From Pseudomonas lurida (GTDB lineage: Bacteria > Pseudomonadota > Gammaproteobacteria > Pseudomonadales > Pseudomonadaceae), in contig NZ_PDJB01000001.1 in the NCBI RefSeq assembly GCF_002563895.1, positions 3,765,501 through 3,829,500 of the forward strand: a stretch of 64,000 bases of DNA. Reading direction: 5' to 3'. Under the pieces are notes generated by a model, which saw only the letters and a list, made by a program, of their open reading frames with translations, searched no databases and had not been told where the DNA came from. A program made the translations under genes and the position numbers. Shown one piece after another: positions 1 to 64,000 of the stretch; the first letter of the stretch is position 1; every line of letters begins with the position of its first letter.

Positions 1-464
1 CCTACGTGATCACCAGCCTCGGCGCGTTCGGCGTGATTACCCTGATGTCCTCGCCGTTCAAAGGCCGTGACGCCGACGCCCTGTACGAGTATCGCGGCCT
101 GTTCTGGCGCCGCCCGTACCTGACCGCCGTACTGACCGTGATGATGCTGTCCCTGGCCGGTATCCCGCTCACTGCCGGCTTTATTGGCAAGTTCTACATC
201 GTCGCCACCGGCGTTGAAGCTCACGAGTGGTGGTTGGTAGCTTCCCTGGTCCTGGGCAGCGCCATCGGCGTGTTCTACTACCTGCGCGTGATGGTCACCC
301 TGTACCTGATCGAGCCAAACCTGCGCCGCGTGGATGCCGAGTTGCATTGGGAACAGAAGGCAGGCGGTGTAATGCTGCTGGCCATCGCCCTGCTCGCGTT
401 CTTCCTGGGCGTGTACCCGCAACCGTTGCTCACCCTGGTGCAGCACGCGGTGCTGGGCGTTTGA
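1..464 (+). CDS. nuoN: NADH-quinone oxidoreductase subunit N, 3' end
   Basis: This is the C-terminal part of a NuoN/antiporter-like membrane subunit of respiratory complex I, which couples NADH oxidation by quinone to proton pumping in the inner membrane. The reading frame enters from the left edge, so the start lies outside the window. Visible are three hydrophobic segments and the conserved stretch around [15 protein letters not shown], typical of NuoN close to its C terminus. NuoN is normally the last gene of the nuo operon. A strong intrinsic terminator 23 bases after the stop agrees with that. NuoL and NuoM share the fold, but gene position and the short tail favour NuoN. Confidence 0.9.
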
Positions 465-487
465 TCGCTTAGCGGGATGCAGTAAAC

Positions 488-515
488 AAAAACGGCGCCT
501 TAGGGCGCCGTTTTT
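488..515. terminator. Intrinsic terminator, probably bidirectional
   Basis: A perfect 12-base inverted repeat (AAAAACGGCGCC and its complement) around a 4-base loop is flanked by A and T runs on the two sides. It can therefore end nuoN transcription on the plus strand and the outer membrane protein gene on the minus strand. Confidence 0.9.
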
Positions 516-562
516 GCGTTATGGGGAACAGTCAGGACACCGCAGCGCGGTGAATCGACGCG

Positions 563-1315
563 TTAAAACGCGATACCGACCTTGAACCCGTACTCATTAC
601 GCTTGAGCTTGGTGTTGTCGGCCACTTCGGAATCACCGTCGAGCTTGTACTCGGTGCGGGTGTAGTACAGGCCCGCGACCACCGGCAGGTCACCCTTCTG
701 GTTCATCAGCAGGCTGACTTCGGCGTAGGGATTGGTGCGGTCCTTGAGGTCCACGGTGTCGCTGCCAAAGTCATCCACCTTGAGCTTGGTGCGGCCATCG
801 ATGGTACGACGGGCGCCGGCTTCGACACGCAGGGTCATATCGTCGAACTGGTGGTTGTAGCCCAAGGCCGCCTTGGCGAACGGGGACTTGTTGGTGAGTT
901 TCACATCGAGGTCGTTGATTTCTGGCTCGTAGCGGGTCCAGGTGTAGCCACCGCCCACGATCACGTCGACAAAATTGCGCGCATCCAGCGCGGCTCGCCA
1001 GCCGAGATCCAGGTCGGCCTGGCCTTCCTTGAGCTTGTTGTCGCTCTTCTCGCCGTACTTGGCTTCAATGCCGGCCTGGTAGATAAAGCCGGACTCCGCG
1101 GTGAGCTTGTTACCGAAGTTGTAGAACAGGCCCGCTTCGGGCATGTGGCTCTTGTCGCTTTGGCTGCCGCCTTCGAATTTGAAATCGTTGTAGCTGCCCA
1201 GGATCCCGAAGGTGGAAATCGGGTCGGTGGACGGTGCGGCGAACACCGCAGCAGGCGCAGCGACCAGCGCCAGCAGCGAGGAACCCTTGAGGAATTTTCC
1301 GAATAGCTTGGACAT
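563..1315 (-). CDS. Putative outer membrane beta-barrel protein
   Basis: The 250-residue product starts with a clear signal peptide: a positive N terminus, a hydrophobic stretch around residues 12-25, and a cleavage site after AVFA. The rest alternates short amphipathic strands rich in Tyr, Phe and Gly with polar loops. It ends in FKVGIAF, whose terminal Phe is typical of outer membrane barrels. A good Shine-Dalgarno (AGGAGA) precedes the ATG. It resembles YfaZ-like or general small-porin barrels, but I cannot name the family firmly. It stands alone, convergent with nuoN, so no pathway can be inferred. Transport or surface function is likely but unproven. Confidence 0.75.
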   Translation of the reverse strand: MSKLFGKFLKGSSLLALVAAPAAVFAAPSTDPISTFGILGSYNDFKFEGGSQSDKSHMPEAGLFYNFGNKLTAESGFIYQAGIEAKYGEKSDNKLKEGQADLDLGWRAALDARNFVDVIVGGGYTWTRYEPEINDLDVKLTNKSPFAKAALGYNHQFDDMTLRVEAGARRTIDGRTKLKVDDFGSDTVDLKDRTNPYAEVSLLMNQKGDLPVVAGLYYTRTEYKLDGDSEVADNTKLKRNEYGFKVGIAF

Positions 1316-1447
1316 CGTTTACATCTCCTTGTCTGGTGAGCAAATTATTCAGGAACCGCTTCGAACCCCGCCTTGCACGAAAGGTTCGAATTAATTTGCA
1401 CCGACTTGAAGATAAAACGGTTCAGCGAAGGCTCTAGCTCAATATTC

Positions 1448-2275
1448 TCAAGCGACAGGCAATACAAGACGATCAAGCGCTTGGCGAAGCGTGGCTGAAA
1501 CCGGCACCCGAACTCCAAAGGTCGCAGTCAGCAAGTCCAACAGCTCATCGGCGCTTTCGAGCGTGCGTTTTTCACTCGGCCGATCCAGGTAATGCACCGC
1601 ATAACTGGCGTTGTTCAGGGTATGCCGCTTGCCTGGCGCCAAGCGCGCAACTTTCAGTTGACCCACAAAAGGCGAATCCGGGTGTGTGGAGACGTACCAG
1701 TTGCCGATCTCGTAGTCGATGGCCGCCTGCACTTGCAAGTCGAACACATACAGCCCGCGCCACTCCCCTGCCACCTGCGCCCACAGCGTGTAGCTGCCCT
1801 GCCCGTCGAAGGTCAAGCGGTAGGGTTCATGCGCCGTGGCCTGTACCGTGTCGGTATCCAGCTGCAACGGGCTGCTGGGCACCATGCCGCCAAAGCCGAC
1901 GTCGCTGATGTAACGCACACCCTCCAGCGTCACCAGGCTCAACCGATGGGTGCGCGCGGTGTGTGCCTCCGGCGGCCCGCCCATCACTACCCGACCGGTA
2001 ATGCCGCGTGCGTCAAAGCCGAGTTCCTGCAAGAGCGCCAGGAACATCTGGTTCAACTCATAGCAATAACCGCCCCGCCCTTCCAGCAGCACTTTTTGCT
2101 CGACGCTGGGCAGGTCGATAGGCACCGGCACGTGCATCAATGTCGACAGGCTCTCGAAAGCAAACGTGCACACGTGGCGCAGTTGCAACGCCTGCAAGGT
2201 TTGCAGGGTCGGCGCGGGCGGTGCGTCATAGCCCAGGCGTTGCAGATAGAGGCGGCTATGGGTCAGCAGGGGCAT
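1448..2275 (-). CDS. nat: Arylamine N-acetyltransferase
   Basis: The enzyme transfers an acetyl group from acetyl-CoA to arylamines, arylhydrazines or related amines in the cytoplasm. The 275-residue length is normal for bacterial NATs. The Cys-His-Asp catalytic triad is visible as Cys71 in RGGYC, His110 in THRLSL and Asp125 in SDVGFGG, at the usual spacing. The start is supported by AAGGA about eight bases before the ATG. The gene stands alone with nothing downstream on its strand that suggests an operon. Its natural substrate cannot be read from the context. Confidence 0.92.
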   Translation of the reverse strand: MPLLTHSRLYLQRLGYDAPPAPTLQTLQALQLRHVCTFAFESLSTLMHVPVPIDLPSVEQKVLLEGRGGYCYELNQMFLALLQELGFDARGITGRVVMGGPPEAHTARTHRLSLVTLEGVRYISDVGFGGMVPSSPLQLDTDTVQATAHEPYRLTFDGQGSYTLWAQVAGEWRGLYVFDLQVQAAIDYEIGNWYVSTHPDSPFVGQLKVARLAPGKRHTLNNASYAVHYLDRPSEKRTLESADELLDLLTATFGVRVPVSATLRQALDRLVLPVA

Positions 2276-2395
2276 GGTGCAATCCTTGGGCGCGAAGGGA
2301 TGGCATCACTATGCCGCGCCACCATGCAGATTGTCATTTTGAATGAACCTTTTTGAACGCTCCCGTATCCATCTATAACAACACAGGGAGGCAAC

Positions 2396-2632
2396 ATGAG
2401 TACCGCAAAAATCTACACCATCCACTACCAGCTGCATGGCAAACCGAAGTCCTTTGTGGTGCGCGCCGAAGTGATGAACAACGCCGAGGCCTGGCATTGG
2501 GCGGCCGTTGATGCCGACATTGCGCACGTGAGTCGCGTTGGGCGCGTGGGGCACGAGCAGGTGAAGAAGACGACTCGGCCTTGGGCGGAGAAGTTTGGCA
2601 TTACCGAGGTAACGTGGGTTGCACCCAAGTAA
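2396..2632 (+). CDS. Small conserved hypothetical protein
   Basis: A 78-residue soluble protein without signal peptide or membrane segment. The ATG follows a good ribosome binding site (AGGGAGG, six bases upstream), and a strong terminator follows the stop, so it is a self-contained transcription unit. The sequence has a run of aromatic and basic residues (YTIHYQLHGK, AWHWAA) and no cysteines. I recall a small Pseudomonas-restricted family annotated DUF6555 of this size and composition, but that assignment is from memory and unchecked. No function is known to me. Confidence 0.8.
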   Translation: MSTAKIYTIHYQLHGKPKSFVVRAEVMNNAEAWHWAAVDADIAHVSRVGRVGHEQVKKTTRPWAEKFGITEVTWVAPK

Positions 2633-2636
2633 GGGG

Positions 2637-2666
2637 GAAAGCCCCGCTATATAGGGCGGGGCTTTC
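2637..2666 (+). terminator. Intrinsic terminator
   Basis: An 11-base stem (GAAAGCCCCGC paired with GCGGGGCTTTC) around an 8-base loop begins 5 bases after the stop codon of the small hypothetical gene. The downstream T-run is short, but the GC-rich stem is perfect. Confidence 0.75.
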
Positions 2667-2754
2667 GGCCAACAGCGAAGATTAACATTCGGCACAGAGT
2701 CAGCCATGCCCAACGGCTTAACGCCAAGGACAGTGGGTCAGGGAACCTGGTCGT

Positions 2755-3165
2755 CTACAAGACTTCCACCAGCTCAAACTCTTCGGCGACAAGCTCCATG
2801 GCCTCGTCGAACGAGCCCTCTCTTTGAAAAAAATCTCTATGCCCCTGCATCCAGTACGGGAGGCTGAGATCCCCTTCACCTTCCTTCCGTGCAAAATCTT
2901 GATCAACGTCGCAGTAACGAACGACACGCAGCAAGATAACCCGAATGACACATACCGGTTCGCGCCTACTGTTGAGGATGATGCTGTAGCCGCCAATGGT
3001 GGGTGATTCATCTTCACGGTTGAATGACGAAAGCGAGCAACACGTGGCCGTTTTTATTCCGCTGACAACACGTTCAGCCAGCTCATCGGCCATTTCAGGA
3101 GTATCCCCAAATGACCATGCAATGGCGCCGGGGTACCTGGCCTTTAAATCCTCAAGGGTGCTCAT
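2755..3165 (-). CDS. ASCH domain protein
   Basis: The 136-residue protein matches the ASCH (PUA-like) fold across its whole length. Signature pieces are the N-terminal WSFGDTPEMADELAE, the GIKTAT segment that lines the presumed nucleic-acid-binding cleft, and the C-terminal GEGDLSLPYW followed by HRDFF. ASCH proteins are thought to bind RNA or modified nucleosides; some close relatives hydrolyse N4-acetylcytidine. That activity is possible here but not shown. The start codon has only a weak ribosome binding site. It has no operon partner. Confidence 0.85.
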   Translation of the reverse strand: MSTLEDLKARYPGAIAWSFGDTPEMADELAERVVSGIKTATCCSLSSFNREDESPTIGGYSIILNSRREPVCVIRVILLRVVRYCDVDQDFARKEGEGDLSLPYWMQGHRDFFQREGSFDEAMELVAEEFELVEVL

Positions 3166-3429
3166 GACTAAATCCGTTTAAATCAGGTTGTTGGCGATCT
3201 CGCATAAGCCCTGGCTAAATGATCACGGTCGAGGCCTGTGCGCCACTCGGTTGCTGAAGATACTTTATTCTGGTCCAGCAAGGAGGTGATGAAAAAAAAC
3301 GCCAACCTATGTCGACGTTCAAGATAAAAAAGTGCGCCAGGCCAGCGTTTAAATAGCCAAAGAGAGACTCAAAAACGCACCGTGGCGATGCTTCATTCGC
3401 CCACAGCGCTGAGCAACACGGTATCTAGC
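3166..3429. other. Intergenic region, no gene seen
   Basis: This lies between the ASCH gene and the two small acidic-protein genes. It is locally AT-rich, for example a run of A near 3293-3300. I see no convincing reading frame, repeat or terminator. It may hold the ASCH promoter, which reads leftward. Confidence 0.4.
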
Positions 3430-3630
3430 TCACGGCTTCAAATCGCCCAGAGGATCGTAAGGTGGCTTCTTCTCGTCCTCATCCTTTTTCTCCTTGTCCA
3501 ATGGCGCAATAGCCGGCCCGATAGGGTCAACCTGCGGATCCGACACATCCGGCGAGTCCGGGTCAAAACCCAGCTCATCCTTGCCACTTGCATGCTCGTC
3601 TGAAGACGGGCCTTTCGGCGTATGACTCAC
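3430..3630 (-). CDS. Small acidic disordered protein
   Basis: A 66-residue protein starting at GTG (MSHTPKGPSS), seven bases after AAGGAG. It is very rich in Asp, Glu, Lys and Pro, with DPxxPDVSDP-like repeats and no hydrophobic core, so it is almost certainly disordered. It lies 14 bases downstream of another small charged gene on the same strand, so the two look co-transcribed. No domain is recognised. Composition recalls stress-associated hydrophilic proteins, but that is only an analogy. Confidence 0.7.
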   Translation of the reverse strand: MSHTPKGPSSDEHASGKDELGFDPDSPDVSDPQVDPIGPAIAPLDKEKKDEDEKKPPYDPLGDLKP

Positions 3631-3644
3631 GGCGTTCTCCTTGT

Positions 3645-3824
3645 TTAAAGCGGACGGGCTTTGTCGTGGAGGTTTTCCAGGTTTTCTTCGACGCGCTCTA
3701 CATCGTCATTGTCTTCGCGCTCTTTCGGGTCGTTGGGGCGCAACGCATCGTTGTCGCGCTCCTCTTCACCGGGTGTGCGGTCAGGGTTTGGGGTACCGGG
3801 GGGTGGCTGGTTGTAGTCAGACAT
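3645..3824 (-). CDS. Very small charged protein (59 aa)
   Basis: Reading the minus strand from the ATG at 3824 gives 59 codons and a TAA at 3645. The product begins MSDYNQPPPGTPNPDRTPGE and continues with alternating Glu, Asp, Arg and Asn, ending in a short helix-forming ENLENLHDKARPL. A GAGGTG ribosome binding site lies about eight bases upstream. The next gene, another acidic microprotein, begins 14 bases after its stop behind its own AAGGAG. Both are hydrophilic and lack cysteines. Function is unknown. Confidence 0.7.
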   Translation of the reverse strand: MSDYNQPPPGTPNPDRTPGEEERDNDALRPNDPKEREDNDDVERVEENLENLHDKARPL

Positions 3825-3928
3825 GATGGTTCACCTCAAAGGGTCTACACAGGTTTAGAGAAACCGCCGTGCGCCATCGTTCAACTTGTTTGCCCAGGCG
3901 TGAGATGATGCCGGCCCCTCCTGGAGAC

Positions 3929-4459
3929 ATGACCCGGATGTTCGAACTCAAACCCTGCGACCCCGTGACCTTCCGCCAACAGACCCGGCGCAGCACGCTG
4001 ATCGTCGCCGTGCTGTTCCTGGCCCTGGCCATGGTGCTGTCGAGCCTGGCGGTAATGCTGTTCGGCGAACCTGGCGGTGACAATTTGCGCTTCAACGTCG
4101 GCGGTGTGTTTGCCGGGGTACTGATCACCGTAGCCCTGGTGCGTGGCCCGTTCTGGACCCAGCCGTGGCTGGCGTCGGCGGTGTATGGCTGGCAACTCAA
4201 GCGCAGCCTGATGAGCGTGACCAATGTGATGCACAAGGTGAACGAGCGCGTCCAGACCAATGACCCGACGGCGATCAAAGTGCTGCGCTTCTATCACCTG
4301 GGCCTGACGCAGATGCATGAACTGGATGCCAACTCCAGCGCCCAGGTGCAGTTGGTCGCCGAGGTTGAGGCACACAAGGCCAAGATGCAGGCACTGGGGA
4401 TCGATACCGAGCAAACCCGCTTCGACCCTGCTTGGCTGGAAGCCTTCAAGACCGCTTAA
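3929..4459 (+). CDS. DUF3087 family membrane protein
   Basis: The 176-residue product has two membrane segments near residues 25-45 and 60-80, then a mostly helical cytoplasmic tail with an HELDANS motif. This matches the DUF3087 family of gamma-proteobacteria, whose function is unknown to me. I start at the ATG preceded by CTGGAG; upstream alternatives (GTG at 3869, ATG at 3905) lack a ribosome binding site and would add an unlikely N terminus. The gene is convergent with the MFS gene that follows, with 12 bases between stops. Confidence 0.8.
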   Translation: MTRMFELKPCDPVTFRQQTRRSTLIVAVLFLALAMVLSSLAVMLFGEPGGDNLRFNVGGVFAGVLITVALVRGPFWTQPWLASAVYGWQLKRSLMSVTNVMHKVNERVQTNDPTAIKVLRFYHLGLTQMHELDANSSAQVQLVAEVEAHKAKMQALGIDTEQTRFDPAWLEAFKTA

Positions 4460-4471
4460 GCCAATACACCG

Positions 4472-5602
4472 TCAGCTGGAAACCTTTGCCCGCCAGCAGA
4501 ACACCGCGCTCACTGCAATCGCCGCGCCCGCCAGGCCAAACACCCAGGGGGCGGAGGCAATCGGCAGCAAGAGGCCGGCGAGCAATGGGCCGAGGCCAGC
4601 GCCGATATCCCGCCACACGGCATTCGAGGCCAAGGCCGACACGCGCATCGAACCTGGGTTGCGCTCGGCCACGAGGGTGGTCACCAGTGGCAGTTGCAGC
4701 GCGCGCAGTACCAGCACCGCCGCCGCGCCGACAATGACCCAATAACTGCCGAACGCGGTCAGGGCCAGGGCACTCAAGAACGAAAACAGCAGCAACATCG
4801 ACGTGGCGCCAAATCGCTGGGCCGCGCGGCCGCCCAAGGGGCTCAGGAGCATTTCCGAGACATAACGCAGCGCCATCAGGCCACCGGCGATGAGTACCGC
4901 ATCACCCCCCAGCAGCTTCTGCGCCTGGATCGACAGGCCGAAGATAAACAGGCCATCCAGTGCCACCCCTTCGATAAACGACCACACCGCCACACTGTCG
5001 GGCCACTTGAAGCGCCGCCCCGGCGTGGTGTGCAGATCATGCCCCGCCGCAGGCAAGCTGCGCGCCACCCACACCCCCACCAGGCAACACCCGGCCAGAA
5101 TCACAAAGATCGGGCGCGGCCCCGCCCACAGCGTCAGCCAGCCGCCCAGTGGCAGCGCCAGCATCGGCCCGAGGGCAATCAGCGCGCGGGAACGCCCAGC
5201 CCGGCGTGCGGCACCGGCCGGCTCCGACGTGGCCAACACTTGGGTCGACAGGTTCAGCGCGGCGAAGCACAGGCCCCACACCAGTCGCAGCCCCAGCAAC
5301 GCGGCGAAGCCCGATAACACCGAGTTGCCCAAGGCACACAGGGTCGCGGCACCGGCGGCGATCATGCAGGTCAGGCGGTCGCCGTTGCGTGCGTAGAAAT
5401 TGAGCACGTGCCGGTAGCCGAAAATCCGCACCAGGCGGTTGGCCGCCAGTAATACCCCGGCCTGGGCCAGGGTGATACCAAAGGCCTGGGACTCCATCGG
5501 CAGCAGCAGGTAGAGCAACACGTCACTGGGCAAGCATAAAGCCAGGGTCAGCGCAGCTCGGCGCGAGTGCGTATCAGCAGTACGGAGGGCCAGGCTGGAC
5601 AT
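4472..5602 (-). CDS. MFS transporter
   Basis: A 376-residue, highly hydrophobic protein with about 12 predicted membrane helices and the major facilitator layout of two six-helix halves. The segment between helices 2 and 3 carries a reduced motif A (NRLVRIFGYRHVLNF). Proteins of this kind export drugs or metabolites or take up small solutes by proton exchange. The substrate cannot be told. It lies 70 bases downstream of another MFS gene on the same strand and may be read with it. The ribosome binding site is weak. Confidence 0.85.
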   Translation of the reverse strand: MSSLALRTADTHSRRAALTLALCLPSDVLLYLLLPMESQAFGITLAQAGVLLAANRLVRIFGYRHVLNFYARNGDRLTCMIAAGAATLCALGNSVLSGFAALLGLRLVWGLCFAALNLSTQVLATSEPAGAARRAGRSRALIALGPMLALPLGGWLTLWAGPRPIFVILAGCCLVGVWVARSLPAAGHDLHTTPGRRFKWPDSVAVWSFIEGVALDGLFIFGLSIQAQKLLGGDAVLIAGGLMALRYVSEMLLSPLGGRAAQRFGATSMLLLFSFLSALALTAFGSYWVIVGAAAVLVLRALQLPLVTTLVAERNPGSMRVSALASNAVWRDIGAGLGPLLAGLLLPIASAPWVFGLAGAAIAVSAVFCWRAKVSS

Positions 5603-5672
5603 AAATCTGAAACATCCCGAAATACTCAGGTCGCCACGGTAGCCTTCCGCCGCTCTGTTTTACAACGCCCAA

Positions 5673-7037
5673 TCACGTCTTTTTGCCGTAGGGCAGCACA
5701 CGCAAGCCACTGGCCACGGCCCCCACCAGGGCAAACCCGCAGCCCAGCCACAACGCATAGTGCGGCCCGCTGCCCAGTGACAGGTGGAAACACAACGCCA
5801 CCAGTGACGCCCCCAGCGTTTGCCCCAGCAACCGCGAAATCGCTACGATGCCACTGGCCCCTCCGCTGCGAGCCAACGGCGCGCTGGTCATCAATGCCTT
5901 GAGGTTGGGCGACTGGAAGAACCCGAAACCGGCGCCACACAGCGCCATGCGCCAGCCGATATCGAACGCCGAGGCCCCACTGCCCAGGGTGGCCAACGCG
6001 GCCATTCCCACGCTGAGCATCAACAGGCCGATGCCGCACAGCACGCCAAGGGACACACGGTCGGCCAGACGTCCCGCCACCAGCGCCATCACCGCCACCA
6101 CGGCCGGCCACGGCGTCATCAAGAAACCGGTTTCCACTTGGCTATGGCCCAGCACCGCCTGCAACATAAATGGCAACGACACAAACGCCAGGCCCTGGGC
6201 GCTGAAAGCACAGATAGCGGTCAGGGAAGACAACGCAAAGACCGGACGCTTGAACAGGTCCAGCGCCAGCATCGGCGCCGGGTGCCCGGCCTGGCGCCGC
6301 AGCAGCAAGGCGCCGCACACCAGCGCCACGGCGATCAAGCCCAACGTCAGCACGCCCTGGGCCCCGTGCACCGCTGTGCCCAACCCCAACACCAACAAGG
6401 CAAACAGCCCCGCGCACAACACGGCGGCAAGACGGTCGAAGGCATGCCCGGTCATTGGCAGGGTCGGCAACGAGCGCAGGCCCAATAGCAGCGCCAGCAA
6501 CCCCAAGGGCACATTGATCAGGTACAACCAGTGCCAGGTCGCCACCGACAGGATCGCTGATGCGGCGGTTGGCCCCAAGGTAAACGCCAACCCCACCACC
6601 AGGGAGTTGTAACCCAGGCCACGCCCGAGCATTTTCGAAGGGTAGATATGCCGCAACAACGCCGTGTTCACGCTCATGATCGCCGCCGCCCCAAGCCCCT
6701 GCGCCACCCGTGCGGCAGTCAGGGTGACCAGCGAACCCGCCAGCCCGCACAACAGCGACGACACGATAAACAGCAGTAACCCGCCGAGATACACCCGGCG
6801 ATGCCCCAGCACGTCACTGAGCGAAGCAAACGGCAGCACCGTGGCAATGATCGCCAACTGGTAGGCATTGACCACCCAGATGACCGAGGCGGAATCGGTG
6901 CCAATCCCCTCGGCCAGGGTCGGCAAGGCCGTGTTGACGATGGCCGTGTCCAGTGTCGCCATGCCGATCCCCAGGGAGATCGCGATCACGGCCGGCAAGC
7001 GTTTATTGAGGGGCAACCCATCGGCAACAGAAGACAT
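5673..7037 (-). CDS. MFS drug exporter, DHA2-like
   Basis: The 454-residue protein has the N-terminal signature of drug:H+ antiporters of the EmrB/QacA branch. It shows LDTAIVNTALPTLAEGIG in helix 1 (motif D1), the SDVLGHRRVYLGG motif A loop, and GLGAAAIMSVN further on. About 14 membrane segments are plausible. I start at the ATG of MSSVADG rather than the TTG two codons earlier. Expected role is proton-driven export of hydrophobic toxic compounds across the inner membrane. No adaptor gene lies next to it, so it probably acts alone. Confidence 0.85.
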   Translation of the reverse strand: MSSVADGLPLNKRLPAVIAISLGIGMATLDTAIVNTALPTLAEGIGTDSASVIWVVNAYQLAIIATVLPFASLSDVLGHRRVYLGGLLLFIVSSLLCGLAGSLVTLTAARVAQGLGAAAIMSVNTALLRHIYPSKMLGRGLGYNSLVVGLAFTLGPTAASAILSVATWHWLYLINVPLGLLALLLGLRSLPTLPMTGHAFDRLAAVLCAGLFALLVLGLGTAVHGAQGVLTLGLIAVALVCGALLLRRQAGHPAPMLALDLFKRPVFALSSLTAICAFSAQGLAFVSLPFMLQAVLGHSQVETGFLMTPWPAVVAVMALVAGRLADRVSLGVLCGIGLLMLSVGMAALATLGSGASAFDIGWRMALCGAGFGFFQSPNLKALMTSAPLARSGGASGIVAISRLLGQTLGASLVALCFHLSLGSGPHYALWLGCGFALVGAVASGLRVLPYGKKT

Positions 7038-7227
7038 GAACAATCCGCGCAGGTGACAAAGGCTCCAGATTACGGGCAGGCGAGCATTTTTTCAGTGGAC
7101 AATTGCCTGGCTGTCAAAATATTCATGTTCAGCCGGCACAGCCGCGCGCTACCAGAGTTCTCCTACAGCTTCCCACCGCCTATTTTGCAACCTTGGCGGT
7201 TTCTCCCCGCTCTTGAGAACCCAGCCC
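7038..7227. promoter_or_regulatory. Divergent intergenic region, MFS exporter / carbonic anhydrase
   Basis: The 190-base gap separates two divergent genes and must hold both promoters. A region around 7080-7130 is AT-rich, but I do not see a motif clear enough to name a regulator. Confidence 0.35.
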
Positions 7228-7974
7228 GTGTCCAAGACTCACGAACCCGCTCCATCCGTCTCGAGCAATGACCGTCGACAATTCCTGCAGCTGGCCGGCG
7301 CTGGCGCAGGGGCACTTTTGCTCGCAGGGGCACTGCCCAGCGTTGCGGCGCCTACCGCACCCGTTACACCGCCCAAGCCTGGCGATGAGGCTGACCCGCA
7401 CCAGGCGTTGGCCCGGTTGATGGCAGGCAATCACCGCTTCGCCGCCAATGTCACTCAGCGCCACGACTTCATGACAGAACGGGAAATACTGGTGAGTCAC
7501 CAACACCCTTTCGCGACGGTGCTGGGTTGCGCCGACTCAAGAGCTGCCCCCGAGCACATCTTCGACACCGGCCTGGGCGAGCTGTTTACCGTACGAGTAG
7601 CGGGCAACTTCGTGACCGACAACGAACTCGCCAGCCTCGAATATGCCGTCGCAGTGCTAGGCACGCCTGTGGTCATGGTGCTCGGACACGACAGTTGCGG
7701 CGCACTCTCGGCCGCGGTCAAGGCCATCCAGGAAAACGCCACTTTCCCCGGCAAGATCCAGGGCCTCGCGCAAGCCTTCAAACCCTCCGTGAACAAGGTA
7801 TTGAAGGCTCCTGGCCCATTGCTTGCCAATGCCATCGCGCAAAACGTCATCGACACCGTCGCGCGCCTCAAGCACGAGCCTGGCCTGCTGCGCGAGGCCG
7901 TGGCCCAAGGCAAACTCGGCATCGTCGGCGGCGTTTACCGATTGCACAGCGGAGTCGTGGAGTTGATCGCTTAA
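7228..7974 (+). CDS. Beta-carbonic anhydrase with Tat signal
   Basis: This 248-residue enzyme should interconvert CO2 and bicarbonate. Zinc ligands and catalytic residues of the beta class are present: Cys101, Asp103 and Arg105 in CADSR, and His154 and Cys157 in GHDSCGA. The N terminus carries a twin-arginine signal (DRRQFLQLAG followed by an Ala/Gly/Leu-rich stretch and a site near SVAA). It is therefore predicted to be exported folded to the periplasm. I chose the GTG that gives MSKTHEP; a TTG five codons upstream is possible. It is convergent with the bufferin operon, five bases apart. A link between the two is only positional. Confidence 0.9.
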   Translation: MSKTHEPAPSVSSNDRRQFLQLAGAGAGALLLAGALPSVAAPTAPVTPPKPGDEADPHQALARLMAGNHRFAANVTQRHDFMTEREILVSHQHPFATVLGCADSRAAPEHIFDTGLGELFTVRVAGNFVTDNELASLEYAVAVLGTPVVMVLGHDSCGALSAAVKAIQENATFPGKIQGLAQAFKPSVNKVLKAPGPLLANAIAQNVIDTVARLKHEPGLLREAVAQGKLGIVGGVYRLHSGVVELIA

Positions 7975-7979
7975 GGCCC

Positions 7980-8432
7980 TCAGGTTCGCCAGTGTCCACT
8001 GTTCGCCATCACTCCCACAGCGTCGGCAAAACCGGCCTGGGGCGTGGTATTCAAGGTCACCAGTCCCACGCACCGACTCGGCTTCAGCGTCGCCGCGCGC
8101 GTGGCCACCCGCCCGCCCGCTTCCACGCCTGCCAGGACCGCTTCGGGGATGTGCAGCGCATTCATCAGGTCCAGCACATCCTGGCCGAGCACGGCGTCGT
8201 CTGCAGTGCGCAGGTACGGAACGATCACGCGAAAGCCCTGGGCGGCCAGCGGCGCCGTCAGGTCGGCAAACACGTGGACATCGGCTGCCAGCAAAATGAT
8301 CGCCCGTCCCTCCTGCGCCCCGAACTGCTCATAACGGATCTCCTGGTCATCGGTACTCACCTGTTGCACCGCAAACGCCGGTGCGGCGATCACCACCGCT
8401 GCCAGCAGTAAAAAATCACGACGATCAAACAT
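7980..8432 (-). CDS. Truncated alpha/beta-hydrolase-like protein, likely pseudoenzyme
   Basis: The 150-residue product opens with a twin-arginine signal (DRRDFLLLAA, cleavage near AFA). It then follows the first half of an alpha/beta hydrolase: a strand RAIILLAAD, an oxyanion-region turn, and the helix-strand unit before the nucleophile elbow. The elbow reads GVEAG where catalytic members have GxSxG, so the nucleophile Ser is replaced by Glu. The C-terminal half with the catalytic His is absent. It is the last gene of the bufferin operon and overlaps bufC by 8 bases. Role unknown; a periplasmic binding or scaffold role is possible. Confidence 0.7.
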   Translation of the reverse strand: MFDRRDFLLLAAVVIAAPAFAVQQVSTDDQEIRYEQFGAQEGRAIILLAADVHVFADLTAPLAAQGFRVIVPYLRTADDAVLGQDVLDLMNALHIPEAVLAGVEAGGRVATRAATLKPSRCVGLVTLNTTPQAGFADAVGVMANSGHWRT

Positions 8433-9174
8433 GACTCACCCCCACAATCAATTCACTGCCGAGCCAACCGGCCAGGTACTCGCCCGCCTGTATCACGCCC
8501 GCCTCTTCGCCCAGGCGCTGCACCAGCCATTCACACAGCCCGGCAAAACTGCCGTCGGCCTGCACGTGCTGCAACGCCTGAAGTTCCTGCGCATCCACCT
8601 GGCGCAAGCGCGAGGTGAATTGACGCCGCCACACCAGCAAGCCGCCCGGTTGCGCCAGCATCACAGCTTCGGGCGCGGGCACGTCCTGCCACAACGCCGA
8701 CCAGACCGCCTCGGCATTGGTGGTCAGGCCGTGGCAACGCAACGACGGCGTCAGTTGCAGCACCGCTGTGTCCCAGTCCAGCCCAACCAACGCCTGCGGC
8801 GTCAGGGGCAGCGCATCAGCGGCGACGAAAGCTTCGTTCAGGGCGGACTCGATCCAGGCCAGCTCATGCACATCCGGATTGCGCGGGAACACGTGCCTTA
8901 ACGTCGCGTAGAACCCCTCGGGGTACGCGTCCAGTGTCCAGGCATGAGGCGGGTGGCGGTCGATGTGGGTGATGCTCGCAGCCAGGAAGACCTCCTCCCC
9001 GAGCCAGCGGCGCAGGTTGGGAAACGCCTGTTCCAGGCAACCCACCAACTGTGCGCGGTAGTTGTTCTGGTACACCGCCAGGCCTGCGTGATCATCGCCC
9101 AATAATTGCGCGGACGCGTCCGAGGCGCTCACCAACCACTCGCGAAAGGTCTGCTGTAGCTGCGCCAGGTTCAT
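8425..9174 (-). CDS. bufC: HvfC/BufC family (DUF2063) bufferin maturation partner
   Basis: The 249-residue protein has the DUF2063 N-terminal helical domain (LQQTFREWL, then LAVYQNNYRAQL and AFPNLRRWLG). A second domain follows and resembles the partner proteins of MNIO enzymes. In characterised MNIO systems such partners bind the precursor peptide and present it to the maturase. The ATG overlaps the bufB stop codon by four bases, indicating translational coupling. No signal peptide is seen, so it acts in the cytoplasm together with BufB. Confidence 0.88.
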   Translation of the reverse strand: MNLAQLQQTFREWLVSASDASAQLLGDDHAGLAVYQNNYRAQLVGCLEQAFPNLRRWLGEEVFLAASITHIDRHPPHAWTLDAYPEGFYATLRHVFPRNPDVHELAWIESALNEAFVAADALPLTPQALVGLDWDTAVLQLTPSLRCHGLTTNAEAVWSALWQDVPAPEAVMLAQPGGLLVWRRQFTSRLRQVDAQELQALQHVQADGSFAGLCEWLVQRLGEEAGVIQAGEYLAGWLGSELIVGVSHV

Positions 9175-9995
9175 CGCTTTGCCCCCAAGGTGCGGGCCAA
9201 CGCCAGTTCGTGAAGCAATTCGGCGAGCGGTGGGATCTCGTCATCGCGCTCGATCATGGTCGCCACCGGGCCGAGCCGGGTAATGGCGTGCGCGTACAGC
9301 GCCCAGACCCCGGAGCACACTGGGCTGTCATGGCTGTCGATCAAGAGGCCGCGGCCCTGGCTGTGGCCCGCCAGGTGCACCTGGCGCACCCGCTCGGCAG
9401 GGAGGCCCTCGAGAAACGCCAGGGCATCGAAACCGTGGTTGCTGGCACTGACAAACACATTGTTGACGTCCAGTAGCAGTTCACAGCCGGTGCGCTTGGC
9501 CATGGCCCCGATAAATTCCCACTCGGTCATGGAGGCGCCCTCAAATGCCAGGTAACTGGAGGGGTTCTCGAACAGCAGGGTGCGGCCGAGCACGTCCTGG
9601 GCCTGGTGGATATTGGCGCACACGCGCGTCAGTGCTTCGTCGGTGTAGGGCACGGGCAACAAGTCATGGGCGTTGAAGCCTCCGCTGCGCGACCAGCTCA
9701 GGTGGTCGGAGACAGACAGCGGCTCGACCTCGTCCACCAGCGACTTGAGGCGCAGCAGGTAGTCCATGTCCAGGCCCTCGGCCGTGCCGATGGACATGGA
9801 CACCCCGTGCAGCGCCACCGGGTAGCGCTCGCGCACCTGGCGCAGGATATGCCGGGGCTGGCCGCCCGCGACCATGAAGTTTTCGGAGATCACTTCGACG
9901 AAATCCACGGGCACCGAGGTCTCCAGGAAGTCGCCGTAGTGCTCCTTGCGCAGCCCCAGGCCATAGCCTGAGAAGTGAGGGTTGGATATCGGCAT
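9171..9995 (-). CDS. bufB: MNIO family (DUF692) bufferin maturase
   Basis: The 274-residue protein belongs to the multinuclear non-heme iron oxidases, TIM-barrel enzymes that modify cysteines of ribosomally made peptides, giving thiooxazoles in bufferins. Metal-binding residues typical of the family are visible in ISENFM, VALHGVS, SDHLSW, LFENPSSY, LLLDVNN, VHLAGH, IDSHD and MIERDD. The ATG at 9995 follows GAAGG by seven bases; a TTG 15 bases further upstream is less likely. It sits directly after bufA2 and is coupled to bufC. It is the only maturase for the two precursor peptides in this operon. Confidence 0.92.
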   Translation of the reverse strand: MPISNPHFSGYGLGLRKEHYGDFLETSVPVDFVEVISENFMVAGGQPRHILRQVRERYPVALHGVSMSIGTAEGLDMDYLLRLKSLVDEVEPLSVSDHLSWSRSGGFNAHDLLPVPYTDEALTRVCANIHQAQDVLGRTLLFENPSSYLAFEGASMTEWEFIGAMAKRTGCELLLDVNNVFVSASNHGFDALAFLEGLPAERVRQVHLAGHSQGRGLLIDSHDSPVCSGVWALYAHAITRLGPVATMIERDDEIPPLAELLHELALARTLGAKR

Positions 9996-10019
9996 CGCGG
10001 ACCTTCGCAAAGAATAAGT

Positions 10020-10042
10020 GGCGAGCCCGCAGGGGGCTCGCC
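10020..10042 (-). promoter_or_regulatory. Intercistronic hairpin between bufA2 and bufB
   Basis: A perfect 9-base stem (GGCGAGCCC with GGGCTCGCC, loop of 5) lies 7 bases after the bufA2 stop codon and 24 bases before bufB. There is no T-run after it on the coding strand. It is therefore better read as an attenuating or mRNA-stabilising stem, which could keep precursor levels above maturase levels. Confidence 0.6.
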
Positions 10043-10049
10043 GGGTGGT

Positions 10050-10322
10050 TTACTTCGGTTCGGTCAGGGTGCCGCCGGCCTTCAGGCACTCGGACGGGGT
10101 CTTGACGATCACGCCTTCGCCCTTGCAGCTGTTGAGGCCCTTGCAGTCGTTCTTGGCGGTGGCGCACAGGCTGGTGCCCTTGCACGTGTTGACGCCGTAG
10201 CAACGGCCGGGTTTTTCCTGCGAGTCGGCAGCGCTGGCGGCCGTGGCGAACGAGGCCGATGCCATGGCGATCAGGGCAGCAGCGGCAGCGAGGCTCAGGC
10301 GGGATTTGAGTGCAGTGCTCAT
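10050..10322 (-). CDS. bufA2: Bufferin precursor peptide, BufA2 type
   Basis: A 90-residue precursor with a Sec signal peptide (hydrophobic stretch LSLAAAAALIAMASASFATAA, cut near ASA). Its mature part carries six cysteines in a CYGVNTCKG, LCATAKNDCKG, NSCKGEG, SEC pattern. This spacing matches the second bufferin family (BufA2/GigA-like) rather than DUF2282. Bufferins are matured by MNIO enzymes in the cytoplasm and exported, where they bind copper in the periplasm. The ATG follows CGGAGA. Subfamily naming rests on my memory of the family; the precursor call itself is strong from size, Cys pattern and context. Confidence 0.85.
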   Translation of the reverse strand: MSTALKSRLSLAAAAALIAMASASFATAASAADSQEKPGRCYGVNTCKGTSLCATAKNDCKGLNSCKGEGVIVKTPSECLKAGGTLTEPK

Positions 10323-10349
10323 GGGTGTTTCTCCGGGGGGTGGGGTGAA

Positions 10350-11111
10350 TTACTGGATAACGGAAGCCGCGTCTTCGATGACCTTTGCCACAGCCTCAGG
10401 CTGGGAGATGTACACCGAGTGGCTGGCTTTGATTTCGGTGACCTTGGAACCGGCACGCTTGTACATCCAGCGCTGCAGGTCCGGGCTCAGGGCACGGTCT
10501 TCGGTGGAGACCACCGCGTAGGTCGGTTTCTTGTGCCAGGCCGCGGCCCAGACGGTGCCGCCGAACAACGCCGTGGTCGCGGGCACTTGGGAGGCGGCCA
10601 TGAAGTCGGTGCGGTTAGTCGTCAGGTCGGCGGCAAAGTCGGCGTTGAATTGGGTGCGATCAAAGAACAGGTGACCGTCGCGGCTGGCCTTGATGTCATC
10701 ACTGGGCGCCGGCATGGAGCCGATCAACTGGGCCATGTTCTCGCCCACTTCCGGCTGCAGTGCCGACACGTAGACCAGCGACTTGACCTTGTCGCGGTCG
10801 CCGGCAATCGAGATCACCCCGCCACCGGAACTGTGGCCCACCAACACCACCGGGCCGACTTGCTGCTCCAGCACTTCGCGCGCCTCGGCCACATCGGCAG
10901 CCAGGCTCTCGTGGCCCTGGTGCACCACGGTGACCTTGTAGCCCTTGTGGATCAGAATGTCGTGCACCACGCGCCAGCCTGAACCGTCGACAAATGAACC
11001 GGGCACAATCACGACGCTTTTACCGGTGCCGGGCAATGGCGCGTCGGCCGCCTGGGCCAACATCGGAACGGTCAGGGCCATGCCAATGGCCAGGGAAGAA
11101 AGCATGCGCAT
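10350..11111 (-). CDS. Secreted alpha/beta hydrolase
   Basis: The 253-residue protein has a signal peptide (cut after AQAA near residue 22) and a complete alpha/beta hydrolase fold. It shows an N-terminal strand VVIVPGSFVDGSGW, the nucleophile elbow GHSSGG, an acid in the STEDRAL region, and a C-terminal His in ASHSVYIS. These match the small salicylate-esterase/EstC-like group of hydrolases. It is predicted periplasmic. It lies between doxX and bufA2 in the bufferin operon, a place where hydrolases are not a core component. Its substrate is unknown. Confidence 0.85.
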   Translation of the reverse strand: MRMLSSLAIGMALTVPMLAQAADAPLPGTGKSVVIVPGSFVDGSGWRVVHDILIHKGYKVTVVHQGHESLAADVAEAREVLEQQVGPVVLVGHSSGGGVISIAGDRDKVKSLVYVSALQPEVGENMAQLIGSMPAPSDDIKASRDGHLFFDRTQFNADFAADLTTNRTDFMAASQVPATTALFGGTVWAAAWHKKPTYAVVSTEDRALSPDLQRWMYKRAGSKVTEIKASHSVYISQPEAVAKVIEDAASVIQ

Positions 11112-11129
11112 TGGAAATCTCCATCAAAG

Positions 11130-11561
11130 TTACGAACGTTTGCCCGAGATCAGGCGGTCCAGCGACCAGGCTCCACCGCCGTACGCCAGCAGTGGCAACA
11201 GCAGGCCCGCCCAGGTCAGGTGCACCGGCCAGGCATCGGGGTACACAAACACCTCGATCACCAGGGTCATGCCCAGCAGCACGGCGGCGGCCGGACGGGT
11301 CAACAGGCCCAGCACCAGCAACAGCGGGAACACATGCTCGGCGTAGGTCGCCAGGTGCGCTGCCCACTCCGGCGGGATCAGCGGCAGGGCGTATTCCGAG
11401 CGGAACAGCGTGTAGGTCGACGGCTTGAGTTCAAGGAACCCGCTGACCTTGGTGCGTCCTGACAGAAAGAACACCGCCGCAATGCCCACCCGAGCCACCA
11501 GCAACAGCAGGGCCTGTGGCAGCAGTCGCTGGATCACCCTCGTCGAGGCCGCTCGGCTCAC
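11130..11561 (-). CDS. DoxX family membrane protein
   Basis: The 143-residue protein has four hydrophobic segments and matches the DoxX/DoxD family of small inner membrane proteins. It includes the typical [19 protein letters not shown] opening and a [23 protein letters not shown] segment. DoxX proteins often accompany MNIO-type RiPP genes, where a redox role is suspected but not settled. The GTG start overlaps the bufA1 stop (GTGA), so translation of the two is coupled. Confidence 0.88.
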
Positions 11562-11830
11562 GGCTGCTCCGTCAGGCTGCCGAGGCCTTTAGGCGTCTTG
11601 ATCTGGGTGCAGGTGCCCTTGTCGACCAGCACCCACGCGTTGCCTTGGTAGTCGGCGGTGGCGGTGCCGGCACACGAAGTGCCTTTGCCCGCGGCGCAAT
11701 CGTTGGCACCGGCGAGGGACACGCCGAAGCATTTTTCCTGGGGCTTGGGCTCATCGGCATGGGCCACGGCCGCAAAGGCGCTGATGGACAGGGCGAGGGT
11801 TGCCGCGAGGGCTGCGTAGGGACGCTTCAT
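11558..11830 (-). CDS. bufA1: Bufferin precursor peptide, BufA1 (DUF2282) type
   Basis: A 90-residue precursor with a Sec signal peptide (residues 1-25, cut after AHA). The mature part has four cysteines in a [20 protein letters not shown] arrangement, the DUF2282 pattern of the first bufferin family. Such peptides are modified on the central cysteines by an MNIO enzyme and sequester copper in the periplasm. It is the first gene of the operon and the farther precursor from bufB. Having both BufA1 and BufA2 in one operon with a single bufB is notable. Confidence 0.88.
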
Positions 11831-12159
11831 GGGGGGTGAGTCTCCTGGCTTGACTGAGTGTGGCCAGGGCGCCTTGGGGTCGGTGACCGCCTGCGCCAGC
11901 TGGTGGACAGAGTTAAAGCCAGGCGTGTATCCGCTCTGTGTCGCGAACGCGATAGAACGTCATGCGGGTGTATCAGGGGGGGACGGGGATACAGTCCGAT
12001 ACACAGTCGATAAAACAGTGCCAAGACAAGGGCGCTTTATTCGGCATCCCGAACGCCACCCCCTGCGAACTATCCGTCTTTGCGCAAGCGTGCGTTTCGG
12101 CGGCGTCGGTTACCGCAAAAATCACCACGAATGGGTAACGCGCCCCCCGCCCCCAGCCT
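11831..12159. promoter_or_regulatory. Upstream region of the bufferin operon
   Basis: About 330 bases without a gene, reading leftward into bufA1. The stretch 11925-12004 contains the heptamer GTGTATC twice in direct orientation (11925-11931, 11968-11974). It also holds the inverted forms GATACA at 11988-11993 and GATACAC at 11998-12004; the last two GATAC cores are 10 bases apart. This is a plausible binding region for a repressor or activator of the operon. Confidence 0.5.
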
Positions 12160-13035
12160 TCAGATGGGTGTTGCCGGAAACATCGTACTCAGGTCCAGAT
12201 GACCATCCTTCAACGGTGGGCACCAGTAGTACCCACCGGTCAACGGCTTACTGATGCGATACAGACCATCGACAATCCCATCCTCCAACCCACTCATCCG
12301 CCGCAACTGCGCTTCGAACGCATTGAACGAATGGCCAAACGCAAGGAACATCAGCCCAGCCTGACCGTTCTCGGCCCACGGCATGGAACGGCGTACCACG
12401 AAGGCTTCCGGCGTGAAGCTCTCCTGGGCGGTGCGCTTGGTGTGGGCAGATTCGGGCGCGTCGTCCAACTCTTCGTTGTCGCCATGCCGGCGGCCAATGA
12501 TGTGGTCGCGCTCTTGCGCAGGCAAGGCGGCAAAGCCGTCGAGGTCGTGCTGCCATTGCTGGATCGCGGCGAAGCTGGCACCGCTGTCGGTCAGGGCGGC
12601 TTCGACCGCTGCGTCGTCGTGGGGGTTTTCGGTACCGTCTTCGTAGTCGGTGAGGTCGAAGCCGGTCTTGTAGCGGAAACCTTCGGTCATCTGCACCAGG
12701 CGAAACGCCGGGGCCAATGCCTTTTCCAGTGCACGGCTGCGCAACAGCAATTCACCGCGGTCCTCACCCTGCTGCCATACCCACAATGCCTGCTGGGTAG
12801 ACGGGTTATGCGCGCCCGGCCCACTGACCGTGGGGAATGGGCGCAGACCGTCAATGCGGGCGCCCAGCGCGGTGACCAGCGGCTCGCCAACACCGACCAC
12901 TGTCGCCGTGTCGGCCAGCTGTACCAACGCATCCAGCGCAGCGGGCACGGCTGCCAGGGTATCCACGGCGAAAAACAGATGGCGTGCCTGCAACGGCACC
13001 GGTGTGACAAGAATGCCCGGCTGGTACTGACTCAT
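12160..13035 (-). CDS. Dye-decolorising (DyP-type) heme peroxidase
   Basis: The 291-residue enzyme oxidises aromatic substrates with hydrogen peroxide using heme. The family marker around the distal Asp is visible as YEDGTENPH. A heme-ligand His is expected in the HTKRT region, and the C-terminal GLMFLAFGHSFNAFEAQLRRM segment is typical. I start at MSQYQPG because AAGGAG lies six bases upstream; the frame is open further upstream but lacks support. There is no signal peptide, so it is cytoplasmic or encapsulated. No encapsulin gene is nearby. Confidence 0.9.
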   Translation of the reverse strand: MSQYQPGILVTPVPLQARHLFFAVDTLAAVPAALDALVQLADTATVVGVGEPLVTALGARIDGLRPFPTVSGPGAHNPSTQQALWVWQQGEDRGELLLRSRALEKALAPAFRLVQMTEGFRYKTGFDLTDYEDGTENPHDDAAVEAALTDSGASFAAIQQWQHDLDGFAALPAQERDHIIGRRHGDNEELDDAPESAHTKRTAQESFTPEAFVVRRSMPWAENGQAGLMFLAFGHSFNAFEAQLRRMSGLEDGIVDGLYRISKPLTGGYYWCPPLKDGHLDLSTMFPATPI

Positions 13036-13173
13036 GTGAACTCCTTCAAGAAAGCCGCGCAGTTTAACCTTCAGGCGCAGTGCGACGCACAAGAAAGCGC
13101 GCGAGCCTTGCCATAGAGCCTATTGTTGGGTGACTCTCTAGTCATGTTTTGCAACTATTCCAGGGGTAGCGAC

Positions 13174-14790
13174 ATGACCACCAGCAACCTGCTCGCCCAG
13201 CTGTTTCCCACCTGCGCCGCCGACATTCCCGAACAGTTCCGCCTTGCGGCGCCCATCGAACAGCGTGATTACCTGGTCGACGGCCAGTTGAAGGTATGGA
13301 ACGGTCCCTTGGCCAAGGTGCAAAGCCCGGTGCAACTGGGCGACGAACGCGTGCACATCGGCAGCACGCCGCTGCTGGATGCCGAAACCGCCCTCACCGC
13401 GCTCGACGCCGCGGTGCGCGCCTATGATCGCGGCCAGGGTGAATGGCCGACCCTGCGCGTGGCAGATCGTATCCAGCATGTCGAAGCGTTCCTGCGGCGC
13501 ATGCGGGAACAGCGCGACGCGGTGGTCAAGCTGCTGATGTGGGAGATCGGCAAGAACCTCAAGGATTCACAGAAAGAGTTCGACCGTACCTGCGACTACA
13601 TCACCGACACCATCAATGCCCTCAAAGAGTTGGACCGCCGTTCCAGCCGCTTCGAGCTGGAGCAAGACACGCTTGGCCAGATCCGCCGCGTACCACTGGG
13701 CGTGGCGTTGTGCATGGGGCCCTATAACTACCCGCTGAACGAAACCTTCACCACCCTGATCCCGGCGCTGATCATGGGCAACACCGTGGTGTTCAAGCCG
13801 GCCAAGCTCGGCGTGCTGTTGATCCGCCCGTTGCTGGAGGCGTTCCGCGACAGCTTCCCGGCCGGGGTCATCAACGTGATCTACGGCAGCGGCCGCGAAA
13901 CCGTCAGCGCGCTGATGGCCAGTGGCAAGATCGATATCTTTGCGTTTATCGGCACCAACAAAGCCGCGAGCGACCTGAAAAAGCTGCACCCGAAACCACA
14001 CCGTCTGCGTGCGGCACTCGGCCTGGACGCAAAAAACCCAGGCATCGTGTTGCCTGAGGTGGACCTGGACAATGCCGTGAGCGAAGCCGTGACCGGGTCC
14101 TTGTCGTTTAATGGCCAGCGCTGCACCGCGCTGAAAATCCTGTTCGTGCATGAAGACGTCGTCGACCGCTTCATCGAGAAATTCAACCAGAAACTGGCCA
14201 CGCTCAAACCCGGCATGCCGTGGGAAGACGGCGTGGCGCTGACGCCGTTGCCTGAAGTGGGCAAGGTGGACTACCTCAACGAGCTGGTGGCCGACGCAGC
14301 GCAGCACGGTGCCAACGTAGTGAATGAGAATGGCGGCAGCAGTCGAGGGTCATTTTTCTACCCGGCGGTGCTGTACCCGGTGAACCCGCAGATGCGCGTG
14401 TACCACGAAGAGCAGTTCGGCCCGGTGGTGCCGATCGTGCCTTACCGCGACTTGCAGACAGTGATCGACTATGTGCTGGACTCGGACTTCGGCCAGCAAC
14501 TGAGTATCTTCGGCACCAGCGCCGTGGAGGTCGGGCGCCTGGTGGACACCTTCGCCAATCAGGTCGGCCGTATCAACATCAACGCGCAGTGCCAGCGTGG
14601 TCCCGACACCTTCCCCTTCAACGGGCGCAAGAACTCGGCCGAGGGCACGCTGTCGGTACATGACGCGTTGCGCGTGTTCTCGATCCGCACGCTGGTGGCG
14701 ACCAAGTTCCAGGAAAGCAACAAGGCGCTGGTCAGCGACATTTTGCGCAACCGTGACTCAAGCTTCCTGACCACCGACTACATTTTCTGA
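13174..14790 (+). CDS. NADP-dependent glyceraldehyde-3-phosphate dehydrogenase (aldehyde dehydrogenase family)
   Basis: The 538-residue protein is an ALDH-superfamily enzyme of the GapN-like group, oxidising an aldehyde irreversibly with NADP. It shows the GPYNYPLNE segment, the coenzyme loop FKPAKLGVL, the active-site Cys in FNGQRCTALK, and PAVLYPV near the C terminus. The usual ELGGKNP of ALDHs reads LGLDAKNP, which is a trait of this subgroup. I start at the ATG after AGGGGTAG; the open frame extends upstream without a ribosome binding site. Substrate as named is inferred from family resemblance. Confidence 0.8.
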   Translation: MTTSNLLAQLFPTCAADIPEQFRLAAPIEQRDYLVDGQLKVWNGPLAKVQSPVQLGDERVHIGSTPLLDAETALTALDAAVRAYDRGQGEWPTLRVADRIQHVEAFLRRMREQRDAVVKLLMWEIGKNLKDSQKEFDRTCDYITDTINALKELDRRSSRFELEQDTLGQIRRVPLGVALCMGPYNYPLNETFTTLIPALIMGNTVVFKPAKLGVLLIRPLLEAFRDSFPAGVINVIYGSGRETVSALMASGKIDIFAFIGTNKAASDLKKLHPKPHRLRAALGLDAKNPGIVLPEVDLDNAVSEAVTGSLSFNGQRCTALKILFVHEDVVDRFIEKFNQKLATLKPGMPWEDGVALTPLPEVGKVDYLNELVADAAQHGANVVNENGGSSRGSFFYPAVLYPVNPQMRVYHEEQFGPVVPIVPYRDLQTVIDYVLDSDFGQQLSIFGTSAVEVGRLVDTFANQVGRININAQCQRGPDTFPFNGRKNSAEGTLSVHDALRVFSIRTLVATKFQESNKALVSDILRNRDSSFLTTDYIF

Positions 14791-14825
14791 CAGCACCTGG
14801 GAGCCTGTGTGAAAGCAGGCATCTG

Positions 14826-14908
14826 TGGCGCTGGCTTGCCTGCGATGCAAGCACCGTGGTGCTCCCGCCACACTGGGTCTACGCGATCGCAGGCAAGCCA
14901 GCGCCCAC
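14826..14908. repeat. REP inverted pair (GGCTTGCCTGCGA type)
   Basis: Two REP sequences face each other: TGGCGCTGGCTTGCCTGCGAT on the left and its near-complement ending GCCAGCGCCCA on the right. They could form a large cruciform or mRNA stem between the dehydrogenase and FUSC genes. Confidence 0.85.
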
Positions 14909-14953
14909 ATTTGATCGAGTCACCCCTGACTTTTTGAGGCCACTTTAATACCG

Positions 14954-16021
14954 ATGAACCTGCACCTACCTCTGTTTGCCCGGCGCCTGCTACGTCCCCT
15001 GCTCGACCCCTACCGTCGCTATCGCCACGCCAAGCTGATCCACGCCGTGCGCGTGTCCATCGGGTTGCTGGCGACGATCCTGCTGACCACGGGCATCAAC
15101 CTGCCCCACGGTGAGTGGGCGTCGGTCACCATGCTGATCGTGATCGGCGGTTTGCAGCACCACGGCAATATCGGCAAGAAAGCCGTGGAGCGCGCCTATG
15201 GCACGTTGATCGGCGCCAGCGTCGGCTTGTTGCTGGTGGTGCAGCAGGCCTACTTTGGCCAGCCGTTCTTGACCTACCTGTTGATGTCGGCGGTGTGCGG
15301 GTTCTTTTCGTATCACGCCATCGGCAAGGGCGGCTACATTGCGCTGCTGTCGGCGATCACCGTGTTTATCGTCGCGGGCCATGGAGACAACCCGATCTCG
15401 GATGGCTTGTGGCGCACGGTCGATATCCTGATCGGCATCGTCCTGGCCCTGGCGTTCTCCTTTGCCTTGCCGCTATACGCTGTGTACTCGTGGCGCTACA
15501 ACCTGGCCAGCGCGTTGCGCGATTGCGCGGCGATCTACAGCCGAATCATCAATGGCCAGTCGGTCACCGACGATGAACACCTCAAACTGCTCAACCGCTT
15601 GAACGCGGCGATGGTGCAGTTGCGTTCGCTGATGCCGTCGGTGTCCAAGGAAGTGCGGATTTCGATGACGGAACTGGACGCGATCCAGCGGCATTTGCGC
15701 ATGTGCATCAGCACCCTGGAAATCCTCGGAAATACCCGCCCAGATCCCCGGGACGAACAAGCGATGGCGAGGATGCAGGTGATGCTGAAAGCCGAACACC
15801 GGCAGATTCGAGTGCAGCTGGTAGGGATGGCGCGCGCCTTGAAGTCGGGCGTGACGGAGCGGTTGGAGCGGCCCAGTCACATCACGGGCGCCGAGCCAGC
15901 GCTGGATGCGCCGGTGTACAGTGCCCTGGATGGTTATCGGTTGTTGACGGTGCAACTGGCGGCAAACATTGATGCAATGCGCCAACGCCTGGCCAAAAGT
16001 GCCGGACACTGGAAGATTTAG
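14954..16021 (+). CDS. FUSC family membrane protein
   Basis: The 355-residue protein has an N-terminal block of about six membrane helices (residues 25-180) and a C-terminal cytoplasmic helical domain. This matches the FUSC/YccS-like family associated with efflux of aromatic acids. A conserved region around GGLQHHGNIGKKAVERAYGTLIG marks the family. It is half the length of YccS or AaeB, so it holds one FUSC repeat. It is separated from the gene upstream by a REP pair and followed by a terminator. Substrate unknown. Confidence 0.85.
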   Translation: MNLHLPLFARRLLRPLLDPYRRYRHAKLIHAVRVSIGLLATILLTTGINLPHGEWASVTMLIVIGGLQHHGNIGKKAVERAYGTLIGASVGLLLVVQQAYFGQPFLTYLLMSAVCGFFSYHAIGKGGYIALLSAITVFIVAGHGDNPISDGLWRTVDILIGIVLALAFSFALPLYAVYSWRYNLASALRDCAAIYSRIINGQSVTDDEHLKLLNRLNAAMVQLRSLMPSVSKEVRISMTELDAIQRHLRMCISTLEILGNTRPDPRDEQAMARMQVMLKAEHRQIRVQLVGMARALKSGVTERLERPSHITGAEPALDAPVYSALDGYRLLTVQLAANIDAMRQRLAKSAGHWKI

Positions 16022-16145
16022 AAGGTGGCGCGTCGACGCTGTTAACCGCCTCAGCACTTTCATACTTTTTCCTACATATTTTTCACGATTTATTCACATC
16101 CAGAGACGTAGGGTGAAGCCTCATCCGTTACAAACGTTGCACATC

Positions 16146-16174
16146 AAGCCCGCCGCCCCAGCGGGCTTTTTTTT
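16146..16174 (+). terminator. Intrinsic terminator
   Basis: A stem AAGCCCGC paired with GCGGGCTT around a short loop is followed by a run of eight T. It lies about 125 bases past the FUSC stop and before the convergent TetR gene. Confidence 0.85.
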
Positions 16175-16230
16175 GCCTTGCAAAAACACGTCTGCAAAAC
16201 ACGGCAGGCTTGAGGTGGCCCCAACAGGGA

Positions 16231-16989
16231 TCAGCGCGAAACCTTGGCGGCGGGCGCCGACGCTTGTTCACGAATAGCCCGCTGGGTGTCGAGCACCCTG
16301 GCCAAGGCATTTTCCGCTTCCGGGCTTTGCTGCGGCACGCGAATCGCCGCCGACACCAGGGTGATCAACTTGGCCATCACTTCGGCATCCGTGGCCGGGC
16401 GCCCCAGGCTCATGGAGTTCATCAGCAGGCGCAGTTCAGTGCCGGCCATCACGCCGGATATCGCCTTGAGGGCAAATTGCAGGCGCACCCCCAGTTCATT
16501 GCGCGGCAGCTCGGGCAAGGCCAGGGCAAAGGCTTCGAAGAAGCGCTGGAACACCGGCTGGTAATGCACCTTGAGGTATTCCTGGATAAACGGCGATGTA
16601 TCGCTGTAGACCCGCCCCAGGAACCGGATGAACGAACGCCCTTCCCCACTGGCGCTCGCCGGATCGCTACGCTCAAGGCCCATGGCCGGGGCAAACAGCA
16701 CGCCGAGCAGGGTGTCGCAATCCAGCGGGCCGTCGGACTCGGCCTCACAGCGCGCGAGCAATTCCAGGCGCTGCTCGTTGAGCGGCTCCAGGCGCTGCAT
16801 CAGCAGGGTTTTCATCAGGGAGTCCTTGTCCCCGAAGTGGTAGTTCACCGCAGCCAGGTTGACCTGGGCACGCTCGGTAATCTGCCGCAACAAAACCGCA
16901 TCGTATCCGTACTTAATGAAGAGAGCCTCTGTCGCATCCAGCAGTCGAGTCTTGGTAATGTTTGGAGCGCTGACTTTCTTCGCGACCAT
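16231..16989 (-). CDS. TetR family transcriptional regulator
   Basis: The 252-residue protein has an N-terminal TetR helix-turn-helix (residues 12-58: TRLLDATEALFIKYGYD, RQITERAQVNLAAVNYHFGDK). A ligand-binding helical C-terminal domain longer than average follows. Start chosen at MVAKKVS with GTGGAAC upstream; the open frame extends further but has no start signal. It is divergent from the four-gene efflux operon that begins at 17347 and most likely represses it. The long C-terminal domain resembles the TetR-C regulators often found beside efflux or fatty acid genes. Confidence 0.88.
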   Translation of the reverse strand: MVAKKVSAPNITKTRLLDATEALFIKYGYDAVLLRQITERAQVNLAAVNYHFGDKDSLMKTLLMQRLEPLNEQRLELLARCEAESDGPLDCDTLLGVLFAPAMGLERSDPASASGEGRSFIRFLGRVYSDTSPFIQEYLKVHYQPVFQRFFEAFALALPELPRNELGVRLQFALKAISGVMAGTELRLLMNSMSLGRPATDAEVMAKLITLVSAAIRVPQQSPEAENALARVLDTQRAIREQASAPAAKVSR

Positions 16990-17346
16990 AGAAGTTCCAC
17001 GTGGGAAATATTGTTTTAAAAAATAATTTGATTTTTTATACCGGTGCCGTCGTCCGAAAGCAAGTAGTGACACACCGCCATATGATCGAAAGCCTTTGCT
17101 GGCGGGCTCGTTGAGCCTAGTCGAACGGATTCTGGACGGCCTGCAGTGCCATGGCAGAAATCGTTTCAAGGGGTGAAACCGCTCTATATCGATGGCTGGC
17201 GAAGCCGCTGGAACACGGTTAGTATTCAAACAATATTTTAAAAACAAGAAATAAAACCAGTCCGTGACGCGTACCAGGCAGCTCCCGAACTTGTAACAAT
17301 GCTTTTCCAGGGACAGCACGGCACCGTCGAGACTGCAGGCGTAGTC
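16990..17346. promoter_or_regulatory. Divergent control region of tetR and the efflux operon
   Basis: This 357-base gap is strikingly AT-rich at both ends. AAATATTGTTT at 17006-17016 recurs as its exact complement AAACAATATTT at 17228-17238. Each lies close to one of the divergent genes, so these are candidate operators for the TetR protein. A stretch of T and A (17013-17040) could hold the tetR promoter. Confidence 0.5.
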
Positions 17347-18054
17347 ATGATGACAGATACCCGCGCGCACCCAGGCTTGATCTCACTGCACGGCATCGGC
17401 AAAAGCTATCAGCTGGCCGGGCAACACCTGTCCATTCTCAATGATGTCTGCCTGTCCATTGCCAGCGGTGACAGCTGCGGCATCCTCGGCGCGTCCGGCT
17501 CCGGCAAAAGTACCCTGCTTAATATCCTTGGCCTGCTGGACCTGCCCAACTGCGGCGAGTACCGCTTTGCCGGGCACGACATTTTCAACGCCACCCCCGA
17601 TGAGCTGGCGGCGATCCGCAACCAGCAAATCGGTTTCGTGTTCCAGAGCTTCAATCTGCTGCCACGCCTCAGTGCCCTGGACAACGTCGCGCTGCCCCTG
17701 GGTTATCGCGGCGTGTCGCGCCATGAGTCGGTGGAGCAGGCCCTGCGCATGCTCGAACAGGTCGGCCTGGCCGACCGCGCACACCACCGCCCCGCCGACC
17801 TCTCCGGCGGCCAGCGCCAGCGGGTCGCCATTGCACGGGCCCTGGTGGGCAAGCCTTCGGTGATCCTGGCCGACGAGCCGACCGGTAACCTCGACAGCAC
17901 CACGGCCCAGGAGATCATGGACCTGTTGCTGGCACTGAACCGCGAGCAACAGGTCACGCTGATCATCGTCACCCACGACCCGCACATCGCCGAGCGCCTG
18001 GACCGCAAGATCCTGGTGCGCAATGGCGTGGTGAATGAGGCCGGGCGCCCATGA
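17347..18054 (+). CDS. ABC transporter ATP-binding protein (MacB-like NBD)
   Basis: A 235-residue ATPase with Walker A GASGSGKST, Q-loop FVFQSFNLL, signature LSGGQRQRVAIARAL, Walker B VILADEPTGNLDS and His switch VTHD. It matches the LolD/MacB-type class that powers FtsX-fold permeases. It should pair with the permease gene that overlaps it by four bases. There are two ATGs in a row (17347 and 17350); either may be used. First gene of a four-gene tripartite efflux operon. Confidence 0.92.
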   Translation: MMTDTRAHPGLISLHGIGKSYQLAGQHLSILNDVCLSIASGDSCGILGASGSGKSTLLNILGLLDLPNCGEYRFAGHDIFNATPDELAAIRNQQIGFVFQSFNLLPRLSALDNVALPLGYRGVSRHESVEQALRMLEQVGLADRAHHRPADLSGGQRQRVAIARALVGKPSVILADEPTGNLDSTTAQEIMDLLLALNREQQVTLIIVTHDPHIAERLDRKILVRNGVVNEAGRP

Positions 18055-19250
18055 GCCTGCGGGTCGAACAGAGCGTCAGCCAACTGCTGCATGAAGCGTT
18101 CGTCAGCCTGCGCACCCTGGGCAAGCGCTCGGTCCTGGCACTGCTGGGCATTGTCATCGGCAGCTCGTCAGTGGTGGCGTTGATCAATATCGGGCACAAC
18201 GCAGCAGTGGATGCCGCGATGATTTTCAAGGACATGGGCACCGACACCCTCGTCGCCCAGTTCCCGTCCAAAGGCAGCGGCACGGTGATGATGCCCGCCC
18301 GCCTCGACCTGGACGCCGTGCGCCAAACGGTGTCGGGCATTGCCCATATCGGCGCCCTCACGTTGTTCAGCGGGCCCATTGTGTTTCACGGCCGTACCGT
18401 CAATGCCAACTTCGTCGGCAGCACACCGGGCATCCAGGACGCGATGCGCCTGGCGGTGCAACAAGGGCGTTTCCTCTCAAGTTTCGATGCCAGTGAAACC
18501 TACGGCGTGATCGGCAGCCAATTGGCCGAGGCCCTGGGGGCGCCGGGCGACCCGCTGCAACTGGGCGACCGCGTGCGTATCAACGACTACCTGTTCCTGA
18601 TCGTGGGCATCCTGCGCAGCCAGCCCCGGGCGATGTTGATGCCGGTGCAGGCCAACGAGTCGCTGTTCATCCCCGCCGAAGGCATGCGCCGCATCTATGC
18701 CCTGCCGCAGATCGGCAACGTGATCATCCGCGCCATGCCCGGCCAGGACATGGAACGGCTCGCCCAGGAGGCGGCCACCGCGTTGAGGCCCCAACTTCCC
18801 GACCACGATGTGGATATCCAGGTGCCTCAGCAAATGATCGACGGCATGACCCGGCAAAGCCGCACCTTCGCCTATCTGCTGCTGGCCCTCGGTGCAATCT
18901 CCCTGGTGGGCGGTGGCGTGGGCGTGATGAACGTGATGCTGATGAACGTGTCGGAGCGGCGTCGCGAGATCGGCATTCGCATGGCACTGGGCGCGCGTCA
19001 GCGAGATATCCGTAACCTGTTCCTGCTCGAGGCCGTGACCCTCACCGCCGTCGGCGCGCTGTGCGGCGCGGTCCTGGGCATGACCGCTGCCTGGCTGTAC
19101 GCCTGGCTGTCGGGCTGGGCGTTTGCCCTGGCCGTCGCCGCCCTGCCGCTGGGAGTAGGCAGTACGTTACTGGTGGGGCTGTTTTTCGGCATCTACCCGG
19201 CGGTCTCTGCCTCACGGCTGCAGCCGGTGGAGGCCCTGCGCGATGAATAG
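18051..19250 (+). CDS. ABC transporter permease, MacB/FtsX family
   Basis: The 399-residue protein has one membrane helix at residues 25-45, a large periplasmic MacB core domain, and three C-terminal helices in the FtsX domain. The segment NVMLMNVSERRREIGIRMALGAR is the cytoplasmic coupling motif. Unlike MacB, the ATPase is encoded separately just upstream. It acts mechanically, driving substrates from the periplasm through the adaptor and outer membrane channel rather than across the inner membrane. Confidence 0.92.
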   Translation: MSLRVEQSVSQLLHEAFVSLRTLGKRSVLALLGIVIGSSSVVALINIGHNAAVDAAMIFKDMGTDTLVAQFPSKGSGTVMMPARLDLDAVRQTVSGIAHIGALTLFSGPIVFHGRTVNANFVGSTPGIQDAMRLAVQQGRFLSSFDASETYGVIGSQLAEALGAPGDPLQLGDRVRINDYLFLIVGILRSQPRAMLMPVQANESLFIPAEGMRRIYALPQIGNVIIRAMPGQDMERLAQEAATALRPQLPDHDVDIQVPQQMIDGMTRQSRTFAYLLLALGAISLVGGGVGVMNVMLMNVSERRREIGIRMALGARQRDIRNLFLLEAVTLTAVGALCGAVLGMTAAWLYAWLSGWAFALAVAALPLGVGSTLLVGLFFGIYPAVSASRLQPVEALRDE

Positions 19251-20721
19251 GTGGCTGTTCTGGCTTGCCCTGGTCAGCCTGCCGGGCATGGCCGCCGACG
19301 TGGTGATCAAACCGTCGGCACCGAGTACGACCCGCAGCGGCTACGACCGCAGTGTCTCGCTGAATGCCCAGGTCACCACCATGACCCTGGGTGATGCGGT
19401 GTACCTGGGCTTGCGCAATAACCCGGCGATCCGCAGTGCGTACCTGCAACGGGTGGCGCAGAAATTCGACCTGCGCGTGGCCGAAGATGTGTTCAACCCC
19501 AAGCTCACGCTCAACAGTTACTACCGCAGCACCCGCGGCTCCGCCGACAATGCGCGCAATGCCAACGTGGCGCCGGCCACCAGCCTGCTCGGTGAGTACG
19601 GCACGCGCTTGAGCATGGCCTGGACCCAACAATTGAACAACGCAGACCGCGCCGGCCGCTACCGCAGCGACGGCCTGGACCTGGCAATCATCCAACCGCT
19701 GATGCGCGGCGCCGGCTGGGACGCCACCACCGCGCCGCTGCGCCTGTCGCGCCTGGCGGAGCAGGCCAACCGCCTGAACCTCAAGGCCACCGTGGCGCAG
19801 ACCATCAGCCAGATCATCGCCACCTACCGCGAATTGCTGCGCGCCCAGGAGCAATTGAGCATCGTGCAGGACGCCCTCAAGCGTTCCGGCACCTTGCTGG
19901 AAGTGAACAAGGCGCTGATCAGCGCCGGGCGCATGGCCGAATTCGAAATCGTACAGACCGAAGCCGATATCGCCACCCAGCAACTGGGTGTGGAAGAGGC
20001 GCAGAACCAACTGGACTCCAGCCGCCTGGCCCTGCTGCGCCTGCTGGCCCTGGACCTGTCCACGCCGATCCGCGCCACCGAAGCCCTGGAGGCCAGGCCC
20101 ATGCAGATCGACAAGCGCCAGGCCTTCAACCTGGCGCAAACCCAGCAACCGGAATACCTCGCCGCCCTGCTCGGCAGCCAGCAGGCCGACCTCGACCTGG
20201 TGATCGCCAAGGACTCCGGGCGTTGGCAGGTGGACCTCGTGGCCGGTGCCAACCAGGTGCGCGACGCCTACGATAACGATGCCGGCCGCTCCAACAACCG
20301 CACCTGGGAGAGCTACGCTGGAGTGCAGGTGCAAATCCCCATCGGTGATATCAGCACGCGCCAGGCCGAAGTGCGCGCGCGGGTGAATGTGGAGGACCAG
20401 GAGATCCGCATCACCGATGCCCGCCAGGAACTGGAACGCAGCGTCAACGACGTGGTACGCGACCTCGGCACCCGCTGGCGCCAATATGAAATCTCCCAGC
20501 GTGCGGTGGAGTTGTCGCGACGCAAGATCGAGATCGAGCGGGAAAAACTCAGCGCCGGGCGTTCCACCAACTTTCAGGTGCTGAGCTACGAGACCGACCT
20601 GCGCAACGCCGAAAACGCGCAACTCAATGCGCTGATCGCTTATTTGAACGCCCAGACCCAGCTCGACTTGACCCTGGGCATGACGCTGGAAAGTTGGGAA
20701 ATCGCCCTCAATGACTACTAA
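19243..20721 (+). CDS. TolC-family outer membrane channel
   Basis: The 492-residue protein has a signal peptide (cut near MAA at residue 18) and the two repeats of long coiled-coil helices typical of TolC (residues 120-250 and 330-480). It forms the outer membrane exit duct of the tripartite pump. It overlaps the permease gene by 8 bases and the adaptor gene by 11. No lipobox Cys is seen, unlike the NodT-type channel at 52.8 kb. Confidence 0.88.
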   Translation: MNRWLFWLALVSLPGMAADVVIKPSAPSTTRSGYDRSVSLNAQVTTMTLGDAVYLGLRNNPAIRSAYLQRVAQKFDLRVAEDVFNPKLTLNSYYRSTRGSADNARNANVAPATSLLGEYGTRLSMAWTQQLNNADRAGRYRSDGLDLAIIQPLMRGAGWDATTAPLRLSRLAEQANRLNLKATVAQTISQIIATYRELLRAQEQLSIVQDALKRSGTLLEVNKALISAGRMAEFEIVQTEADIATQQLGVEEAQNQLDSSRLALLRLLALDLSTPIRATEALEARPMQIDKRQAFNLAQTQQPEYLAALLGSQQADLDLVIAKDSGRWQVDLVAGANQVRDAYDNDAGRSNNRTWESYAGVQVQIPIGDISTRQAEVRARVNVEDQEIRITDARQELERSVNDVVRDLGTRWRQYEISQRAVELSRRKIEIEREKLSAGRSTNFQVLSYETDLRNAENAQLNALIAYLNAQTQLDLTLGMTLESWEIALNDY

Positions 20722-21955
20722 TCAGAAACGCCTGCTGGGTGCTGTATTGATCGTGCTGCTGGGCGGCGCGGGCCTGGCCTTGCGCAGTCCGGCCTCCGAC
20801 CCAGCCAGCACCGCCGAGCAGTGGCTGGCCATCAAGCCCGACGCGCTGGTGCACCAGATCGGCCTGGTGGGCAAGATCGAACCCGACACCACCATCACCC
20901 TCACCGCGCCCTTCGACGGCAATGTGCAAGCCAACCTGGTGGAACAAGGCCAGCGGGTCGAGGCCGGCCAGGTGCTGTTGCGCATGGACCCGGCCACCCT
21001 GGAAGTGCAACTGCGTGACGCCCTCTCGGCCCAGCTCAAGGCCCGACGCACCGTGCAAGAGATGCATGACTGGGACAGCAGCCCCGCAGTCGGCCGCGCG
21101 CGCCGCAGCCTGCGCACCACGGAAATGAACGCCGGCAATACCCAGCGCAAACTCACTGAAAGCGAAAACCTGTTCAAGCGCGGCATCATCCCACGCAACG
21201 AACTGGACGACCTCAGGCAGCAGGTCCAACAGCAACAGCTCGACCTTGCTTCGGCCCGCAGCGAACTGCAGCAGGCCATCGAACAGGGCAAGGGCGAATA
21301 CCGCCAGATCGCCGACATGGAACTGACCAATGCCACGGTGAAATACGACGCCTTGAATAAGCTGCTCGAGGGCAAGGACGTCAAGGCGCCGTTCTCAGGC
21401 ATCGTGGTGCCACCGCCCGGCAATACGTCCGCCCAAGGGGGTGGCAACAACAATGCCCCGGTCCAGGCCGGCAGCAAGGTCAGCCAGGGTCAGGTGCTGT
21501 TCGGCCTGGCGAATATCGAACGGCTGAAAATCGTCGCCAAGGTGTCGGAACTGGACATCAACCAGCTGCACCAGGGCCAGGCGGTGGAAGTGCTGGGGGA
21601 CGGGTTCGATGGCGAGCGGCTGACCGGTTCGGTCAGCGCGGTCAGTGGCTTGGCGATTGCCGGTGACAGCCAGGGCAGCGCGCAGTTTCCGGTGACCCTG
21701 TCGATCCCCAAGCTCACGCCGCAGCAGTTGCAGCGGGTGCGGCTGGGGATGAGCGCGCGGTTGACCATCGTGACCTACAACAATGCGCAGGCGATTGTGA
21801 TTCCGAGCCAGGCGATCCAGCCGGACATGACGGTCGAATACCGCGAGGCCATGGACAAGCCGGTGGAGCAGGTAAAAGTGACCACCGGGCAATCGACTGC
21901 CCAAGGCGTGGAAGTATTCGGCCTAAAGCCAGGGTTTGTGAAAATCCCCAGGTAA
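20711..21955 (+). CDS. Periplasmic adaptor (HlyD/MacA-like)
   Basis: The 414-residue protein has an N-terminal membrane anchor (residues 8-25), a lipoyl/biotinyl-like half (GNVQANLVEQGQRVEAGQVLL), and a coiled-coil hairpin (residues 95-200). The second lipoyl half and beta-barrel follow. This is the standard membrane fusion protein layout. It links the ABC permease to the TolC channel. The last 25 codons are duplicated 301 bases downstream, but the gene itself is intact and ends FGLKPGFVKIPR. Confidence 0.9.
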   Translation: MTTNQKRLLGAVLIVLLGGAGLALRSPASDPASTAEQWLAIKPDALVHQIGLVGKIEPDTTITLTAPFDGNVQANLVEQGQRVEAGQVLLRMDPATLEVQLRDALSAQLKARRTVQEMHDWDSSPAVGRARRSLRTTEMNAGNTQRKLTESENLFKRGIIPRNELDDLRQQVQQQQLDLASARSELQQAIEQGKGEYRQIADMELTNATVKYDALNKLLEGKDVKAPFSGIVVPPPGNTSAQGGGNNNAPVQAGSKVSQGQVLFGLANIERLKIVAKVSELDINQLHQGQAVEVLGDGFDGERLTGSVSAVSGLAIAGDSQGSAQFPVTLSIPKLTPQQLQRVRLGMSARLTIVTYNNAQAIVIPSQAIQPDMTVEYREAMDKPVEQVKVTTGQSTAQGVEVFGLKPGFVKIPR

Positions 21956-21967
21956 ATGAAGTGCCAA

Positions 21968-22059
21968 ATGTGGGAGCGGGCTTGCCCGCGAAGGCGGAGT
22001 GACAGTCGATACATTCATTGACTGATCCGACGCATTCGCGGGCAAGCCCGCTCCCACAT
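21968..22059. repeat. REP inverted pair (copy 1)
   Basis: TGGGAGCGGGCTTGCCCGCGAA is matched by its exact complement at 22037-22058, forming a perfect long stem. This is the classic P. fluorescens-type REP doublet, and it is duplicated with its flanks at 22269-22360. Confidence 0.9.
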
Positions 22060-22268
22060 TTAGATTTGTGTCAGCCTGGCGGCAGGCGCCTTGGCCTGAA
22101 TCACCCCTGTGCATCCACCACTGCCCCCGGCATCCGCCGCAATCCCCCAACGCCAGCGGCCCGGTCTGGATCAGCCAAGTGACCACCGGGCAATCGACTG
22201 CCCAAGGCGTGGAAGTGTTCGGCCTAAAGCCAGGGTTTGTGAAAATCCCCAGGTAAATGAAGTGCCAA

Positions 22269-22360
22269 ATGTGGGAGCGGGCTTGCCCGCGAAGGCGGAG
22301 TGACAGTCGATACATTCATTGACTGATCCGACGCATTCGTGGGCAAGCCCGCTCCCACCT
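22269..22360. repeat. REP inverted pair (copy 2)
   Basis: This is the second copy of the REP doublet inside the tandem duplication. The right arm carries two substitutions relative to copy 1 (CGTGGGC and CCTTT). Confidence 0.9.
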
Positions 22361-23755
22361 TTAGATTTGTGTCAGCTTGGCGGCCAACGCCTTGGCCTGG
22401 ATCGCCACATCGGTCACCGCCGTACTCTCCCACCACATCCCCCGCAACGGCGGGCCCATGGCGAATAACCGCTGGCTGACCCGCCCCTGTGCATCCACCA
22501 CGGCCCCGCAGGCATCCGCCGCAATCCCCAACGCCAGCGGCCCGGGCTGGATCAGGCCACGCTTGAGCAACTGTTGCGGCAATGGCCGAGCCACCCGGCG
22601 CCAGTCGTATTCGATGCCACTGGAGTTGATCAGCGCTGCGCCCGAGACCAGGGTGATCCCTTGCTCGCCGCGATGACGCAAACGAATTGTCACGCCTTCA
22701 GCCGAAGGTTCCAAGCCCTTGAAGGAGGCAGCCCGGATGCGCAACCGCCCCTCGTCATGCAAGCGCGCCACCAACTGCGCGCTCAGCGGCGGCGAGCGGT
22801 GGTGATGACTTTCCCACCACGGCCGCACATGCCTCACGAACTGGCGTTTCTCGCGCTCGCTGGCCTGGCTCCACAACCGGCCGATGTGTGCACGCACCGT
22901 GTCCAGCGGCGCTTGCCAATCGATCCCCTGCGCTTGTGCAATGCCACATTGCCGACGCACCTCGCGCAGCAATTGCCGTGGGCTGCGCAGGCGCTGGTCC
23001 TCGCTGAGAAAATCCACCCAGCCCGGCGGTTGCCGGCGCACATGAGGCAGTAGGCCGTGGCGCGAGAAAACCTCGATCGGCCCACGATGCCCAGCCTGCT
23101 CCAGGGAGACTACGGCGTCGACCATGGTGAGCCCGGAACCGATGATCAGCACCGGCGCTTGCGGGTCAATCTGGGTCATCGCTTGCACGTCCCAGGGGTC
23201 AACCGCCGTCGCGTTCAACCCGCTGGACTGGGTCTGCGGTGTACGCGCCGCCGGGAACATGCCGGTGGCCAGTACCACAAGCCCGCCGCGCAGTGGCTGG
23301 CCGTTATCGAGGGTCAGCAGCGTTGAGGCGTCCTCCCTTTGCAGGTCGACCACTTCGCCGCGCACGTGCTCAACGCTGGAGGCGGAACGTGCCTTTGCCT
23401 CGGCCAGGCGTTGCTGGGCATACAAACCAAATATCCCGCGCGGCGGGAATAGTTCGCTGATCGGCACGTGCTGCTGGTCCGACTCGGGCCAGCCGCCAGC
23501 GCCGATGTAGTCGGTGAGCCATTGGGTCAGGTCGTCGGGGTTGTCCGGGTCGACGCTCATGCGCGCCGCATTGCCGTTCAAGGTGTGGCCCAGTTCGACG
23601 GCGCTGTAGGCCTCGCCACGCCCCAGTTCAGCGCGCGGCTCGATTACCAGGATCCGGCGCTTGCCGGGCAGGCGCAAGAGTTGCACGGCCAGCATCGTGC
23701 CGCTCAGGCCGCCGCCGATGATCAGCACATCAGCGTTGCGGATGGATTCAGTCAT
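22361..23755 (-). CDS. FAD/NAD(P)-binding oxidoreductase
   Basis: The 464-residue protein has an N-terminal FAD dinucleotide-binding motif (IIGGGLSGTMLAVQLL), a second Rossmann site in VLIIGSGLTMVDAV near residue 200, and an ATGMF segment. It matches the NAD_binding_9 type of flavoproteins, which resemble lysine or ornithine N-hydroxylases and HpnW-like enzymes. It is the last gene of the ABC transporter operon, 12 bases after livF. It may therefore oxidise the imported substrate or supply reduced flavin. Specific reaction unknown. Confidence 0.82.
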   Translation of the reverse strand: MTESIRNADVLIIGGGLSGTMLAVQLLRLPGKRRILVIEPRAELGRGEAYSAVELGHTLNGNAARMSVDPDNPDDLTQWLTDYIGAGGWPESDQQHVPISELFPPRGIFGLYAQQRLAEAKARSASSVEHVRGEVVDLQREDASTLLTLDNGQPLRGGLVVLATGMFPAARTPQTQSSGLNATAVDPWDVQAMTQIDPQAPVLIIGSGLTMVDAVVSLEQAGHRGPIEVFSRHGLLPHVRRQPPGWVDFLSEDQRLRSPRQLLREVRRQCGIAQAQGIDWQAPLDTVRAHIGRLWSQASEREKRQFVRHVRPWWESHHHRSPPLSAQLVARLHDEGRLRIRAASFKGLEPSAEGVTIRLRHRGEQGITLVSGAALINSSGIEYDWRRVARPLPQQLLKRGLIQPGPLALGIAADACGAVVDAQGRVSQRLFAMGPPLRGMWWESTAVTDVAIQAKALAAKLTQI

Positions 23756-23767
23756 GCAGGGTCGCCC

Positions 23768-24535
23768 TTACTGTTTGCCCAGGTAAAAGTCATGCAAATC
23801 GCCGCGCGCCAGCAGTTCAGCGGCGCTGCCACTCAAGGCTACGCGCCCAGTATCCAATACGTAGCCGTGGGACGCATAGGTCAACGCAACGTTGATATTC
23901 TGCTCGGCGACCAGGAAGCTCACCTGCTGCTCGCGGTTGAGCTGCGCGATGATCTCGAAAATCTCCTGCACGATCATAGGCGCCAACCCCATGGACGGCT
24001 CGTCGAGCAGTACCAAAGCAGGACGGGTCATCAACGCCCGGCCGATGGCGACCATCTGTTGCTCGCCGCCCGAGGTGAGCCCGGCGCGGGTGTGGCGCTT
24101 GGTCTTGAGCCGCGGGAACCAGGCATAGAGGCGTTCCAGGTCGTGCTCCATGTCCCGGCGGCTCAAGCGCCTGACAAAGCCGCCGCTGCGCAGGTTGTCC
24201 TCGACGGTCAACTGGCCGAACACATGACGACCTTCCAGCACATGGACCATGCCCTGGCGCACGCGTTGGCTGGGGTCGATCCCGGCCAGGTCGACGCCTG
24301 CGTATTCGATCACCCCACGGCTGACCTCGGCCCGCTCGGCACGCACCAACCCCGAGATGGCCTTGAGCGTGGTGCTCTTGCCGGCGCCGTTGGCACCAAG
24401 CAAGGCCACGATCGCGCCCTTGGGCACGTTCAGCGACACCCCGGCCACCGCCAGGATCGCGCCGTCGTAGATCACTTCGATATCGTTGACGGTCAGCAGC
24501 GACGGGCGCGCGACGTCGATGGCGGGTTGGTTCAT
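23768..24535 (-). CDS. Branched-chain-type ABC transporter ATPase (LivF-like)
   Basis: A 255-residue ATPase with Walker A GANGAGKST, the LivF-type signature TSGGEQQMVAIGRAL and Walker B LVLLDEPSMGLAP. It pairs with LivG for an importer of the HAAT family. It lies four bases from the substrate-binding protein gene. The cluster sits next to sulfur-acquisition genes. The substrate may therefore be an organosulfur or other carboxylate compound rather than leucine. Confidence 0.9.
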   Translation of the reverse strand: MNQPAIDVARPSLLTVNDIEVIYDGAILAVAGVSLNVPKGAIVALLGANGAGKSTTLKAISGLVRAERAEVSRGVIEYAGVDLAGIDPSQRVRQGMVHVLEGRHVFGQLTVEDNLRSGGFVRRLSRRDMEHDLERLYAWFPRLKTKRHTRAGLTSGGEQQMVAIGRALMTRPALVLLDEPSMGLAPMIVQEIFEIIAQLNREQQVSFLVAEQNINVALTYASHGYVLDTGRVALSGSAAELLARGDLHDFYLGKQ

Positions 24536-24538
24536 GGT

Positions 24539-25879
24539 TTATTCATCCCCGGTGCAGGTACGCGGCGTCAGGCCTTTTTCCTTGGCGAACGCGGCTGACT
24601 TTTCATCGATCAACGGACGCAACAGCGCGCGGTCGGCGGCGATCCAGTCGCTGATCAGCGTCCAGTTGGCGCCGTCCCACTGTTGCACCCGCGCCGAGCC
24701 GCCGCCTTCGTGGTCGCGGCACGACAGCTTGAGGTTCTGCATCAGGCCCAGGTAGCCCATGTCTTTCAAGCGCGCGTCGTCGATGTTCAGGTGCTCCAGG
24801 CCCCAGCGACCTTCTTCGCCATTGAGCGGGCGCTTGCCGAACTTGGCCTGGCCGGTGCGAATCGCTTCCACCGCGACCGCGGCATTCACCAGGCCGGAGT
24901 TGTAGTAGACGCTGCCGAAGTTCTTCAGGTCCTTGAGGTCACTGTGGCCCTTGTCGAGGATGTACTGCTTGAGGCGTTTGTGGATCTCGAAATCAGCCCC
25001 GGCCGGGTATGGCGTCAGGGCCAGGTAACCCTTGGCGGCGGCACCGGCAGGCAATACGTCCTCGCTGGAGCTGGCCCAGATGTCGCCGACGATGTGGTCC
25101 ACCGGGAAGCCGAAGCGCGCAGCGGTCTTTACCGCGACCGGTGTGGACACGCCCCAGGTGCGCAGGAACACCCAGTCCGGGTTGGCCTGGCGCACCTGAC
25201 GCCATTGCGCGGATTGCTCGTTGCCTGGGTCGGCGACCGGGATCTGGATATTGTCGAAACCGTATTTTTCCGCCAACAACTTCAGCGGTCCGAGGGTTTC
25301 GCGACCGTAGGCCGAGTCGTGGTAGACCGTGGCGATCTTCTTGCCCTTGAGTTTGTCGAAACCGCCTTCACGCTGGGCGATGTAGTTCACCAGCGTCGAG
25401 GCTTCGCTGTAGAAGGTCAGCATCACCGGGAAGTTATAGGGGAATACCGTGCCGTCGGTGGCTTCGGTGCGGCCGTAGCCGAGGGTGATCAGCGGGATCT
25501 TGTCCACTTCGGCGCGCTCGCTCAGCGCATACGCCGCCGGTGCGCCGTTGGGCTGGTACACCGCGACCGGCGCGCCATCCAGGCCATTCTTGAAGCGCTC
25601 GTAACACTCGATGCCCTTCTCTGCCGTCCACTCGGTCTCGCACTCCTGCCACACCAGCTTCACACCGTTGATGCCGCCTTCGACTTCGTTGATGTAACGC
25701 AGGTAGTCGATCATCCCGGCCCACACCTGCACGCCACTGGAGGCATACGCGCCAACGCGGTAGGTGGCCAGGGGGATGAATTGCTGGTCGGGCGAGGCCA
25801 TCGCCTGGGGGACGGCACCGGCCAGGGATGCCAGCGTAAACGCGGCGCCGATCAAGGAACGTTTCAAGGATGCACGCAT
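24539..25879 (-). CDS. ABC transporter substrate-binding protein (LivK-like)
   Basis: The 446-residue protein has a signal peptide (cut after AMA near residue 28) and a type I periplasmic binding fold. Visible pieces include IPLATYRVGAYASSGVQVWAG near the start and GGINGVKLVWQECET. A long C-terminal part with CRDHEGGG follows. It is larger than LivK (about 370) and resembles the binding proteins of urea/amide or aromatic-compound HAAT systems. It captures the substrate in the periplasm for the membrane subunits encoded upstream. Confidence 0.9.
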   Translation of the reverse strand: MRASLKRSLIGAAFTLASLAGAVPQAMASPDQQFIPLATYRVGAYASSGVQVWAGMIDYLRYINEVEGGINGVKLVWQECETEWTAEKGIECYERFKNGLDGAPVAVYQPNGAPAAYALSERAEVDKIPLITLGYGRTEATDGTVFPYNFPVMLTFYSEASTLVNYIAQREGGFDKLKGKKIATVYHDSAYGRETLGPLKLLAEKYGFDNIQIPVADPGNEQSAQWRQVRQANPDWVFLRTWGVSTPVAVKTAARFGFPVDHIVGDIWASSSEDVLPAGAAAKGYLALTPYPAGADFEIHKRLKQYILDKGHSDLKDLKNFGSVYYNSGLVNAAVAVEAIRTGQAKFGKRPLNGEEGRWGLEHLNIDDARLKDMGYLGLMQNLKLSCRDHEGGGSARVQQWDGANWTLISDWIAADRALLRPLIDEKSAAFAKEKGLTPRTCTGDE

Positions 25880-25910
25880 GGGGGCTCTCTATCAGTCAGT
25901 ACAATAAGGT

Positions 25911-26960
25911 TCAGAAACGCAGCGGCCACTGCCGCACACGGTCACGCAGGTTGTGCAACAGGCGGATCAAGCCCTCGGGTTCCTTGATCAGGAACACGAT
26001 GATCAACACGCCAAAGATAATTTTCTGCAAGTTCTGCAACTGCCCCGCATCCACCGAGCCACCGAACAGTGCCTGCCCGGCATGGCTGAGGAAGATCGGC
26101 AGCAGACTGATAAAGGCCGCGCCGACAAAGTTGCCAGCGATGCTGCCCATGCCGCCGATAATGATGATGAACAGGATCTGGAAGGAGCGATTGATATCGA
26201 AGCTGCTGGCGCTGGCCGTACCCAGGTAGGCAAAGGCCCACAGCGCGCCGGCTATCCCCAGGTAGAACGAGCTGACCGCGAACGCCAGGCGCTTGTAGCG
26301 CACCACCGGGATGCCGACCACGGCGGCGGCGGTGTCCATGTCACGGATCGCCATCCAGTTGCGCCCGACCTAGCTGCGCACCAGGTTGATGGCGGTCCAG
26401 GTCAACAGCAGCACGGTGACCAGGGTCAGCAGGTAGCGGCCCAACGGCGTATTGAGGTCGTGACCGAACAACGCCAGCTTCGGCGCGGAGATGGTCCCGG
26501 ACGAGCCGTAGTTGTAGAACCAGGGAAACTTGACGAACAGCCACTCCAGGAAAAACTGCGCGGCCAGGGTGGTGACCATCAAGTAGAAGCCCTTGATCCG
26601 CGAGCTGGGCAGGCCGAACAGCAAGCCGACCACGGCGCTGATGATCCCACCGCCCAGCAACGCCACCGGCAACCCCAGCTCCGGCAGGCGCAGCAGGAAC
26701 CCGTAGGTGGCAAACGCGCCCACGGCCATGAAGCCGGCGGCCCCGACAGAGGTCTGGCCGGTGTACCCGGTGAGCAGATTAAGGCCCAGCCCGGCCAGCG
26801 ACAGCACCAGGAACGGGATCAGGATCGCATTCAGCCAATAGTCATTGCCCCACAGCGGCACCACGACAAAGGCCAGCACCAGCAGGCCGATCAAGGCCCA
26901 GGGGATGCGCCGCTGGATCAGCAGCAGCGGCGCGGTTTCTTGAACAACGGGGATCGACAT
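25911..26960 (-). pseudogene. livM-like ABC permease interrupted by an in-frame amber codon
   Basis: The two halves of a LivM-type permease are in one frame, separated only by a TAG at 26370-26372 (codon 197). The first part ends NLVRS and the second resumes VGRNWMAIRDMD, which is the conserved cytoplasmic loop that meets the ATPase. A single C-to-T change from a CAG Gln codon would explain it. No frameshift or deletion is seen. The start MSIPVV lies four bases after livH. If translation stops there, the importer lacks half a permease; a sequencing error or suppression is also possible. Confidence 0.88.
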
Positions 26961-26964
26961 GGTT

Positions 26965-27846
26965 TCAGACTCGCTCGATGGCGCGCTCGCCAAACAGGCC
27001 GGCGGGACGGATATACAGGAAGGCCAAGGCCAATACGTAGGCGAACCACGGCGTGATACCGCCGCCGATCAACGGGCCGATGTACACCTCGGCGAGGTTT
27101 TCCGCCGCACCGACAATCAGCCCTCCGACAATCGCCCCGCCAATCGAGGTAAAGCCGCCGATGATCAGCACCGGCAAGGCCTTGAGCACCACCAGCGACA
27201 GCGAGAACTGCACGCCCTGGCGCGCGCCCCACAGCAGGCCCGCCACCAGCCCGACGATCCCGGCCACCGCCCAGACGATCTGCCAGATACGGTTGAGGTT
27301 GATGCCGATGGACAGCGCCGCCGTGGTGTCATCCGCCACTGCCCGCAGTGACACACCGATGCGGGTCTTGTTGAACAGCAGCGCCAGCACCGTCACCAGC
27401 ACCACGGCGGCTGCGGCGGCAATCAGGTCGAATTGGCTGAGCATCAGCGGGCCGACGAACAGCGGCACGTCGTCGATGCCCAGGTCGAGGGCGCGCACCT
27501 GGGAGCCCATCAAGCCCTGGGCCAGGCCTTCGATAATGAACGACAGGCCCAGCGTCGCCATGAACAAGGTGATCTGCGAACGGTTCACCAGCGGCCTCAA
27601 GACCAGACGCTCGATGAGCAAGGCGCCGATGATCATCACGATCACGGTCAAGAGCAGCGCCAGGGCAAACGGCACCCCCTGGTCATGCAGGCTGACGAAG
27701 GTCAGCGCGGCAAACAGCAGCATCGAGCCCTGGGCGAAATTGAACACACCACTGGCCTTGTAGATCAGCACGAAGCCAATGGCGACCAGGGAGTACATGG
27801 TGCCGGCGAGCAGGCCACCGAGCAGGGTTTCGAAAAAAAAGGTCAT
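26965..27846 (-). CDS. Branched-chain-type ABC permease (LivH-like)
   Basis: The 293-residue inner membrane protein has about eight helices and the LivH-type features GLLAGTMYSLVAIGFVLIYKASGVFNFAQGSM near the N terminus and GVSLRAVADD in the coupling loop. It forms the translocation path with the LivM-type subunit. It overlaps livG by four bases. Confidence 0.92.
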   Translation of the reverse strand: MTFFFETLLGGLLAGTMYSLVAIGFVLIYKASGVFNFAQGSMLLFAALTFVSLHDQGVPFALALLLTVIVMIIGALLIERLVLRPLVNRSQITLFMATLGLSFIIEGLAQGLMGSQVRALDLGIDDVPLFVGPLMLSQFDLIAAAAAVVLVTVLALLFNKTRIGVSLRAVADDTTAALSIGINLNRIWQIVWAVAGIVGLVAGLLWGARQGVQFSLSLVVLKALPVLIIGGFTSIGGAIVGGLIVGAAENLAEVYIGPLIGGGITPWFAYVLALAFLYIRPAGLFGERAIERV

Positions 27847-28616
27847 GCGTCTACCACTCCCAGATAGGCCGCGATCACCTCGGGATTGGCCTGCACGTCG
27901 GCCGGCGTGCCGTCGCCCACCTTGCGCCCGTAATCGAGCACCACCACGTGGTCGGACAAGCCCATCACCACGCCCATGTCGTGCTCGATCAACACCACGG
28001 TGGTGCCGAGGTCGCGGTTTACGTCGGCGACGAAGCGCGCCATTTCCTGTTTTTCCTCGGCGTTCATGCCGGCCATGGGCTCGTCCAGCAGCAACAAGCT
28101 GGGGCCTGCGATCAACACCCGGCCCAGTTCCACGCGTTTTTGCAGGCCGTAGGACAGGTTGCCCACCAGCACATCCCGGTGGGCTTGCAGTTCAAGGAAT
28201 TCGAGAATGCCCTGGGCGCGCAGCCGGAACCCCTCGGCTTCCCGGCGCGCGCGGGGCAAGCCCAGCGCTTGCTCGATAAAGCTGCTGCGCATATGCCGTG
28301 ACAGGCCGGTGAGGATGTTGTCGAGCACGCTCATCTTCTTGAACAGCGCGTTGTTCTGGAAGGTGCGGCCGATACCTCGCCGCGCGGCGCCCAAGGGGTC
28401 AATGCGGTGGAAGTGCTGGTCCTCGAAGACGATCTCACCGGCATCGAAGCGATACACGCCATTGAGCACATTGAGCAACGAGCTTTTACCGGCGCCATTG
28501 GGCCCGATCAGTGCACAGATCTCGCCGCGCGCCACGTCGAAGGACAAGGCATTGATCGCCTTGACGCCCTTGAACGACAGCGAGATATCCCGTACTTGCA
28601 GAATGGCCTGGCTCAT
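27843..28616 (-). CDS. Branched-chain-type ABC transporter ATPase (LivG-like)
   Basis: A 257-residue ATPase with Walker A GPNGAGKSS, Walker B LLLLDEPMAGMN and the C-terminal LIEHDMGVVMGLSDHVVVLDYG. All are typical of LivG. The usual signature sequence reads LSYGLQKRVELGRVL, which is normal for this branch. It overlaps the upstream acyl-CoA-synthetase-like gene (ATGA). Confidence 0.92.
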   Translation of the reverse strand: MSQAILQVRDISLSFKGVKAINALSFDVARGEICALIGPNGAGKSSLLNVLNGVYRFDAGEIVFEDQHFHRIDPLGAARRGIGRTFQNNALFKKMSVLDNILTGLSRHMRSSFIEQALGLPRARREAEGFRLRAQGILEFLELQAHRDVLVGNLSYGLQKRVELGRVLIAGPSLLLLDEPMAGMNAEEKQEMARFVADVNRDLGTTVVLIEHDMGVVMGLSDHVVVLDYGRKVGDGTPADVQANPEVIAAYLGVVDA

Positions 28617-29515
28617 GCGATGTCCCGTGTGAATTCAGCCAGCCAGGTTGGCTCGGCGGTCGGTTTAAGCGGCTGCCAGATGTAGGCCAAGCGTTGGAAA
28701 CCCAGCAGCTTGCGCACGCGGTTTTTCAGCAGGCGGCGCAGGCCGCTTTGTGGGTGCGCGATGGCCCAGTCGCACAGGCGTCGGCCCCAGGTGCCGTGAG
28801 GGGCGAGGCGGCTTTCGATATCATCGGCCAGGTGCTGCAAACGCGCGGGCGACAGCAGCAGGCCGGTGGGCGCGACTTCACTGCGATCACGCCGCGCCGA
28901 GGCCAGGCTTTCCGGAAATGCCAAGCCATGGCCGCTGTTGAGCCATTGCTCCAGCACCACGGCCAAGCCACCTTGCCAATGGGTGCCCTCTTCGCTCCAC
29001 AACGCGGTTTCGCCCGAGGGGTGCCACCAGCGGGCGAGGTGTTGGGCGGGTGCCAACGGGCCGAGCAACTGGGCGAAATCCAACAGATTGGCCGACCGCC
29101 AATGCCGCGCGTACTGGCGGCCCAGCGCGTATGAATGGGTGGGACGAATGCGCCACAGGTGTTGCTGCAGCGCCTCCGGTTCCAGGTCATCGGCCAGGGT
29201 CAGCACTTGCCCGCCGATGGATTGCGCCGCCAGCGCCAGCAACAACAGGTTCGGCTCGAATGCACCGCTGAGTGCCAGCCGCGACTGCTCGCTGAAACCC
29301 TGCTGGCGCAAACCATCGGCCAGGCGCTCGACGTCACGCAAGGCATCGATCCAGCGCCACGCGTACCACTGTCCCTGGCGCTTGTGGCGCAGGGCGGTGT
29401 GCAGTGGTGTGATCTGCGCCCAGTGGCGCAGTTGTTCCAACGCCTTGGGCAGGTCGCCGAGCAGCTCGGCGGGCCATTCCAGGACCAGCGGACGTTTGAG
29501 TTCGTGCACGCTCAT
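28613..29515 (-). CDS. Degenerate acyl-CoA synthetase-like protein (N-terminal part only)
   Basis: The 300-residue product aligns by eye with the N-terminal region of AMP-dependent synthetases: TPLHTALRHKRQGQWYAWRWIDALRDVERLADGLRQQG, then an AQSIGGQVLTLAD segment. It has no STGTTGKPKG-like P-loop, no YGxTE motif and no C-terminal domain. Full-length AMP-binding ligases are often first in such livGHMKF operons. This one appears reduced to a non-catalytic remnant that is still translated, since its stop overlaps the livG start. A new non-enzymatic role or ongoing decay are both possible. Confidence 0.65.
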   Translation of the reverse strand: MSVHELKRPLVLEWPAELLGDLPKALEQLRHWAQITPLHTALRHKRQGQWYAWRWIDALRDVERLADGLRQQGFSEQSRLALSGAFEPNLLLLALAAQSIGGQVLTLADDLEPEALQQHLWRIRPTHSYALGRQYARHWRSANLLDFAQLLGPLAPAQHLARWWHPSGETALWSEEGTHWQGGLAVVLEQWLNSGHGLAFPESLASARRDRSEVAPTGLLLSPARLQHLADDIESRLAPHGTWGRRLCDWAIAHPQSGLRRLLKNRVRKLLGFQRLAYIWQPLKPTAEPTWLAEFTRDIA

Positions 29516-29592
29516 AGGGGGGTGCTCCTATTCAAGTGATGTGCGTGCGGTGGTCCGCTGGCCGGGATCGATCAAACAATAAAGATCAAACG

Positions 29593-29679
29593 GTGGGCGC
29601 TGGCTTGCCGGCGATGGCGGGCTGTCAGTGGAGACATCTCTGGCTGCCCCACCGCTATCGCCGGCAAGCCAGCGCCTAC
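29593..29679. repeat. REP inverted pair
   Basis: GTGGGCGCTGGCTTGCCGGC faces its complement ending GCCAGCGCCTAC. It lies between the flavin monooxygenase gene and the ABC operon and could limit read-through or protect mRNA ends. Confidence 0.88.
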
Positions 29680-29698
29680 ATTGACCGAGGTGTTCCAA

Positions 29699-31078
29699 TC
29701 ATAGGGTGGTGGCTTTGAGGTCGCGGTAGCCGGCGCCAGGATGGTTAGAGGCCAACCTCGCACCGTCGCCAAACAGCTTCTCGCGCAAAGTGCCCGGGGC
29801 GTATTCGGTCTTGTACACGCCGCGCTTCTGCAACGTCGGCACCAACAGGTCCACGGCGTCGATGAAGGTTTCGTGGGTGAGCGCATAGGCCAGGTTGAAG
29901 CCGTCCACATCGGTCTCCTCGACCCATTCCTGCAGCAGGTCCGCTACGGTTTCCGGGCCGCCGACGAACAAGGGGCCAAAGCCGCCGATTCCAACCCAAT
30001 CGGCCAGCTCGTTCGGCGTCCAGACCTTGTTCGGATCCGCCGTGGAGAAGGCTTCAACCGCCGATTGAATCGCGTTGGTGTGCACATGCTTAAGCGGCTC
30101 ATCGGGCTTGAACTGGCTGAAGTCGATGCCGGTCCAGCCGGAGATCAACGCCATCGCACCTTCGTAGCTGACGTAGGACTTGTATTCCTCGAACTTGGCC
30201 TTGGCCTTCGCATCGGTCTCGCCGACGATCACCGTCTGCAGGTTGAAGATCAGGATCTTCTTCGGATCGCGCCCGGCCTCGGCAGCTCGGCGGCGGATGT
30301 CGGCGACGGTCTTTTTCAGCAGGACCTTGGACGGCGCGGCGACGAAGACGCACTCGGCCTGCTCGGCAGCGAACTGCTTGCCACGGCTGGACGCGCCAGC
30401 CTGGTAAAGCACCGGCGTGCGCTGCGGTGACGGTTCGCACAGGTGAATGCCGGGGACCTGGAAGTGTTTGCCGACATGACGGATCTCGTGGATCTTGCTC
30501 GGATCGCTGAAAATCCGGCGCTCGCGGTCGCGCAGCACCGCCCCCTCCTCCCAACTGCCTTCCCAGAGTTTGTAGCAGACCTCCAGGTATTCCTCGGCGT
30601 AGTCGTAGCGTGCGTCGTGTTCAGTCTGGGCCTTCTGGCCGAGGTTCTTGGCGCCGCTTTCCAGGTACGAGGTGACGATGTTCCAGCCAATACGGCCCTT
30701 GGTCAGGTGATCCAGGGTGGAGAGACGGCGGGCGAACGGGTACGGGTGTTCGAACGACAAAGACGCCGTCAGGCCGAAGCCCAGGTGTTCGGTGACCAAC
30801 GCCATCGGCGCGATCAACGACAGTGGGTCATTGACCGGCACCTGGGCCGCCTGGCGAATCGCCGCGTCGCCGTTGCCGTTGTAGACATCATAGATACCCA
30901 GCACGTCGGCGATGAACAGGCCATCGAACTTGCCGCGCTCGAGGATCTTGGCAAGGTCAGTCCAGTATTCCAGGTCCTTGTACTGCCACGAACGGTCACG
31001 CGGATGCGCCCACAGCCCAGGGGATTGGTGGCCGACACAGTTCATGTCGAAGGCATTCAAGCGGATTTCACGGGACAT
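29699..31078 (-). CDS. LLM class flavin-dependent monooxygenase (NtaA/SnaA/DszA family)
   Basis: The 459-residue enzyme belongs to the bacterial luciferase-like FMNH2-dependent monooxygenases. Markers are LNAFDMNCVGHQSPGLW at the start, RIGWNIVTSYLESGAKNLG and the YQAGASSRGK stretch. The long form with these motifs groups with NtaA, DszA and DmoA, which oxidise chelators, sulfones or dimethyl sulfide. With sfnB in the same operon, an organosulfur substrate is the best guess. A reduced flavin supply from a partner reductase is expected. The ATG overlaps the stop of the preceding mini-gene (TGATG). Confidence 0.88.
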   Translation of the reverse strand: MSREIRLNAFDMNCVGHQSPGLWAHPRDRSWQYKDLEYWTDLAKILERGKFDGLFIADVLGIYDVYNGNGDAAIRQAAQVPVNDPLSLIAPMALVTEHLGFGLTASLSFEHPYPFARRLSTLDHLTKGRIGWNIVTSYLESGAKNLGQKAQTEHDARYDYAEEYLEVCYKLWEGSWEEGAVLRDRERRIFSDPSKIHEIRHVGKHFQVPGIHLCEPSPQRTPVLYQAGASSRGKQFAAEQAECVFVAAPSKVLLKKTVADIRRRAAEAGRDPKKILIFNLQTVIVGETDAKAKAKFEEYKSYVSYEGAMALISGWTGIDFSQFKPDEPLKHVHTNAIQSAVEAFSTADPNKVWTPNELADWVGIGGFGPLFVGGPETVADLLQEWVEETDVDGFNLAYALTHETFIDAVDLLVPTLQKRGVYKTEYAPGTLREKLFGDGARLASNHPGAGYRDLKATTL

Positions 31079-31416
31079 CAAAGCACTCCGTTGAGGTGGT
31101 AGTTGCCGACAACCTGGTATTTCCAGCGCAGAGGGTCATCGAGGGTCGGCGGCAGTGCAGTGCGTTGGCCGGTCAGTTCGAATTCGGCGTTGCTGGCAGC
31201 GATCAGGGCTTCGGCGGCGGCGATCTGCGCCTCGGTGGCGGCGACCGGGCTGGGATGGGTGTCGGCGCGCTCAGCCAAGGCGGCAGCCACATCGACGCGG
31301 ATCTGCAGATCGCCGAAGCGGCTGATCACATAAGGGTCGTCGCTTTTCTCGACGTGGCGGCGGTTGCTGTCCAATAGTTGGCGCGCCTGATTCAGCACGG
31401 GGCTCAGTGGGGTCAT
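31078..31416 (-). CDS. Free-standing C-terminal domain of an SfnB-like acyl-CoA dehydrogenase
   Basis: This 112-residue protein aligns with the last third of the neighbouring SfnB. DLQIRVDVAAALAERAD corresponds to DLEWRAHGTEAILAKAG, and DPLRWKYQVVGNYHLNGVL matches DPARWKYHLIGNFVLNGVK almost residue for residue. A short loop is missing where SfnB has GKHNLDRFWRNA. It has its own good ribosome binding site (GAGGA) next to the sfnB stop, and its stop overlaps the next start. It is therefore set up as a real gene, not debris. The flavin and active-site domains are absent. It may form a helical-bundle subunit. Confidence 0.75.
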   Translation of the reverse strand: MTPLSPVLNQARQLLDSNRRHVEKSDDPYVISRFGDLQIRVDVAAALAERADTHPSPVAATEAQIAAAEALIAASNAEFELTGQRTALPPTLDDPLRWKYQVVGNYHLNGVL

Positions 31417-31426
31417 GGGCAGGTCC

Positions 31427-32623
31427 TCAGTTCCAGGCGTGGCGAGCTGGCTTCACGCCGTTGAGCACGAAGTTGCCGATCAGGTGGTATTTCCAGCGGG
31501 CCGGGTCGTGCAGGGTGTGGGTGCGTGCGTTGCGCCAGAAGCGGTCAAGGTTATGTTTGCCGGTCACCGAACGGGTGCCGGCCAGTTCGAAGAGTTTGCT
31601 GCTGGCGAGCAAGGCGGTTTCCGCCGACAGCACTTTGGCCTGGGCGACCACCAGCGAGGCGTGGGCCACGCTGTCTTCATTCGGCTCGGCGAGAGCACGG
31701 TCCACGGCCTGGCCAGCCTTGGCGAGAATGGCTTCGGTGCCGTGTGCGCGCCATTCCAGGTCGCCGATGGCAGCGATGGTGAACGGGTCTTGCCAGCCGT
31801 GATCCTGATGGCTGTCGATCCACGGGCGCGCCTGGCGTGCGTAAATCTTCGCCTGCTCCAGGGCACCCAGGGCGATGCCCGTGTCGACCGCTGCCTGGAT
31901 AATCTGCGAGATGGGACCGTTGGCGGTGGGTTGGTCGAAAGCCTGATGGGCGGGGATCACTGCGCTGCGGGGCACGGTCACACCGTCGAGGGTCACGCCG
32001 CCGCTGGCGGTGGTGCGCTGGCCGAAGCCGTCCCAGCTGTCGATGACCGTCAAGCCCGGGGCATCGCGCTCGACGAAGGCGATAAACGCCTGGCCGTGTT
32101 CGTTATTGCCGACCGTCGGCACGATGTGGGCGAACAGTGCGCCGGTGCAGTAGAACTTCTCGCCGTTGATTTGCGCGCTATCGCCATGGAAGCGAATCTG
32201 GGTGTCGAAGGTCCCGGCATGCTTGCTCTTGGCTTCGGAGAAGGCGTTGCCGAAACGGTAGCCGGCCAGCACCTTGCCGAAATAGTGGCGCTTTTGTTCC
32301 TCGGTCGTGGTTTGCAGCAGGATGTCCACCACACCCAGGTGGTTCTGCGGGATTTGCCCCAGGGACGGGTCGGCGGCGGAGATCAATTTGATCACCTCGG
32401 CCACGGTCACATAGGACACCTCGGCGCCGCCGTAGGCCTTGGGAATGGTGATGCCCCACAGGCCGCTGGCGGAGAATTCGTCGAGCTCGGCGACCGGCAG
32501 GCGACGCTCACGGTCGCGCTCGCTGGCCTCGACGGCAAACCGTGCGGCCAGGCGCGTGGCGACTTCGATGGCTTCCGCGTCCGAGCGGATGATATGGGCA
32601 GGGTGTTGAGGGTGGGCTGACAT
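31427..32623 (-). CDS. sfnB: SfnB family sulfur acquisition oxidoreductase
   Basis: The 398-residue protein has the acyl-CoA dehydrogenase fold: an N-terminal helical part, a middle beta domain (SFSEAKSKHAG-like segment FGNAFSEAKSKHAG and EKFYCTGALFAHI), and a C-terminal four-helix bundle. It matches SfnB, a flavoprotein co-expressed with dimethyl sulfone and sulfonate monooxygenases when sulfate is scarce. A well-spaced sigma-54 promoter lies 38 bases upstream of the start codon, which fits control by SfnR-type activators. The exact reaction of SfnB is not settled to my knowledge. Confidence 0.88.
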   Translation of the reverse strand: MSAHPQHPAHIIRSDAEAIEVATRLAARFAVEASERDRERRLPVAELDEFSASGLWGITIPKAYGGAEVSYVTVAEVIKLISAADPSLGQIPQNHLGVVDILLQTTTEEQKRHYFGKVLAGYRFGNAFSEAKSKHAGTFDTQIRFHGDSAQINGEKFYCTGALFAHIVPTVGNNEHGQAFIAFVERDAPGLTVIDSWDGFGQRTTASGGVTLDGVTVPRSAVIPAHQAFDQPTANGPISQIIQAAVDTGIALGALEQAKIYARQARPWIDSHQDHGWQDPFTIAAIGDLEWRAHGTEAILAKAGQAVDRALAEPNEDSVAHASLVVAQAKVLSAETALLASSKLFELAGTRSVTGKHNLDRFWRNARTHTLHDPARWKYHLIGNFVLNGVKPARHAWN

Positions 32624-32660
32624 GGGCCGACTCCAGGCTCCTAGGGAATGACCTGGTAAT

Positions 32661-32676
32661 TGCAGGAGTCGTGCCT
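32661..32676 (-). promoter_or_regulatory. Sigma-54 promoter of the sfnB operon
   Basis: On the minus strand AGGCACGACTCCTGCA matches the RpoN consensus TGGCACGNNNNTTGCA at all but two positions. The invariant GG and GC are correctly separated by ten bases. Transcription should start near 32650, about 27 bases before sfnB. Confidence 0.75.
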
Positions 32677-32777
32677 GAATTTAATCGCCAATGAAATCAG
32701 CGGGTTGCTGGAAATTCAACGCAGGAGAGCGGGTTTCAAACCAGCAAAGTGTCCATCCACTGTTGCCGGGTGAACAG

Positions 32778-33341
32778 TTAGATCACCACGGTTCGCACGA
32801 AGCACACCGCCACGTCGCCGTCATTGCGATAGCCGTGGGATTGGCGGCTGGCGAACATGTAGAACTCACCGGCCGCGACGTGTTTTTCTTCGTCGTCCAG
32901 GATCAGGGTCAGTGCGCCTTCGTACACAAACAGCTGCACGCTCCAGCCTTCCGGGTCCGGCTCAGGGCTGTAGCGATCACCGGGCTCCAGGCGCATCTCC
33001 CACAATTCCACCTCGCGCCGGGCGTTGGCTTTGGCCAGCAACACCGCTTTGCTGCCGGGAATATCACCGGCCCAGGCCAGCTCGTTGATACGGCTGTGAT
33101 CGGGCGCATCAGGCGCCTGGATCAGGTCGCTGAAGGCCACGTCCAATGCTTCGGCCACCCGGTCGAGGGTAGACAGGCTGACGTTCTTTTCACCGGCCTC
33201 GATGGCCACCAGCATGCGCCGGCTGACCCCGGACTTTTCCGAGAGCGCGGTTTGGCTCAAGTCGGCGGCATGGCGCAGGCGACGAACGTTCTGGCTGACG
33301 TGCTGCAGGACCGAAGCCCGTTGTGGATTTTCTTTGTGCAC
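32778..33341 (-). CDS. XRE-cupin transcriptional regulator
   Basis: The 187-residue protein combines an N-terminal XRE helix-turn-helix (LSQTALSEKSGVSRRMLVAIEAGEKNVSLSTL) with a C-terminal cupin-2 barrel (residues 100-187). That layout is common in regulators of amino acid or polyamine metabolism. I start at the GTG giving MHKENPQ, which gives the usual family length. The frame is open for 35 more codons upstream without a good start. It is divergent from the DMT exporter at 33434 and probably regulates it. Confidence 0.85.
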   Translation of the reverse strand: MHKENPQRASVLQHVSQNVRRLRHAADLSQTALSEKSGVSRRMLVAIEAGEKNVSLSTLDRVAEALDVAFSDLIQAPDAPDHSRINELAWAGDIPGSKAVLLAKANARREVELWEMRLEPGDRYSPEPDPEGWSVQLFVYEGALTLILDDEEKHVAAGEFYMFASRQSHGYRNDGDVAVCFVRTVVI

Positions 33342-33433
33342 TATATTGCTCAATGGGTGGGTGTGCGCAGTATACTGCCCAGCGTGCGGCGCATTGTGCG
33401 GTCCGTGCCTTTCCCTTGCAAGACCGAGCCGCC

Positions 33434-34363
33434 ATGACCACCGCAAACGCCTCCCCTCGTTTCAACCGTTTCAGCAAAGCCGAATGCATCCTGGTGGTGA
33501 TCACCATGATCTGGGGCGGTACCTTTTTGCTGGTGCAGCACGCGATGACCGTCAGTGGACCGATGTTTTTCGTCGGCCTGCGGTTTGCCGCGGCGGCGAT
33601 CGTGGTGGGGTTCTTTTCCCTGCGCACCCTGCGCGACCTGACCCTGTTCGAGTTGAAGGCCGGGGTCTTTATCGGCGTAGCGATCATGTTTGGCTACGGC
33701 TTGCAGACCATTGGCCTGCAGACGATCCTGAGCAGCCAGTCGGCGTTCATCACCGCGCTCTACGTGCCTTTCGTGCCGTTGCTGCAATGGCTGGTCCTGG
33801 GCCGGCGCCCGGGGTTGATGCCGAGCATCGGCATCATGCTGGCGTTCGCCGGGTTGATGCTGCTGACGGGGCCTGCGGGCGCTTCGCTGAATTTCAGCCC
33901 GGGTGAAATCGCCACCTTGATCGGTGCGGTGGCGATAGCGGCCGAGATCATTTTGATCAGCGCATTTGCCGGCCAGGTGGACGTGCGCCGGGTGACCGTG
34001 GTGCAACTGGCCACCGCGTCGCTGTTGTCGTTCCTGATGGTGGTGCCGATGGGTGAAGCACTTCCAGGGTTTTCGTGGTTGCTGCTGTTCAGCGCGGTGG
34101 GCCTGGGCTTGACCAGTGCGGTGATCCAGGTGGCGATGAACTGGGCGCAGCAAAGTGTCTCGCCCACGCGGGCCACGTTGATTTATGCCGGTGAGCCGGT
34201 GTGGGCGGGCGTGGTGGGTCGGATCGCCGGGGAGCGCTTCCCGCCGATTGCGATGGTGGGGGCGGCGTTGATTGTGGCGGCGGTGATTGTCAGTGAGATG
34301 AAGACCAAGGGACAAAAAGCCCTCGAATTGCGAGATGAGCGGGAACAGGAACAACAGGGTTAA
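33434..34363 (+). CDS. DMT family exporter (EamA)
   Basis: The 309-residue protein has ten membrane helices in two EamA repeats. The first opens with MIWGGTFLLVQHA and the second contains TRATLIYAGEPVWAGVVGRIAGE. These proteins typically export amino acids or metabolites across the inner membrane. The ATG after GAGCCGCC is chosen over an upstream frame extension. It is divergent from an XRE-cupin gene, an arrangement that usually means local regulation. Confidence 0.87.
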   Translation: MTTANASPRFNRFSKAECILVVITMIWGGTFLLVQHAMTVSGPMFFVGLRFAAAAIVVGFFSLRTLRDLTLFELKAGVFIGVAIMFGYGLQTIGLQTILSSQSAFITALYVPFVPLLQWLVLGRRPGLMPSIGIMLAFAGLMLLTGPAGASLNFSPGEIATLIGAVAIAAEIILISAFAGQVDVRRVTVVQLATASLLSFLMVVPMGEALPGFSWLLLFSAVGLGLTSAVIQVAMNWAQQSVSPTRATLIYAGEPVWAGVVGRIAGERFPPIAMVGAALIVAAVIVSEMKTKGQKALELRDEREQEQQG

Positions 34364-34515
34364 GGTCCGACGGGATGCGGTGGCTGTCAAATCGCCATCG
34401 CGGGCACGCCCAGCTTCCACAGAGAGCGATGTGGCGCGCTGGAATGGGGTCGCCTGAAACAATGCTAAATGAGCGGTTTCGGCCTACCTTGTAGGATCCT
34501 GCCACATCTTGCCGT

Positions 34516-34544
34516 TTGGTGATCGTGAAAGCGGCACGTATGAT
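34516..34544 (+). promoter_or_regulatory. Sigma-70 type promoter of the mrp operon
   Basis: TTGGTG and TATGAT are separated by 17 bases, 31 bases before the first mrp gene. This is a reasonable housekeeping promoter by sequence alone. Confidence 0.5.
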
Positions 34545-34574
34545 GCATCCCAAACTCCCGCAGATTAGAAGCCT

Positions 34575-37496
34575 ATGTCTTTGATAGTTCTACTGCTTCT
34601 GCCGTTTATTGGCAGCTGTCTGGCGGCCTTGCTGCCGCACAACGCACGTAACACCGAGTCCCTGCTGGCTGGCCTTGTGGCCCTGGTCGGTACCGTTCAA
34701 GTTGCCCTGCTCTACCCCCAGATCGCCCACGGTGGCGTGATCCGCGAAGAATTCATGTGGTTGCCCAGCCTCGGGCTGAACTTCGTGTTGCGCATGGACG
34801 GGTTTGCCTGGCTGTTCTCGATGCTGGTGCTGGGCATCGGCACGCTGGTGTCGCTGTACGCGCGCTATTACATGTCGCCGGACGACCCGGTGCCGCGCTT
34901 CTTCGCGTTTTTCCTGGCGTTCATGGGCGCGATGCTCGGCCTGGTGATTTCCGGCAACCTGATCCAGATCGTGTTCTTCTGGGAACTGACCAGCCTGTTC
35001 TCGTTCCTGCTGATCGGCTATTGGCACCACCGCGCCGATGCGCGACGCGGTGCATATATGGCGTTGATGGTCACCGGCGCCGGCGGCTTGTGCCTGCTGG
35101 CGGGCGTTATGTTGCTGGGGCATATCGTCGGCAGCTACGACCTGGACCAGGTGCTGGCGGCGGGCGACCAGATTCGCGCGCATTCGCTGTACCCGGTCAT
35201 GCTGGCACTGGTGCTGATCGGCGCCCTGAGCAAAAGCGCCCAGTTCCCCTTCCACTTCTGGCTGCCCCATGCGATGGCGGCCCCTACGCCGGTGTCGGCG
35301 TATCTGCATTCGGCGACGATGGTGAAGGCTGGCGTGTTCCTGCTGGCCCGCCTGTGGCCGTCGCTGTCCGGCAGCGAAGAATGGTTCTGGATCGTCGGCG
35401 GTGCCGGCGCCCTCACGCTCCTCCTCGGCGCCTACTGCGCCATGTTTCAGAATGATCTCAAGGGCCTGCTGGCCTACTCCACCATCAGCCACCTCGGGCT
35501 GATCACCTTGCTGCTGGGTCTCAACAGCCCGCTGGCTGCCGTCGCGGCCGTGTTCCATATCCTCAACCACGCCACGTTCAAGGCCTCGCTGTTCATGGCG
35601 GCGGGCATCATTGACCACGAAAGCGGCACGCGGGATATCCGCAAGCTCAGCGGGCTGGTGCGCTTGATCCCGTTTACCGCGACCCTGGCGATGGTGGCCA
35701 GTGCCTCCATGGCGGGCGTGCCGCTGCTCAACGGCTTCCTGTCCAAAGAAATGTTCTTCGCCGAAACCGTGTTCATTACCTCGACCGCCTGGGTAGAGTT
35801 TGCCCTGCCGTTGGTTGCGACCATCGCCGGCACGTTCAGCGTGGCCTACGCCCTGCGGTTCACCGTCGACGTGTTCTTCGGCCCTACCGCAACCAACCTG
35901 CCACATACGCCGCATGAACCGCCACGCTGGATGCGTGCGCCGGTCGAGCTGCTGGTGTTCACCTGCCTGCTGGTAGGGATCTTCCCGGCCCAGGTCGTCG
36001 GTTCGATCCTCGCTGCCGCCGCGCTGCCGGTGGTGGGCGGCGTGCTGCCGGAGTACAGCCTGGCGATCTGGCACGGCTGGAACGCGCCGATGATCATGAG
36101 CCTGGTGGCCATGTCCGGCGGCGTGGTGCTGTATTTGCTGCTGCGCAAGCAACTCAAGCGTGGCCGCTTCAAGTATCCGCCCGTGATCAGCTACTTCAAC
36201 GGCAAGCGCGGCTTCGAGCGCAGCCTGGTAGTGATGATGCGCGGCGTGCGCCGGATCGAAAAACGCATCAGCACCAAGCGCCTGCAGACCCAGCTGTTCC
36301 TGCTGGTACTGGTCGCGGTCGTCGGCGGCATGATCCCGATGCTCAACAGTGGCCTCAGTTGGGGCGACCGGCCGAAGATCCCAGGGTCCATCGTGTTCGT
36401 GACCCTGTGGCTGCTGGCGATTGCCTGTGCCTTGGGCGCAGCCTGGCAAGCCAAGTATCACCGGCTGGCGGCCCTGACCATGGTCAGCGTGTGCGGCCTG
36501 ATGACCTGCGTCACCTTCGTGTGGTTCTCGGCGCCGGACCTCGCGCTGACGCAGTTGGTGGTCGAAGTGGTCACCACTGTACTGATCCTGCTGGGCCTGC
36601 GCTGGCTGCCACGGCGAATCGAAGAAGTCTCGCCACTGCCCAGTTCGCTGCGCAAGGCACGCATCCGTCGCCTGCGTGACTTCCTGCTGTCCACCGTGGT
36701 GGGCGGCGGCATGGCGTTGCTGTCCTACGCGATGCTGACCCGCCAGACACCCAACGATATCTCCTCGTTCTACCTCAGCCGCGCCCTGCCCGAAGGCGGC
36801 GGCAGCAATGTGGTGAACGTGATGCTGGTGGACTTCCGTGGCTTCGACACCCTGGGTGAAATCACCGTGCTCGGCGCCGTCGCGCTGACGGTGTACGCCC
36901 TGCTGCGCCGCTTCCGCCCCTCCAAGGAAAGCATGCAGCTGCCTGCGCAACAGCGCCAGTTGGCGCCGGACGTGGCCACCGACCTGGTCAACCCGCGCCA
37001 GGCCAGCGACACCGCGTTGGGCTTCATGATGGTGCCGGCGGTGCTGGTGCGCCTGCTCCTGCCAATTGCGCTGGTGGTGTCGTTCTACCTGTTCATGCGC
37101 GGCCACAACCAGCCGGGCGGCGGGTTTGTCGCCGGCCTGGTGATGTCGGTCGCGTTTATCCTGCAATACATGGTCGCCGGCACGCAGTGGGTAGAAGCAC
37201 AGATGAGCCTGCGGCCGATGCGCTGGATGGGCTTCGGGCTGTTCTCGGCGACCCTCACCGGGCTTGGTGCGCTGTTTGCCGGCTACCCCTTCCTCACTAC
37301 CCATACTTGGCATTTCAGCCTGCCGGTGCTCGGCGATATTCATGTCGCCAGCGCCTTGTTCTTCGACGTCGGCGTGTACGCCATGGTCGTAGGCTCCACG
37401 CTGCTGATGCTCACCGCCCTGGGTCACCAGTCCGTGCGGGCCCATAAACCGAGCAACCAGGCCAAAGTGGTTGCCGCAACGGAAGGAGCCGCCTGA
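34575..37496 (+). CDS. mrpA: Mrp/Pha cation:proton antiporter subunit A
   Basis: The 973-residue membrane protein is the large subunit of the multi-subunit Na+(K+)/H+ antiporter. Its first 500 residues match NuoL, with conserved YYMSPDDP, FWELTSLFSFLLIGYW and HSATMVKAGVFLLARLWP. The C-terminal part includes the MrpB-like domain (GGGFVAGLVMSVAFILQYMVAG), so A and B are fused, as is usual in Pseudomonas, and there is no separate mrpB. The complex helps with sodium, potassium and alkaline pH tolerance. First gene of a six-gene operon with all junctions overlapping. Confidence 0.95.
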   Translation: MSLIVLLLLPFIGSCLAALLPHNARNTESLLAGLVALVGTVQVALLYPQIAHGGVIREEFMWLPSLGLNFVLRMDGFAWLFSMLVLGIGTLVSLYARYYMSPDDPVPRFFAFFLAFMGAMLGLVISGNLIQIVFFWELTSLFSFLLIGYWHHRADARRGAYMALMVTGAGGLCLLAGVMLLGHIVGSYDLDQVLAAGDQIRAHSLYPVMLALVLIGALSKSAQFPFHFWLPHAMAAPTPVSAYLHSATMVKAGVFLLARLWPSLSGSEEWFWIVGGAGALTLLLGAYCAMFQNDLKGLLAYSTISHLGLITLLLGLNSPLAAVAAVFHILNHATFKASLFMAAGIIDHESGTRDIRKLSGLVRLIPFTATLAMVASASMAGVPLLNGFLSKEMFFAETVFITSTAWVEFALPLVATIAGTFSVAYALRFTVDVFFGPTATNLPHTPHEPPRWMRAPVELLVFTCLLVGIFPAQVVGSILAAAALPVVGGVLPEYSLAIWHGWNAPMIMSLVAMSGGVVLYLLLRKQLKRGRFKYPPVISYFNGKRGFERSLVVMMRGVRRIEKRISTKRLQTQLFLLVLVAVVGGMIPMLNSGLSWGDRPKIPGSIVFVTLWLLAIACALGAAWQAKYHRLAALTMVSVCGLMTCVTFVWFSAPDLALTQLVVEVVTTVLILLGLRWLPRRIEEVSPLPSSLRKARIRRLRDFLLSTVVGGGMALLSYAMLTRQTPNDISSFYLSRALPEGGGSNVVNVMLVDFRGFDTLGEITVLGAVALTVYALLRRFRPSKESMQLPAQQRQLAPDVATDLVNPRQASDTALGFMMVPAVLVRLLLPIALVVSFYLFMRGHNQPGGGFVAGLVMSVAFILQYMVAGTQWVEAQMSLRPMRWMGFGLFSATLTGLGALFAGYPFLTTHTWHFSLPVLGDIHVASALFFDVGVYAMVVGSTLLMLTALGHQSVRAHKPSNQAKVVAATEGAA

Positions 37497-37840
37497 TGGA
37501 AGAAGTCATCGCAATTGCCATTGGGGTCCTGGCGGCCTCCGGCGTCTGGTTGATCCTGCGGCCACGGACATTCCAGGTGGTGATGGGCCTGTGCCTGCTG
37601 TCGTACGGGGTCAACCTGTTCATTTTCAGCATGGGCAGCCTGTTTATCGGCAAGGAGCCGATCATCAAGGACGGCGTGCCGCAAGACCTGCTCAACTACA
37701 CCGACCCGCTGCCCCAGGCCCTGGTGCTCACAGCCATCGTGATCAGTTTCGCCATGACGGCGTTGTTCCTGGTGGTACTGCTGGCCTCGCGGGGCCTGAC
37801 CGGCACTGACCACGTGGACGGCCGGGAGCCCAAGGAATGA
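37496..37840 (+). CDS. mrpC: Mrp antiporter subunit C
   Basis: A 114-residue NuoK-like protein with three membrane helices (residues 4-24, 30-50, 75-97). The conserved VMGLCLLSYGVNLFIFSMG identifies subunit C. Its ATG overlaps the mrpA stop by one base. Confidence 0.93.
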   Translation: MEEVIAIAIGVLAASGVWLILRPRTFQVVMGLCLLSYGVNLFIFSMGSLFIGKEPIIKDGVPQDLLNYTDPLPQALVLTAIVISFAMTALFLVVLLASRGLTGTDHVDGREPKE

Positions 37841-39519
37841 ATTGGGTCAACCAACTGATCGTCGCTCCCATCCTGCTGCCGTTGCTCACCGCCGCACTGA
37901 TGCTGATGCTCGGCGAAAAACGCCGTCCGCTGAAGGCCAAGATCAATCTGTTCTCCAGCGTCATCGGCCTCGGCATCGCGATCCTGCTGTTGTACTGGAC
38001 GCAAAAAGGCGGCCCCGGCTCGATTGGCGTCTACCTGCCGGGCAACTGGCAGGTGCCATTCGGCATTGTGCTGGTGGTCGACCAACTCTCGGCGTTGATG
38101 CTGGTGCTCACCGGGATCATCGGCGTGAGCGCGCTGCTGTTCGCCATGGCCCGCTGGGACCGTGCCGGTACCAGCTTCCATGCGCTGTTCCAGATCCAGA
38201 TGATGGGCCTGTACGGCGCATTCCTCACGGCGGACCTGTTCAACCTGTTCGTGTTCTTCGAGGTGCTGCTGGCGGCGTCCTATGGCTTGATGCTGCACGG
38301 TTCCGGCCGTGCGCGGGTATCGTCGGGGCTGCATTACATTGCAATCAACTTGCTGGCCTCGTCGCTGTTCCTGATTGGCGCGGCGATGATCTACGGTGTC
38401 ACCGGCACGCTGAACTTCGCGGACCTCGCGCTGAAAATCCCGCTGGTGCCCGAGGCCGATCGCGGCCTGTTGCATGCCGGTGCAGCCATCCTCGCGACAG
38501 CATTCCTGGCCAAGGCCGGCATGTGGCCGCTGAACTTCTGGTTGGCACCCGCCTACTCTTCGGCCAGCGCGCCGGTGGCGGCGATGTTCGCGATCATGAC
38601 CAAGGTCGGCGTGTACACCGTGCTGCGCCTGTGGACCCTGCTGTTCTCCGGCCAGGCCGGTGCGTCGGCGCTGTTTGGCGGTGATTGGCTGGTGTATGGC
38701 GGCATGGCGACCATCGTCTGTGCGGCGCTGGCGATGGTGGCGGCGCAGCGGTTGGAGCGCATGGCCAGCTTGAGCATCCTGGTGTCGGCCGGGATCCTGC
38801 TGTCGGCCGTGGGTTTCGCCCAGCCAAGCCTGACCGCCGGGGCGCTGTTCTATCTGGTCAGCTCCACCTTGGCGCTGAGCGCGCTGTTCCTGCTGGCTGA
38901 GCTGATCGAGCGCTCGCGCTCGGCCAACGACCTGCCGCTGGACGAAGAAATCGACGCGCTGCCCAAGGCCATGGAGTCCCTGCATCCACGGCCCGGCGTC
39001 AACCTCGATGATGAGCAGAAAGCCGTGGTCGGCCAGGTCATTCCCTGGACCATGGCGTTCCTCGGCCTGAGCTTCGTCGCCTGCGCCCTGTTGATCATTG
39101 GCATGCCGCCGCTGTCCGGATTTATCGGCAAGCTCAGCCTGTTGAGTGCGCTGGTCAATCCACTGGGCCTGGGCGTTAGTGTCGATGAACCGATTCGCCC
39201 CGCGGCCTGGGGCCTGGTGGCACTGCTGATCCTCTCCGGGCTGGCGTCGCTGATCGCTTTCGCACGGCTGGGCATCCAGCGCTTCTGGACCCCAGAGGAG
39301 CGCCCATCACCGCTGTTGCGCCGCTACGAGTGCGTGCCGATCTTCTTCCTGCTTGGCCTCAGCATTCTGCTGACCTTCAAGGCCGAACCGCTGATGCGCT
39401 ACACCCAGGCCACCGCCGTCAGCCTGAACAACCCGGAACACTATGTGATGGCGGTGATGGCGACCCGTCCGGTGCCAAGCCCTGAAGCCCAGGCGGCCGC
39501 GCTGGAGGTGCAACCATGA
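37837..39519 (+). CDS. mrpD: Mrp antiporter subunit D
   Basis: The 560-residue NuoN/NuoM-like subunit has about 14 helices. It includes MGLYGAFLTADLFNLFVFFEVLL with the key Glu of the proton channel, KAGMWPLNFWLAPAYSSAS, and GMPPLSGFIGKL. It works with subunit A in proton and cation translocation. It overlaps mrpC by four bases. Confidence 0.94.
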   Translation: MNWVNQLIVAPILLPLLTAALMLMLGEKRRPLKAKINLFSSVIGLGIAILLLYWTQKGGPGSIGVYLPGNWQVPFGIVLVVDQLSALMLVLTGIIGVSALLFAMARWDRAGTSFHALFQIQMMGLYGAFLTADLFNLFVFFEVLLAASYGLMLHGSGRARVSSGLHYIAINLLASSLFLIGAAMIYGVTGTLNFADLALKIPLVPEADRGLLHAGAAILATAFLAKAGMWPLNFWLAPAYSSASAPVAAMFAIMTKVGVYTVLRLWTLLFSGQAGASALFGGDWLVYGGMATIVCAALAMVAAQRLERMASLSILVSAGILLSAVGFAQPSLTAGALFYLVSSTLALSALFLLAELIERSRSANDLPLDEEIDALPKAMESLHPRPGVNLDDEQKAVVGQVIPWTMAFLGLSFVACALLIIGMPPLSGFIGKLSLLSALVNPLGLGVSVDEPIRPAAWGLVALLILSGLASLIAFARLGIQRFWTPEERPSPLLRRYECVPIFFLLGLSILLTFKAEPLMRYTQATAVSLNNPEHYVMAVMATRPVPSPEAQAAALEVQP

Positions 39520-40004
39520 AGCGACTGTTTCCAGCCCCATGGCTGTCCCTGGCGTTGTGGGTGTTGTGGCTGGTGCTGAACCTGTCGGTCAGCCCCGGCA
39601 ACCTGCTGCTGGGCGCCGCCCTTGGCTTTCTTGCGCCGCTGATGATGGCACCGCTGCGCCCCTTGCCGATCCGCATCCGTCGCCCCGGCGTGATCATCCG
39701 CCTGTTTTTCCTGGTGGGCCGCGATGTGATCGTCTCCAACCTGCAAGTGGCGTGGGGCGTGCTGATGTGCGGCTCGCGCCCGCCGCGTTCGCGCTTCATC
39801 AAGATCCCCCTCGACCTGCGCGACCCCAACGGCCTGGCCGCACTGTCGATGATTACCACGGTGGTGCCCGGCACCATCTGGTCGGAACTGGCGCTGGACC
39901 GCAGCATCCTGCTCTTGCACGTGTTCGACCTGGAGGATGAAGCGCCCTTCATCGAGCACTTTAAGACCACCTACGAGCGGCCCCTGATGGAGATCTTCGA
40001 ATGA
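39516..40004 (+). CDS. mrpE: Mrp antiporter subunit E
   Basis: A 162-residue protein with two or three N-terminal helices and a soluble domain. The conserved region FIKIPLDLRDPNGLAALSMITTVVPGTIW defines MrpE. It is needed for assembly of the complex in other bacteria. Confidence 0.93.
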   Translation: MKRLFPAPWLSLALWVLWLVLNLSVSPGNLLLGAALGFLAPLMMAPLRPLPIRIRRPGVIIRLFFLVGRDVIVSNLQVAWGVLMCGSRPPRSRFIKIPLDLRDPNGLAALSMITTVVPGTIWSELALDRSILLLHVFDLEDEAPFIEHFKTTYERPLMEIFE

Positions 40005-40279
40005 GCGCCCTGCTCTCCAATGCGATCCTGTTCAGCCTGTTCCTGTTCTCGCTGGCCATGGTGCTGACGCTGATCCGCCTGTTCAAGGGCCCTTCGGCCC
40101 AGGACCGGGTACTGGCGCTGGACTACTTGTACATCCTGGCGATGCTGATGATGCTGGTGCTGGGCATTCGCTATGCCAGTGACACCTACTTTGAAGCGGC
40201 GCTGTTGATTGCGCTGTTTGGCTTCGTGGGCTCGTTTGCCCTGGCGAAATTCCTGCTGCGTGGGGAGGTGATTGAATGA
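40001..40279 (+). CDS. mrpF: Mrp antiporter subunit F
   Basis: A 92-residue, three-helix protein with the family motif IRLFKGPSAQDRVLALD and the second helix AMLMMLVLGIRYASDTYFEAALLIALFGF. It overlaps mrpE by four bases. Confidence 0.93.
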   Translation: MSALLSNAILFSLFLFSLAMVLTLIRLFKGPSAQDRVLALDYLYILAMLMMLVLGIRYASDTYFEAALLIALFGFVGSFALAKFLLRGEVIE

Positions 40280-40614
40280 TGCCGTTGTGGATGGAAGTAG
40301 CCGTCGGGGTACTGCTGGTGTTGAGCAGCGTGTTTGCGCTGATTGGCGCCATCGGGTTGTTGCGGATGAAAGACTTCTTCCAGCGCATGCACCCGCCGGC
40401 GCTGGCGTCGACGTTGGGTGCCTGGTGCGTGGCACTGGCATCGATCATCTATTTTTCGGTGCTCAAGTCCGGGCCGGTGTTGCACGGGTGGTTGATTCCG
40501 ATCCTGTTATCGATCACCGTGCCGGTGACCACACTGCTGCTGGCCCGCACGGCCCTGTTCCGCAAGCGCATGGCCGGTGATGATGTGCCGGCCGAGGTCA
40601 GCAGCCGCCGCTGA
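40276..40614 (+). CDS. mrpG: Mrp antiporter subunit G
   Basis: A 112-residue protein with three helices and the motif GAIGLLRMKDFFQRMHPPALASTLGAW typical of subunit G. It is the last gene of the operon. The C-terminal tail is basic and cytoplasmic. Confidence 0.93.
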   Translation: MMPLWMEVAVGVLLVLSSVFALIGAIGLLRMKDFFQRMHPPALASTLGAWCVALASIIYFSVLKSGPVLHGWLIPILLSITVPVTTLLLARTALFRKRMAGDDVPAEVSSRR

Positions 40615-40640
40615 GTCCTCAGAAACACAGAGGTCCAAAG

Positions 40641-40666
40641 GTGGGAGGGGGCAAGCCCCCTCCCAC
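40641..40666. terminator. REP-like hairpin after the mrp operon
   Basis: A perfect 12-base stem (GTGGGAGGGGGC with GCCCCCTCCCAC) with a 2-base spacer is followed by ATTTTG. It is a single REP palindrome that can act as terminator between the convergent mrp and HIT genes. Confidence 0.7.
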
Positions 40667-40679
40667 ATTTTGAACTGTG

Positions 40680-41138
40680 TCAGGCAAAAGATCGGATTCT
40701 GACCGCCAATTCCGCCAACCCCTCATCATCGGCCCGCACATGATCGTGGGACGAGATGTACCCTTCATATGCCTCGAAGAACTTGTCCACCTTCGAACTC
40801 AGCGGCTTGAAGGTACTATCGCCGCCGGTCCCATGCATGGGAAACAACTTCGCATGCAGATGATCCACCCCATACCCTTCCAGCATCATCCCCGTACGGG
40901 CCACATCGGGAAACGCACGGTCGATCTGAAGCGCGGTTTTCTTCGCTGCAACGGCAAGCCCGGCCAACACCTCATCCGGCTGCGCAAACGCATAGCTGCC
41001 GTAGTGCTGCTTGGGGATCACCACGCTGAAACCCGGTGTATTGGGGAAAATCGAGAGAAACGCCATATGCTGGTCGTCTTCCCACAGAATGTGCGCTGGG
41101 GAGGTCTTCTTAACAATGCTGCAAAAAATACAATCCAT
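40680..41138 (-). CDS. HIT family protein
   Basis: The 152-residue protein has the histidine-triad fold: MDCIFCSIV at the N terminus, SIFPNTPGFSVVIPKQHYGS in the middle and the triad segment VDHLHAKLFPM. Here the third position of the HxHxH motif is Lys rather than His, while the middle, nucleophilic His is kept. HIT enzymes hydrolyse nucleoside phosphoramidates or dinucleotides. Retention of the nucleophile suggests activity. CxxC in the start may bind zinc. It is divergent from the HxlR gene. Confidence 0.85.
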   Translation of the reverse strand: MDCIFCSIVKKTSPAHILWEDDQHMAFLSIFPNTPGFSVVIPKQHYGSYAFAQPDEVLAGLAVAAKKTALQIDRAFPDVARTGMMLEGYGVDHLHAKLFPMHGTGGDSTFKPLSSKVDKFFEAYEGYISSHDHVRADDEGLAELAVRIRSFA

Positions 41139-41232
41139 TTAAATCACCGCCAGTTTCATCGTGGGTTTGGTCGTGTCGACCATCTAAAGCTAGGATGCGG
41201 CAGGCGTCAAAATAAATAGGCACTTTCAGATA

Positions 41233-41245
41233 TGTCCGAAGGACA
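41233..41245. promoter_or_regulatory. Palindrome before the HxlR gene, candidate autoregulatory operator
   Basis: TGTCC-GAA-GGACA ends six bases before the ATG and includes part of the ribosome binding site. HxlR-type regulators are small dimers that commonly bind such short palindromes near their own genes, so autorepression is likely. Confidence 0.5.
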
Positions 41246-41251
41246 CATGCG

Positions 41252-41581
41252 ATGAGCACCCTCTACACCCCCGCCACCGCCGCGGCCGACGTTGAAACCA
41301 CCCTTGCCTGGCTCGGCGGGCGCTGGAAACTGATCATCCTGTTCCACCTGTTCGGCGGTCAGGTGCAGCGGTATTCTGACCTCGAGCGGCTGATCCCGGA
41401 CATCTCGCAGAAGATGCTCGCCCAGCAACTGCGCCAGCTCGAAGCCGATGGCCTGGTGCATCGCACCGTCTACCCGGTGGTGCCGCCCAAAGTCGAATAC
41501 CGCATGACCGAGTGGGGCCAGAGCCTGTGCCCGGTGCTGGATGGCCTGCTCAAATGGCAGGCCGCCAAGCCGACGAGTTAG
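41252..41581 (+). CDS. HxlR family transcriptional regulator
   Basis: The 109-residue winged-helix protein matches HxlR regulators: [49 protein letters not shown], and [16 protein letters not shown]. These often sense reactive electrophiles or redox change and regulate an adjacent oxidoreductase. There is only one Cys, near the C terminus. Its stop overlaps the stop of the convergent SDR gene by four bases, so the two form a likely regulator-target pair in tail-to-tail arrangement. Confidence 0.9.
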
Positions 41582-42360
41582 ACCGTAGGCACGGTACCGC
41601 CGTCGATCACGTACTCGGTGCCGCTGATCGACGCGGCGCGGGGCGAGACCAGGAAGGCAATCAAGTCGGCCACCTCCCGGGGCTTGGCCGGGCGCCCAAG
41701 CGGAATACCGCCCAAGGCCTGCATGATGATCTGCTTGCCACCCTCGTAATCCGTTCCCGCCTGCTCCGCCAGACGCTCAGCCAGCGCCACCGCCGCGTCG
41801 GTCTCCACCCAGCCCGGCGAAACCCGCACCACTCGAACCCCCTTGGGCGTCACTTCTTTCGACAAGCTCTTGCTGTAGGTCGCCAACGCCGCCTTCGCCG
41901 CGGCATACGCCGTGGTCGACTCCGGCAACGGCAGCTCCCGCTGGATCGACGTGACATGAATAACCACCCCTGCCCCTCGCTCGATCATCCCCGGCAACAG
42001 CGCCCGATCCACCCGCACCGCCGCCATCAGGTTCTGGCCGAGTGCACTCGCCCACTGCTCATCATCGAGCACCGCAAAACCACCGCCTGGCGCGCTGGAG
42101 CCGCCGAGCACATTGACGATGATATCGACGCCGCCGAAGTGGTTTTTCACCGCCTCGGTAGCACTGGCACAACCTGCGGCAGTGGCCAGGTCGGCGACGA
42201 TGAAATGCACGCCTTCGGGCGTCGAATCCGCCGCTGAACGCGCGACCGAAATTACTTGGGCACCTTGTTCACGCAACACCGCCACCACGGCGGCGCCGAT
42301 ACCTTTGGTGCCACCGGTGACCAGTGCACGAAGGCCTTTGAGGCCAAGATCAAAACTCAT
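41578..42360 (-). CDS. SDR family oxidoreductase
   Basis: The 260-residue protein is a classical short-chain dehydrogenase with the cofactor motif TGGTKGIG, an NVLGGS segment replacing NNAG, and the Ser-Tyr-Lys triad ([20 protein letters not shown]). The C terminus reads [13 protein letters not shown], as usual. Start at MSFDLGL is backed by AGGAG eight bases upstream; the frame extends 60 codons further without support. Substrate is unknown. Confidence 0.9.
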
Positions 42361-42539
42361 GGAAACGACTCCTGGGTAAACGAAGACCGCAGGATAGGAA
42401 CCGGGCGCGCAGGCCACAAGAACGCACGAAAAGGTAATGGGCTCACTGAAAAGTAAGTGCCTGGATTCCGGGGCCCTCATAACACGCCCACCCGTAGAAG
42501 CCGGCTTGCGAGCACCTACAGATGCAATGCCCCCCGTCA

Positions 42540-43208
42540 TTACAGGATCGGCGCGCCGAATCTGCTCAGGCGTGGCATCCAGTGATCCAGGATCTGCGCC
42601 GACGCCAGGACATGATGTGCCCGTCCGATCAGCAGCCGACGCGGCACGACGCCGATATACCGGGAGTCATCGCTGTTATCACGGTTGTCCCCCAGCATGA
42701 AATAACTGTCGGCCGGCACCACCACCGGCCCGAAGTTGCGCAACGCCCGCACCGTTGGCATGAACTGCACGGTGCGCTGACGGTTGGCCACCCGTTCACT
42801 CAGCTTGATCCCCGGCACCGTATGACCGGGAACAATGGGCTCACTGATGTCTTGCGCGTCACTGTAAGTGGCCGGCACGCCGTTGACCCACAACACCTCG
42901 TCTTTCATTTCCAGGGTGTCACCGGGGATGCCGACAATGCGCTTGATCAGGCGCATGCCATCCTTGGGCGATGAGAACGTGACCACATCACCGCGCTGTG
43001 GGTTATCGAGTTTGGCCAGGGAGATATCCGTGAGCGGGACCTTGAGGTCATACGCCACGCGGTTGACCAGCACCACATCGCCCTCCAGTAAAGTCGGGCG
43101 CATGGAGCCGGAGGGAATGGGGTTCCAGTCAGCCAGGGAGGTACGGAACACGCCGAAGCACAACCAGAAAATAATTGCGTAACGGTAACGGATCAGCCAA
43201 CTTCGCAT
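42540..43208 (-). CDS. lepB: Signal peptidase I (second, short paralogue)
   Basis: The 222-residue protein has one N-terminal membrane helix (residues 7-22), then the catalytic Ser in [11 protein letters not shown] and the general base Lys in [14 protein letters not shown]. The [11 protein letters not shown] box is also present. It cleaves Sec signal peptides at the periplasmic face. It lacks the second transmembrane helix of E. coli LepB and does not sit in the lepA-lepB-rnc context, so it is probably an accessory paralogue. I start at MRSWL, preceded by GAGGA; an ATG 27 bases upstream is possible. Confidence 0.88.
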
Positions 43209-43320
43209 ACATCCTCGCACGACAGAAAGGGGCATCAGGACTGTTTCTTGGACGCCCGGTTTTTGCACGCGCGGATTAAATCAACATTAGCGTCCACGCG
43301 CACTAAAAGGAGTTTTCGCC

Positions 43321-43872
43321 ATGGATATCCGATGTTCAGTCTTCATCGCAGCCAGCATCGACGGCTTTATTGCCCGCCCGAACGGTGATATCGAGTGGTT
43401 GCACCTACCAGAGTACGAAACCGCCAAGTTGAACGGCGTGACCTATGAACGCTTCATCGCCACGGTCGATGCACTGGTAATGGGTCGCAAAACCCTGGAG
43501 AAAATCTTGTCCTTCCCCGAGTGGCCCTACGAGGGCACGCCCGTCATTGCGCTCTCCCACCAGCCTCTGCAGATCCCTGCGCACCTGGAGGGCAAGGTCG
43601 AGGTCATGGCAGGAGACGTCACCTCACTCGTGGCAACATTAGCCGAGCGCGGCATGAAGCACCTCTATATCGACGGAGGCCAGACGATCCAGGCGTTTCT
43701 TGAAGCGGGCCTGGTCAATGAACTGATCATCACACGTATCCCGGTTTTACTCGGGCAAGGGATTCCACTCTTCAGCCAGATCGGTCGACAACTTGAGCTT
43801 CGCCATATCGGCACGCATGAGTCGGACAATGGTTTTGTTCAAAGTCGGTATCAAGTGATGCAATCTTCATAG
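43321..43872 (+). CDS. Dihydrofolate reductase family protein (RibD C-terminal-like)
   Basis: The 183-residue protein has the DHFR/RibD reductase fold: VFIAASIDGFIARPNGDIEWL at the start, VMGRKTLEKILSF, and the C-terminal HLYIDGGQTIQAFLEAGLVNELIIT. These proteins bind NADPH and reduce folate- or flavin-precursor-like substrates. The true substrate is unclear. A decayed peptidase E gene follows it 44 bases downstream. Confidence 0.88.
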   Translation: MDIRCSVFIAASIDGFIARPNGDIEWLHLPEYETAKLNGVTYERFIATVDALVMGRKTLEKILSFPEWPYEGTPVIALSHQPLQIPAHLEGKVEVMAGDVTSLVATLAERGMKHLYIDGGQTIQAFLEAGLVNELIITRIPVLLGQGIPLFSQIGRQLELRHIGTHESDNGFVQSRYQVMQSS

Positions 43873-43916
43873 CGGCGGCAGACACTCATATCGCGCAAGA
43901 CGGACAGGAGGTCAGG

Positions 43917-44440
43917 ATGACTAAGCACATTATTGTTATCGGCGGCGAGTCCACCGAAGACATGCAGCGTATGACACGTATCGATAAACACATCGTCGCG
44001 TCATCAGGCAAAACTCACCCTACTGTGCTCTACATCTCCACCGCCAATGGCGATGACCGAATCAAGATGTCCGATTTCACCGACAAATATGAAAGCGCTG
44101 GCTGCCGTGTAACCACGCTGGCATTTTTCATTTCACCCTTCCCCACCGCCAATCATGTTTCATCACTCTTTGAGCAAGCCGACATTATTTACGTACCAGC
44201 TTGCTGCCAGGAGCACTGTGTCCGCATTTCAGCTCAGAAGCAGGAAGGGAAACGTCGTTTGTCGAGCTTGTTCAGCGTGAGGGGATACGGCCCGCCTACG
44301 CAGTCGATGATGGCGTCGCTTTGCATTTCAAGGACGGCAAGTACCACGAGACGATCTATAACGACGCCGCTAGTAACGCCTATAAAGTCAGTACAAGGCC
44401 CCCCTACCTAGCACAGGTATTGCAAACTTCAGGTGGGTAA
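43917..44440 (+). pseudogene. Peptidase E (S51 family) remnant with central deletion and frameshift
   Basis: The first 92 codons (MTKHIIVIGGES to ADIIYV) match the N-terminal third of dipeptidase E. The C-terminal part appears in the next frame from about 44201 (LLPGALCPHFSSE, then RPAYAVDDGVALHFKDGK). About 75 residues between them are missing, including the GxSAGA segment with the nucleophile Ser. The downstream frame ends at 44440. The gene cannot make an active enzyme. A single deletion event with a shifted junction near 44200 explains the whole picture. Confidence 0.85.
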
Positions 44441-44459
44441 ACGCAGCAAGGAAATTTCC

Positions 44460-44479
44460 GACAACGTTTTAGGGTTGTC
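44460..44479 (+). other. Short hairpin after the peptidase E remnant
   Basis: GACAAC pairs with GTTGTC around an 8-base loop. There is no T-run, so termination is uncertain. It may belong to the structured leader that follows. Confidence 0.35.
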
Positions 44480-44508
44480 GCTCGGAAGATCGCTGCCTAA
44501 TCCTCGGT

Positions 44509-44741
44509 GGTCGCTGCAAATTGAGCGACCGGGTTTCGCAGCCCGGTTAAACTCTAGACGCACAGCGTCCACCTCAAGATAGCGGGCGCTTTTTTATGCC
44601 TGATGTTATGGCGGCTGTGCGCGGGATACCTTCGGGTATGCCGGGTGCCTAGAGTCCCGGTCTGCGAACCTGCGCACAGCTGCCACCCGGGTATCGTTTC
44701 GCAGCGATGGGTGGTAGCTCCAATACTCTAGGAGCTTCGTC
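44509..44741 (+). promoter_or_regulatory. Structured 5' leader RNA with sequestered ribosome binding site
   Basis: Several stems are visible. They are GGTCGCT/AGCGACC (44509-44530), CCGGG/CCCGG (44529-44546) and a 17-pair outer stem (44609-44625 with 44669-44685, two G-U pairs). The outer stem encloses a UUCG-capped hairpin (44626-44639) and a CCGGG/CCCGG hairpin (44641-44660), making a multi-branch element. CCACCC/GGGTGG (44683-44714) competes with the foot of the outer stem by three bases. AGCTCC/GGAGCT (44716-44736) buries the GGAG ribosome binding site. A T-run at 44590-44595 may mark an internal termination point. The whole leader precedes a small DUF6124-like gene. Confidence 0.7.
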
Positions 44742-45077
44742 ATGATCAAAGACAGTCCGAAACCGCCGTCAGACTCAGCCGCGTTTCACACTGCGGCTCA
44801 TCGAGCAATTAACCACTATCTGAACCCACCTGAGAAACCAGAGCCTTCTACTGAGGACCATAGTTTATTTACCGTACGCGAAGGATTAGACGTCGAGACG
44901 CTGCTGGTCAACGCGTCGGAGGATCTTGCCTCGGTTCAAGCGCTGGCAAGCCATTTGGCTTTTGAGATCGACGGCAATCCTCGCAGCGTGGCCTTGGGAA
45001 TGTGTCGGATGCTGGAGGGGATCCAGCTAATGGTGGATAAAACACTAAGCCTCAAAGACCACCCAACTCACACATAA
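44742..45077 (+). CDS. DUF6124/DUF3077-like small protein
   Basis: A 111-residue soluble protein with a proline-rich, probably disordered N-terminal third (NPPEKPEPSTED). A helical C-terminal part follows: TLLVNASEDLASVQALASHLAFEIDG and RSVALGMCRMLEGIQLMVDKTL. It resembles a Pseudomonas family I know as DUF6124 or DUF3077, with unknown function; the name is from memory. The ATG lies seven bases after GGAG, which is locked in a hairpin. Regulation at the translation level is therefore likely. Confidence 0.8.
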   Translation: MIKDSPKPPSDSAAFHTAAHRAINHYLNPPEKPEPSTEDHSLFTVREGLDVETLLVNASEDLASVQALASHLAFEIDGNPRSVALGMCRMLEGIQLMVDKTLSLKDHPTHT

Positions 45078-45121
45078 ATCTGAAACCGAAGAGTTCGCAA
45101 AGTGGGCACGGTAAAAACTGG

Positions 45122-45206
45122 GGGAGCTGGCTTGCCTGCGATTGCGGTGGGTTAGTCAACATTTCCGGTGACTGACACGCCGTCATCGCAGGCAAGCCAG
45201 CTCCCA
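45122..45206. repeat. REP inverted pair
   Basis: GGGAGCTGGCTTGCCTGCGAT at 45122-45142 faces its exact complement at 45185-45205. Confidence 0.88.
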
Positions 45207-45240
45207 CACTGGACCGAGTGAGCCGTTAAAACGGTGTGCA

Positions 45241-45275
45241 AAAAAAACGCCCCGAACCAGTCGGGGCGCTTTTTG
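45241..45275. terminator. Bidirectional intrinsic terminator
   Basis: CGCCCCGA pairs with TCGGGGCG around a 5-base loop, with an A-run before and a T-run after. It lies between the convergent DUF6124-like and cysS genes and can serve both. Confidence 0.88.
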
Positions 45276-45290
45276 TTCAGCGTTTACCGA

Positions 45291-46679
45291 TCAGGCCTGA
45301 TCAGCCAACCGCCACGTCGTCCCACCCTTGCCGTCTTCCAACACCACACCCATCGCGGTCAGTTGGTCACGGATACGGTCGGATTCTGCCCAGTCTTTGT
45401 TAGCCCGTGCAGCCAAACGCGCCTGGATCAACGCGTCCACTTCAGCCGCATCCACACGCCCTTCGGCGCCGGCTTGCAGGAAGTCATCGGCTTCCATCTG
45501 CAACACGCCCAGTACGCTCGCCAGTTCTTTCAAGCGCGCTGCCAGGCCCGCCGCTGCGTCGAGGTCGCTCTCACGCAGGCGGTTGATCTCGCGCACCATT
45601 TCGAACAGCACGGCGCAGGCTTCCGGGGTGCCGAAGTCGTCGTTCATGACCTCGGTGAAGCGCGCAACGAACGCTTCGCCGCCTGCAGGTGCCACGGATG
45701 GCAAGCCTTTCAACGCATGGTAGAACCGCTCCAGGGCGCCCTTGGCGTCCTTGAGGTTGTCTTCCGAGTAGTTGATGGCGCTGCGGTAGTGGCTCGACAC
45801 CAGCAGGTAACGCACCACTTCCGGATGGTACTTTGCCAGCACGTCGCGGATGGTGAAGAAGTTGTTCAAGGACTTGGACATCTTCTCGCCATTGATGCGG
45901 ATCATGCCGCAGTGCATCCAGGCATTGGCGTAGGTCTTGCCGGTGGCGGCTTCGCTCTGGGCGATTTCGTTTTCGTGGTGCGGGAACTCAAGGTCGCTGC
46001 CGCCGCCATGAATGTCGAAGGTGTCGCCCAGGCAGCAGGTGGACATCACCGAGCATTCGATGTGCCACCCCGGACGGCCGGCGCCCCATGGCGACTCCCA
46101 GCTTGGCTCGCCGGGCTTGGTGCCTTTCCACAGCACGAAGTCGAGCGGGTCCTGCTTGGCTTCATCGACTTCGATGCGTGCGCCGATGCGCAGGTCTTCG
46201 ATTTTCTTGCGCGACAGCTTGCCGTAGCCCATGAACTTGGCAACGCGGTAGTACACGTCGCCATTGCCCGGGGCGTAGGCATAACCCTTGTCGATCAGGG
46301 CCTGAATCATCGCGTGCATGCCAGGGATGTGGTCCGTGGCACGCGGTTCCATGTCCGGCTTGAGGATGTTGAGGCGCGCCTCGTCCTCGTGCATCGCGGC
46401 GATCATGCGCTCGGTCAGCGCGTCGAACGACTCGCCGTTTTCATTGGCGCGGTTGATGATCTTGTCGTCGATGTCGGTGATGTTGCGCACATAGGTCAAG
46501 TCATAGCCGCTGAAACGCAACCAGCGGGTCACCAGGTCGAAGGCAACCATGCTGCGGCCGTGGCCGATGTGGCAGTAGTCGTACACGGTCATGCCGCACA
46601 CGTACATGCGCACCTTGTTGCCATCCAGCGGCTTGAAGACTTCTTTGGTTTTGCTCAGCGTGTTGTAGATCGTTAGCAC
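45291..46679 (-). CDS. cysS: Cysteinyl-tRNA synthetase
   Basis: The 462-residue class I synthetase attaches cysteine to its tRNA. HIGH appears as CHIGHGRSM near residue 35, KMSKS as [11 protein letters not shown], and zinc-binding Cys and His residues are in CGMTVYDYC and WHIECS. Length is standard. It lies 42 bases downstream of glnS on the same strand, so the two synthetase genes likely form one transcription unit. Confidence 0.97.
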
Positions 46680-46721
46680 GATGCTTCCTTTTCTCTCTAT
46701 GCAAAGCCGCTCACGGCTGCA

Positions 46722-48422
46722 TCACTGGCCCCACGAATCACGCAGGGTCACGGTACGGTTGAATACCGGCTGACCTGGTTTCGAGTCCTTGATATCCGCG
46801 CAGAAGTAACCTTCGCGCTCGAACTGGAAACGGTCTTCCGGCTGTGCGTCGCCAAGTGATGGCTCGGCACGACAACCCGTGAGTACTTGCAGGGAGTCAG
46901 GATTGATGTTGTCGAGGAAACTGGCGCTGTCTTCGGCCTTTTCAGGGTTCGGCGAGCGGAACAGGCGATCGTACAGGCGCACTTCGCACTCGATGCTGGC
47001 AGCGGCCGGCACCCAATGGATCACGCCTTTGACCTTGCGGCCTTCAGGGTTCTTGCCCAGGGTGTCCGGGTCGTAAGAGCAACGCAGTTCGACGATGTTG
47101 CCATCGGCGTCCTTGATCGCTTCGTCGGCACGGATAACGTAGCTGCCGCGCAGGCGCACTTCGCCATTGGGCTCCAGGCGCTTGTAGCCCTTTGGCGGCT
47201 CTTCCATGAAGTCATCGCGGTCGATGTAGATTTCACGGGCGAACGGCAGCTTGCGCACGCCGAGTTCTTCTTTCTGCGGATGACGTGGCAGCTCGAGGTG
47301 GTCGACCTTGTCTTCCGGGTAGTTGGTGATCACGACTTTCAACGGACGCAGCACGCACATGGCGCGCGGGGCGTTCGCGTCGAGGTCCTGGCGAATGCTG
47401 AACTCAAGCATGCCGTAGTCGACCACGCCGTCGGAACGGTTGGTGCCGACCATCTCGCAGAAATTGCGGATCGATGCCGGGGTGTAGCCGCGGCGGCGGA
47501 AGCCCGACAGCGTCGACATGCGTGGGTCGTCCCAGCCGTTGACGTGCTTTTCATCGACCAGTTGCTTGAGCTTGCGCTTGCTGGTGATGGTGTAGTTCAG
47601 GTTCAGGCGGCTGAACTCGTACTGGCGCGGGTGTGCCGGTACCGGCAGGCTGTCGAGGAACCATTCGTACAGCGGACGGTGGCTTTCGAACTCCAGGGTG
47701 CAGATGGAGTGGGTGATGCCTTCGATGGCGTCCGACTGACCGTGGGTGAAGTCGTAGTTCGGGTAGATGCACCACTTGTCGCCCGTCTGGTGGTGATGGG
47801 CGTGGCGGATGCGGTACATGATCGGGTCGCGCAGGTTCATGTTCGGCGAGGCCATGTCGATCTTGGCACGCAGCACGCGGGCGCCGTCCGGGAACTCGCC
47901 GGCGCGCATGCGGTTGAACCAGTCCAGGTTCTCTTCTACCGAACGGTCGCGGAACGGGCTGTTCTTGCCCGGCTCGGTCAGCGTGCCACGGTATTCCTTG
48001 GCCTGCTCCGGGGTCAGGTCGTCAACATAGGCCTTGCCGGCCTTGATCAACTCGACGGCCCAGTCGAACAGCTGGTCGAAATACTTGGAGGCATAGCGCA
48101 CTTCACCGGACCATTCGAAGCCCAGCCACTTGATGTCGCTTTCGATGGCGTCGATGTATTCCTGGTCTTCCTTGGCCGGGTTGGTGTCGTCGAAACGCAG
48201 GTGCGTGACGCCACCGAACTCCTGGGCCAGGCCGAAGTTCACACAGATCGACTTGGCGTGACCGATGTGCAGGTAACCGTTGGGCTCTGGCGGGAAGCGG
48301 GTGACGATCTGCGTGTGCTTGCCCGAATCCAGGTCCGCCTGGATGATCGGGCGCAGGAAGTTGACCGGGACGGCAGGTCCGGCCTTGGAATTCGAGGTAG
48401 GGTCGACAGTGGGCTTGCTCAT
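46722..48422 (-). CDS. glnS: Glutaminyl-tRNA synthetase
   Basis: The 566-residue class I enzyme charges tRNA-Gln with glutamine. HIGH is seen in [16 protein letters not shown] and the KMSKS-equivalent in [13 protein letters not shown]. The C-terminal anticodon-binding beta-barrels are intact, ending in [11 protein letters not shown] start at MSKPTVD because AAGGA lies five bases ahead; the longer open frame has no ribosome binding site. The gene is divergent from ppiB. Confidence 0.97.
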
Positions 48423-48671
48423 AGGATCCTTGAACAGACAGGTTCGTGGCCGGTTGGGGCCAGACAAAACAAAGGCGATATCATAGCTGATGCTGTCAAG
48501 ACACTGACAGAGCGCGGCCAAAAACTGCTGCTTTAATTGCCCCGGCGGTAAAAAACCACCTCGAAATTCCCGCCGGGCACGCTAAACTGCGCCCCTTGGC
48601 CGCAGTTTCGCCATACCGGTCGCGGTGCCCAGGCGCCCAAACCCACGAATTCCCTGAAAAGAGTAGTGAAC
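48423..48671. promoter_or_regulatory. Divergent intergenic region glnS / ppiB
   Basis: The 249-base gap should hold both promoters. A short palindrome-like pair CCCCGGCGGT and CCGCCGGGC (around 48540-48578) is visible. I see no clear regulator site. Confidence 0.35.
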
Positions 48672-49175
48672 ATGACTCAAGTCAAACTGACCACCAACCA
48701 CGGTGACATCGTCATCGAGCTGAACGCCGAGAAAGCGCCGATCACCGTCGCCAACTTCATCGAGTACGTGAACGCCGGCCACTACGAAAACACCGTTTTC
48801 CACCGTGTCATCGGCAACTTCATGATCCAGGGCGGCGGTTTCGAGCCTGGCATGAAAGAAAAGAAAGACAAGCGTCCAAGCATCCAGAACGAAGCGGACA
48901 ACGGCCTTTCCAACGACAAGTACACCGTCGCCATGGCCCGTACCATGGAGCCGCATTCGGCCTCCGCGCAGTTCTTCATCAACGTCGCCGACAACGCCTT
49001 CCTGAACCACAGCGGCAAGAACGTGCAGGGTTGGGGCTACGCGGTATTCGGTAAAGTCACCGAAGGCCAGGAAGTCGTCGACAAGATCAAGGGCGTGCAG
49101 ACCACCGGTAAAGCCGGTCACCAGGACGTTCCGGTAGAAGACGTTATCGTCGAGAAAGCCGAGATCGTTGGGTGA
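48672..49175 (+). CDS. ppiB: Peptidyl-prolyl cis-trans isomerase B (cyclophilin)
   Basis: The 167-residue cytoplasmic cyclophilin speeds proline isomerisation during folding. Core motifs are [16 protein letters not shown] and [12 protein letters not shown], with WGYAVFGKV. There is no signal peptide, so it is the PpiB type. The ATG for MTQVKL is chosen; a GTG two codons earlier is in frame. Its stop overlaps the lpxH start (GTGA). Confidence 0.95.
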
Positions 49176-49921
49176 TATTGCTGATTTCAGATTTGCATCT
49201 GGAAGAGGAGCGCCCGGATATCACCCGGGCGTTTCTGGATCTGCTCCACCACCGCGCCCGAGGCGCCCAGGCGTTGTACATTCTGGGGGACTTCTTTGAA
49301 GCCTGGATTGGCGACGATGGGATGACCCCCTTCCAGCGTTCGATTGGCGCAGCCCTGCGCGAGCTGAGCGACAGCGGCACCCCGATTTTCATCATGCATG
49401 GCAACCGCGATTTCCTGATCGGCAAGGCGTTCTGCAAAGCTGCAGGTGCCACCTTGCTCAAGGACCCGAGTGTCGTGCAGCTCCATGGCGAGCCCGTGCT
49501 GTTGATGCACGGCGACAGCCTCTGCACCCGCGACGTCGGCTATATGAAGCTGCGGCGCATCCTGCGCAACCCGATTGTGCTGTTTATCCTGCGGCACCTG
49601 CCGCTGGGCACGCGCCATAAACTGGCACGCAAGCTGCGCAGTGAAAGCCGCGCGCAGACCCGCATGAAAGCCAACGACATCGTCGATGTGACCCCCGAGG
49701 AAGTGCCACGGGTGATGCAGCAGTTTGGCGTGCGCACCCTGGTCCACGGCCACACCCACCGCCCCGCCATTCACAAGTTGCAGATTGGCGACCAGGCGGC
49801 CAAGCGCATTGTGCTGGGGGATTGGGACAAGCAGGGTTGGGCGTTGCAGGTGGATGAGCAAGGGTTCCAGTTGGCGGCGTTTGACTTCGTCAATCCGCAG
49901 TTGGCGTTACCTGGAGCCTAA
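49172..49921 (+). CDS. lpxH: UDP-2,3-diacylglucosamine pyrophosphatase
   Basis: The 249-residue metallophosphoesterase makes lipid X from UDP-2,3-diacylglucosamine in lipid A biosynthesis, at the inner membrane. Metal-site motifs are [36 protein letters not shown] and HGHTHRP. It starts with GTG overlapping the ppiB stop, so the two are translationally coupled. This ppiB-lpxH arrangement is common in gamma-proteobacteria. Confidence 0.95.
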
Positions 49922-49944
49922 GCCCAGGCCCGACACCCTTCAAC

Positions 49945-50030
49945 TGTGGCAACTGGCTTGCTTGCGATGCAGACACCTCGGTGTCTCAGATGCATCGAAC
50001 TGAAGCTATCGCAGGCAAGCCAGCTCCCAC
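49945..50030. repeat. REP inverted pair
   Basis: TGGCAACTGGCTTGCTTGCGAT on the left faces ATCGCAGGCAAGCCAGCTCC on the right, with the usual REP core. It lies between the convergent lpxH and emrB-like genes. Confidence 0.85.
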
Positions 50031-50058
50031 AGTGGATTGCATTCCAACGCTATGACGG

Positions 50059-51588
50059 TCAGTGGCCGGAGGCCTCCGGCCCCGCCTTCGCCCCAAACGG
50101 CGGCTTGGCCAGCCACACCAGCAACATCAACCCCATGAACATCCACCCCAGCAACGTGAAGTAATCCACGGTGGACATCATGTAGGCCTGGCTGGTGAGG
50201 ATCTGGTCCAGCTGCGTGTAGGCCTTCTGCCCTGCCCCGCCCAACGCCTGCAGGGCATCGCGGGTCGCGGAGTCATAGGTGGTCATGTTCTCGCTCATGT
50301 ACGCATGGTGCTGGTCCGCACGGCGAATCCAGATCCAGGTGGTCAGCGAGGCCGCGAAGCTGCCGCCCAGGGTCCGCAGGAAGGTCGCCAGGCCCGCGCC
50401 GTCGGCAATCTGCTGTGGTGGCAGATCGGACATCAGGATGCTGAGCGTCGGCATGAAGAACAGCGCCACGCCGATGCCCATGAACAGCTGCACCAGGGCG
50501 ATATGCTGGAAGTCCACCTCATTGGTGAAGCCCGCACGCATGAAGCAGCTCAAGCCAATCGCCAGGAACGCCAGGCCTGCCAGCAGGCGCAGGTCGAACT
50601 TGTGTGCGTACTTGCCGACGAACGGCGACATCAGCACCGGCAGGATACCGATCGGCGCGACCGCCAGGCCCGCCCACGTGGCGGTGTAGCCCATCTGGGT
50701 CTGCAACCATTGCGGCAGGATCAGGTTGATGCCGAAGAAACCCGCGTAACCGAGGATCAACACGATGGTGCCGATGCGGAAGTTGCGATAGGCGAACAGC
50801 CGCAGGTTGACCACGGGGTGTTTGTCGGTGAGTTCCCAGATGATGAACACCGCGAGGGCAATCACCGAAATCGCCGCGCCAATGATGATGAAGTTGGATT
50901 CGAACCAGTCCAGGTCGTTGCCCTTGTCGAGGATGATCTGAAGGGCGCCGACACCGACGATCAGGCTCAACAGCCCCACATAGTCCATTGGCTGGAAACT
51001 GGTGACCACCGGACGTTTCTTCAACTGCGAACGCACCACCATCACCGCAAAGATCCCGATCGGCACGTTGATGAAGAAGATCCACGGCCAACTGTAGCTG
51101 TCGGTGATCCATCCGCCGAGAATCGGCCCCGCAATCGGCGCCACCACCGTGACCATCGCCAACAGCGCCAGGGCCATGCCTCGCCGCGCGGGCGGATAGA
51201 CCGCGATCAGCAGCGTCTGGGTCATCGGGTACAACGGCCCGGCCACCAGGCCTTGTATGACCCGGAACGCGATCAGCTCGGGCATTGAGGTGGAAATACC
51301 GCAGAGGAACGACGCCAGCACAAACAGCAGGGTCGCCCACAAAAACAGCTTCACCTCGCCAAACCGGCGGCTCAACCAGCCGGTGAGCGGCAAGGCGATG
51401 GCGTTGCTCACCGCAAACGAGGTGATCACCCAGGTGCCCTGCTCCGAACTCACGCCGAGGTTGCCGGAAATAGTCGGCAACGCCACGTTGGCGATGGTGG
51501 TGTCGAGCACCTGCATGAAAGTCGCCAGCGACAGGCCAATAGTGGCCATCAACAGGCTGGGTGGCGTGAAGGAGGCGTTATTGCTCAT
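50059..51588 (-). CDS. EmrB/QacA family drug exporter (DHA2)
   Basis: The 509-residue inner membrane transporter has 14 helices. It carries the DHA2 signature LDTTIANVALPTISGNLG, motif A GWLSRRFGEVKLFLW and motif C-like GPILGGWITD. It is the proton-driven pump of a tripartite efflux system with the adaptor and outer membrane channel genes upstream. It abuts the adaptor gene by one base. Likely substrates are hydrophobic drugs or uncouplers, as with EmrB. Confidence 0.92.
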   Translation of the reverse strand: MSNNASFTPPSLLMATIGLSLATFMQVLDTTIANVALPTISGNLGVSSEQGTWVITSFAVSNAIALPLTGWLSRRFGEVKLFLWATLLFVLASFLCGISTSMPELIAFRVIQGLVAGPLYPMTQTLLIAVYPPARRGMALALLAMVTVVAPIAGPILGGWITDSYSWPWIFFINVPIGIFAVMVVRSQLKKRPVVTSFQPMDYVGLLSLIVGVGALQIILDKGNDLDWFESNFIIIGAAISVIALAVFIIWELTDKHPVVNLRLFAYRNFRIGTIVLILGYAGFFGINLILPQWLQTQMGYTATWAGLAVAPIGILPVLMSPFVGKYAHKFDLRLLAGLAFLAIGLSCFMRAGFTNEVDFQHIALVQLFMGIGVALFFMPTLSILMSDLPPQQIADGAGLATFLRTLGGSFAASLTTWIWIRRADQHHAYMSENMTTYDSATRDALQALGGAGQKAYTQLDQILTSQAYMMSTVDYFTLLGWMFMGLMLLVWLAKPPFGAKAGPEASGH

Positions 51589-52790
51589 CAGCGTTGCGCA
51601 GCCTTGGGTGTTGCCGTGCTGTTGTCATGAATCAACTGATTGATCATGGCGTCAGCCTCGGCCAATTGGCGGTCGTACACGTTGGTGGTGAACGACGCCT
51701 TTTGTGGCGCCTGTTGCGCCAGCACCGGGCCGCTCTGGTCGTGCAGGTCCACGTTGACCACCGTGGAGAGACCTACGCGCAGTGGGTGCTTGGCCAGCTC
51801 TTCGGCGTTGATATGGATGCGCACCGGCACCCGTTGCACGATCTTGATCCAGTTACCGGTGGCGTTCTGCGCCGGCAGCAGGGCAAACGCGCTGCCGGTA
51901 CCGGCGCCCAGGCTGTCCACGGTGCCGCTGTACTTCACGTCACTGCCATAGATGTCCGACTCGATGTCCACCGGTTGGCCAATGCGCATATCGCGCAGCT
52001 GGGTTTCCTTGAAGTTGGCATCGATCCACAACTGGTTCAGCGGGATCACCGCCATCAACGCCGTGCCGGGTTGCACACGCTGGCCCAGTTGCACGGTGCG
52101 CTTGGCGACGTAGCCGGTGACCGGTGCAATCAAGGTGCTGCGCGCATTGGTCAGGTAGGCCTGGCGCAATTGCGCGGCCGCCGCCTGCACATCCGGGTGG
52201 GAGCTGATGACCGTGTCATCCACCAGCGCGTTGCTGGTTTTCAATTGCTGCTCAAGGTTGGTCAGGGCGTTCTTGGCCGCCGTCAGGCTGTCACGGGCGT
52301 GAGACAGTTCTTCCTGGGAGATCGCCCCGCCCTGGGCCAGGGTCTTGCGACGGTTGAAGTTGTCTTGGGCGGTTTGCACGTCGGCTTTCTGTGCATTGAC
52401 CTGGGCCTTCATGCCATCGACGTTGCTGTACAGCCCCCGCACCTGGCGCACGGTGCGGGCCAGGTTGGCCTGGGCGCTCTGCAGGCCAACGGCGGCGTCG
52501 TTCGGGTCGAAGTTGACCAGCACCTGGCCTTCGTGGACCAGGTCGCCATCATCGGCGCCGATGCTGACCACGGTCCCTGTCACCAGCGGGGTGATTTCAA
52601 CCACGTTGCCGTTCACATAGGCATCGTCGGTGCTTTCGTTGAAGCGGCCGTAGAGCTCATACCAGCCCCACACGCCGACCACGCCGAGGATGACGATCAG
52701 CGCCAGGCCGATCAGCATCACTTTGCGTTTGCGTGGGTTGTTGTCTTGTTTGGGTTGTTCGCTTGCGTGGGTGTTTTCGGCAGTGGCCAT
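51588..52790 (-). CDS. EmrA-like periplasmic adaptor (HlyD family)
   Basis: The 400-residue protein has a membrane helix at residues 25-45 after a short charged cytoplasmic tail. A lipoyl half NVVEITPLVTGTVVSIGADDGDLVHEGQVL, a long coiled-coil hairpin (residues 95-200) and a C-terminal barrel follow. The motif STDDAYVNGN is typical of EmrA. It links the DHA2 pump to the NodT-family channel. Confidence 0.92.
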   Translation of the reverse strand: MATAENTHASEQPKQDNNPRKRKVMLIGLALIVILGVVGVWGWYELYGRFNESTDDAYVNGNVVEITPLVTGTVVSIGADDGDLVHEGQVLVNFDPNDAAVGLQSAQANLARTVRQVRGLYSNVDGMKAQVNAQKADVQTAQDNFNRRKTLAQGGAISQEELSHARDSLTAAKNALTNLEQQLKTSNALVDDTVISSHPDVQAAAAQLRQAYLTNARSTLIAPVTGYVAKRTVQLGQRVQPGTALMAVIPLNQLWIDANFKETQLRDMRIGQPVDIESDIYGSDVKYSGTVDSLGAGTGSAFALLPAQNATGNWIKIVQRVPVRIHINAEELAKHPLRVGLSTVVNVDLHDQSGPVLAQQAPQKASFTTNVYDRQLAEADAMINQLIHDNSTATPKAAQR

Positions 52791-52805
52791 GACAAATACC
52801 TCAAA

Positions 52806-54257
52806 TTATTCCGTGCGTGTGGCTGGGGTGGTCGCTGCCACGTTGTCGGCGCTGTAGCCGCCGCCCAGGGCCTGCATCAATTGAATCGACAGATCGATCT
52901 GCGCCGCATTCAGGGTCGCCAGCTGACGCTGGGCCTGCAGCAATTGCTGTTCGATGCTGAGCACATCCAGGTAGTTACCGATCCCGGAGCTATAGCGCTG
53001 CACGCCGGTGTCGTAGGACTGCCGGGCAATGTCCGCAGCGTGTTGCTGGGCCTGGATCTGCCGGCCGGTGTCGCGCAGTTGCGAAAGGGTGTTGCCGATA
53101 TCGCCCAAGGCTTGCACCAGGGTCTTGTTGTACTGGGCCACGGCCAGGTCGTAGTCGGCGTCACGCGCATCGAGGTCCGCGCGCAGCCGCCCGCCGTCGA
53201 AGATCGGCAGCGAGATCGTCGGTGCAATGTTGAAGAAGCGGCTGGCCGAACCGAACATCGCATCACCCAGCAACGACTCGGCCCCGGCGCTCGCGCTCAG
53301 GTTGAGGTTGGGGTAGAAGCGGGTCTTGCTCGCATCGATGTTTTTGCCTGCAGCCTCGACACGCCAGCGCGCGGCAATGAGGTCCGGGCGACGGCCGAGC
53401 AGCTCGGCCGGCAGCACCGACGGCACGGCGACGGCGCTGGGTTTCAGCACGGCGGGCCGGGCCAGTTCATTGCCACGGTCCGGCCCCTTGCCGAGCAACA
53501 CCGCCAGGGCAATCTTGGCGCTTTGCAGTTGTTTTTCCGCATCGATCAATTGCGACTGGGAGCTGGCTTCCAGGCTTTCGGTCTGCTGGTACTGGTACTG
53601 ACTGTCGATGCCCGAGTTCAGGCGGCGCTTGCCCAGGTCGAGCATCTGCCGGGTACGCTTGAGGTCGTCGTTGGCCAGGTCCCGCACGATATGGGCCTGC
53701 CCCAGGTCGCTGTAGGCCTTGGCCACATTGGCGGCCAGGGTCAGGCGTGCCGCCTGCTGATCGACCTGGGCGGCACGCGCCTCACCCAACGCGGCCTCCC
53801 AGGCAGCACGCTGGCCACCCCAGAGGTCGAAGTTGTAATTGAAGCTGGCGCCGACGTTGCGCACGGTCGAATAGGCATCACCTTCACCGCGCGGGTCCTG
53901 GTCTTTGGCCAGGCGTGAACGGCTGACACCCGCGCTGGCGTCCAGGGTCGGCATGCGCTCGGCGTCTGCAGCGTAAGCAGCGGCTTCGGCCTGATGGGCA
54001 CGGGCGCTGGCGACTTGCATGTCGGGGCTGTTTTCCAGGGCTTCCTGGATCAGGCCGTCGAGCTGTGGGTCGCCGAGGCTTTTCCACCAGTCGGCGGTGG
54101 GCCAGGCGGCACTCGACAAGGTCATGCCGCTGAGGGATTTACCGGTTTGCAGGGTGTTGGCGTCGAGGCGTTTGCCTTGGGTGTCGAGGCCACTGTAGTT
54201 GGCACAACCGGCCAGTGTCATCGCCACCAGCACCAGGCTGAATGCGCGTGTGTTCAT
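52806..54257 (-). CDS. NodT family outer membrane lipoprotein channel
   Basis: The 483-residue protein has a lipoprotein signal with lipobox LAGC (Cys at residue 18) and a TolC-like double repeat of long helices. It includes the DWWKSLGDPQLDGLI segment found in OprM-type channels. It is the outer membrane exit of the efflux system. It overlaps the marR gene by four bases. Confidence 0.92.
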   Translation of the reverse strand: MNTRAFSLVLVAMTLAGCANYSGLDTQGKRLDANTLQTGKSLSGMTLSSAAWPTADWWKSLGDPQLDGLIQEALENSPDMQVASARAHQAEAAAYAADAERMPTLDASAGVSRSRLAKDQDPRGEGDAYSTVRNVGASFNYNFDLWGGQRAAWEAALGEARAAQVDQQAARLTLAANVAKAYSDLGQAHIVRDLANDDLKRTRQMLDLGKRRLNSGIDSQYQYQQTESLEASSQSQLIDAEKQLQSAKIALAVLLGKGPDRGNELARPAVLKPSAVAVPSVLPAELLGRRPDLIAARWRVEAAGKNIDASKTRFYPNLNLSASAGAESLLGDAMFGSASRFFNIAPTISLPIFDGGRLRADLDARDADYDLAVAQYNKTLVQALGDIGNTLSQLRDTGRQIQAQQHAADIARQSYDTGVQRYSSGIGNYLDVLSIEQQLLQAQRQLATLNAAQIDLSIQLMQALGGGYSADNVAATTPATRTE

Positions 54258-54727
54258 GAATTACCTACCCGCTGGATGACGATGGCGTCACCTGCTGCGA
54301 CGAGAATTTTCTTGAGGATGTTTTCCAGGGTTTGCAGCTCGCCGGGCTCCAGGGCGCCGGCCAGTTCGTTCATCGACTGGGCGCCAATGTGCGGCAGCAT
54401 GTCCGCCAGGCGCTGGCCGTCTTCGGTGAGCACCAGCCGCACCTGGCGCCGGTCCTGCTCGGAACGTTGGCGCGCCAGCAGGCCCTTTTGTTCCAGGCGG
54501 TCGAGCATGCGGGTCATGGAGCCGCTGTCCAGGGACAGGTTGCGACACAGCTCCGCCGGGGTATCGACGTCGAACTGGGCAATGATGATCAACACCTTGA
54601 ACTGCGCAGCGGTCACGCCGTGCGGCTCCATATGGGTGTCGATAATGCGGTCCTTGAGCAGCGCCGCCCGGCCCAGGAGCAGGCCGAGATGGCAGTTGCG
54701 AAAGCTGTCAGGGGTGAAGTGGGGCAT
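54254..54727 (-). CDS. MarR family regulator
   Basis: The 157-residue winged-helix protein has the MarR core: VTAAQFKVLIIIAQF, TPAELCRNLSLDSGSMTRMLDRLEQKGLL and RQRSEQDRRQVRLVLTEDG. It is the first gene of the efflux operon, as EmrR/MprA is for emrAB. It probably represses the operon until a drug-like ligand binds. AAGGTG precedes the ATG. Two matching palindromes immediately upstream are its likely binding sites. Confidence 0.93.
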   Translation of the reverse strand: MPHFTPDSFRNCHLGLLLGRAALLKDRIIDTHMEPHGVTAAQFKVLIIIAQFDVDTPAELCRNLSLDSGSMTRMLDRLEQKGLLARQRSEQDRRQVRLVLTEDGQRLADMLPHIGAQSMNELAGALEPGELQTLENILKKILVAAGDAIVIQRVGNS

Positions 54728-54741
54728 CGGAAGTCACCTTA

Positions 54742-54796
54742 TTACTGCCTAGGCAGTGAATGTATGACAAGATGTTACTGCTTAGGCAGCGAATGT
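54742..54796. promoter_or_regulatory. Twin MarR operators
   Basis: ACTGCCTAGGCAGT (54744-54757, perfect palindrome) is repeated 33 bases on as CTGCTTAGGCAG (54778-54789). The flanks TTA and GAATGT are conserved over 22 bases with two mismatches. A 33-base step equals three helical turns, so the bound dimers would sit on one face. Confidence 0.8.
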
Positions 54797-54859
54797 CAAA
54801 TGGAATTATTAGCTTGCTTGGTAATTGCGCGACAGGCGGGCTGGAGGGCTGGCACATGT

Positions 54860-54943
54860 GAAAAGGGGCTTGCCCCCGATGGCGGTGTTTCAGTCAGCCC
54901 CCACTTGACTGACCCACCGCCATCGGGCGCAAGCCCCCTCCCA
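54860..54943. repeat. REP inverted pair
   Basis: GGGGCTTGCCCCCGATGGCGGT on the left faces ACCGCCATCGGGCGCAAGCCCC on the right. Confidence 0.85.
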
Positions 54944-54963
54944 CTTTGTTAACCGAGCAAGGT

Positions 54964-57900
54964 TCAGAAATCGCGTTTGTAGAAGATATCCAGGGAGCTG
55001 GCCACGCCGCTCGCCACTTCCAGGTAGACCTTCTTGCTCAACAGGTAGCGCAACGCAATCGTGCTGGCCGGTTCGAACACCCCGACCCCGTAACGCAGGC
55101 TGAGTTTCTCGGTGATCTTGCCGCTGGCTACCACGGCGGTGTTGTTGCCGCTGCCCTGGGTGTCGAGGTCGAAGTCCTGGATGCCCAGCTTGTTGGCAAG
55201 GTCCGAGGTCACTCCGGCGCTGCCCATGAGGCCCAGGCCCAGTGCAGCTTGGGCCAGCATGTTGTTATCTTCGCCGGTGCTGCTCAACGGACGGCCCAAC
55301 ACCAGGTAGGACAGTGCCTGCTCCTGGCTCATGGCCGGCTCGGAAAAGATTTGCGTCGTGGGTTGTTCGGCGCTGCCGCTGAGGCGGATGCCGGCCACCA
55401 CATCGTCGGTCTTGCGGATCGCCTCAATGTCCAGGTACGGCTGGTCAAGGGGCCCGGCGAACAGCAAGCGCGCGCGGCGCACGTCCAGCCGCTGCCCATA
55501 GGCTCGGTAGCGACCATCGTTGAGCCACAGCTCGCCACGGGTGTCGAGGTTGTCGCCGATATGCACCTGGCCTTGCACCTTGGCGGTGAGACCGAAGCCG
55601 GAGAAGTTGAGCTTGTCTTCACCCACCACCACGTCGATGTCCATGGCCATCGCCATTGGCGGCTTGCCCTCTTCGGTCTGGCTACCGACGATCACGGTGT
55701 CATCGGAGACCTTGACGGTGGACGGCGGCAGTTCGCGCACCGTGATATCGCCACGTGGGATGTGCACTTTGCCGGCGACGGCCAGCTTATCGTTCTTCAG
55801 GCTGATTTTCAGGTCGGGCGCCACTTCCAGAACGGCGTATGGCTCGACCGTGACCGGCAATTGCGAGCCTTGCAAACTCAGATCCACCACCAGCGCCTGG
55901 CCCCAGTCGATCTGGCCCTTGAGGCTACCCTGCCCCGCCTTGCCGCTGCGCCAGGCGCCGTTGAGCTGCACACTTTCGCCCGCAATCAGCGCTTGTACAT
56001 TCAAGCCTTCGAGACTGATGGGCAGTTCCGGGCCCGACACCTCGCCTCCCACCAGGTTCACGTTGCCGTTGACCTGGGGCGCCAGCAAGCCACCGGAGAT
56101 ACGGCCGTTGCCATTGAGCTTGCCGGTGAGGGTTTCCACCATCGGCACAAAGGGTCGTGCCACCGCGAGGTCGAGGCCGGCGAGGCTGAAGTTGCCGGTG
56201 ATGGGCTTGTTTTTCGGCAAGGGGTTGATCTGCGCCTGCACCAGCAATTCACCGAGCTTGCCACCGCGGAAGTTCAGCTGTGTGTCGATGCGCTTGGGGT
56301 TGAGGGTGGTTTCCAGCTTCAACGTGTCATACGGGAAATCCAGCCACTGGTCCTTCTCCTTGACGCGCAGGGTGCCGCCACTGGCGTCCACCGAGACCAC
56401 GCCTTTGGGGCCGCTGTCCGGCAGGTCCAGTTGAAGGTCGGCGTTGAGCTTGCCCTGCCAGGCAAAATCCTTGGGCAAGAACGCCGCCAGGCTGTCGATG
56501 GGGAATTGTTTGAGGTGGTAACGCAGCTTCGGCTCAGGCATCAGGCGCTGGTCTTCGCCGCACAGGCTGGCAGGCCCGGACACCCAACAGTGCGCGGCGA
56601 ACGTGAGCTTGCCATCGGCCAAGCGCTCGATCTTCGCTGGCGCCTGCAGCTTCCAGTCCTGGCCTCCGGCTTGTACATCACCACTGGCCAGGCGCCCGCG
56701 CCAATTGCCCTTGTCGAGATTGCCGTCCAATGCCAGGGCCAGCTTGACCAGCGGGCCGGCCAGGTCCAATTGGACTTTCTGGTACTTGATATCGCCTTGG
56801 GCGCTGGCGGTCAGGGTGCCGACCTGGGTGTCGCCGGACTGGATGCCGCTGCCCTTGAGGTCGATCTTGGCGCGCTGGGCGTTATCCAGGTTGGCGTCGA
56901 GGGTGAGGCTTTGCAGGCGATTGTCAGCAAACGCCAGTTGCTGGCCCTTGAGGGCGAGCTTGCCCTGCGGGGCGTTGAGGCTGCCCGCCACGTCGAGTCG
57001 GCCGTTGACCTGGCCGCGCAACTGCGGCCACAACTGGGCCAGGCGCGCCAGTTTGATATCGATCTGCCCGGCCAGGCGTTGTTGCAGGCTGCCACTGCCA
57101 TTGATGCGGTTGTCGCCCAGGCGGATATCCAGGTTGGCCAATGTCCATTGCTCGCCCGCCCCTTCGGCCTTGGCTGCCAGTACCGCGGTTTGCCCGCGAA
57201 GGCGCCCCTTGAGGTCGAGGTCGGCATCCAGCTTGAGGTGCTCGTTCTTGAACTCGCCTTTGCTGCGCAGCGGCCCGGCCAGGGTACCGGGCAGTTCAGC
57301 CACCCAGTACGCCGGGTTCAGCGCCGACAGGTCGAGCGCCGTGTCCCAGGCAATGCCATCGGCAAATTGCAGGTTAAGGTGGCCTTCGGCCTTGCCTTGG
57401 CCGGCGGTCAGTTTCAGCTCGGGCAAAAAGACCTGCTTGAGGTCGCCACTGAACGGCGTGACCACATTGAACTTGCCCGCCGGGCCATCGAGGTCGGCCT
57501 TCAGGTTGCCCAGGTAGTTGCCGTCTTTGTAGGAGACCTCGCCATTGAACGTACGCAAGGCGACTTGCGGCTCGTCAATGACCGGGTAGAGGCGATGCCA
57601 GGGGAAGTCCAGCCAGTCGATCTTGGCGTCGGCGCTGAACCCTTGTTGCCAATCCAACTGGGCCGTCAGCTTCAGGCTTTGCTTGTCACCGGCACTCAGG
57701 TCCAGGCCGGCGATCTGCGCGCCCTTGGCGTCGACCTTGCCTTGCAGCAGCAAGTCCACCGGACCTTTTTCCGCCGGCAACACGGCCTTGCCCATCAATT
57801 GGTAACCGCGGTTCAAATCACCTTTGGCGGTGAGGTCGAGTTGATTGAGTTGCAGCGTGTCGGGCAGATCGGCGCTGGGCTTGAAGCCGTCGGCGGTGAT

Positions 57901-58638
57901 GTGCAATTGAGCCGGGAGATTTTCCACCAGCGGCTGCAGCTCTGCGCTGAGCTTGGCCGGCAGGTAGCCCGTGCTGTCGGCGTCGAGCTTGAGGGTCTTG
58001 AGCAAATCGCCGTCGACCTTGAGCGCCACCTTCCACGGTGCACCGCCTGGCGCATACGGCAGGCTCAGGTTACCGCTGGCGCTCAACGGCCAGTCGCCGG
58101 TGGGTTGCAGCAGGCCGGCCAGGTCCAGCACCAGGTCATCGCGCTGCAGGTGCACCGAGTCGATCTGCAGGCCGGCGGCGGTCCAATGCGCCGCCAGTTG
58201 CAGGCCCTTGAGTTCCTCGCTGCCGTTGAACAGCAGGCTACCGACGCGAACGTCGCCCACTTGGATCGACACCGGCAACTTCACGTCGGGCAGTTCGATT
58301 GGTCCGCTGCTGTCCTCGGTGCTCGGTGGAAATTGCAGGCTGACCTGCTCCACGTCCAAGCGGTCAATGCACAAGGTCATGCGCAACAGGCACGCCGGTG
58401 ACCAATCAAACTGGGGCGCCTGGAGTTCGACGCGACTGCTGCCCTGCTGCCACAGTAAATGCTCGGCGCTCCACTGGCCGCCCAGGTGGCCCTGGAAATT
58501 TTCCACGCTCAAGCCCGGTACGCGGGCCAAAGCCCAGCGGCTGCCCGCCTGGGTGCCAAGTACCGCCCACAGCGCCAATAACAACACGGCAAGGCTGGCC
58601 ACCACGGCCAGCCCCGCTATTTTCACACCACGCATCAC
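54964..58638 (-). CDS. tamB: Translocation and assembly module protein TamB
   Basis: The 1224-residue protein is anchored by an N-terminal helix (residues 8-27) and otherwise made of repetitive beta-strands. These form a hydrophobic groove across the periplasm (AsmA-like/VPS13-like taco fold). The C-terminal DUF490 domain (around VRARLLFAGPLDQPYLDIEA and SYLVLGRPLS) ends in SLDIFYKRDF. With TamA it aids assembly of outer membrane proteins and is implicated in phospholipid transport. It overlaps tamA by four bases and lies downstream of it. Confidence 0.95.
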   Translation of the reverse strand: MMRGVKIAGLAVVASLAVLLLALWAVLGTQAGSRWALARVPGLSVENFQGHLGGQWSAEHLLWQQGSSRVELQAPQFDWSPACLLRMTLCIDRLDVEQVSLQFPPSTEDSSGPIELPDVKLPVSIQVGDVRVGSLLFNGSEELKGLQLAAHWTAAGLQIDSVHLQRDDLVLDLAGLLQPTGDWPLSASGNLSLPYAPGGAPWKVALKVDGDLLKTLKLDADSTGYLPAKLSAELQPLVENLPAQLHITADGFKPSADLPDTLQLNQLDLTAKGDLNRGYQLMGKAVLPAEKGPVDLLLQGKVDAKGAQIAGLDLSAGDKQSLKLTAQLDWQQGFSADAKIDWLDFPWHRLYPVIDEPQVALRTFNGEVSYKDGNYLGNLKADLDGPAGKFNVVTPFSGDLKQVFLPELKLTAGQGKAEGHLNLQFADGIAWDTALDLSALNPAYWVAELPGTLAGPLRSKGEFKNEHLKLDADLDLKGRLRGQTAVLAAKAEGAGEQWTLANLDIRLGDNRINGSGSLQQRLAGQIDIKLARLAQLWPQLRGQVNGRLDVAGSLNAPQGKLALKGQQLAFADNRLQSLTLDANLDNAQRAKIDLKGSGIQSGDTQVGTLTASAQGDIKYQKVQLDLAGPLVKLALALDGNLDKGNWRGRLASGDVQAGGQDWKLQAPAKIERLADGKLTFAAHCWVSGPASLCGEDQRLMPEPKLRYHLKQFPIDSLAAFLPKDFAWQGKLNADLQLDLPDSGPKGVVSVDASGGTLRVKEKDQWLDFPYDTLKLETTLNPKRIDTQLNFRGGKLGELLVQAQINPLPKNKPITGNFSLAGLDLAVARPFVPMVETLTGKLNGNGRISGGLLAPQVNGNVNLVGGEVSGPELPISLEGLNVQALIAGESVQLNGAWRSGKAGQGSLKGQIDWGQALVVDLSLQGSQLPVTVEPYAVLEVAPDLKISLKNDKLAVAGKVHIPRGDITVRELPPSTVKVSDDTVIVGSQTEEGKPPMAMAMDIDVVVGEDKLNFSGFGLTAKVQGQVHIGDNLDTRGELWLNDGRYRAYGQRLDVRRARLLFAGPLDQPYLDIEAIRKTDDVVAGIRLSGSAEQPTTQIFSEPAMSQEQALSYLVLGRPLSSTGEDNNMLAQAALGLGLMGSAGVTSDLANKLGIQDFDLDTQGSGNNTAVVASGKITEKLSLRYGVGVFEPASTIALRYLLSKKVYLEVASGVASSLDIFYKRDF

Positions 58639-60362
58639 AGCTCAGGCCCCATGGAAAAGTGCAATCGAACGCCGCCCGGGTCTTCCAGGGCATGGGCTAG
58701 GTCAAGGCGGATTGGGCCGACCGGCGAGACCCATCGGATACCCACGCCCACGCCGGTTTTCAGGCTGGGCAGTTCCAGGGAGTTGAAGGAGTTGCCCTGG
58801 TCGATAAAGGTCGCGATCCGCCATTTCTCGGCGATGGAATATTGATACTCGGCACTCAAGGCCACCATGTAGCGGCCACCGATGCGGTCGCCACGATCGT
58901 TCTCGGGCGACAACGTCTGGTACTCGTAGCCACGTACGCTCTGGTCACCACCGGCAAAGAAACGCAAGGACGGCGGCACGGATTTGTACCCATTGGTGGC
59001 ACTGCCGCCCACCTGCGCGCGCGCGAGGAAGCGGTGGTTGTCCCACAAGGTGGTCAGCCCTTTGACCATGGCCGTGCCGTAGAGCAGGTTGGTATCGGAA
59101 CCCAGCCCTTCTTTCGCCACCTTGGTGTCGAATTGCAGACGGTAGCCGTGGTGCGGGTCGATGCGGTTGTCACTGCGCAGGTAGGAGTAACTGATCCCCG
59201 GCATGACCAGGTTGCTCAGGCCGGAGTCATTGCCCAGGCGATATTCTTCGCGCTGGTATTTGAGCGAAATCACCCGGGTCCAACCGCTCGGCAACTTGCT
59301 GTGCCACTCGGGGCCGAGGGTGAGCAATTTACTCAGGGTGTCGGTGTTGGCGATTTCTTCATTCTGATAACCGCCGGCGAAACGCAGCTTGTCGGTAAGC
59401 GGCGGGTCGAGGGGGATGTCGTACCACAGGCCAACGTTCTGCCGTGGCGCCGACAGCTCGGCCTCCCAGCCATAACTGTGGCCTTGAGGGTTGACCCAGT
59501 GGCGGGTCCAGTTGGCTTTGCCGCGCGGGCCGACGTCAGTGGAGAACCCCAGGCCCAGGCCCATGGTGCGTGGCTTGCGGGTCTCCAGGCGCACGGCGAC
59601 AGGAATGATGTCATGCGTCGAAGCGGCCGGGGCGGCGTCCACGCGCACACCTTCGAAAAAACCGCTGGCCTGCAGGTTCTGGTTGAGTTCGGCGATCAGT
59701 TCGGAGTCGTAAGGCGTGCCACTTTTGAACGGCACCATGCGTTGCAGCAGTTCTTCGTCAAACGGTGTATCACCGGCAAAACTGACGTTGCCGAGGGTAT
59801 AGCGCGGGCCGCTGTCGTAGACGAGTTCGATATCGGCGACGCCGGCCTGCGGGTCTACCGAGAGTTTCTGGCGGGTGAAGCGACCGCTGAAAAAGCCGTA
59901 GCGCGACGCCTGGTTCTGGATCAGACGCTTGGCGTCTTCGTAATGGCCATGGTTGAGCACGGCACCGGATTTGAGGTCGTCGCTGACGGGCACGCGAAAG
60001 GCCTTGAGGTCGGCGGCAGGGCCGTCGACCCGAATGGTCACGTTACGCAAATGCACCGGCTCACCGGGGTCGATGGTGAGGATCAGGCGCGGGTTCTTGC
60101 CGCCCTTCACGTCACTCTCGATCTGTGGCTGATAGAAGCCTAGAGCCTGCGCAGCTTTGCGCGCCTGCTCCTCGGCGCCACGGCTGAACCGCAGCAAGGC
60201 CTCTTCATCACGATCGCCCACCCCGCCGATATAGCCTTCGATGTTGGCTTTCAACGCGTCGTTTGCGGGTTTGATCCGCACGTCCAATTCGCTCTGCGCC
60301 AAGGCGCCGCAGCTTGTGAACAGCAGAACCAAGCCGCTGGTAAATCTTCCTGGAAACTTCAT
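58635..60362 (-). CDS. tamA: Translocation and assembly module protein TamA
   Basis: The 575-residue Omp85-family protein has a signal peptide (cut after ALA, residue 22), three POTRA domains (about residues 23-265), and a 16-strand barrel. The conserved VRGYEY loop motif lies in the barrel. It sits in the outer membrane and docks TamB. It is the first gene of the tamA-tamB operon. Confidence 0.95.
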   Translation of the reverse strand: MKFPGRFTSGLVLLFTSCGALAQSELDVRIKPANDALKANIEGYIGGVGDRDEEALLRFSRGAEEQARKAAQALGFYQPQIESDVKGGKNPRLILTIDPGEPVHLRNVTIRVDGPAADLKAFRVPVSDDLKSGAVLNHGHYEDAKRLIQNQASRYGFFSGRFTRQKLSVDPQAGVADIELVYDSGPRYTLGNVSFAGDTPFDEELLQRMVPFKSGTPYDSELIAELNQNLQASGFFEGVRVDAAPAASTHDIIPVAVRLETRKPRTMGLGLGFSTDVGPRGKANWTRHWVNPQGHSYGWEAELSAPRQNVGLWYDIPLDPPLTDKLRFAGGYQNEEIANTDTLSKLLTLGPEWHSKLPSGWTRVISLKYQREEYRLGNDSGLSNLVMPGISYSYLRSDNRIDPHHGYRLQFDTKVAKEGLGSDTNLLYGTAMVKGLTTLWDNHRFLARAQVGGSATNGYKSVPPSLRFFAGGDQSVRGYEYQTLSPENDRGDRIGGRYMVALSAEYQYSIAEKWRIATFIDQGNSFNSLELPSLKTGVGVGIRWVSPVGPIRLDLAHALEDPGGVRLHFSMGPEL

Positions 60363-60426
60363 AGGCGCGGATGCTACACGAGCTGGGGAGAAACTTAGAA
60401 CTCAGACAATTCTGAAAAATTCTGCG

Positions 60427-61077
60427 CTAAGCCGTTGCAGCATGTAACGACTGGGGGTTGGGGTGAAAAAACACGTGCTCCAGAACGGGTCCGACAGCGA
60501 CTTCACCAATTTCCTCATAACCCTGACGCTTGTAGAAATCCAGGTAGCGTGAGTTGCCCGTGTCGAGCACTACACCGGAGGAATGAGGGTCTTCGGCACA
60601 CCAGTTATGCACGGCCTCCAGCAATTGCTCACCATAATGCTTGCCCTGGAATTGCGGGTGAATACCCAGCAATGGCAGCACGTGCACCGACTCATTGGGC
60701 AGGCATGCCAGCACCGCGTGATGGTAGTCGAGGTAGCGCCGCGTACCGCGCACGCCCGTGCTCAGCCACATGCGCAATTGCCAGGCCCAGCTCTCGGTAA
60801 TCCCCAGGCGCCGCTGCGGTGGCGCGATCAAGGCGATGCCGATCAACCGGTCGTTGACGAACAGGCCAATGGCCGGAAGCTTCTGAAAAAAGTGCTGCTT
60901 GACCAGCTCGCGCACGGTGGCGCGTACCCGCTGCTCGTAGCCCGGCCGCTCGGCTTCAAAGATATAGGCAAAGGTCGGCTCGTGACGGTAGGCCTGATAC
61001 AGCAGGGAACGGGCCTCGCGGGAATAGCCGCTGTTGAGCAGGCGAATTTCGGCAATGGCAGTCGAGGTGTCAGGCAT
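60427..61077 (-). CDS. GNAT family N-acetyltransferase
   Basis: The 216-residue protein shows the GNAT acetyl-CoA site in [21 protein letters not shown] and the C-terminal [22 protein letters not shown]. The start at MPDTSTA follows GGGAGA; an in-frame codon seven positions upstream is less likely. Substrate is not apparent, and the gene stands alone divergent from xthA. Confidence 0.85.
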
Positions 61078-61245
61078 ACGATCAATCTCCCTGGGCACCG
61101 CTCAGGAGGCGGCGTTCTTATGGGTACGAACCCACGCAGCACGAGTCGTTCCCAGACATTAGCAGTGCATCTGTCCTACCGCCACGCTGGCCCCCGTCCG
61201 ACTTGTCCGCTAGCATCGCCCTTTTGCCAGACTGGACTGCCGACC

Positions 61246-62058
61246 ATGAAAATCGTCTCCTTCAATATCAACGGGCTGCGCGCCCGCCCTCATCAGCTGG
61301 CGGCGCTGATTGAAAAGCACCAACCCGACGTGATCGGCCTGCAGGAAACCAAGGTCCACGATGATCAATTCCCACTGGCCGAAGTCCAGGCCCTGGGTTA
61401 TCACGTGTACTACCACGGCCAGAAAGGCCACTACGGCGTGGCCATGCTCTCGCGCAAAGAAGCCTTGAGCGTGCACAAAGGCTTTGCCAGCGACGAAGAA
61501 GATGCCCAGCGTCGCTTTATCTGGGGCACCTTCGCCGACGAAAATGGCCACCCGGTCACCATCATGAACGGCTATTTCCCCCAGGGCGAAAGCCGCGACC
61601 ACCCCACCAAGTTCCCGGCCAAACAGCGCTTTTATGAAGACTTGCAGCACCTGCTGGAAAGCCAGTTCAGCAATGACCAGGCACTGGTGGTGATGGGCGA
61701 TGTGAATATTTCCCCGGAAGACTGCGACATCGGCATCGGCGCCGACAACGCCAAGCGCTGGCTGAAAACCGGCAAGTGCAGTTTCCTGCCAGAAGAACGC
61801 GAATGGATGGCCCGCCTGAAAAACTGGGGCCTGGTCGACAGCTTTCGCCACCTCAACCCGGACGTGGCCGACCGCTTCAGCTGGTTCGACTACCGTAGCC
61901 GTGGCTTTGAAGACGAGCCCAAGCGCGGGCTGCGCATTGACGTGATCCTGGCCTCCAATGGCCTGCTGCACCGGGTCAAGGACGCCGGCGTGGATTACGA
62001 TCTGCGCGGCCTGGAAAAACCGTCGGACCACGCGCCGATCTGGCTCGAACTGAGCTGA
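61246..62058 (+). CDS. xthA: Exodeoxyribonuclease III
   Basis: The 270-residue DNA repair enzyme cleaves abasic sites and removes 3' blocking groups. The EEP-fold motifs are complete: [52 protein letters not shown] and the C-terminal SDHAPIW. The ATG for MKIVSF is chosen; the frame is open far upstream over antisense sequence of the GNAT gene without a start signal. Confidence 0.95.
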
Positions 62059-62726
62059 AAACACCCTCCTTTGTGGGAGCGATAGCCACAGGTTGCTACA
62101 GAACGCTGTAGCAACCCCGGTAACCACGATGCGAAGCGAGCCGCTTTTGATCTTGATCTTGATCGTGCTTTTGATCTCAGGCGCCCCATCAAACACGCTG
62201 GCCGGAATTCGACAGGGATTTGGGGGGTAAACCGGCAGGGATGCCGGTTTAGCCGCCCCGCGCCATGGAGGGCGCGTGGCGGCGGCCCCCCAAATCACTG
62301 TCGGATTACGGGCACACCGAGCGTGAGCGAGGTGCCGAGTGTTGGGGCAAGAGCCTTTTGGTTACTTTGGGGCTCTTTTCCAAAGTGACCCGCCGTCAGG
62401 GCGGAACCCATAGCAGCCGTGACCTAAATAACGGATATGTACCCGGTCTGATCCGACATCCAGGCCGGCTGTCAGGCCGCCTTCGCGGGCAAGCCCGCTC
62501 CCACATTTTTGGATCGTGGGGTGACAGTTAGATTGCCGTCGGCTGTCAGACCGCTTTCGCGAGCAAGCCCACTCCCACATTTTTGGATCGCGGGGTGACA
62601 GGGAGATAGTGGTTGGCTGTCGGCCCGGCTTCGCGGACAAGCCCGCTCCTACCGTCGAGCGTCATATTGTTGAAACCTGCCTGACTTATTCTCGTCGCAC
62701 TCCCTTTGGCTTGAGAAGGTGCCAGC
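62059..62726. repeat. Repeat-rich intergenic region
   Basis: About 670 bases with no credible gene. A perfect 11-pair hairpin GGTTGCTACAG with loop AACG lies at 62091-62116. The section around 62270-62410 (GCGAGGTGCCGAGTGTTGGGGC, then TTTTGGTTACTTTGGGGC and CCAAAGTGACCCGCC) is a dispersed element I recall from many Pseudomonas genomes. A tandem array of three REP half-units with about 75-base spacing follows at 62458-62653. Confidence 0.75.
62458..62653. repeat. Tandem array of single REP units
   Basis: Three same-orientation copies of a TTCGCGGGCAAGCCCGCTCC core occur at about 62481, 62555 and 62630. They are separated by a repeated linker with ATTTTTGGATCG and GGGGTGACAG. The middle copy reads GAGCAAGCCCACTCC and the last GGACAAGCCCGCTCC. 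Unlike the other REPs in the window they are not in inverted pairs. Confidence 0.8.
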
Positions 62727-64000
62727 ATGAAGCTGCGCGTTCTGTTCCTGCTGACCCTGTTACCCCTCGTTTCCATGGCTGCTCCCCTCCCCGTTCCCGA
62801 TCAAGGCCCTGCGTTACGCATCCAGGGTTCCAACACCATTGGCGCGGCGCTGGGTCCGGCGTTGGTCAAGGGGTTGATGGAACACCAGGGCTTGCAGGGC
62901 GTGCACATAGAACCCGCCGAAGGGCCCAATGAACAGCGCGTGATTGGCAAGACGCGCCAGGGCAAGGCCGTGACCATCGAGGTCGCGGCCCATGGTTCCA
63001 GCACCGGGTTCACGGCGCTGAAGAAAGCCACCGCCGACCTGGCGGCATCGTCTCGTCCGATCAAGGACAGCGAGTTGGTCGACCTCGAACCCCTCGGCGA
63101 CCTCAAGAGCCCCGAAGCAGAGCAAGTGATCGCCATCGACGGCCTGGCGATCATCCTCAACCCGCAAAACCCGTTGAATAGCCTGAATACCGAGCAACTG
63201 GCGCAGGTCTTCAATGGTGAAGCCAGTACCTGGGAGGCCGTGGGCGGCGTCGGCGGGCCGATTCATGTGTATGCACGTGATGACCAATCCGGCACCTACG
63301 ACACCTTCAAGGACCTGGTGCTGCGCCTGCGTGGCAAACCACTGGCACCTTCTGCCAAGCGCTTCGAGTCCAGCGAGCAACTGTCCGACGCGGTCAGCCA
63401 GGATCCCCAGGGTATCGGCTTTATCGGCCTGCCCTACGTGCGCCAGGCCAAGGCAGTGGCGATTGTGGACGGCGACTCACAACCGATGTTGCCACTGAAC
63501 AGCCTGATTGCCACCGAGGATTACCCACTGTCCCGTCGGTTGTTTTTCTACCTGCCGCCGTCGGGCCATAACCCGTGGGCCAAGGCGCTGGTGGACTTTA
63601 CACAGAGCAGCAAGGGCCAGGCGATCGTCGCGGCCAGCGGGTTTATCGCTCAGCAGGTGCAGGCGATGGATGTCGAGCCTCGCGCCTCGATGCCCGAGGA
63701 CTATCAAGCGATCGCGCGTGAAGCGAAGCGCTTGACGGTGAACTTTCGTTTCGAGGAAGGCAGCGCCAGCCTGGATAACAAGGCTCGCCAGGACCTGCAA
63801 CGGGTGGTGGCCTATATAAGAAGCCACGCCAAACTCGACAAACAGGTCACGCTCGTGGGGTTCGGCGACGCGAAGAATGACCCGCAGCGAGCGGCGTTGC
63901 TGTCGAAGCTTCGGGCGATGGCGGTGCGCCGGGAGTTGGTCAAGAGCGGCGTGGTGCTAAGGGAGATTCACGGGTTTGGCGCACAGATGCCGGTCGCGGC
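62727..64000 (+). CDS. PstS-like substrate-binding protein fused to an OmpA domain, 5' part
   Basis: The frame starts at ATG 62727 behind a moderate GAAGG site and runs off the window after 424 codons. A signal peptide (residues 1-18, cut after MAA) is followed by a phosphate-binding-type PBP fold. Visible pieces are RIQGSNTIGAALGPAL, HGSSTGFTALKKATADLAASSRPIKD, ARDDQSGTYDTFKDLV and GFIGLPYV. From about residue 345 an OmpA-like domain begins (LTVNFRFEEGSASLDNKARQDLQRV), continuing to the edge. Ligand residues for phosphate appear kept (SGT, SR). It could sense phosphate while binding peptidoglycan. Confidence 0.88.
   Translation, partial: MKLRVLFLLTLLPLVSMAAPLPVPDQGPALRIQGSNTIGAALGPALVKGLMEHQGLQGVHIEPAEGPNEQRVIGKTRQGKAVTIEVAAHGSSTGFTALKKATADLAASSRPIKDSELVDLEPLGDLKSPEAEQVIAIDGLAIILNPQNPLNSLNTEQLAQVFNGEASTWEAVGGVGGPIHVYARDDQSGTYDTFKDLVLRLRGKPLAPSAKRFESSEQLSDAVSQDPQGIGFIGLPYVRQAKAVAIVDGDSQPMLPLNSLIATEDYPLSRRLFFYLPPSGHNPWAKALVDFTQSSKGQAIVAASGFIAQQVQAMDVEPRASMPEDYQAIAREAKRLTVNFRFEEGSASLDNKARQDLQRVVAYIRSHAKLDKQVTLVGFGDAKNDPQRAALLSKLRAMAVRRELVKSGVVLREIHGFGAQMPVA

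Follow-up and report, generated by a model that had tools for sequence, protein, structure and literature searches.

A chromosomal C4 antisense RNA in the leader of a DUF6124 gene of Pseudomonas lurida and its self-matched relatives

The leader of a small DUF6124 gene on the chromosome of Pseudomonas lurida contains a C4 antisense RNA and is very probably a domesticated module of the phage type, by which translation of the adjoining gene would be repressed in a self-targeted manner and released again by two upstream sites, a1 and b1. The RNA belongs to a known family; what is new is its multiplication into self-targeted chromosomal switches for DUF6124. C4 RNAs are recorded for Proteobacteria and phages in Weinberg 2010 (PMC2864571), and the C4 RNA of phages P1 and P7 binds ant mRNA around the ribosome site, according to a review (PMC12197685). 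Among open-licence papers, none on C4 before DUF6124, or on chromosomal C4, in Pseudomonas was apparent; the name DUF6124 occurs in no paper of the open-licence literature searched, and that of DUF3077 once, in one paper.

Results

C4 antisense RNA in the leader

The DNA analyzed (the window) is a stretch of 64,000 nt from Pseudomonas lurida (GCF_002563895.1, contig NZ_PDJB01000001.1, positions 3,765,501-3,829,500 of the forward strand); coordinates below are those of the window. An Rfam covariance scan of the entire window returned two matches, C4 among them. The C4 model (RF01695) aligns over its full length (1-87 of 87) at 44604-44690 on the + strand, and the score of 82.4 bits (E 1.2e-14) passes the gathering threshold of 45. 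A sequence-only reading of this leader had known no established family name for it, while granting that an Rfam match would make the RNA a known one. The match supplies the name by a wide margin and rules out a new RNA family. A TwoAYGGAY RNA match (RF01731, 57.5 bits against 43) lies at 62194-62320 (+).

The C4 consensus structure agrees with the 17-pair stem (44609-44625/44669-44685) that the same reading had drawn around two hairpins, one carrying a UUCG loop (hairpin 44626-44639, loop 44631-44634) and the other lying at 44640-44661. The minimum-energy fold of 44604-44690 (-50.0 kcal/mol, z -5.34, none of 200 shuffles as good) has the same architecture, with a few additional pairs in the second hairpin. 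The entire leader (44509-44741) is also unusually stable (z -4.95, again none of 200 shuffles as good). In its minimum-energy fold, a1 and b1 pair with segments a′ and b′ of C4 and displace the 17-bp stem, which gives the leader two alternative folds or more. Across 113 C4 loci, in an alignment based on sequence, the 17-bp stem and its two hairpins covary, with two-sided changes in 19 of 27 pairs and 97.0% of counted cells paired, in keeping with the earlier view of the leader as a functional structured RNA.

That reading had also placed the 3′ foot of the stem in competition with a downstream hairpin. The pairing is possible as described, between GCTGCCACCC (44679-44688) and GGGTGGTAGC (44709-44718, +), with one G-U pair, and is partly conserved, exceeding the 95th percentile of shuffled targets in 71 of the 113 loci. 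The preference for the own over other targets is modest (score 18.9, compared to 17.2 on average after permutation; z 7.8). Such a pairing could hold an unprocessed precursor back from folding.

Layout of the unit

Named after phage P1, the parts of the unit follow one another on the + strand. A putative promoter (44475-44503) is read as TTGTCG (44475-44480), a 17-nt spacer and TAATCC (44498-44503). Most orthologous loci compared have TAATCT in the -10-like place and a few differ; the -35-like hexamer was seen, among those compared, only in orthologues that lack C4, and is not identical in all of these. A hairpin, GGTCGCT...AGCGACC (44509-44530), folds near the likely transcript start and is part of a c4-a1b1 match (RF03163, 44497-44549) scoring 46.0 bits, below the gathering score of 46.7; the sites themselves are present. 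Site a1 (TTCGCAG, 44535-44541) is the exact complement of a′, and b1 (ACTCTAG, 44551-44557) that of seven letters of b′. An intrinsic terminator, AGCGTCC-N13-GGGCGCT-TTTTT (44564-44595), separates them from C4. It is spanned by an isrK-like match (RF01394, 44510-44595) of 41.4 bits, below the gathering score of 50; both sub-threshold matches come from a scan of 44400-44800. Similar terminators occur in 44 of the 113 loci, against a mean of 3.25 and a maximum of 7 in 20 mononucleotide shuffles.

Within C4, as in P1, b′ (CCTAGAGT, 44648-44655) occupies a hairpin loop and is complementary to b2 and b1, while a′ (CTGCGAA, 44662-44668) lies in the junction and is complementary to a1 and a2. Site a2 (TTCGCAG, 44698-44704) stands directly 3′ of C4. 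Beyond the foot competitor follows b2 (ACTCTAGG, 44725-44732), overlapping the Shine-Dalgarno sequence AGGAG (44730-44734). The gene of 111 codons starts at 44742 (44742-45077) and had been recognized as DUF6124-like, an assignment that the Pfam match agrees with (PF19619, 85.8 bits, cut-off 27). The next gene is cysS (cysteinyl-tRNA synthetase), on the opposite strand. The layout of P1, from promoter-like hexamers through a1/b1, intrinsic terminator, C4 and a2/b2 to the gene, is present here. A P1-type immI operon, with icd-ant genes behind C4, was not found, the gene being PF19619 followed by cysS; immI denotes the C4 region of P1.

The surroundings hold two further features. A peptidase S51-like gene at 43917-44440 (+) is seemingly broken, its N-terminal part (43917-44411) giving a Pfam match and its C-terminal part lying, by eye, apparently in a different frame (ORF 44201-44440). 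On the 3′ side of the DUF6124 gene, 45120-45208 form a long imperfect palindrome, GGGAGCTGGCTTGCCTGCGAT ... ATCGCAGGCAAGCCAGCTCCC, which presumably resembles the REP elements of Pseudomonas.

Recognition segments match their own targets

The comparison was made on 113 non-identical C4 loci, consisting of six from the window's genome (G000), high-scoring matches from elsewhere and the C4s of G049, a complete genome with 55 of them. By entry, these are 6 from G000, 28 of L012-L040, 54 of L041-L095 and 25 of L096-L120. Entries L007-L011 (repeats of L001-L006; L010 has no C4) and 4 of 117 entries that duplicated another in C4 and flank were excluded before counting, and two weak G049 C4s that nhmmer did not find (L092, L094) were added by hand.

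In this set, whose members are biased to high-scoring matches and not independent (orthologues share keys, that is, recognition letters), a′ pairs at 7/7 positions with its own a2 in 102 of 113 loci, compared to 451 of 12354 combinations of different keys. The 44 distinct a′/a2 combinations include all four Watson-Crick types at six of seven positions. Segment b′ pairs at 7/8 positions or better with the ribosome-site region, b2, in 95 of 113 own combinations and 1221 of 12606 with different keys. With a′ and b′ combined, the own target is the best or tied in 81 of the 113 loci. The start codon lies a median of 53 nt 3′ of C4. Judging from these counts, the recognition letters have diverged among loci and their complementarity has been maintained.

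The most demanding case is a single genome with many copies. All 55 hairpin-loop segments of G049 differ from one another, and its junction segments are of 44 kinds. Using both segments, no foreign target outscores the own one for 46 of the 55 C4s, and for 42 the own target is the sole best; in an earlier subset of 54 loci (one G049 locus being kept under L033) it is best or tied for 45. Each segment alone discriminates less in that subset, with the own site best among different-key targets in 34 of 54 loci for a′ against a2, 31 of 54 for b′ against b2 and 11 of 54 for b′ against b1. Duplex energies are less specific, too: they rank the own target first in 33 of 54, and the median gap to the best foreign target is 0.8 kcal/mol.

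The upstream sites also match their own C4, with permutation z values of 25.1 (a1) and 20.4 (b1) over the 113 loci, in windows that are partly post hoc, as they were set from earlier wide-window hits after a first placement elsewhere had given no signal. The wide-window test put own pairing above the permuted means for all four sites. Complementarity of a′ and b′ to the downstream a2/b2 and the upstream a1/b1 is thus found in the window and in its relatives.

The six C4s of the window's genome carry six different keys. Searched genome-wide as one exact composite pattern, the window's key sites are found on the forward strand only at a1b1 and a2b2, and in reverse only in C4 itself. Since the same pattern read backwards matched this genome seven times by chance (3 and 4 matches), the absence of other targets refers to this one exact pattern only. 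Phage P1 (AF234172) served as positive control: its annotated a1 and a2 complement the C4 junction exactly, and b2 the hairpin loop, b1 is not an exact complement, and a2 then b2 lie 3′ of C4 in the same order as here.

Distribution

Comparable leaders before related genes had been expected in other fluorescent pseudomonads, and were found. Six C4s and five DUF6124 genes are present in the window's genome, a single contig of 6.31 Mb. In a survey of 59 Pseudomonas genomes including this one, C4 is present in 54 (53 above the cut-off) and DUF6124 in 47, totalling 992 and 684 copies, respectively, in counts that may miss weak matches, the first filters of the surveys being loose. The median is 14 C4s per genome and the maximum 54 (55 when the search was repeated on G049). 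Copy numbers of C4 and DUF6124 correlate (Spearman 0.88). A search of 143 genomes across the class, that of the window among them, found DUF6124 in no genome but this one. C4 occurred in six, the five besides the window's having one to three copies each.

Association was scored in four genomes, the window's and three picked for their richness in C4 (G019, G036, G049). There, 106 of 144 C4s are followed on their own strand by a DUF6124 domain whose start is no more than 600 nt away. Conversely, 108 of 127 DUF6124 genes are preceded by a C4 at up to 600 nt, and no opposite-strand pair occurs within this distance. The remaining 19 genes have no C4 within 600 nt; 18 of them were inspected, in 17 loci. 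In twelve loci, each with a single gene, no convincing C4 could be made out over the 3.2-4.2 kb retrieved, and the other six genes, in five loci, lie near a C4, mostly as additional copies behind it. Tandem or clustered C4-DUF6124 units at L067 (G049) and at G019:C1:1820921-1827285 suggest spread by local duplication.

Outside chromosomes, no DUF6124 relative was found in plasmids, nor in viral contigs, where the query was one protein and so only close relatives would be detected. A phage collection contains one, its record deriving from a strain of P. fluorescens.

Proteins encoded behind C4

With classes assigned by profiles built here, whose own members match by construction, the genes behind the 113 C4s are DUF6124 in 62 loci, DUF3077 in 15, a third small family in 11, Bro-N in 8 and none of these in 17; the corresponding figures for the 54 G049 loci are 35, 4, 9, 3 and 3. 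Thirteen of the 17 unassigned loci have, by eye, a short first ORF like that of L001 and L002, where it is followed by ORFs that align with DUF3077; the one in L002 has no Pfam, PHROG or NCBIfam match. DUF6124 and DUF3077 (PF11275) are homologous according to hhalign run on two alignments built here (probability 95.9, E 6e-9). DUF3077 is also, we assume, similar to Icd. The third family, aligned from nine loci (L027, L053, L050, L054, L057, L082, L091, L089, L090), has no Pfam match in four members and no PHROG, PADLOC or NCBIfam match in one member. A relationship of this family (A3) to DUF6124 or DUF3077 was considered and found unsupported (hhalign probability 0.3 and 1.3).

The AlphaFold model of the window's DUF6124 protein has helices at residues 12-27, 51-75 and 79-106 (mean pLDDT 76.8, pTM 0.48), and neither PDB nor the viral models contain a match to it at E <= 0.001; as a guide to function it is uninformative. 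The protein matches PF19619 only in Pfam and gave no PHROG match, so that neither its sequence nor its fold yielded a link to a recognized antirepressor family. One DUF3077 protein has a match to a phage protein family of uncharacterised role, and the one Bro-N protein examined matches phage antirepressor families. A known anti-phage defence system was rejected as an identity for these proteins, PADLOC-DB yielding no match to E 0.1 for the window's DUF6124, one DUF3077, one Bro-N and one third-family protein.

A P(N/D)P(P/S) motif lies within the first 16 residues of 58 of the 62 DUF6124 ORFs, and of one Bro-N (L074) and one third-family protein (L089). The sharing of this motif by three protein types behind C4 looks as if the region from C4 to the start of the gene had moved as a cassette. 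Three Pseudomonas phage records show, by eye, C4 with complementary a2/b2 before short first ORFs. Together with the phage-family match of DUF3077 and the antirepressor match of Bro-N, these C4-bearing records support a phage or satellite origin of the module, C4 having later become attached directly to DUF6124; the direction of this change is the part that we infer.

Some neighbours hint at a function. In G000, G019, G036 and G049, one C4-less DUF6124 gene each is divergent from a gene for a HTH/S24-type repressor (a call tested in Pfam for L010 and L169, and made by similarity to the first for L173 and L176), and in phage record EU982300 (DVM-2008) the C4-DUF6124 unit adjoins prtR. These neighbours and the tie of C4 to antirepressors make an antirepressor-like role of DUF6124 a reasonable guess, with the caveat that the four cases may be copies of a single locus, with one prophage as the fifth.

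Stability and decay at the cysS locus

A scan of named genomes found 44 relatives of the window's protein. Eighteen have cysS in the fetched flank, the unit adjoining this gene in many species, and 14 of the 18 have C4. The a′ letters of these cysS-linked C4s are identical to the window's and the b′ letters identical or nearly so. P. orientalis (L125), P. salomonii (L129) and P. extremorientalis (L140) lack the terminator, C4 and a2 and retain a1, b1 and b2 (b2 differing by one letter in the latter two), so that repression would not be indispensable in these species. The gene is intact in L125 and L129, and is broken, truncated or start-less in 5 of the 18 copies (L123, L136, L137, L140, L157).

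The median dN/dS of DUF6124 is 0.16 (median dS 0.88) over 105 pairs from 15 intact orthologues, which include the window's and one from a short contig without cysS (L135); between the C4-less copies L125 and L129 it is 0.14. These ratios indicate that the protein is under purifying selection. Seen beside the intact genes that have lost C4, this argues that the protein matters, that C4 can be lost, and that the protein is not toxic enough to require it. L125, L129 and L140 are natural C4-less alleles, ready comparisons for derepression.

Discussion

The C4 fold, the kept complementarity, the position at the ribosome site, the preference for the own target and the evolutionary maintenance are all visible in the sequences compared. 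C4 most likely occludes the ribosome site of the small gene that follows it; transcription, processing, repression and relief by a1/b1 are put forward as a model. One promoter would give a short terminated RNA carrying a1 and b1 and, by read-through, a longer RNA with C4, a2, b2 and the DUF6124 gene. C4, which by the standard of its family would be processed by RNase P to about 77 nt, would display a′ and b′ for pairing with a2 and b2 and, because b2 contains the Shine-Dalgarno sequence, this pairing would block DUF6124 translation. The upstream a1/b1 RNA would then pair with the same a′ and b′ and relieve the block, by analogy with IsrK in Gifsy-1. The switch would then probably serve to hold back a small helical protein, a homologue of DUF3077, until the arrival of a signal.

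The unit shares with the P1 C4 (RF01695; AF234172) its fold, the places of a′ and b′, the order a1-b1-C4-a2-b2-start and the nearness of b2 to the start codon. However, P1 C4 controls icd-ant on a phage, and here a single DUF6124 gene is found on the chromosome beside cysS; the search for an intrinsic terminator covered the Pseudomonas locus, where one lies between a1b1 and C4. The proposed short terminated upstream RNA and blocked read-through mRNA, and the sub-threshold isrK-like match, recall IsrK-orf45-anrP of the Salmonella prophage Gifsy-1 (RF01394), where, in the available text of PMC4825925, the short RNA acts in trans to free and activate the downstream mRNA of a predicted antirepressor. 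Activation by the sRNA was measured in that prophage, whereas in Pseudomonas this step is a proposal. The available part of a study of Acinetobacter baumannii (PMC5320573) describes Group 1, 21 similar chromosomal sRNAs with mostly C4 features, a variable loop and apparent processing. No adjacent cognate site is described there for each copy; the Pseudomonas copies were compared with their neighbouring target and gene. DUF3077 (PF11275), homologous to DUF6124 and also found behind C4 (15 of 113 loci), is a separate Pfam family.

Other explanations were weighed against the self-targeted module. The leader might act in cis, as an attenuator or riboswitch in which a signal toggles the C4 stem against the downstream hairpin without antisense action. 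The competitor of the stem's 3′ foot, present in 71 of 113 loci, and the ability of a1/b1 to displace the stem in the whole-leader fold would suit it, but the letters that change fast are those complementary to a2/b2, they change together, and the P1 C4, of the same layout, is annotated as an antisense RNA; we regard this as very unlikely. A riboswitch-like reading of the leader is unsupported for the same reason, as the fast-changing, co-varying letters complement the gene's own ribosome-site region. It is just as improbable that C4 is a trans-acting sRNA with its main targets elsewhere, as proposed for the Acinetobacter C4-like sRNAs, whose 21 copies vary in their loop (PMC5320573, in the part available). 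Against this, nearly every key has an adjacent partner (a2 in 102 of 113 loci), and the window's key, as an exact pattern, recurs only at its own a1b1, a2b2 and C4.

A small protein next to an antisense RNA, in many different copies, also calls to mind a type I toxin-antitoxin pair, with C4 silencing a toxic product and being kept by addiction. Such a pair is hard to reconcile with P. orientalis and P. salomonii, where C4 is lost and the gene intact (mutual dN/dS 0.14), or with the 19 of 127 DUF6124 genes of four genomes that have no C4 within 600 nt, including the 12 inspected loci without a convincing one, and appears quite unlikely. That the unit is a functionless, decaying prophage remnant, as the C4s of phage records, the phage-family match of DUF3077 and the 5 of 18 broken or truncated cysS-linked copies might imply, is very unlikely given the dN/dS of 0.16, the stem covariation, the conservation of keys in orthologues and the joint rise of both parts in copy number (Spearman 0.88, 59 genomes).

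A wider version of the self-targeted module can be put forward as a possibility that we consider rather unlikely: a large set of mostly self-matched locks, up to about 50 per genome, many of them on DUF6124/DUF3077-type proteins that would be antirepressor-like partners of S24 repressors, coupling host signals to prophage or tailocin control. The partnership is suggested by the C4-less DUF6124 genes divergent from S24-type repressors and by the unit adjoining prtR.

C4 is familiar chiefly as a device of phage immunity; here it is a stable part of a core locus of the chromosome. Some genomes contain dozens of copies whose recognition letters have diverged, most of them matched to their own gene. 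A single genome can carry some 50 antisense keys that differ from one another (55 in G049), a natural collection suited to studying the evolution of RNA-RNA specificity, the avoidance of cross-talk and the reasons for which bacteria retain phage regulators. These copies also provide a regulatory and evolutionary frame for DUF6124.
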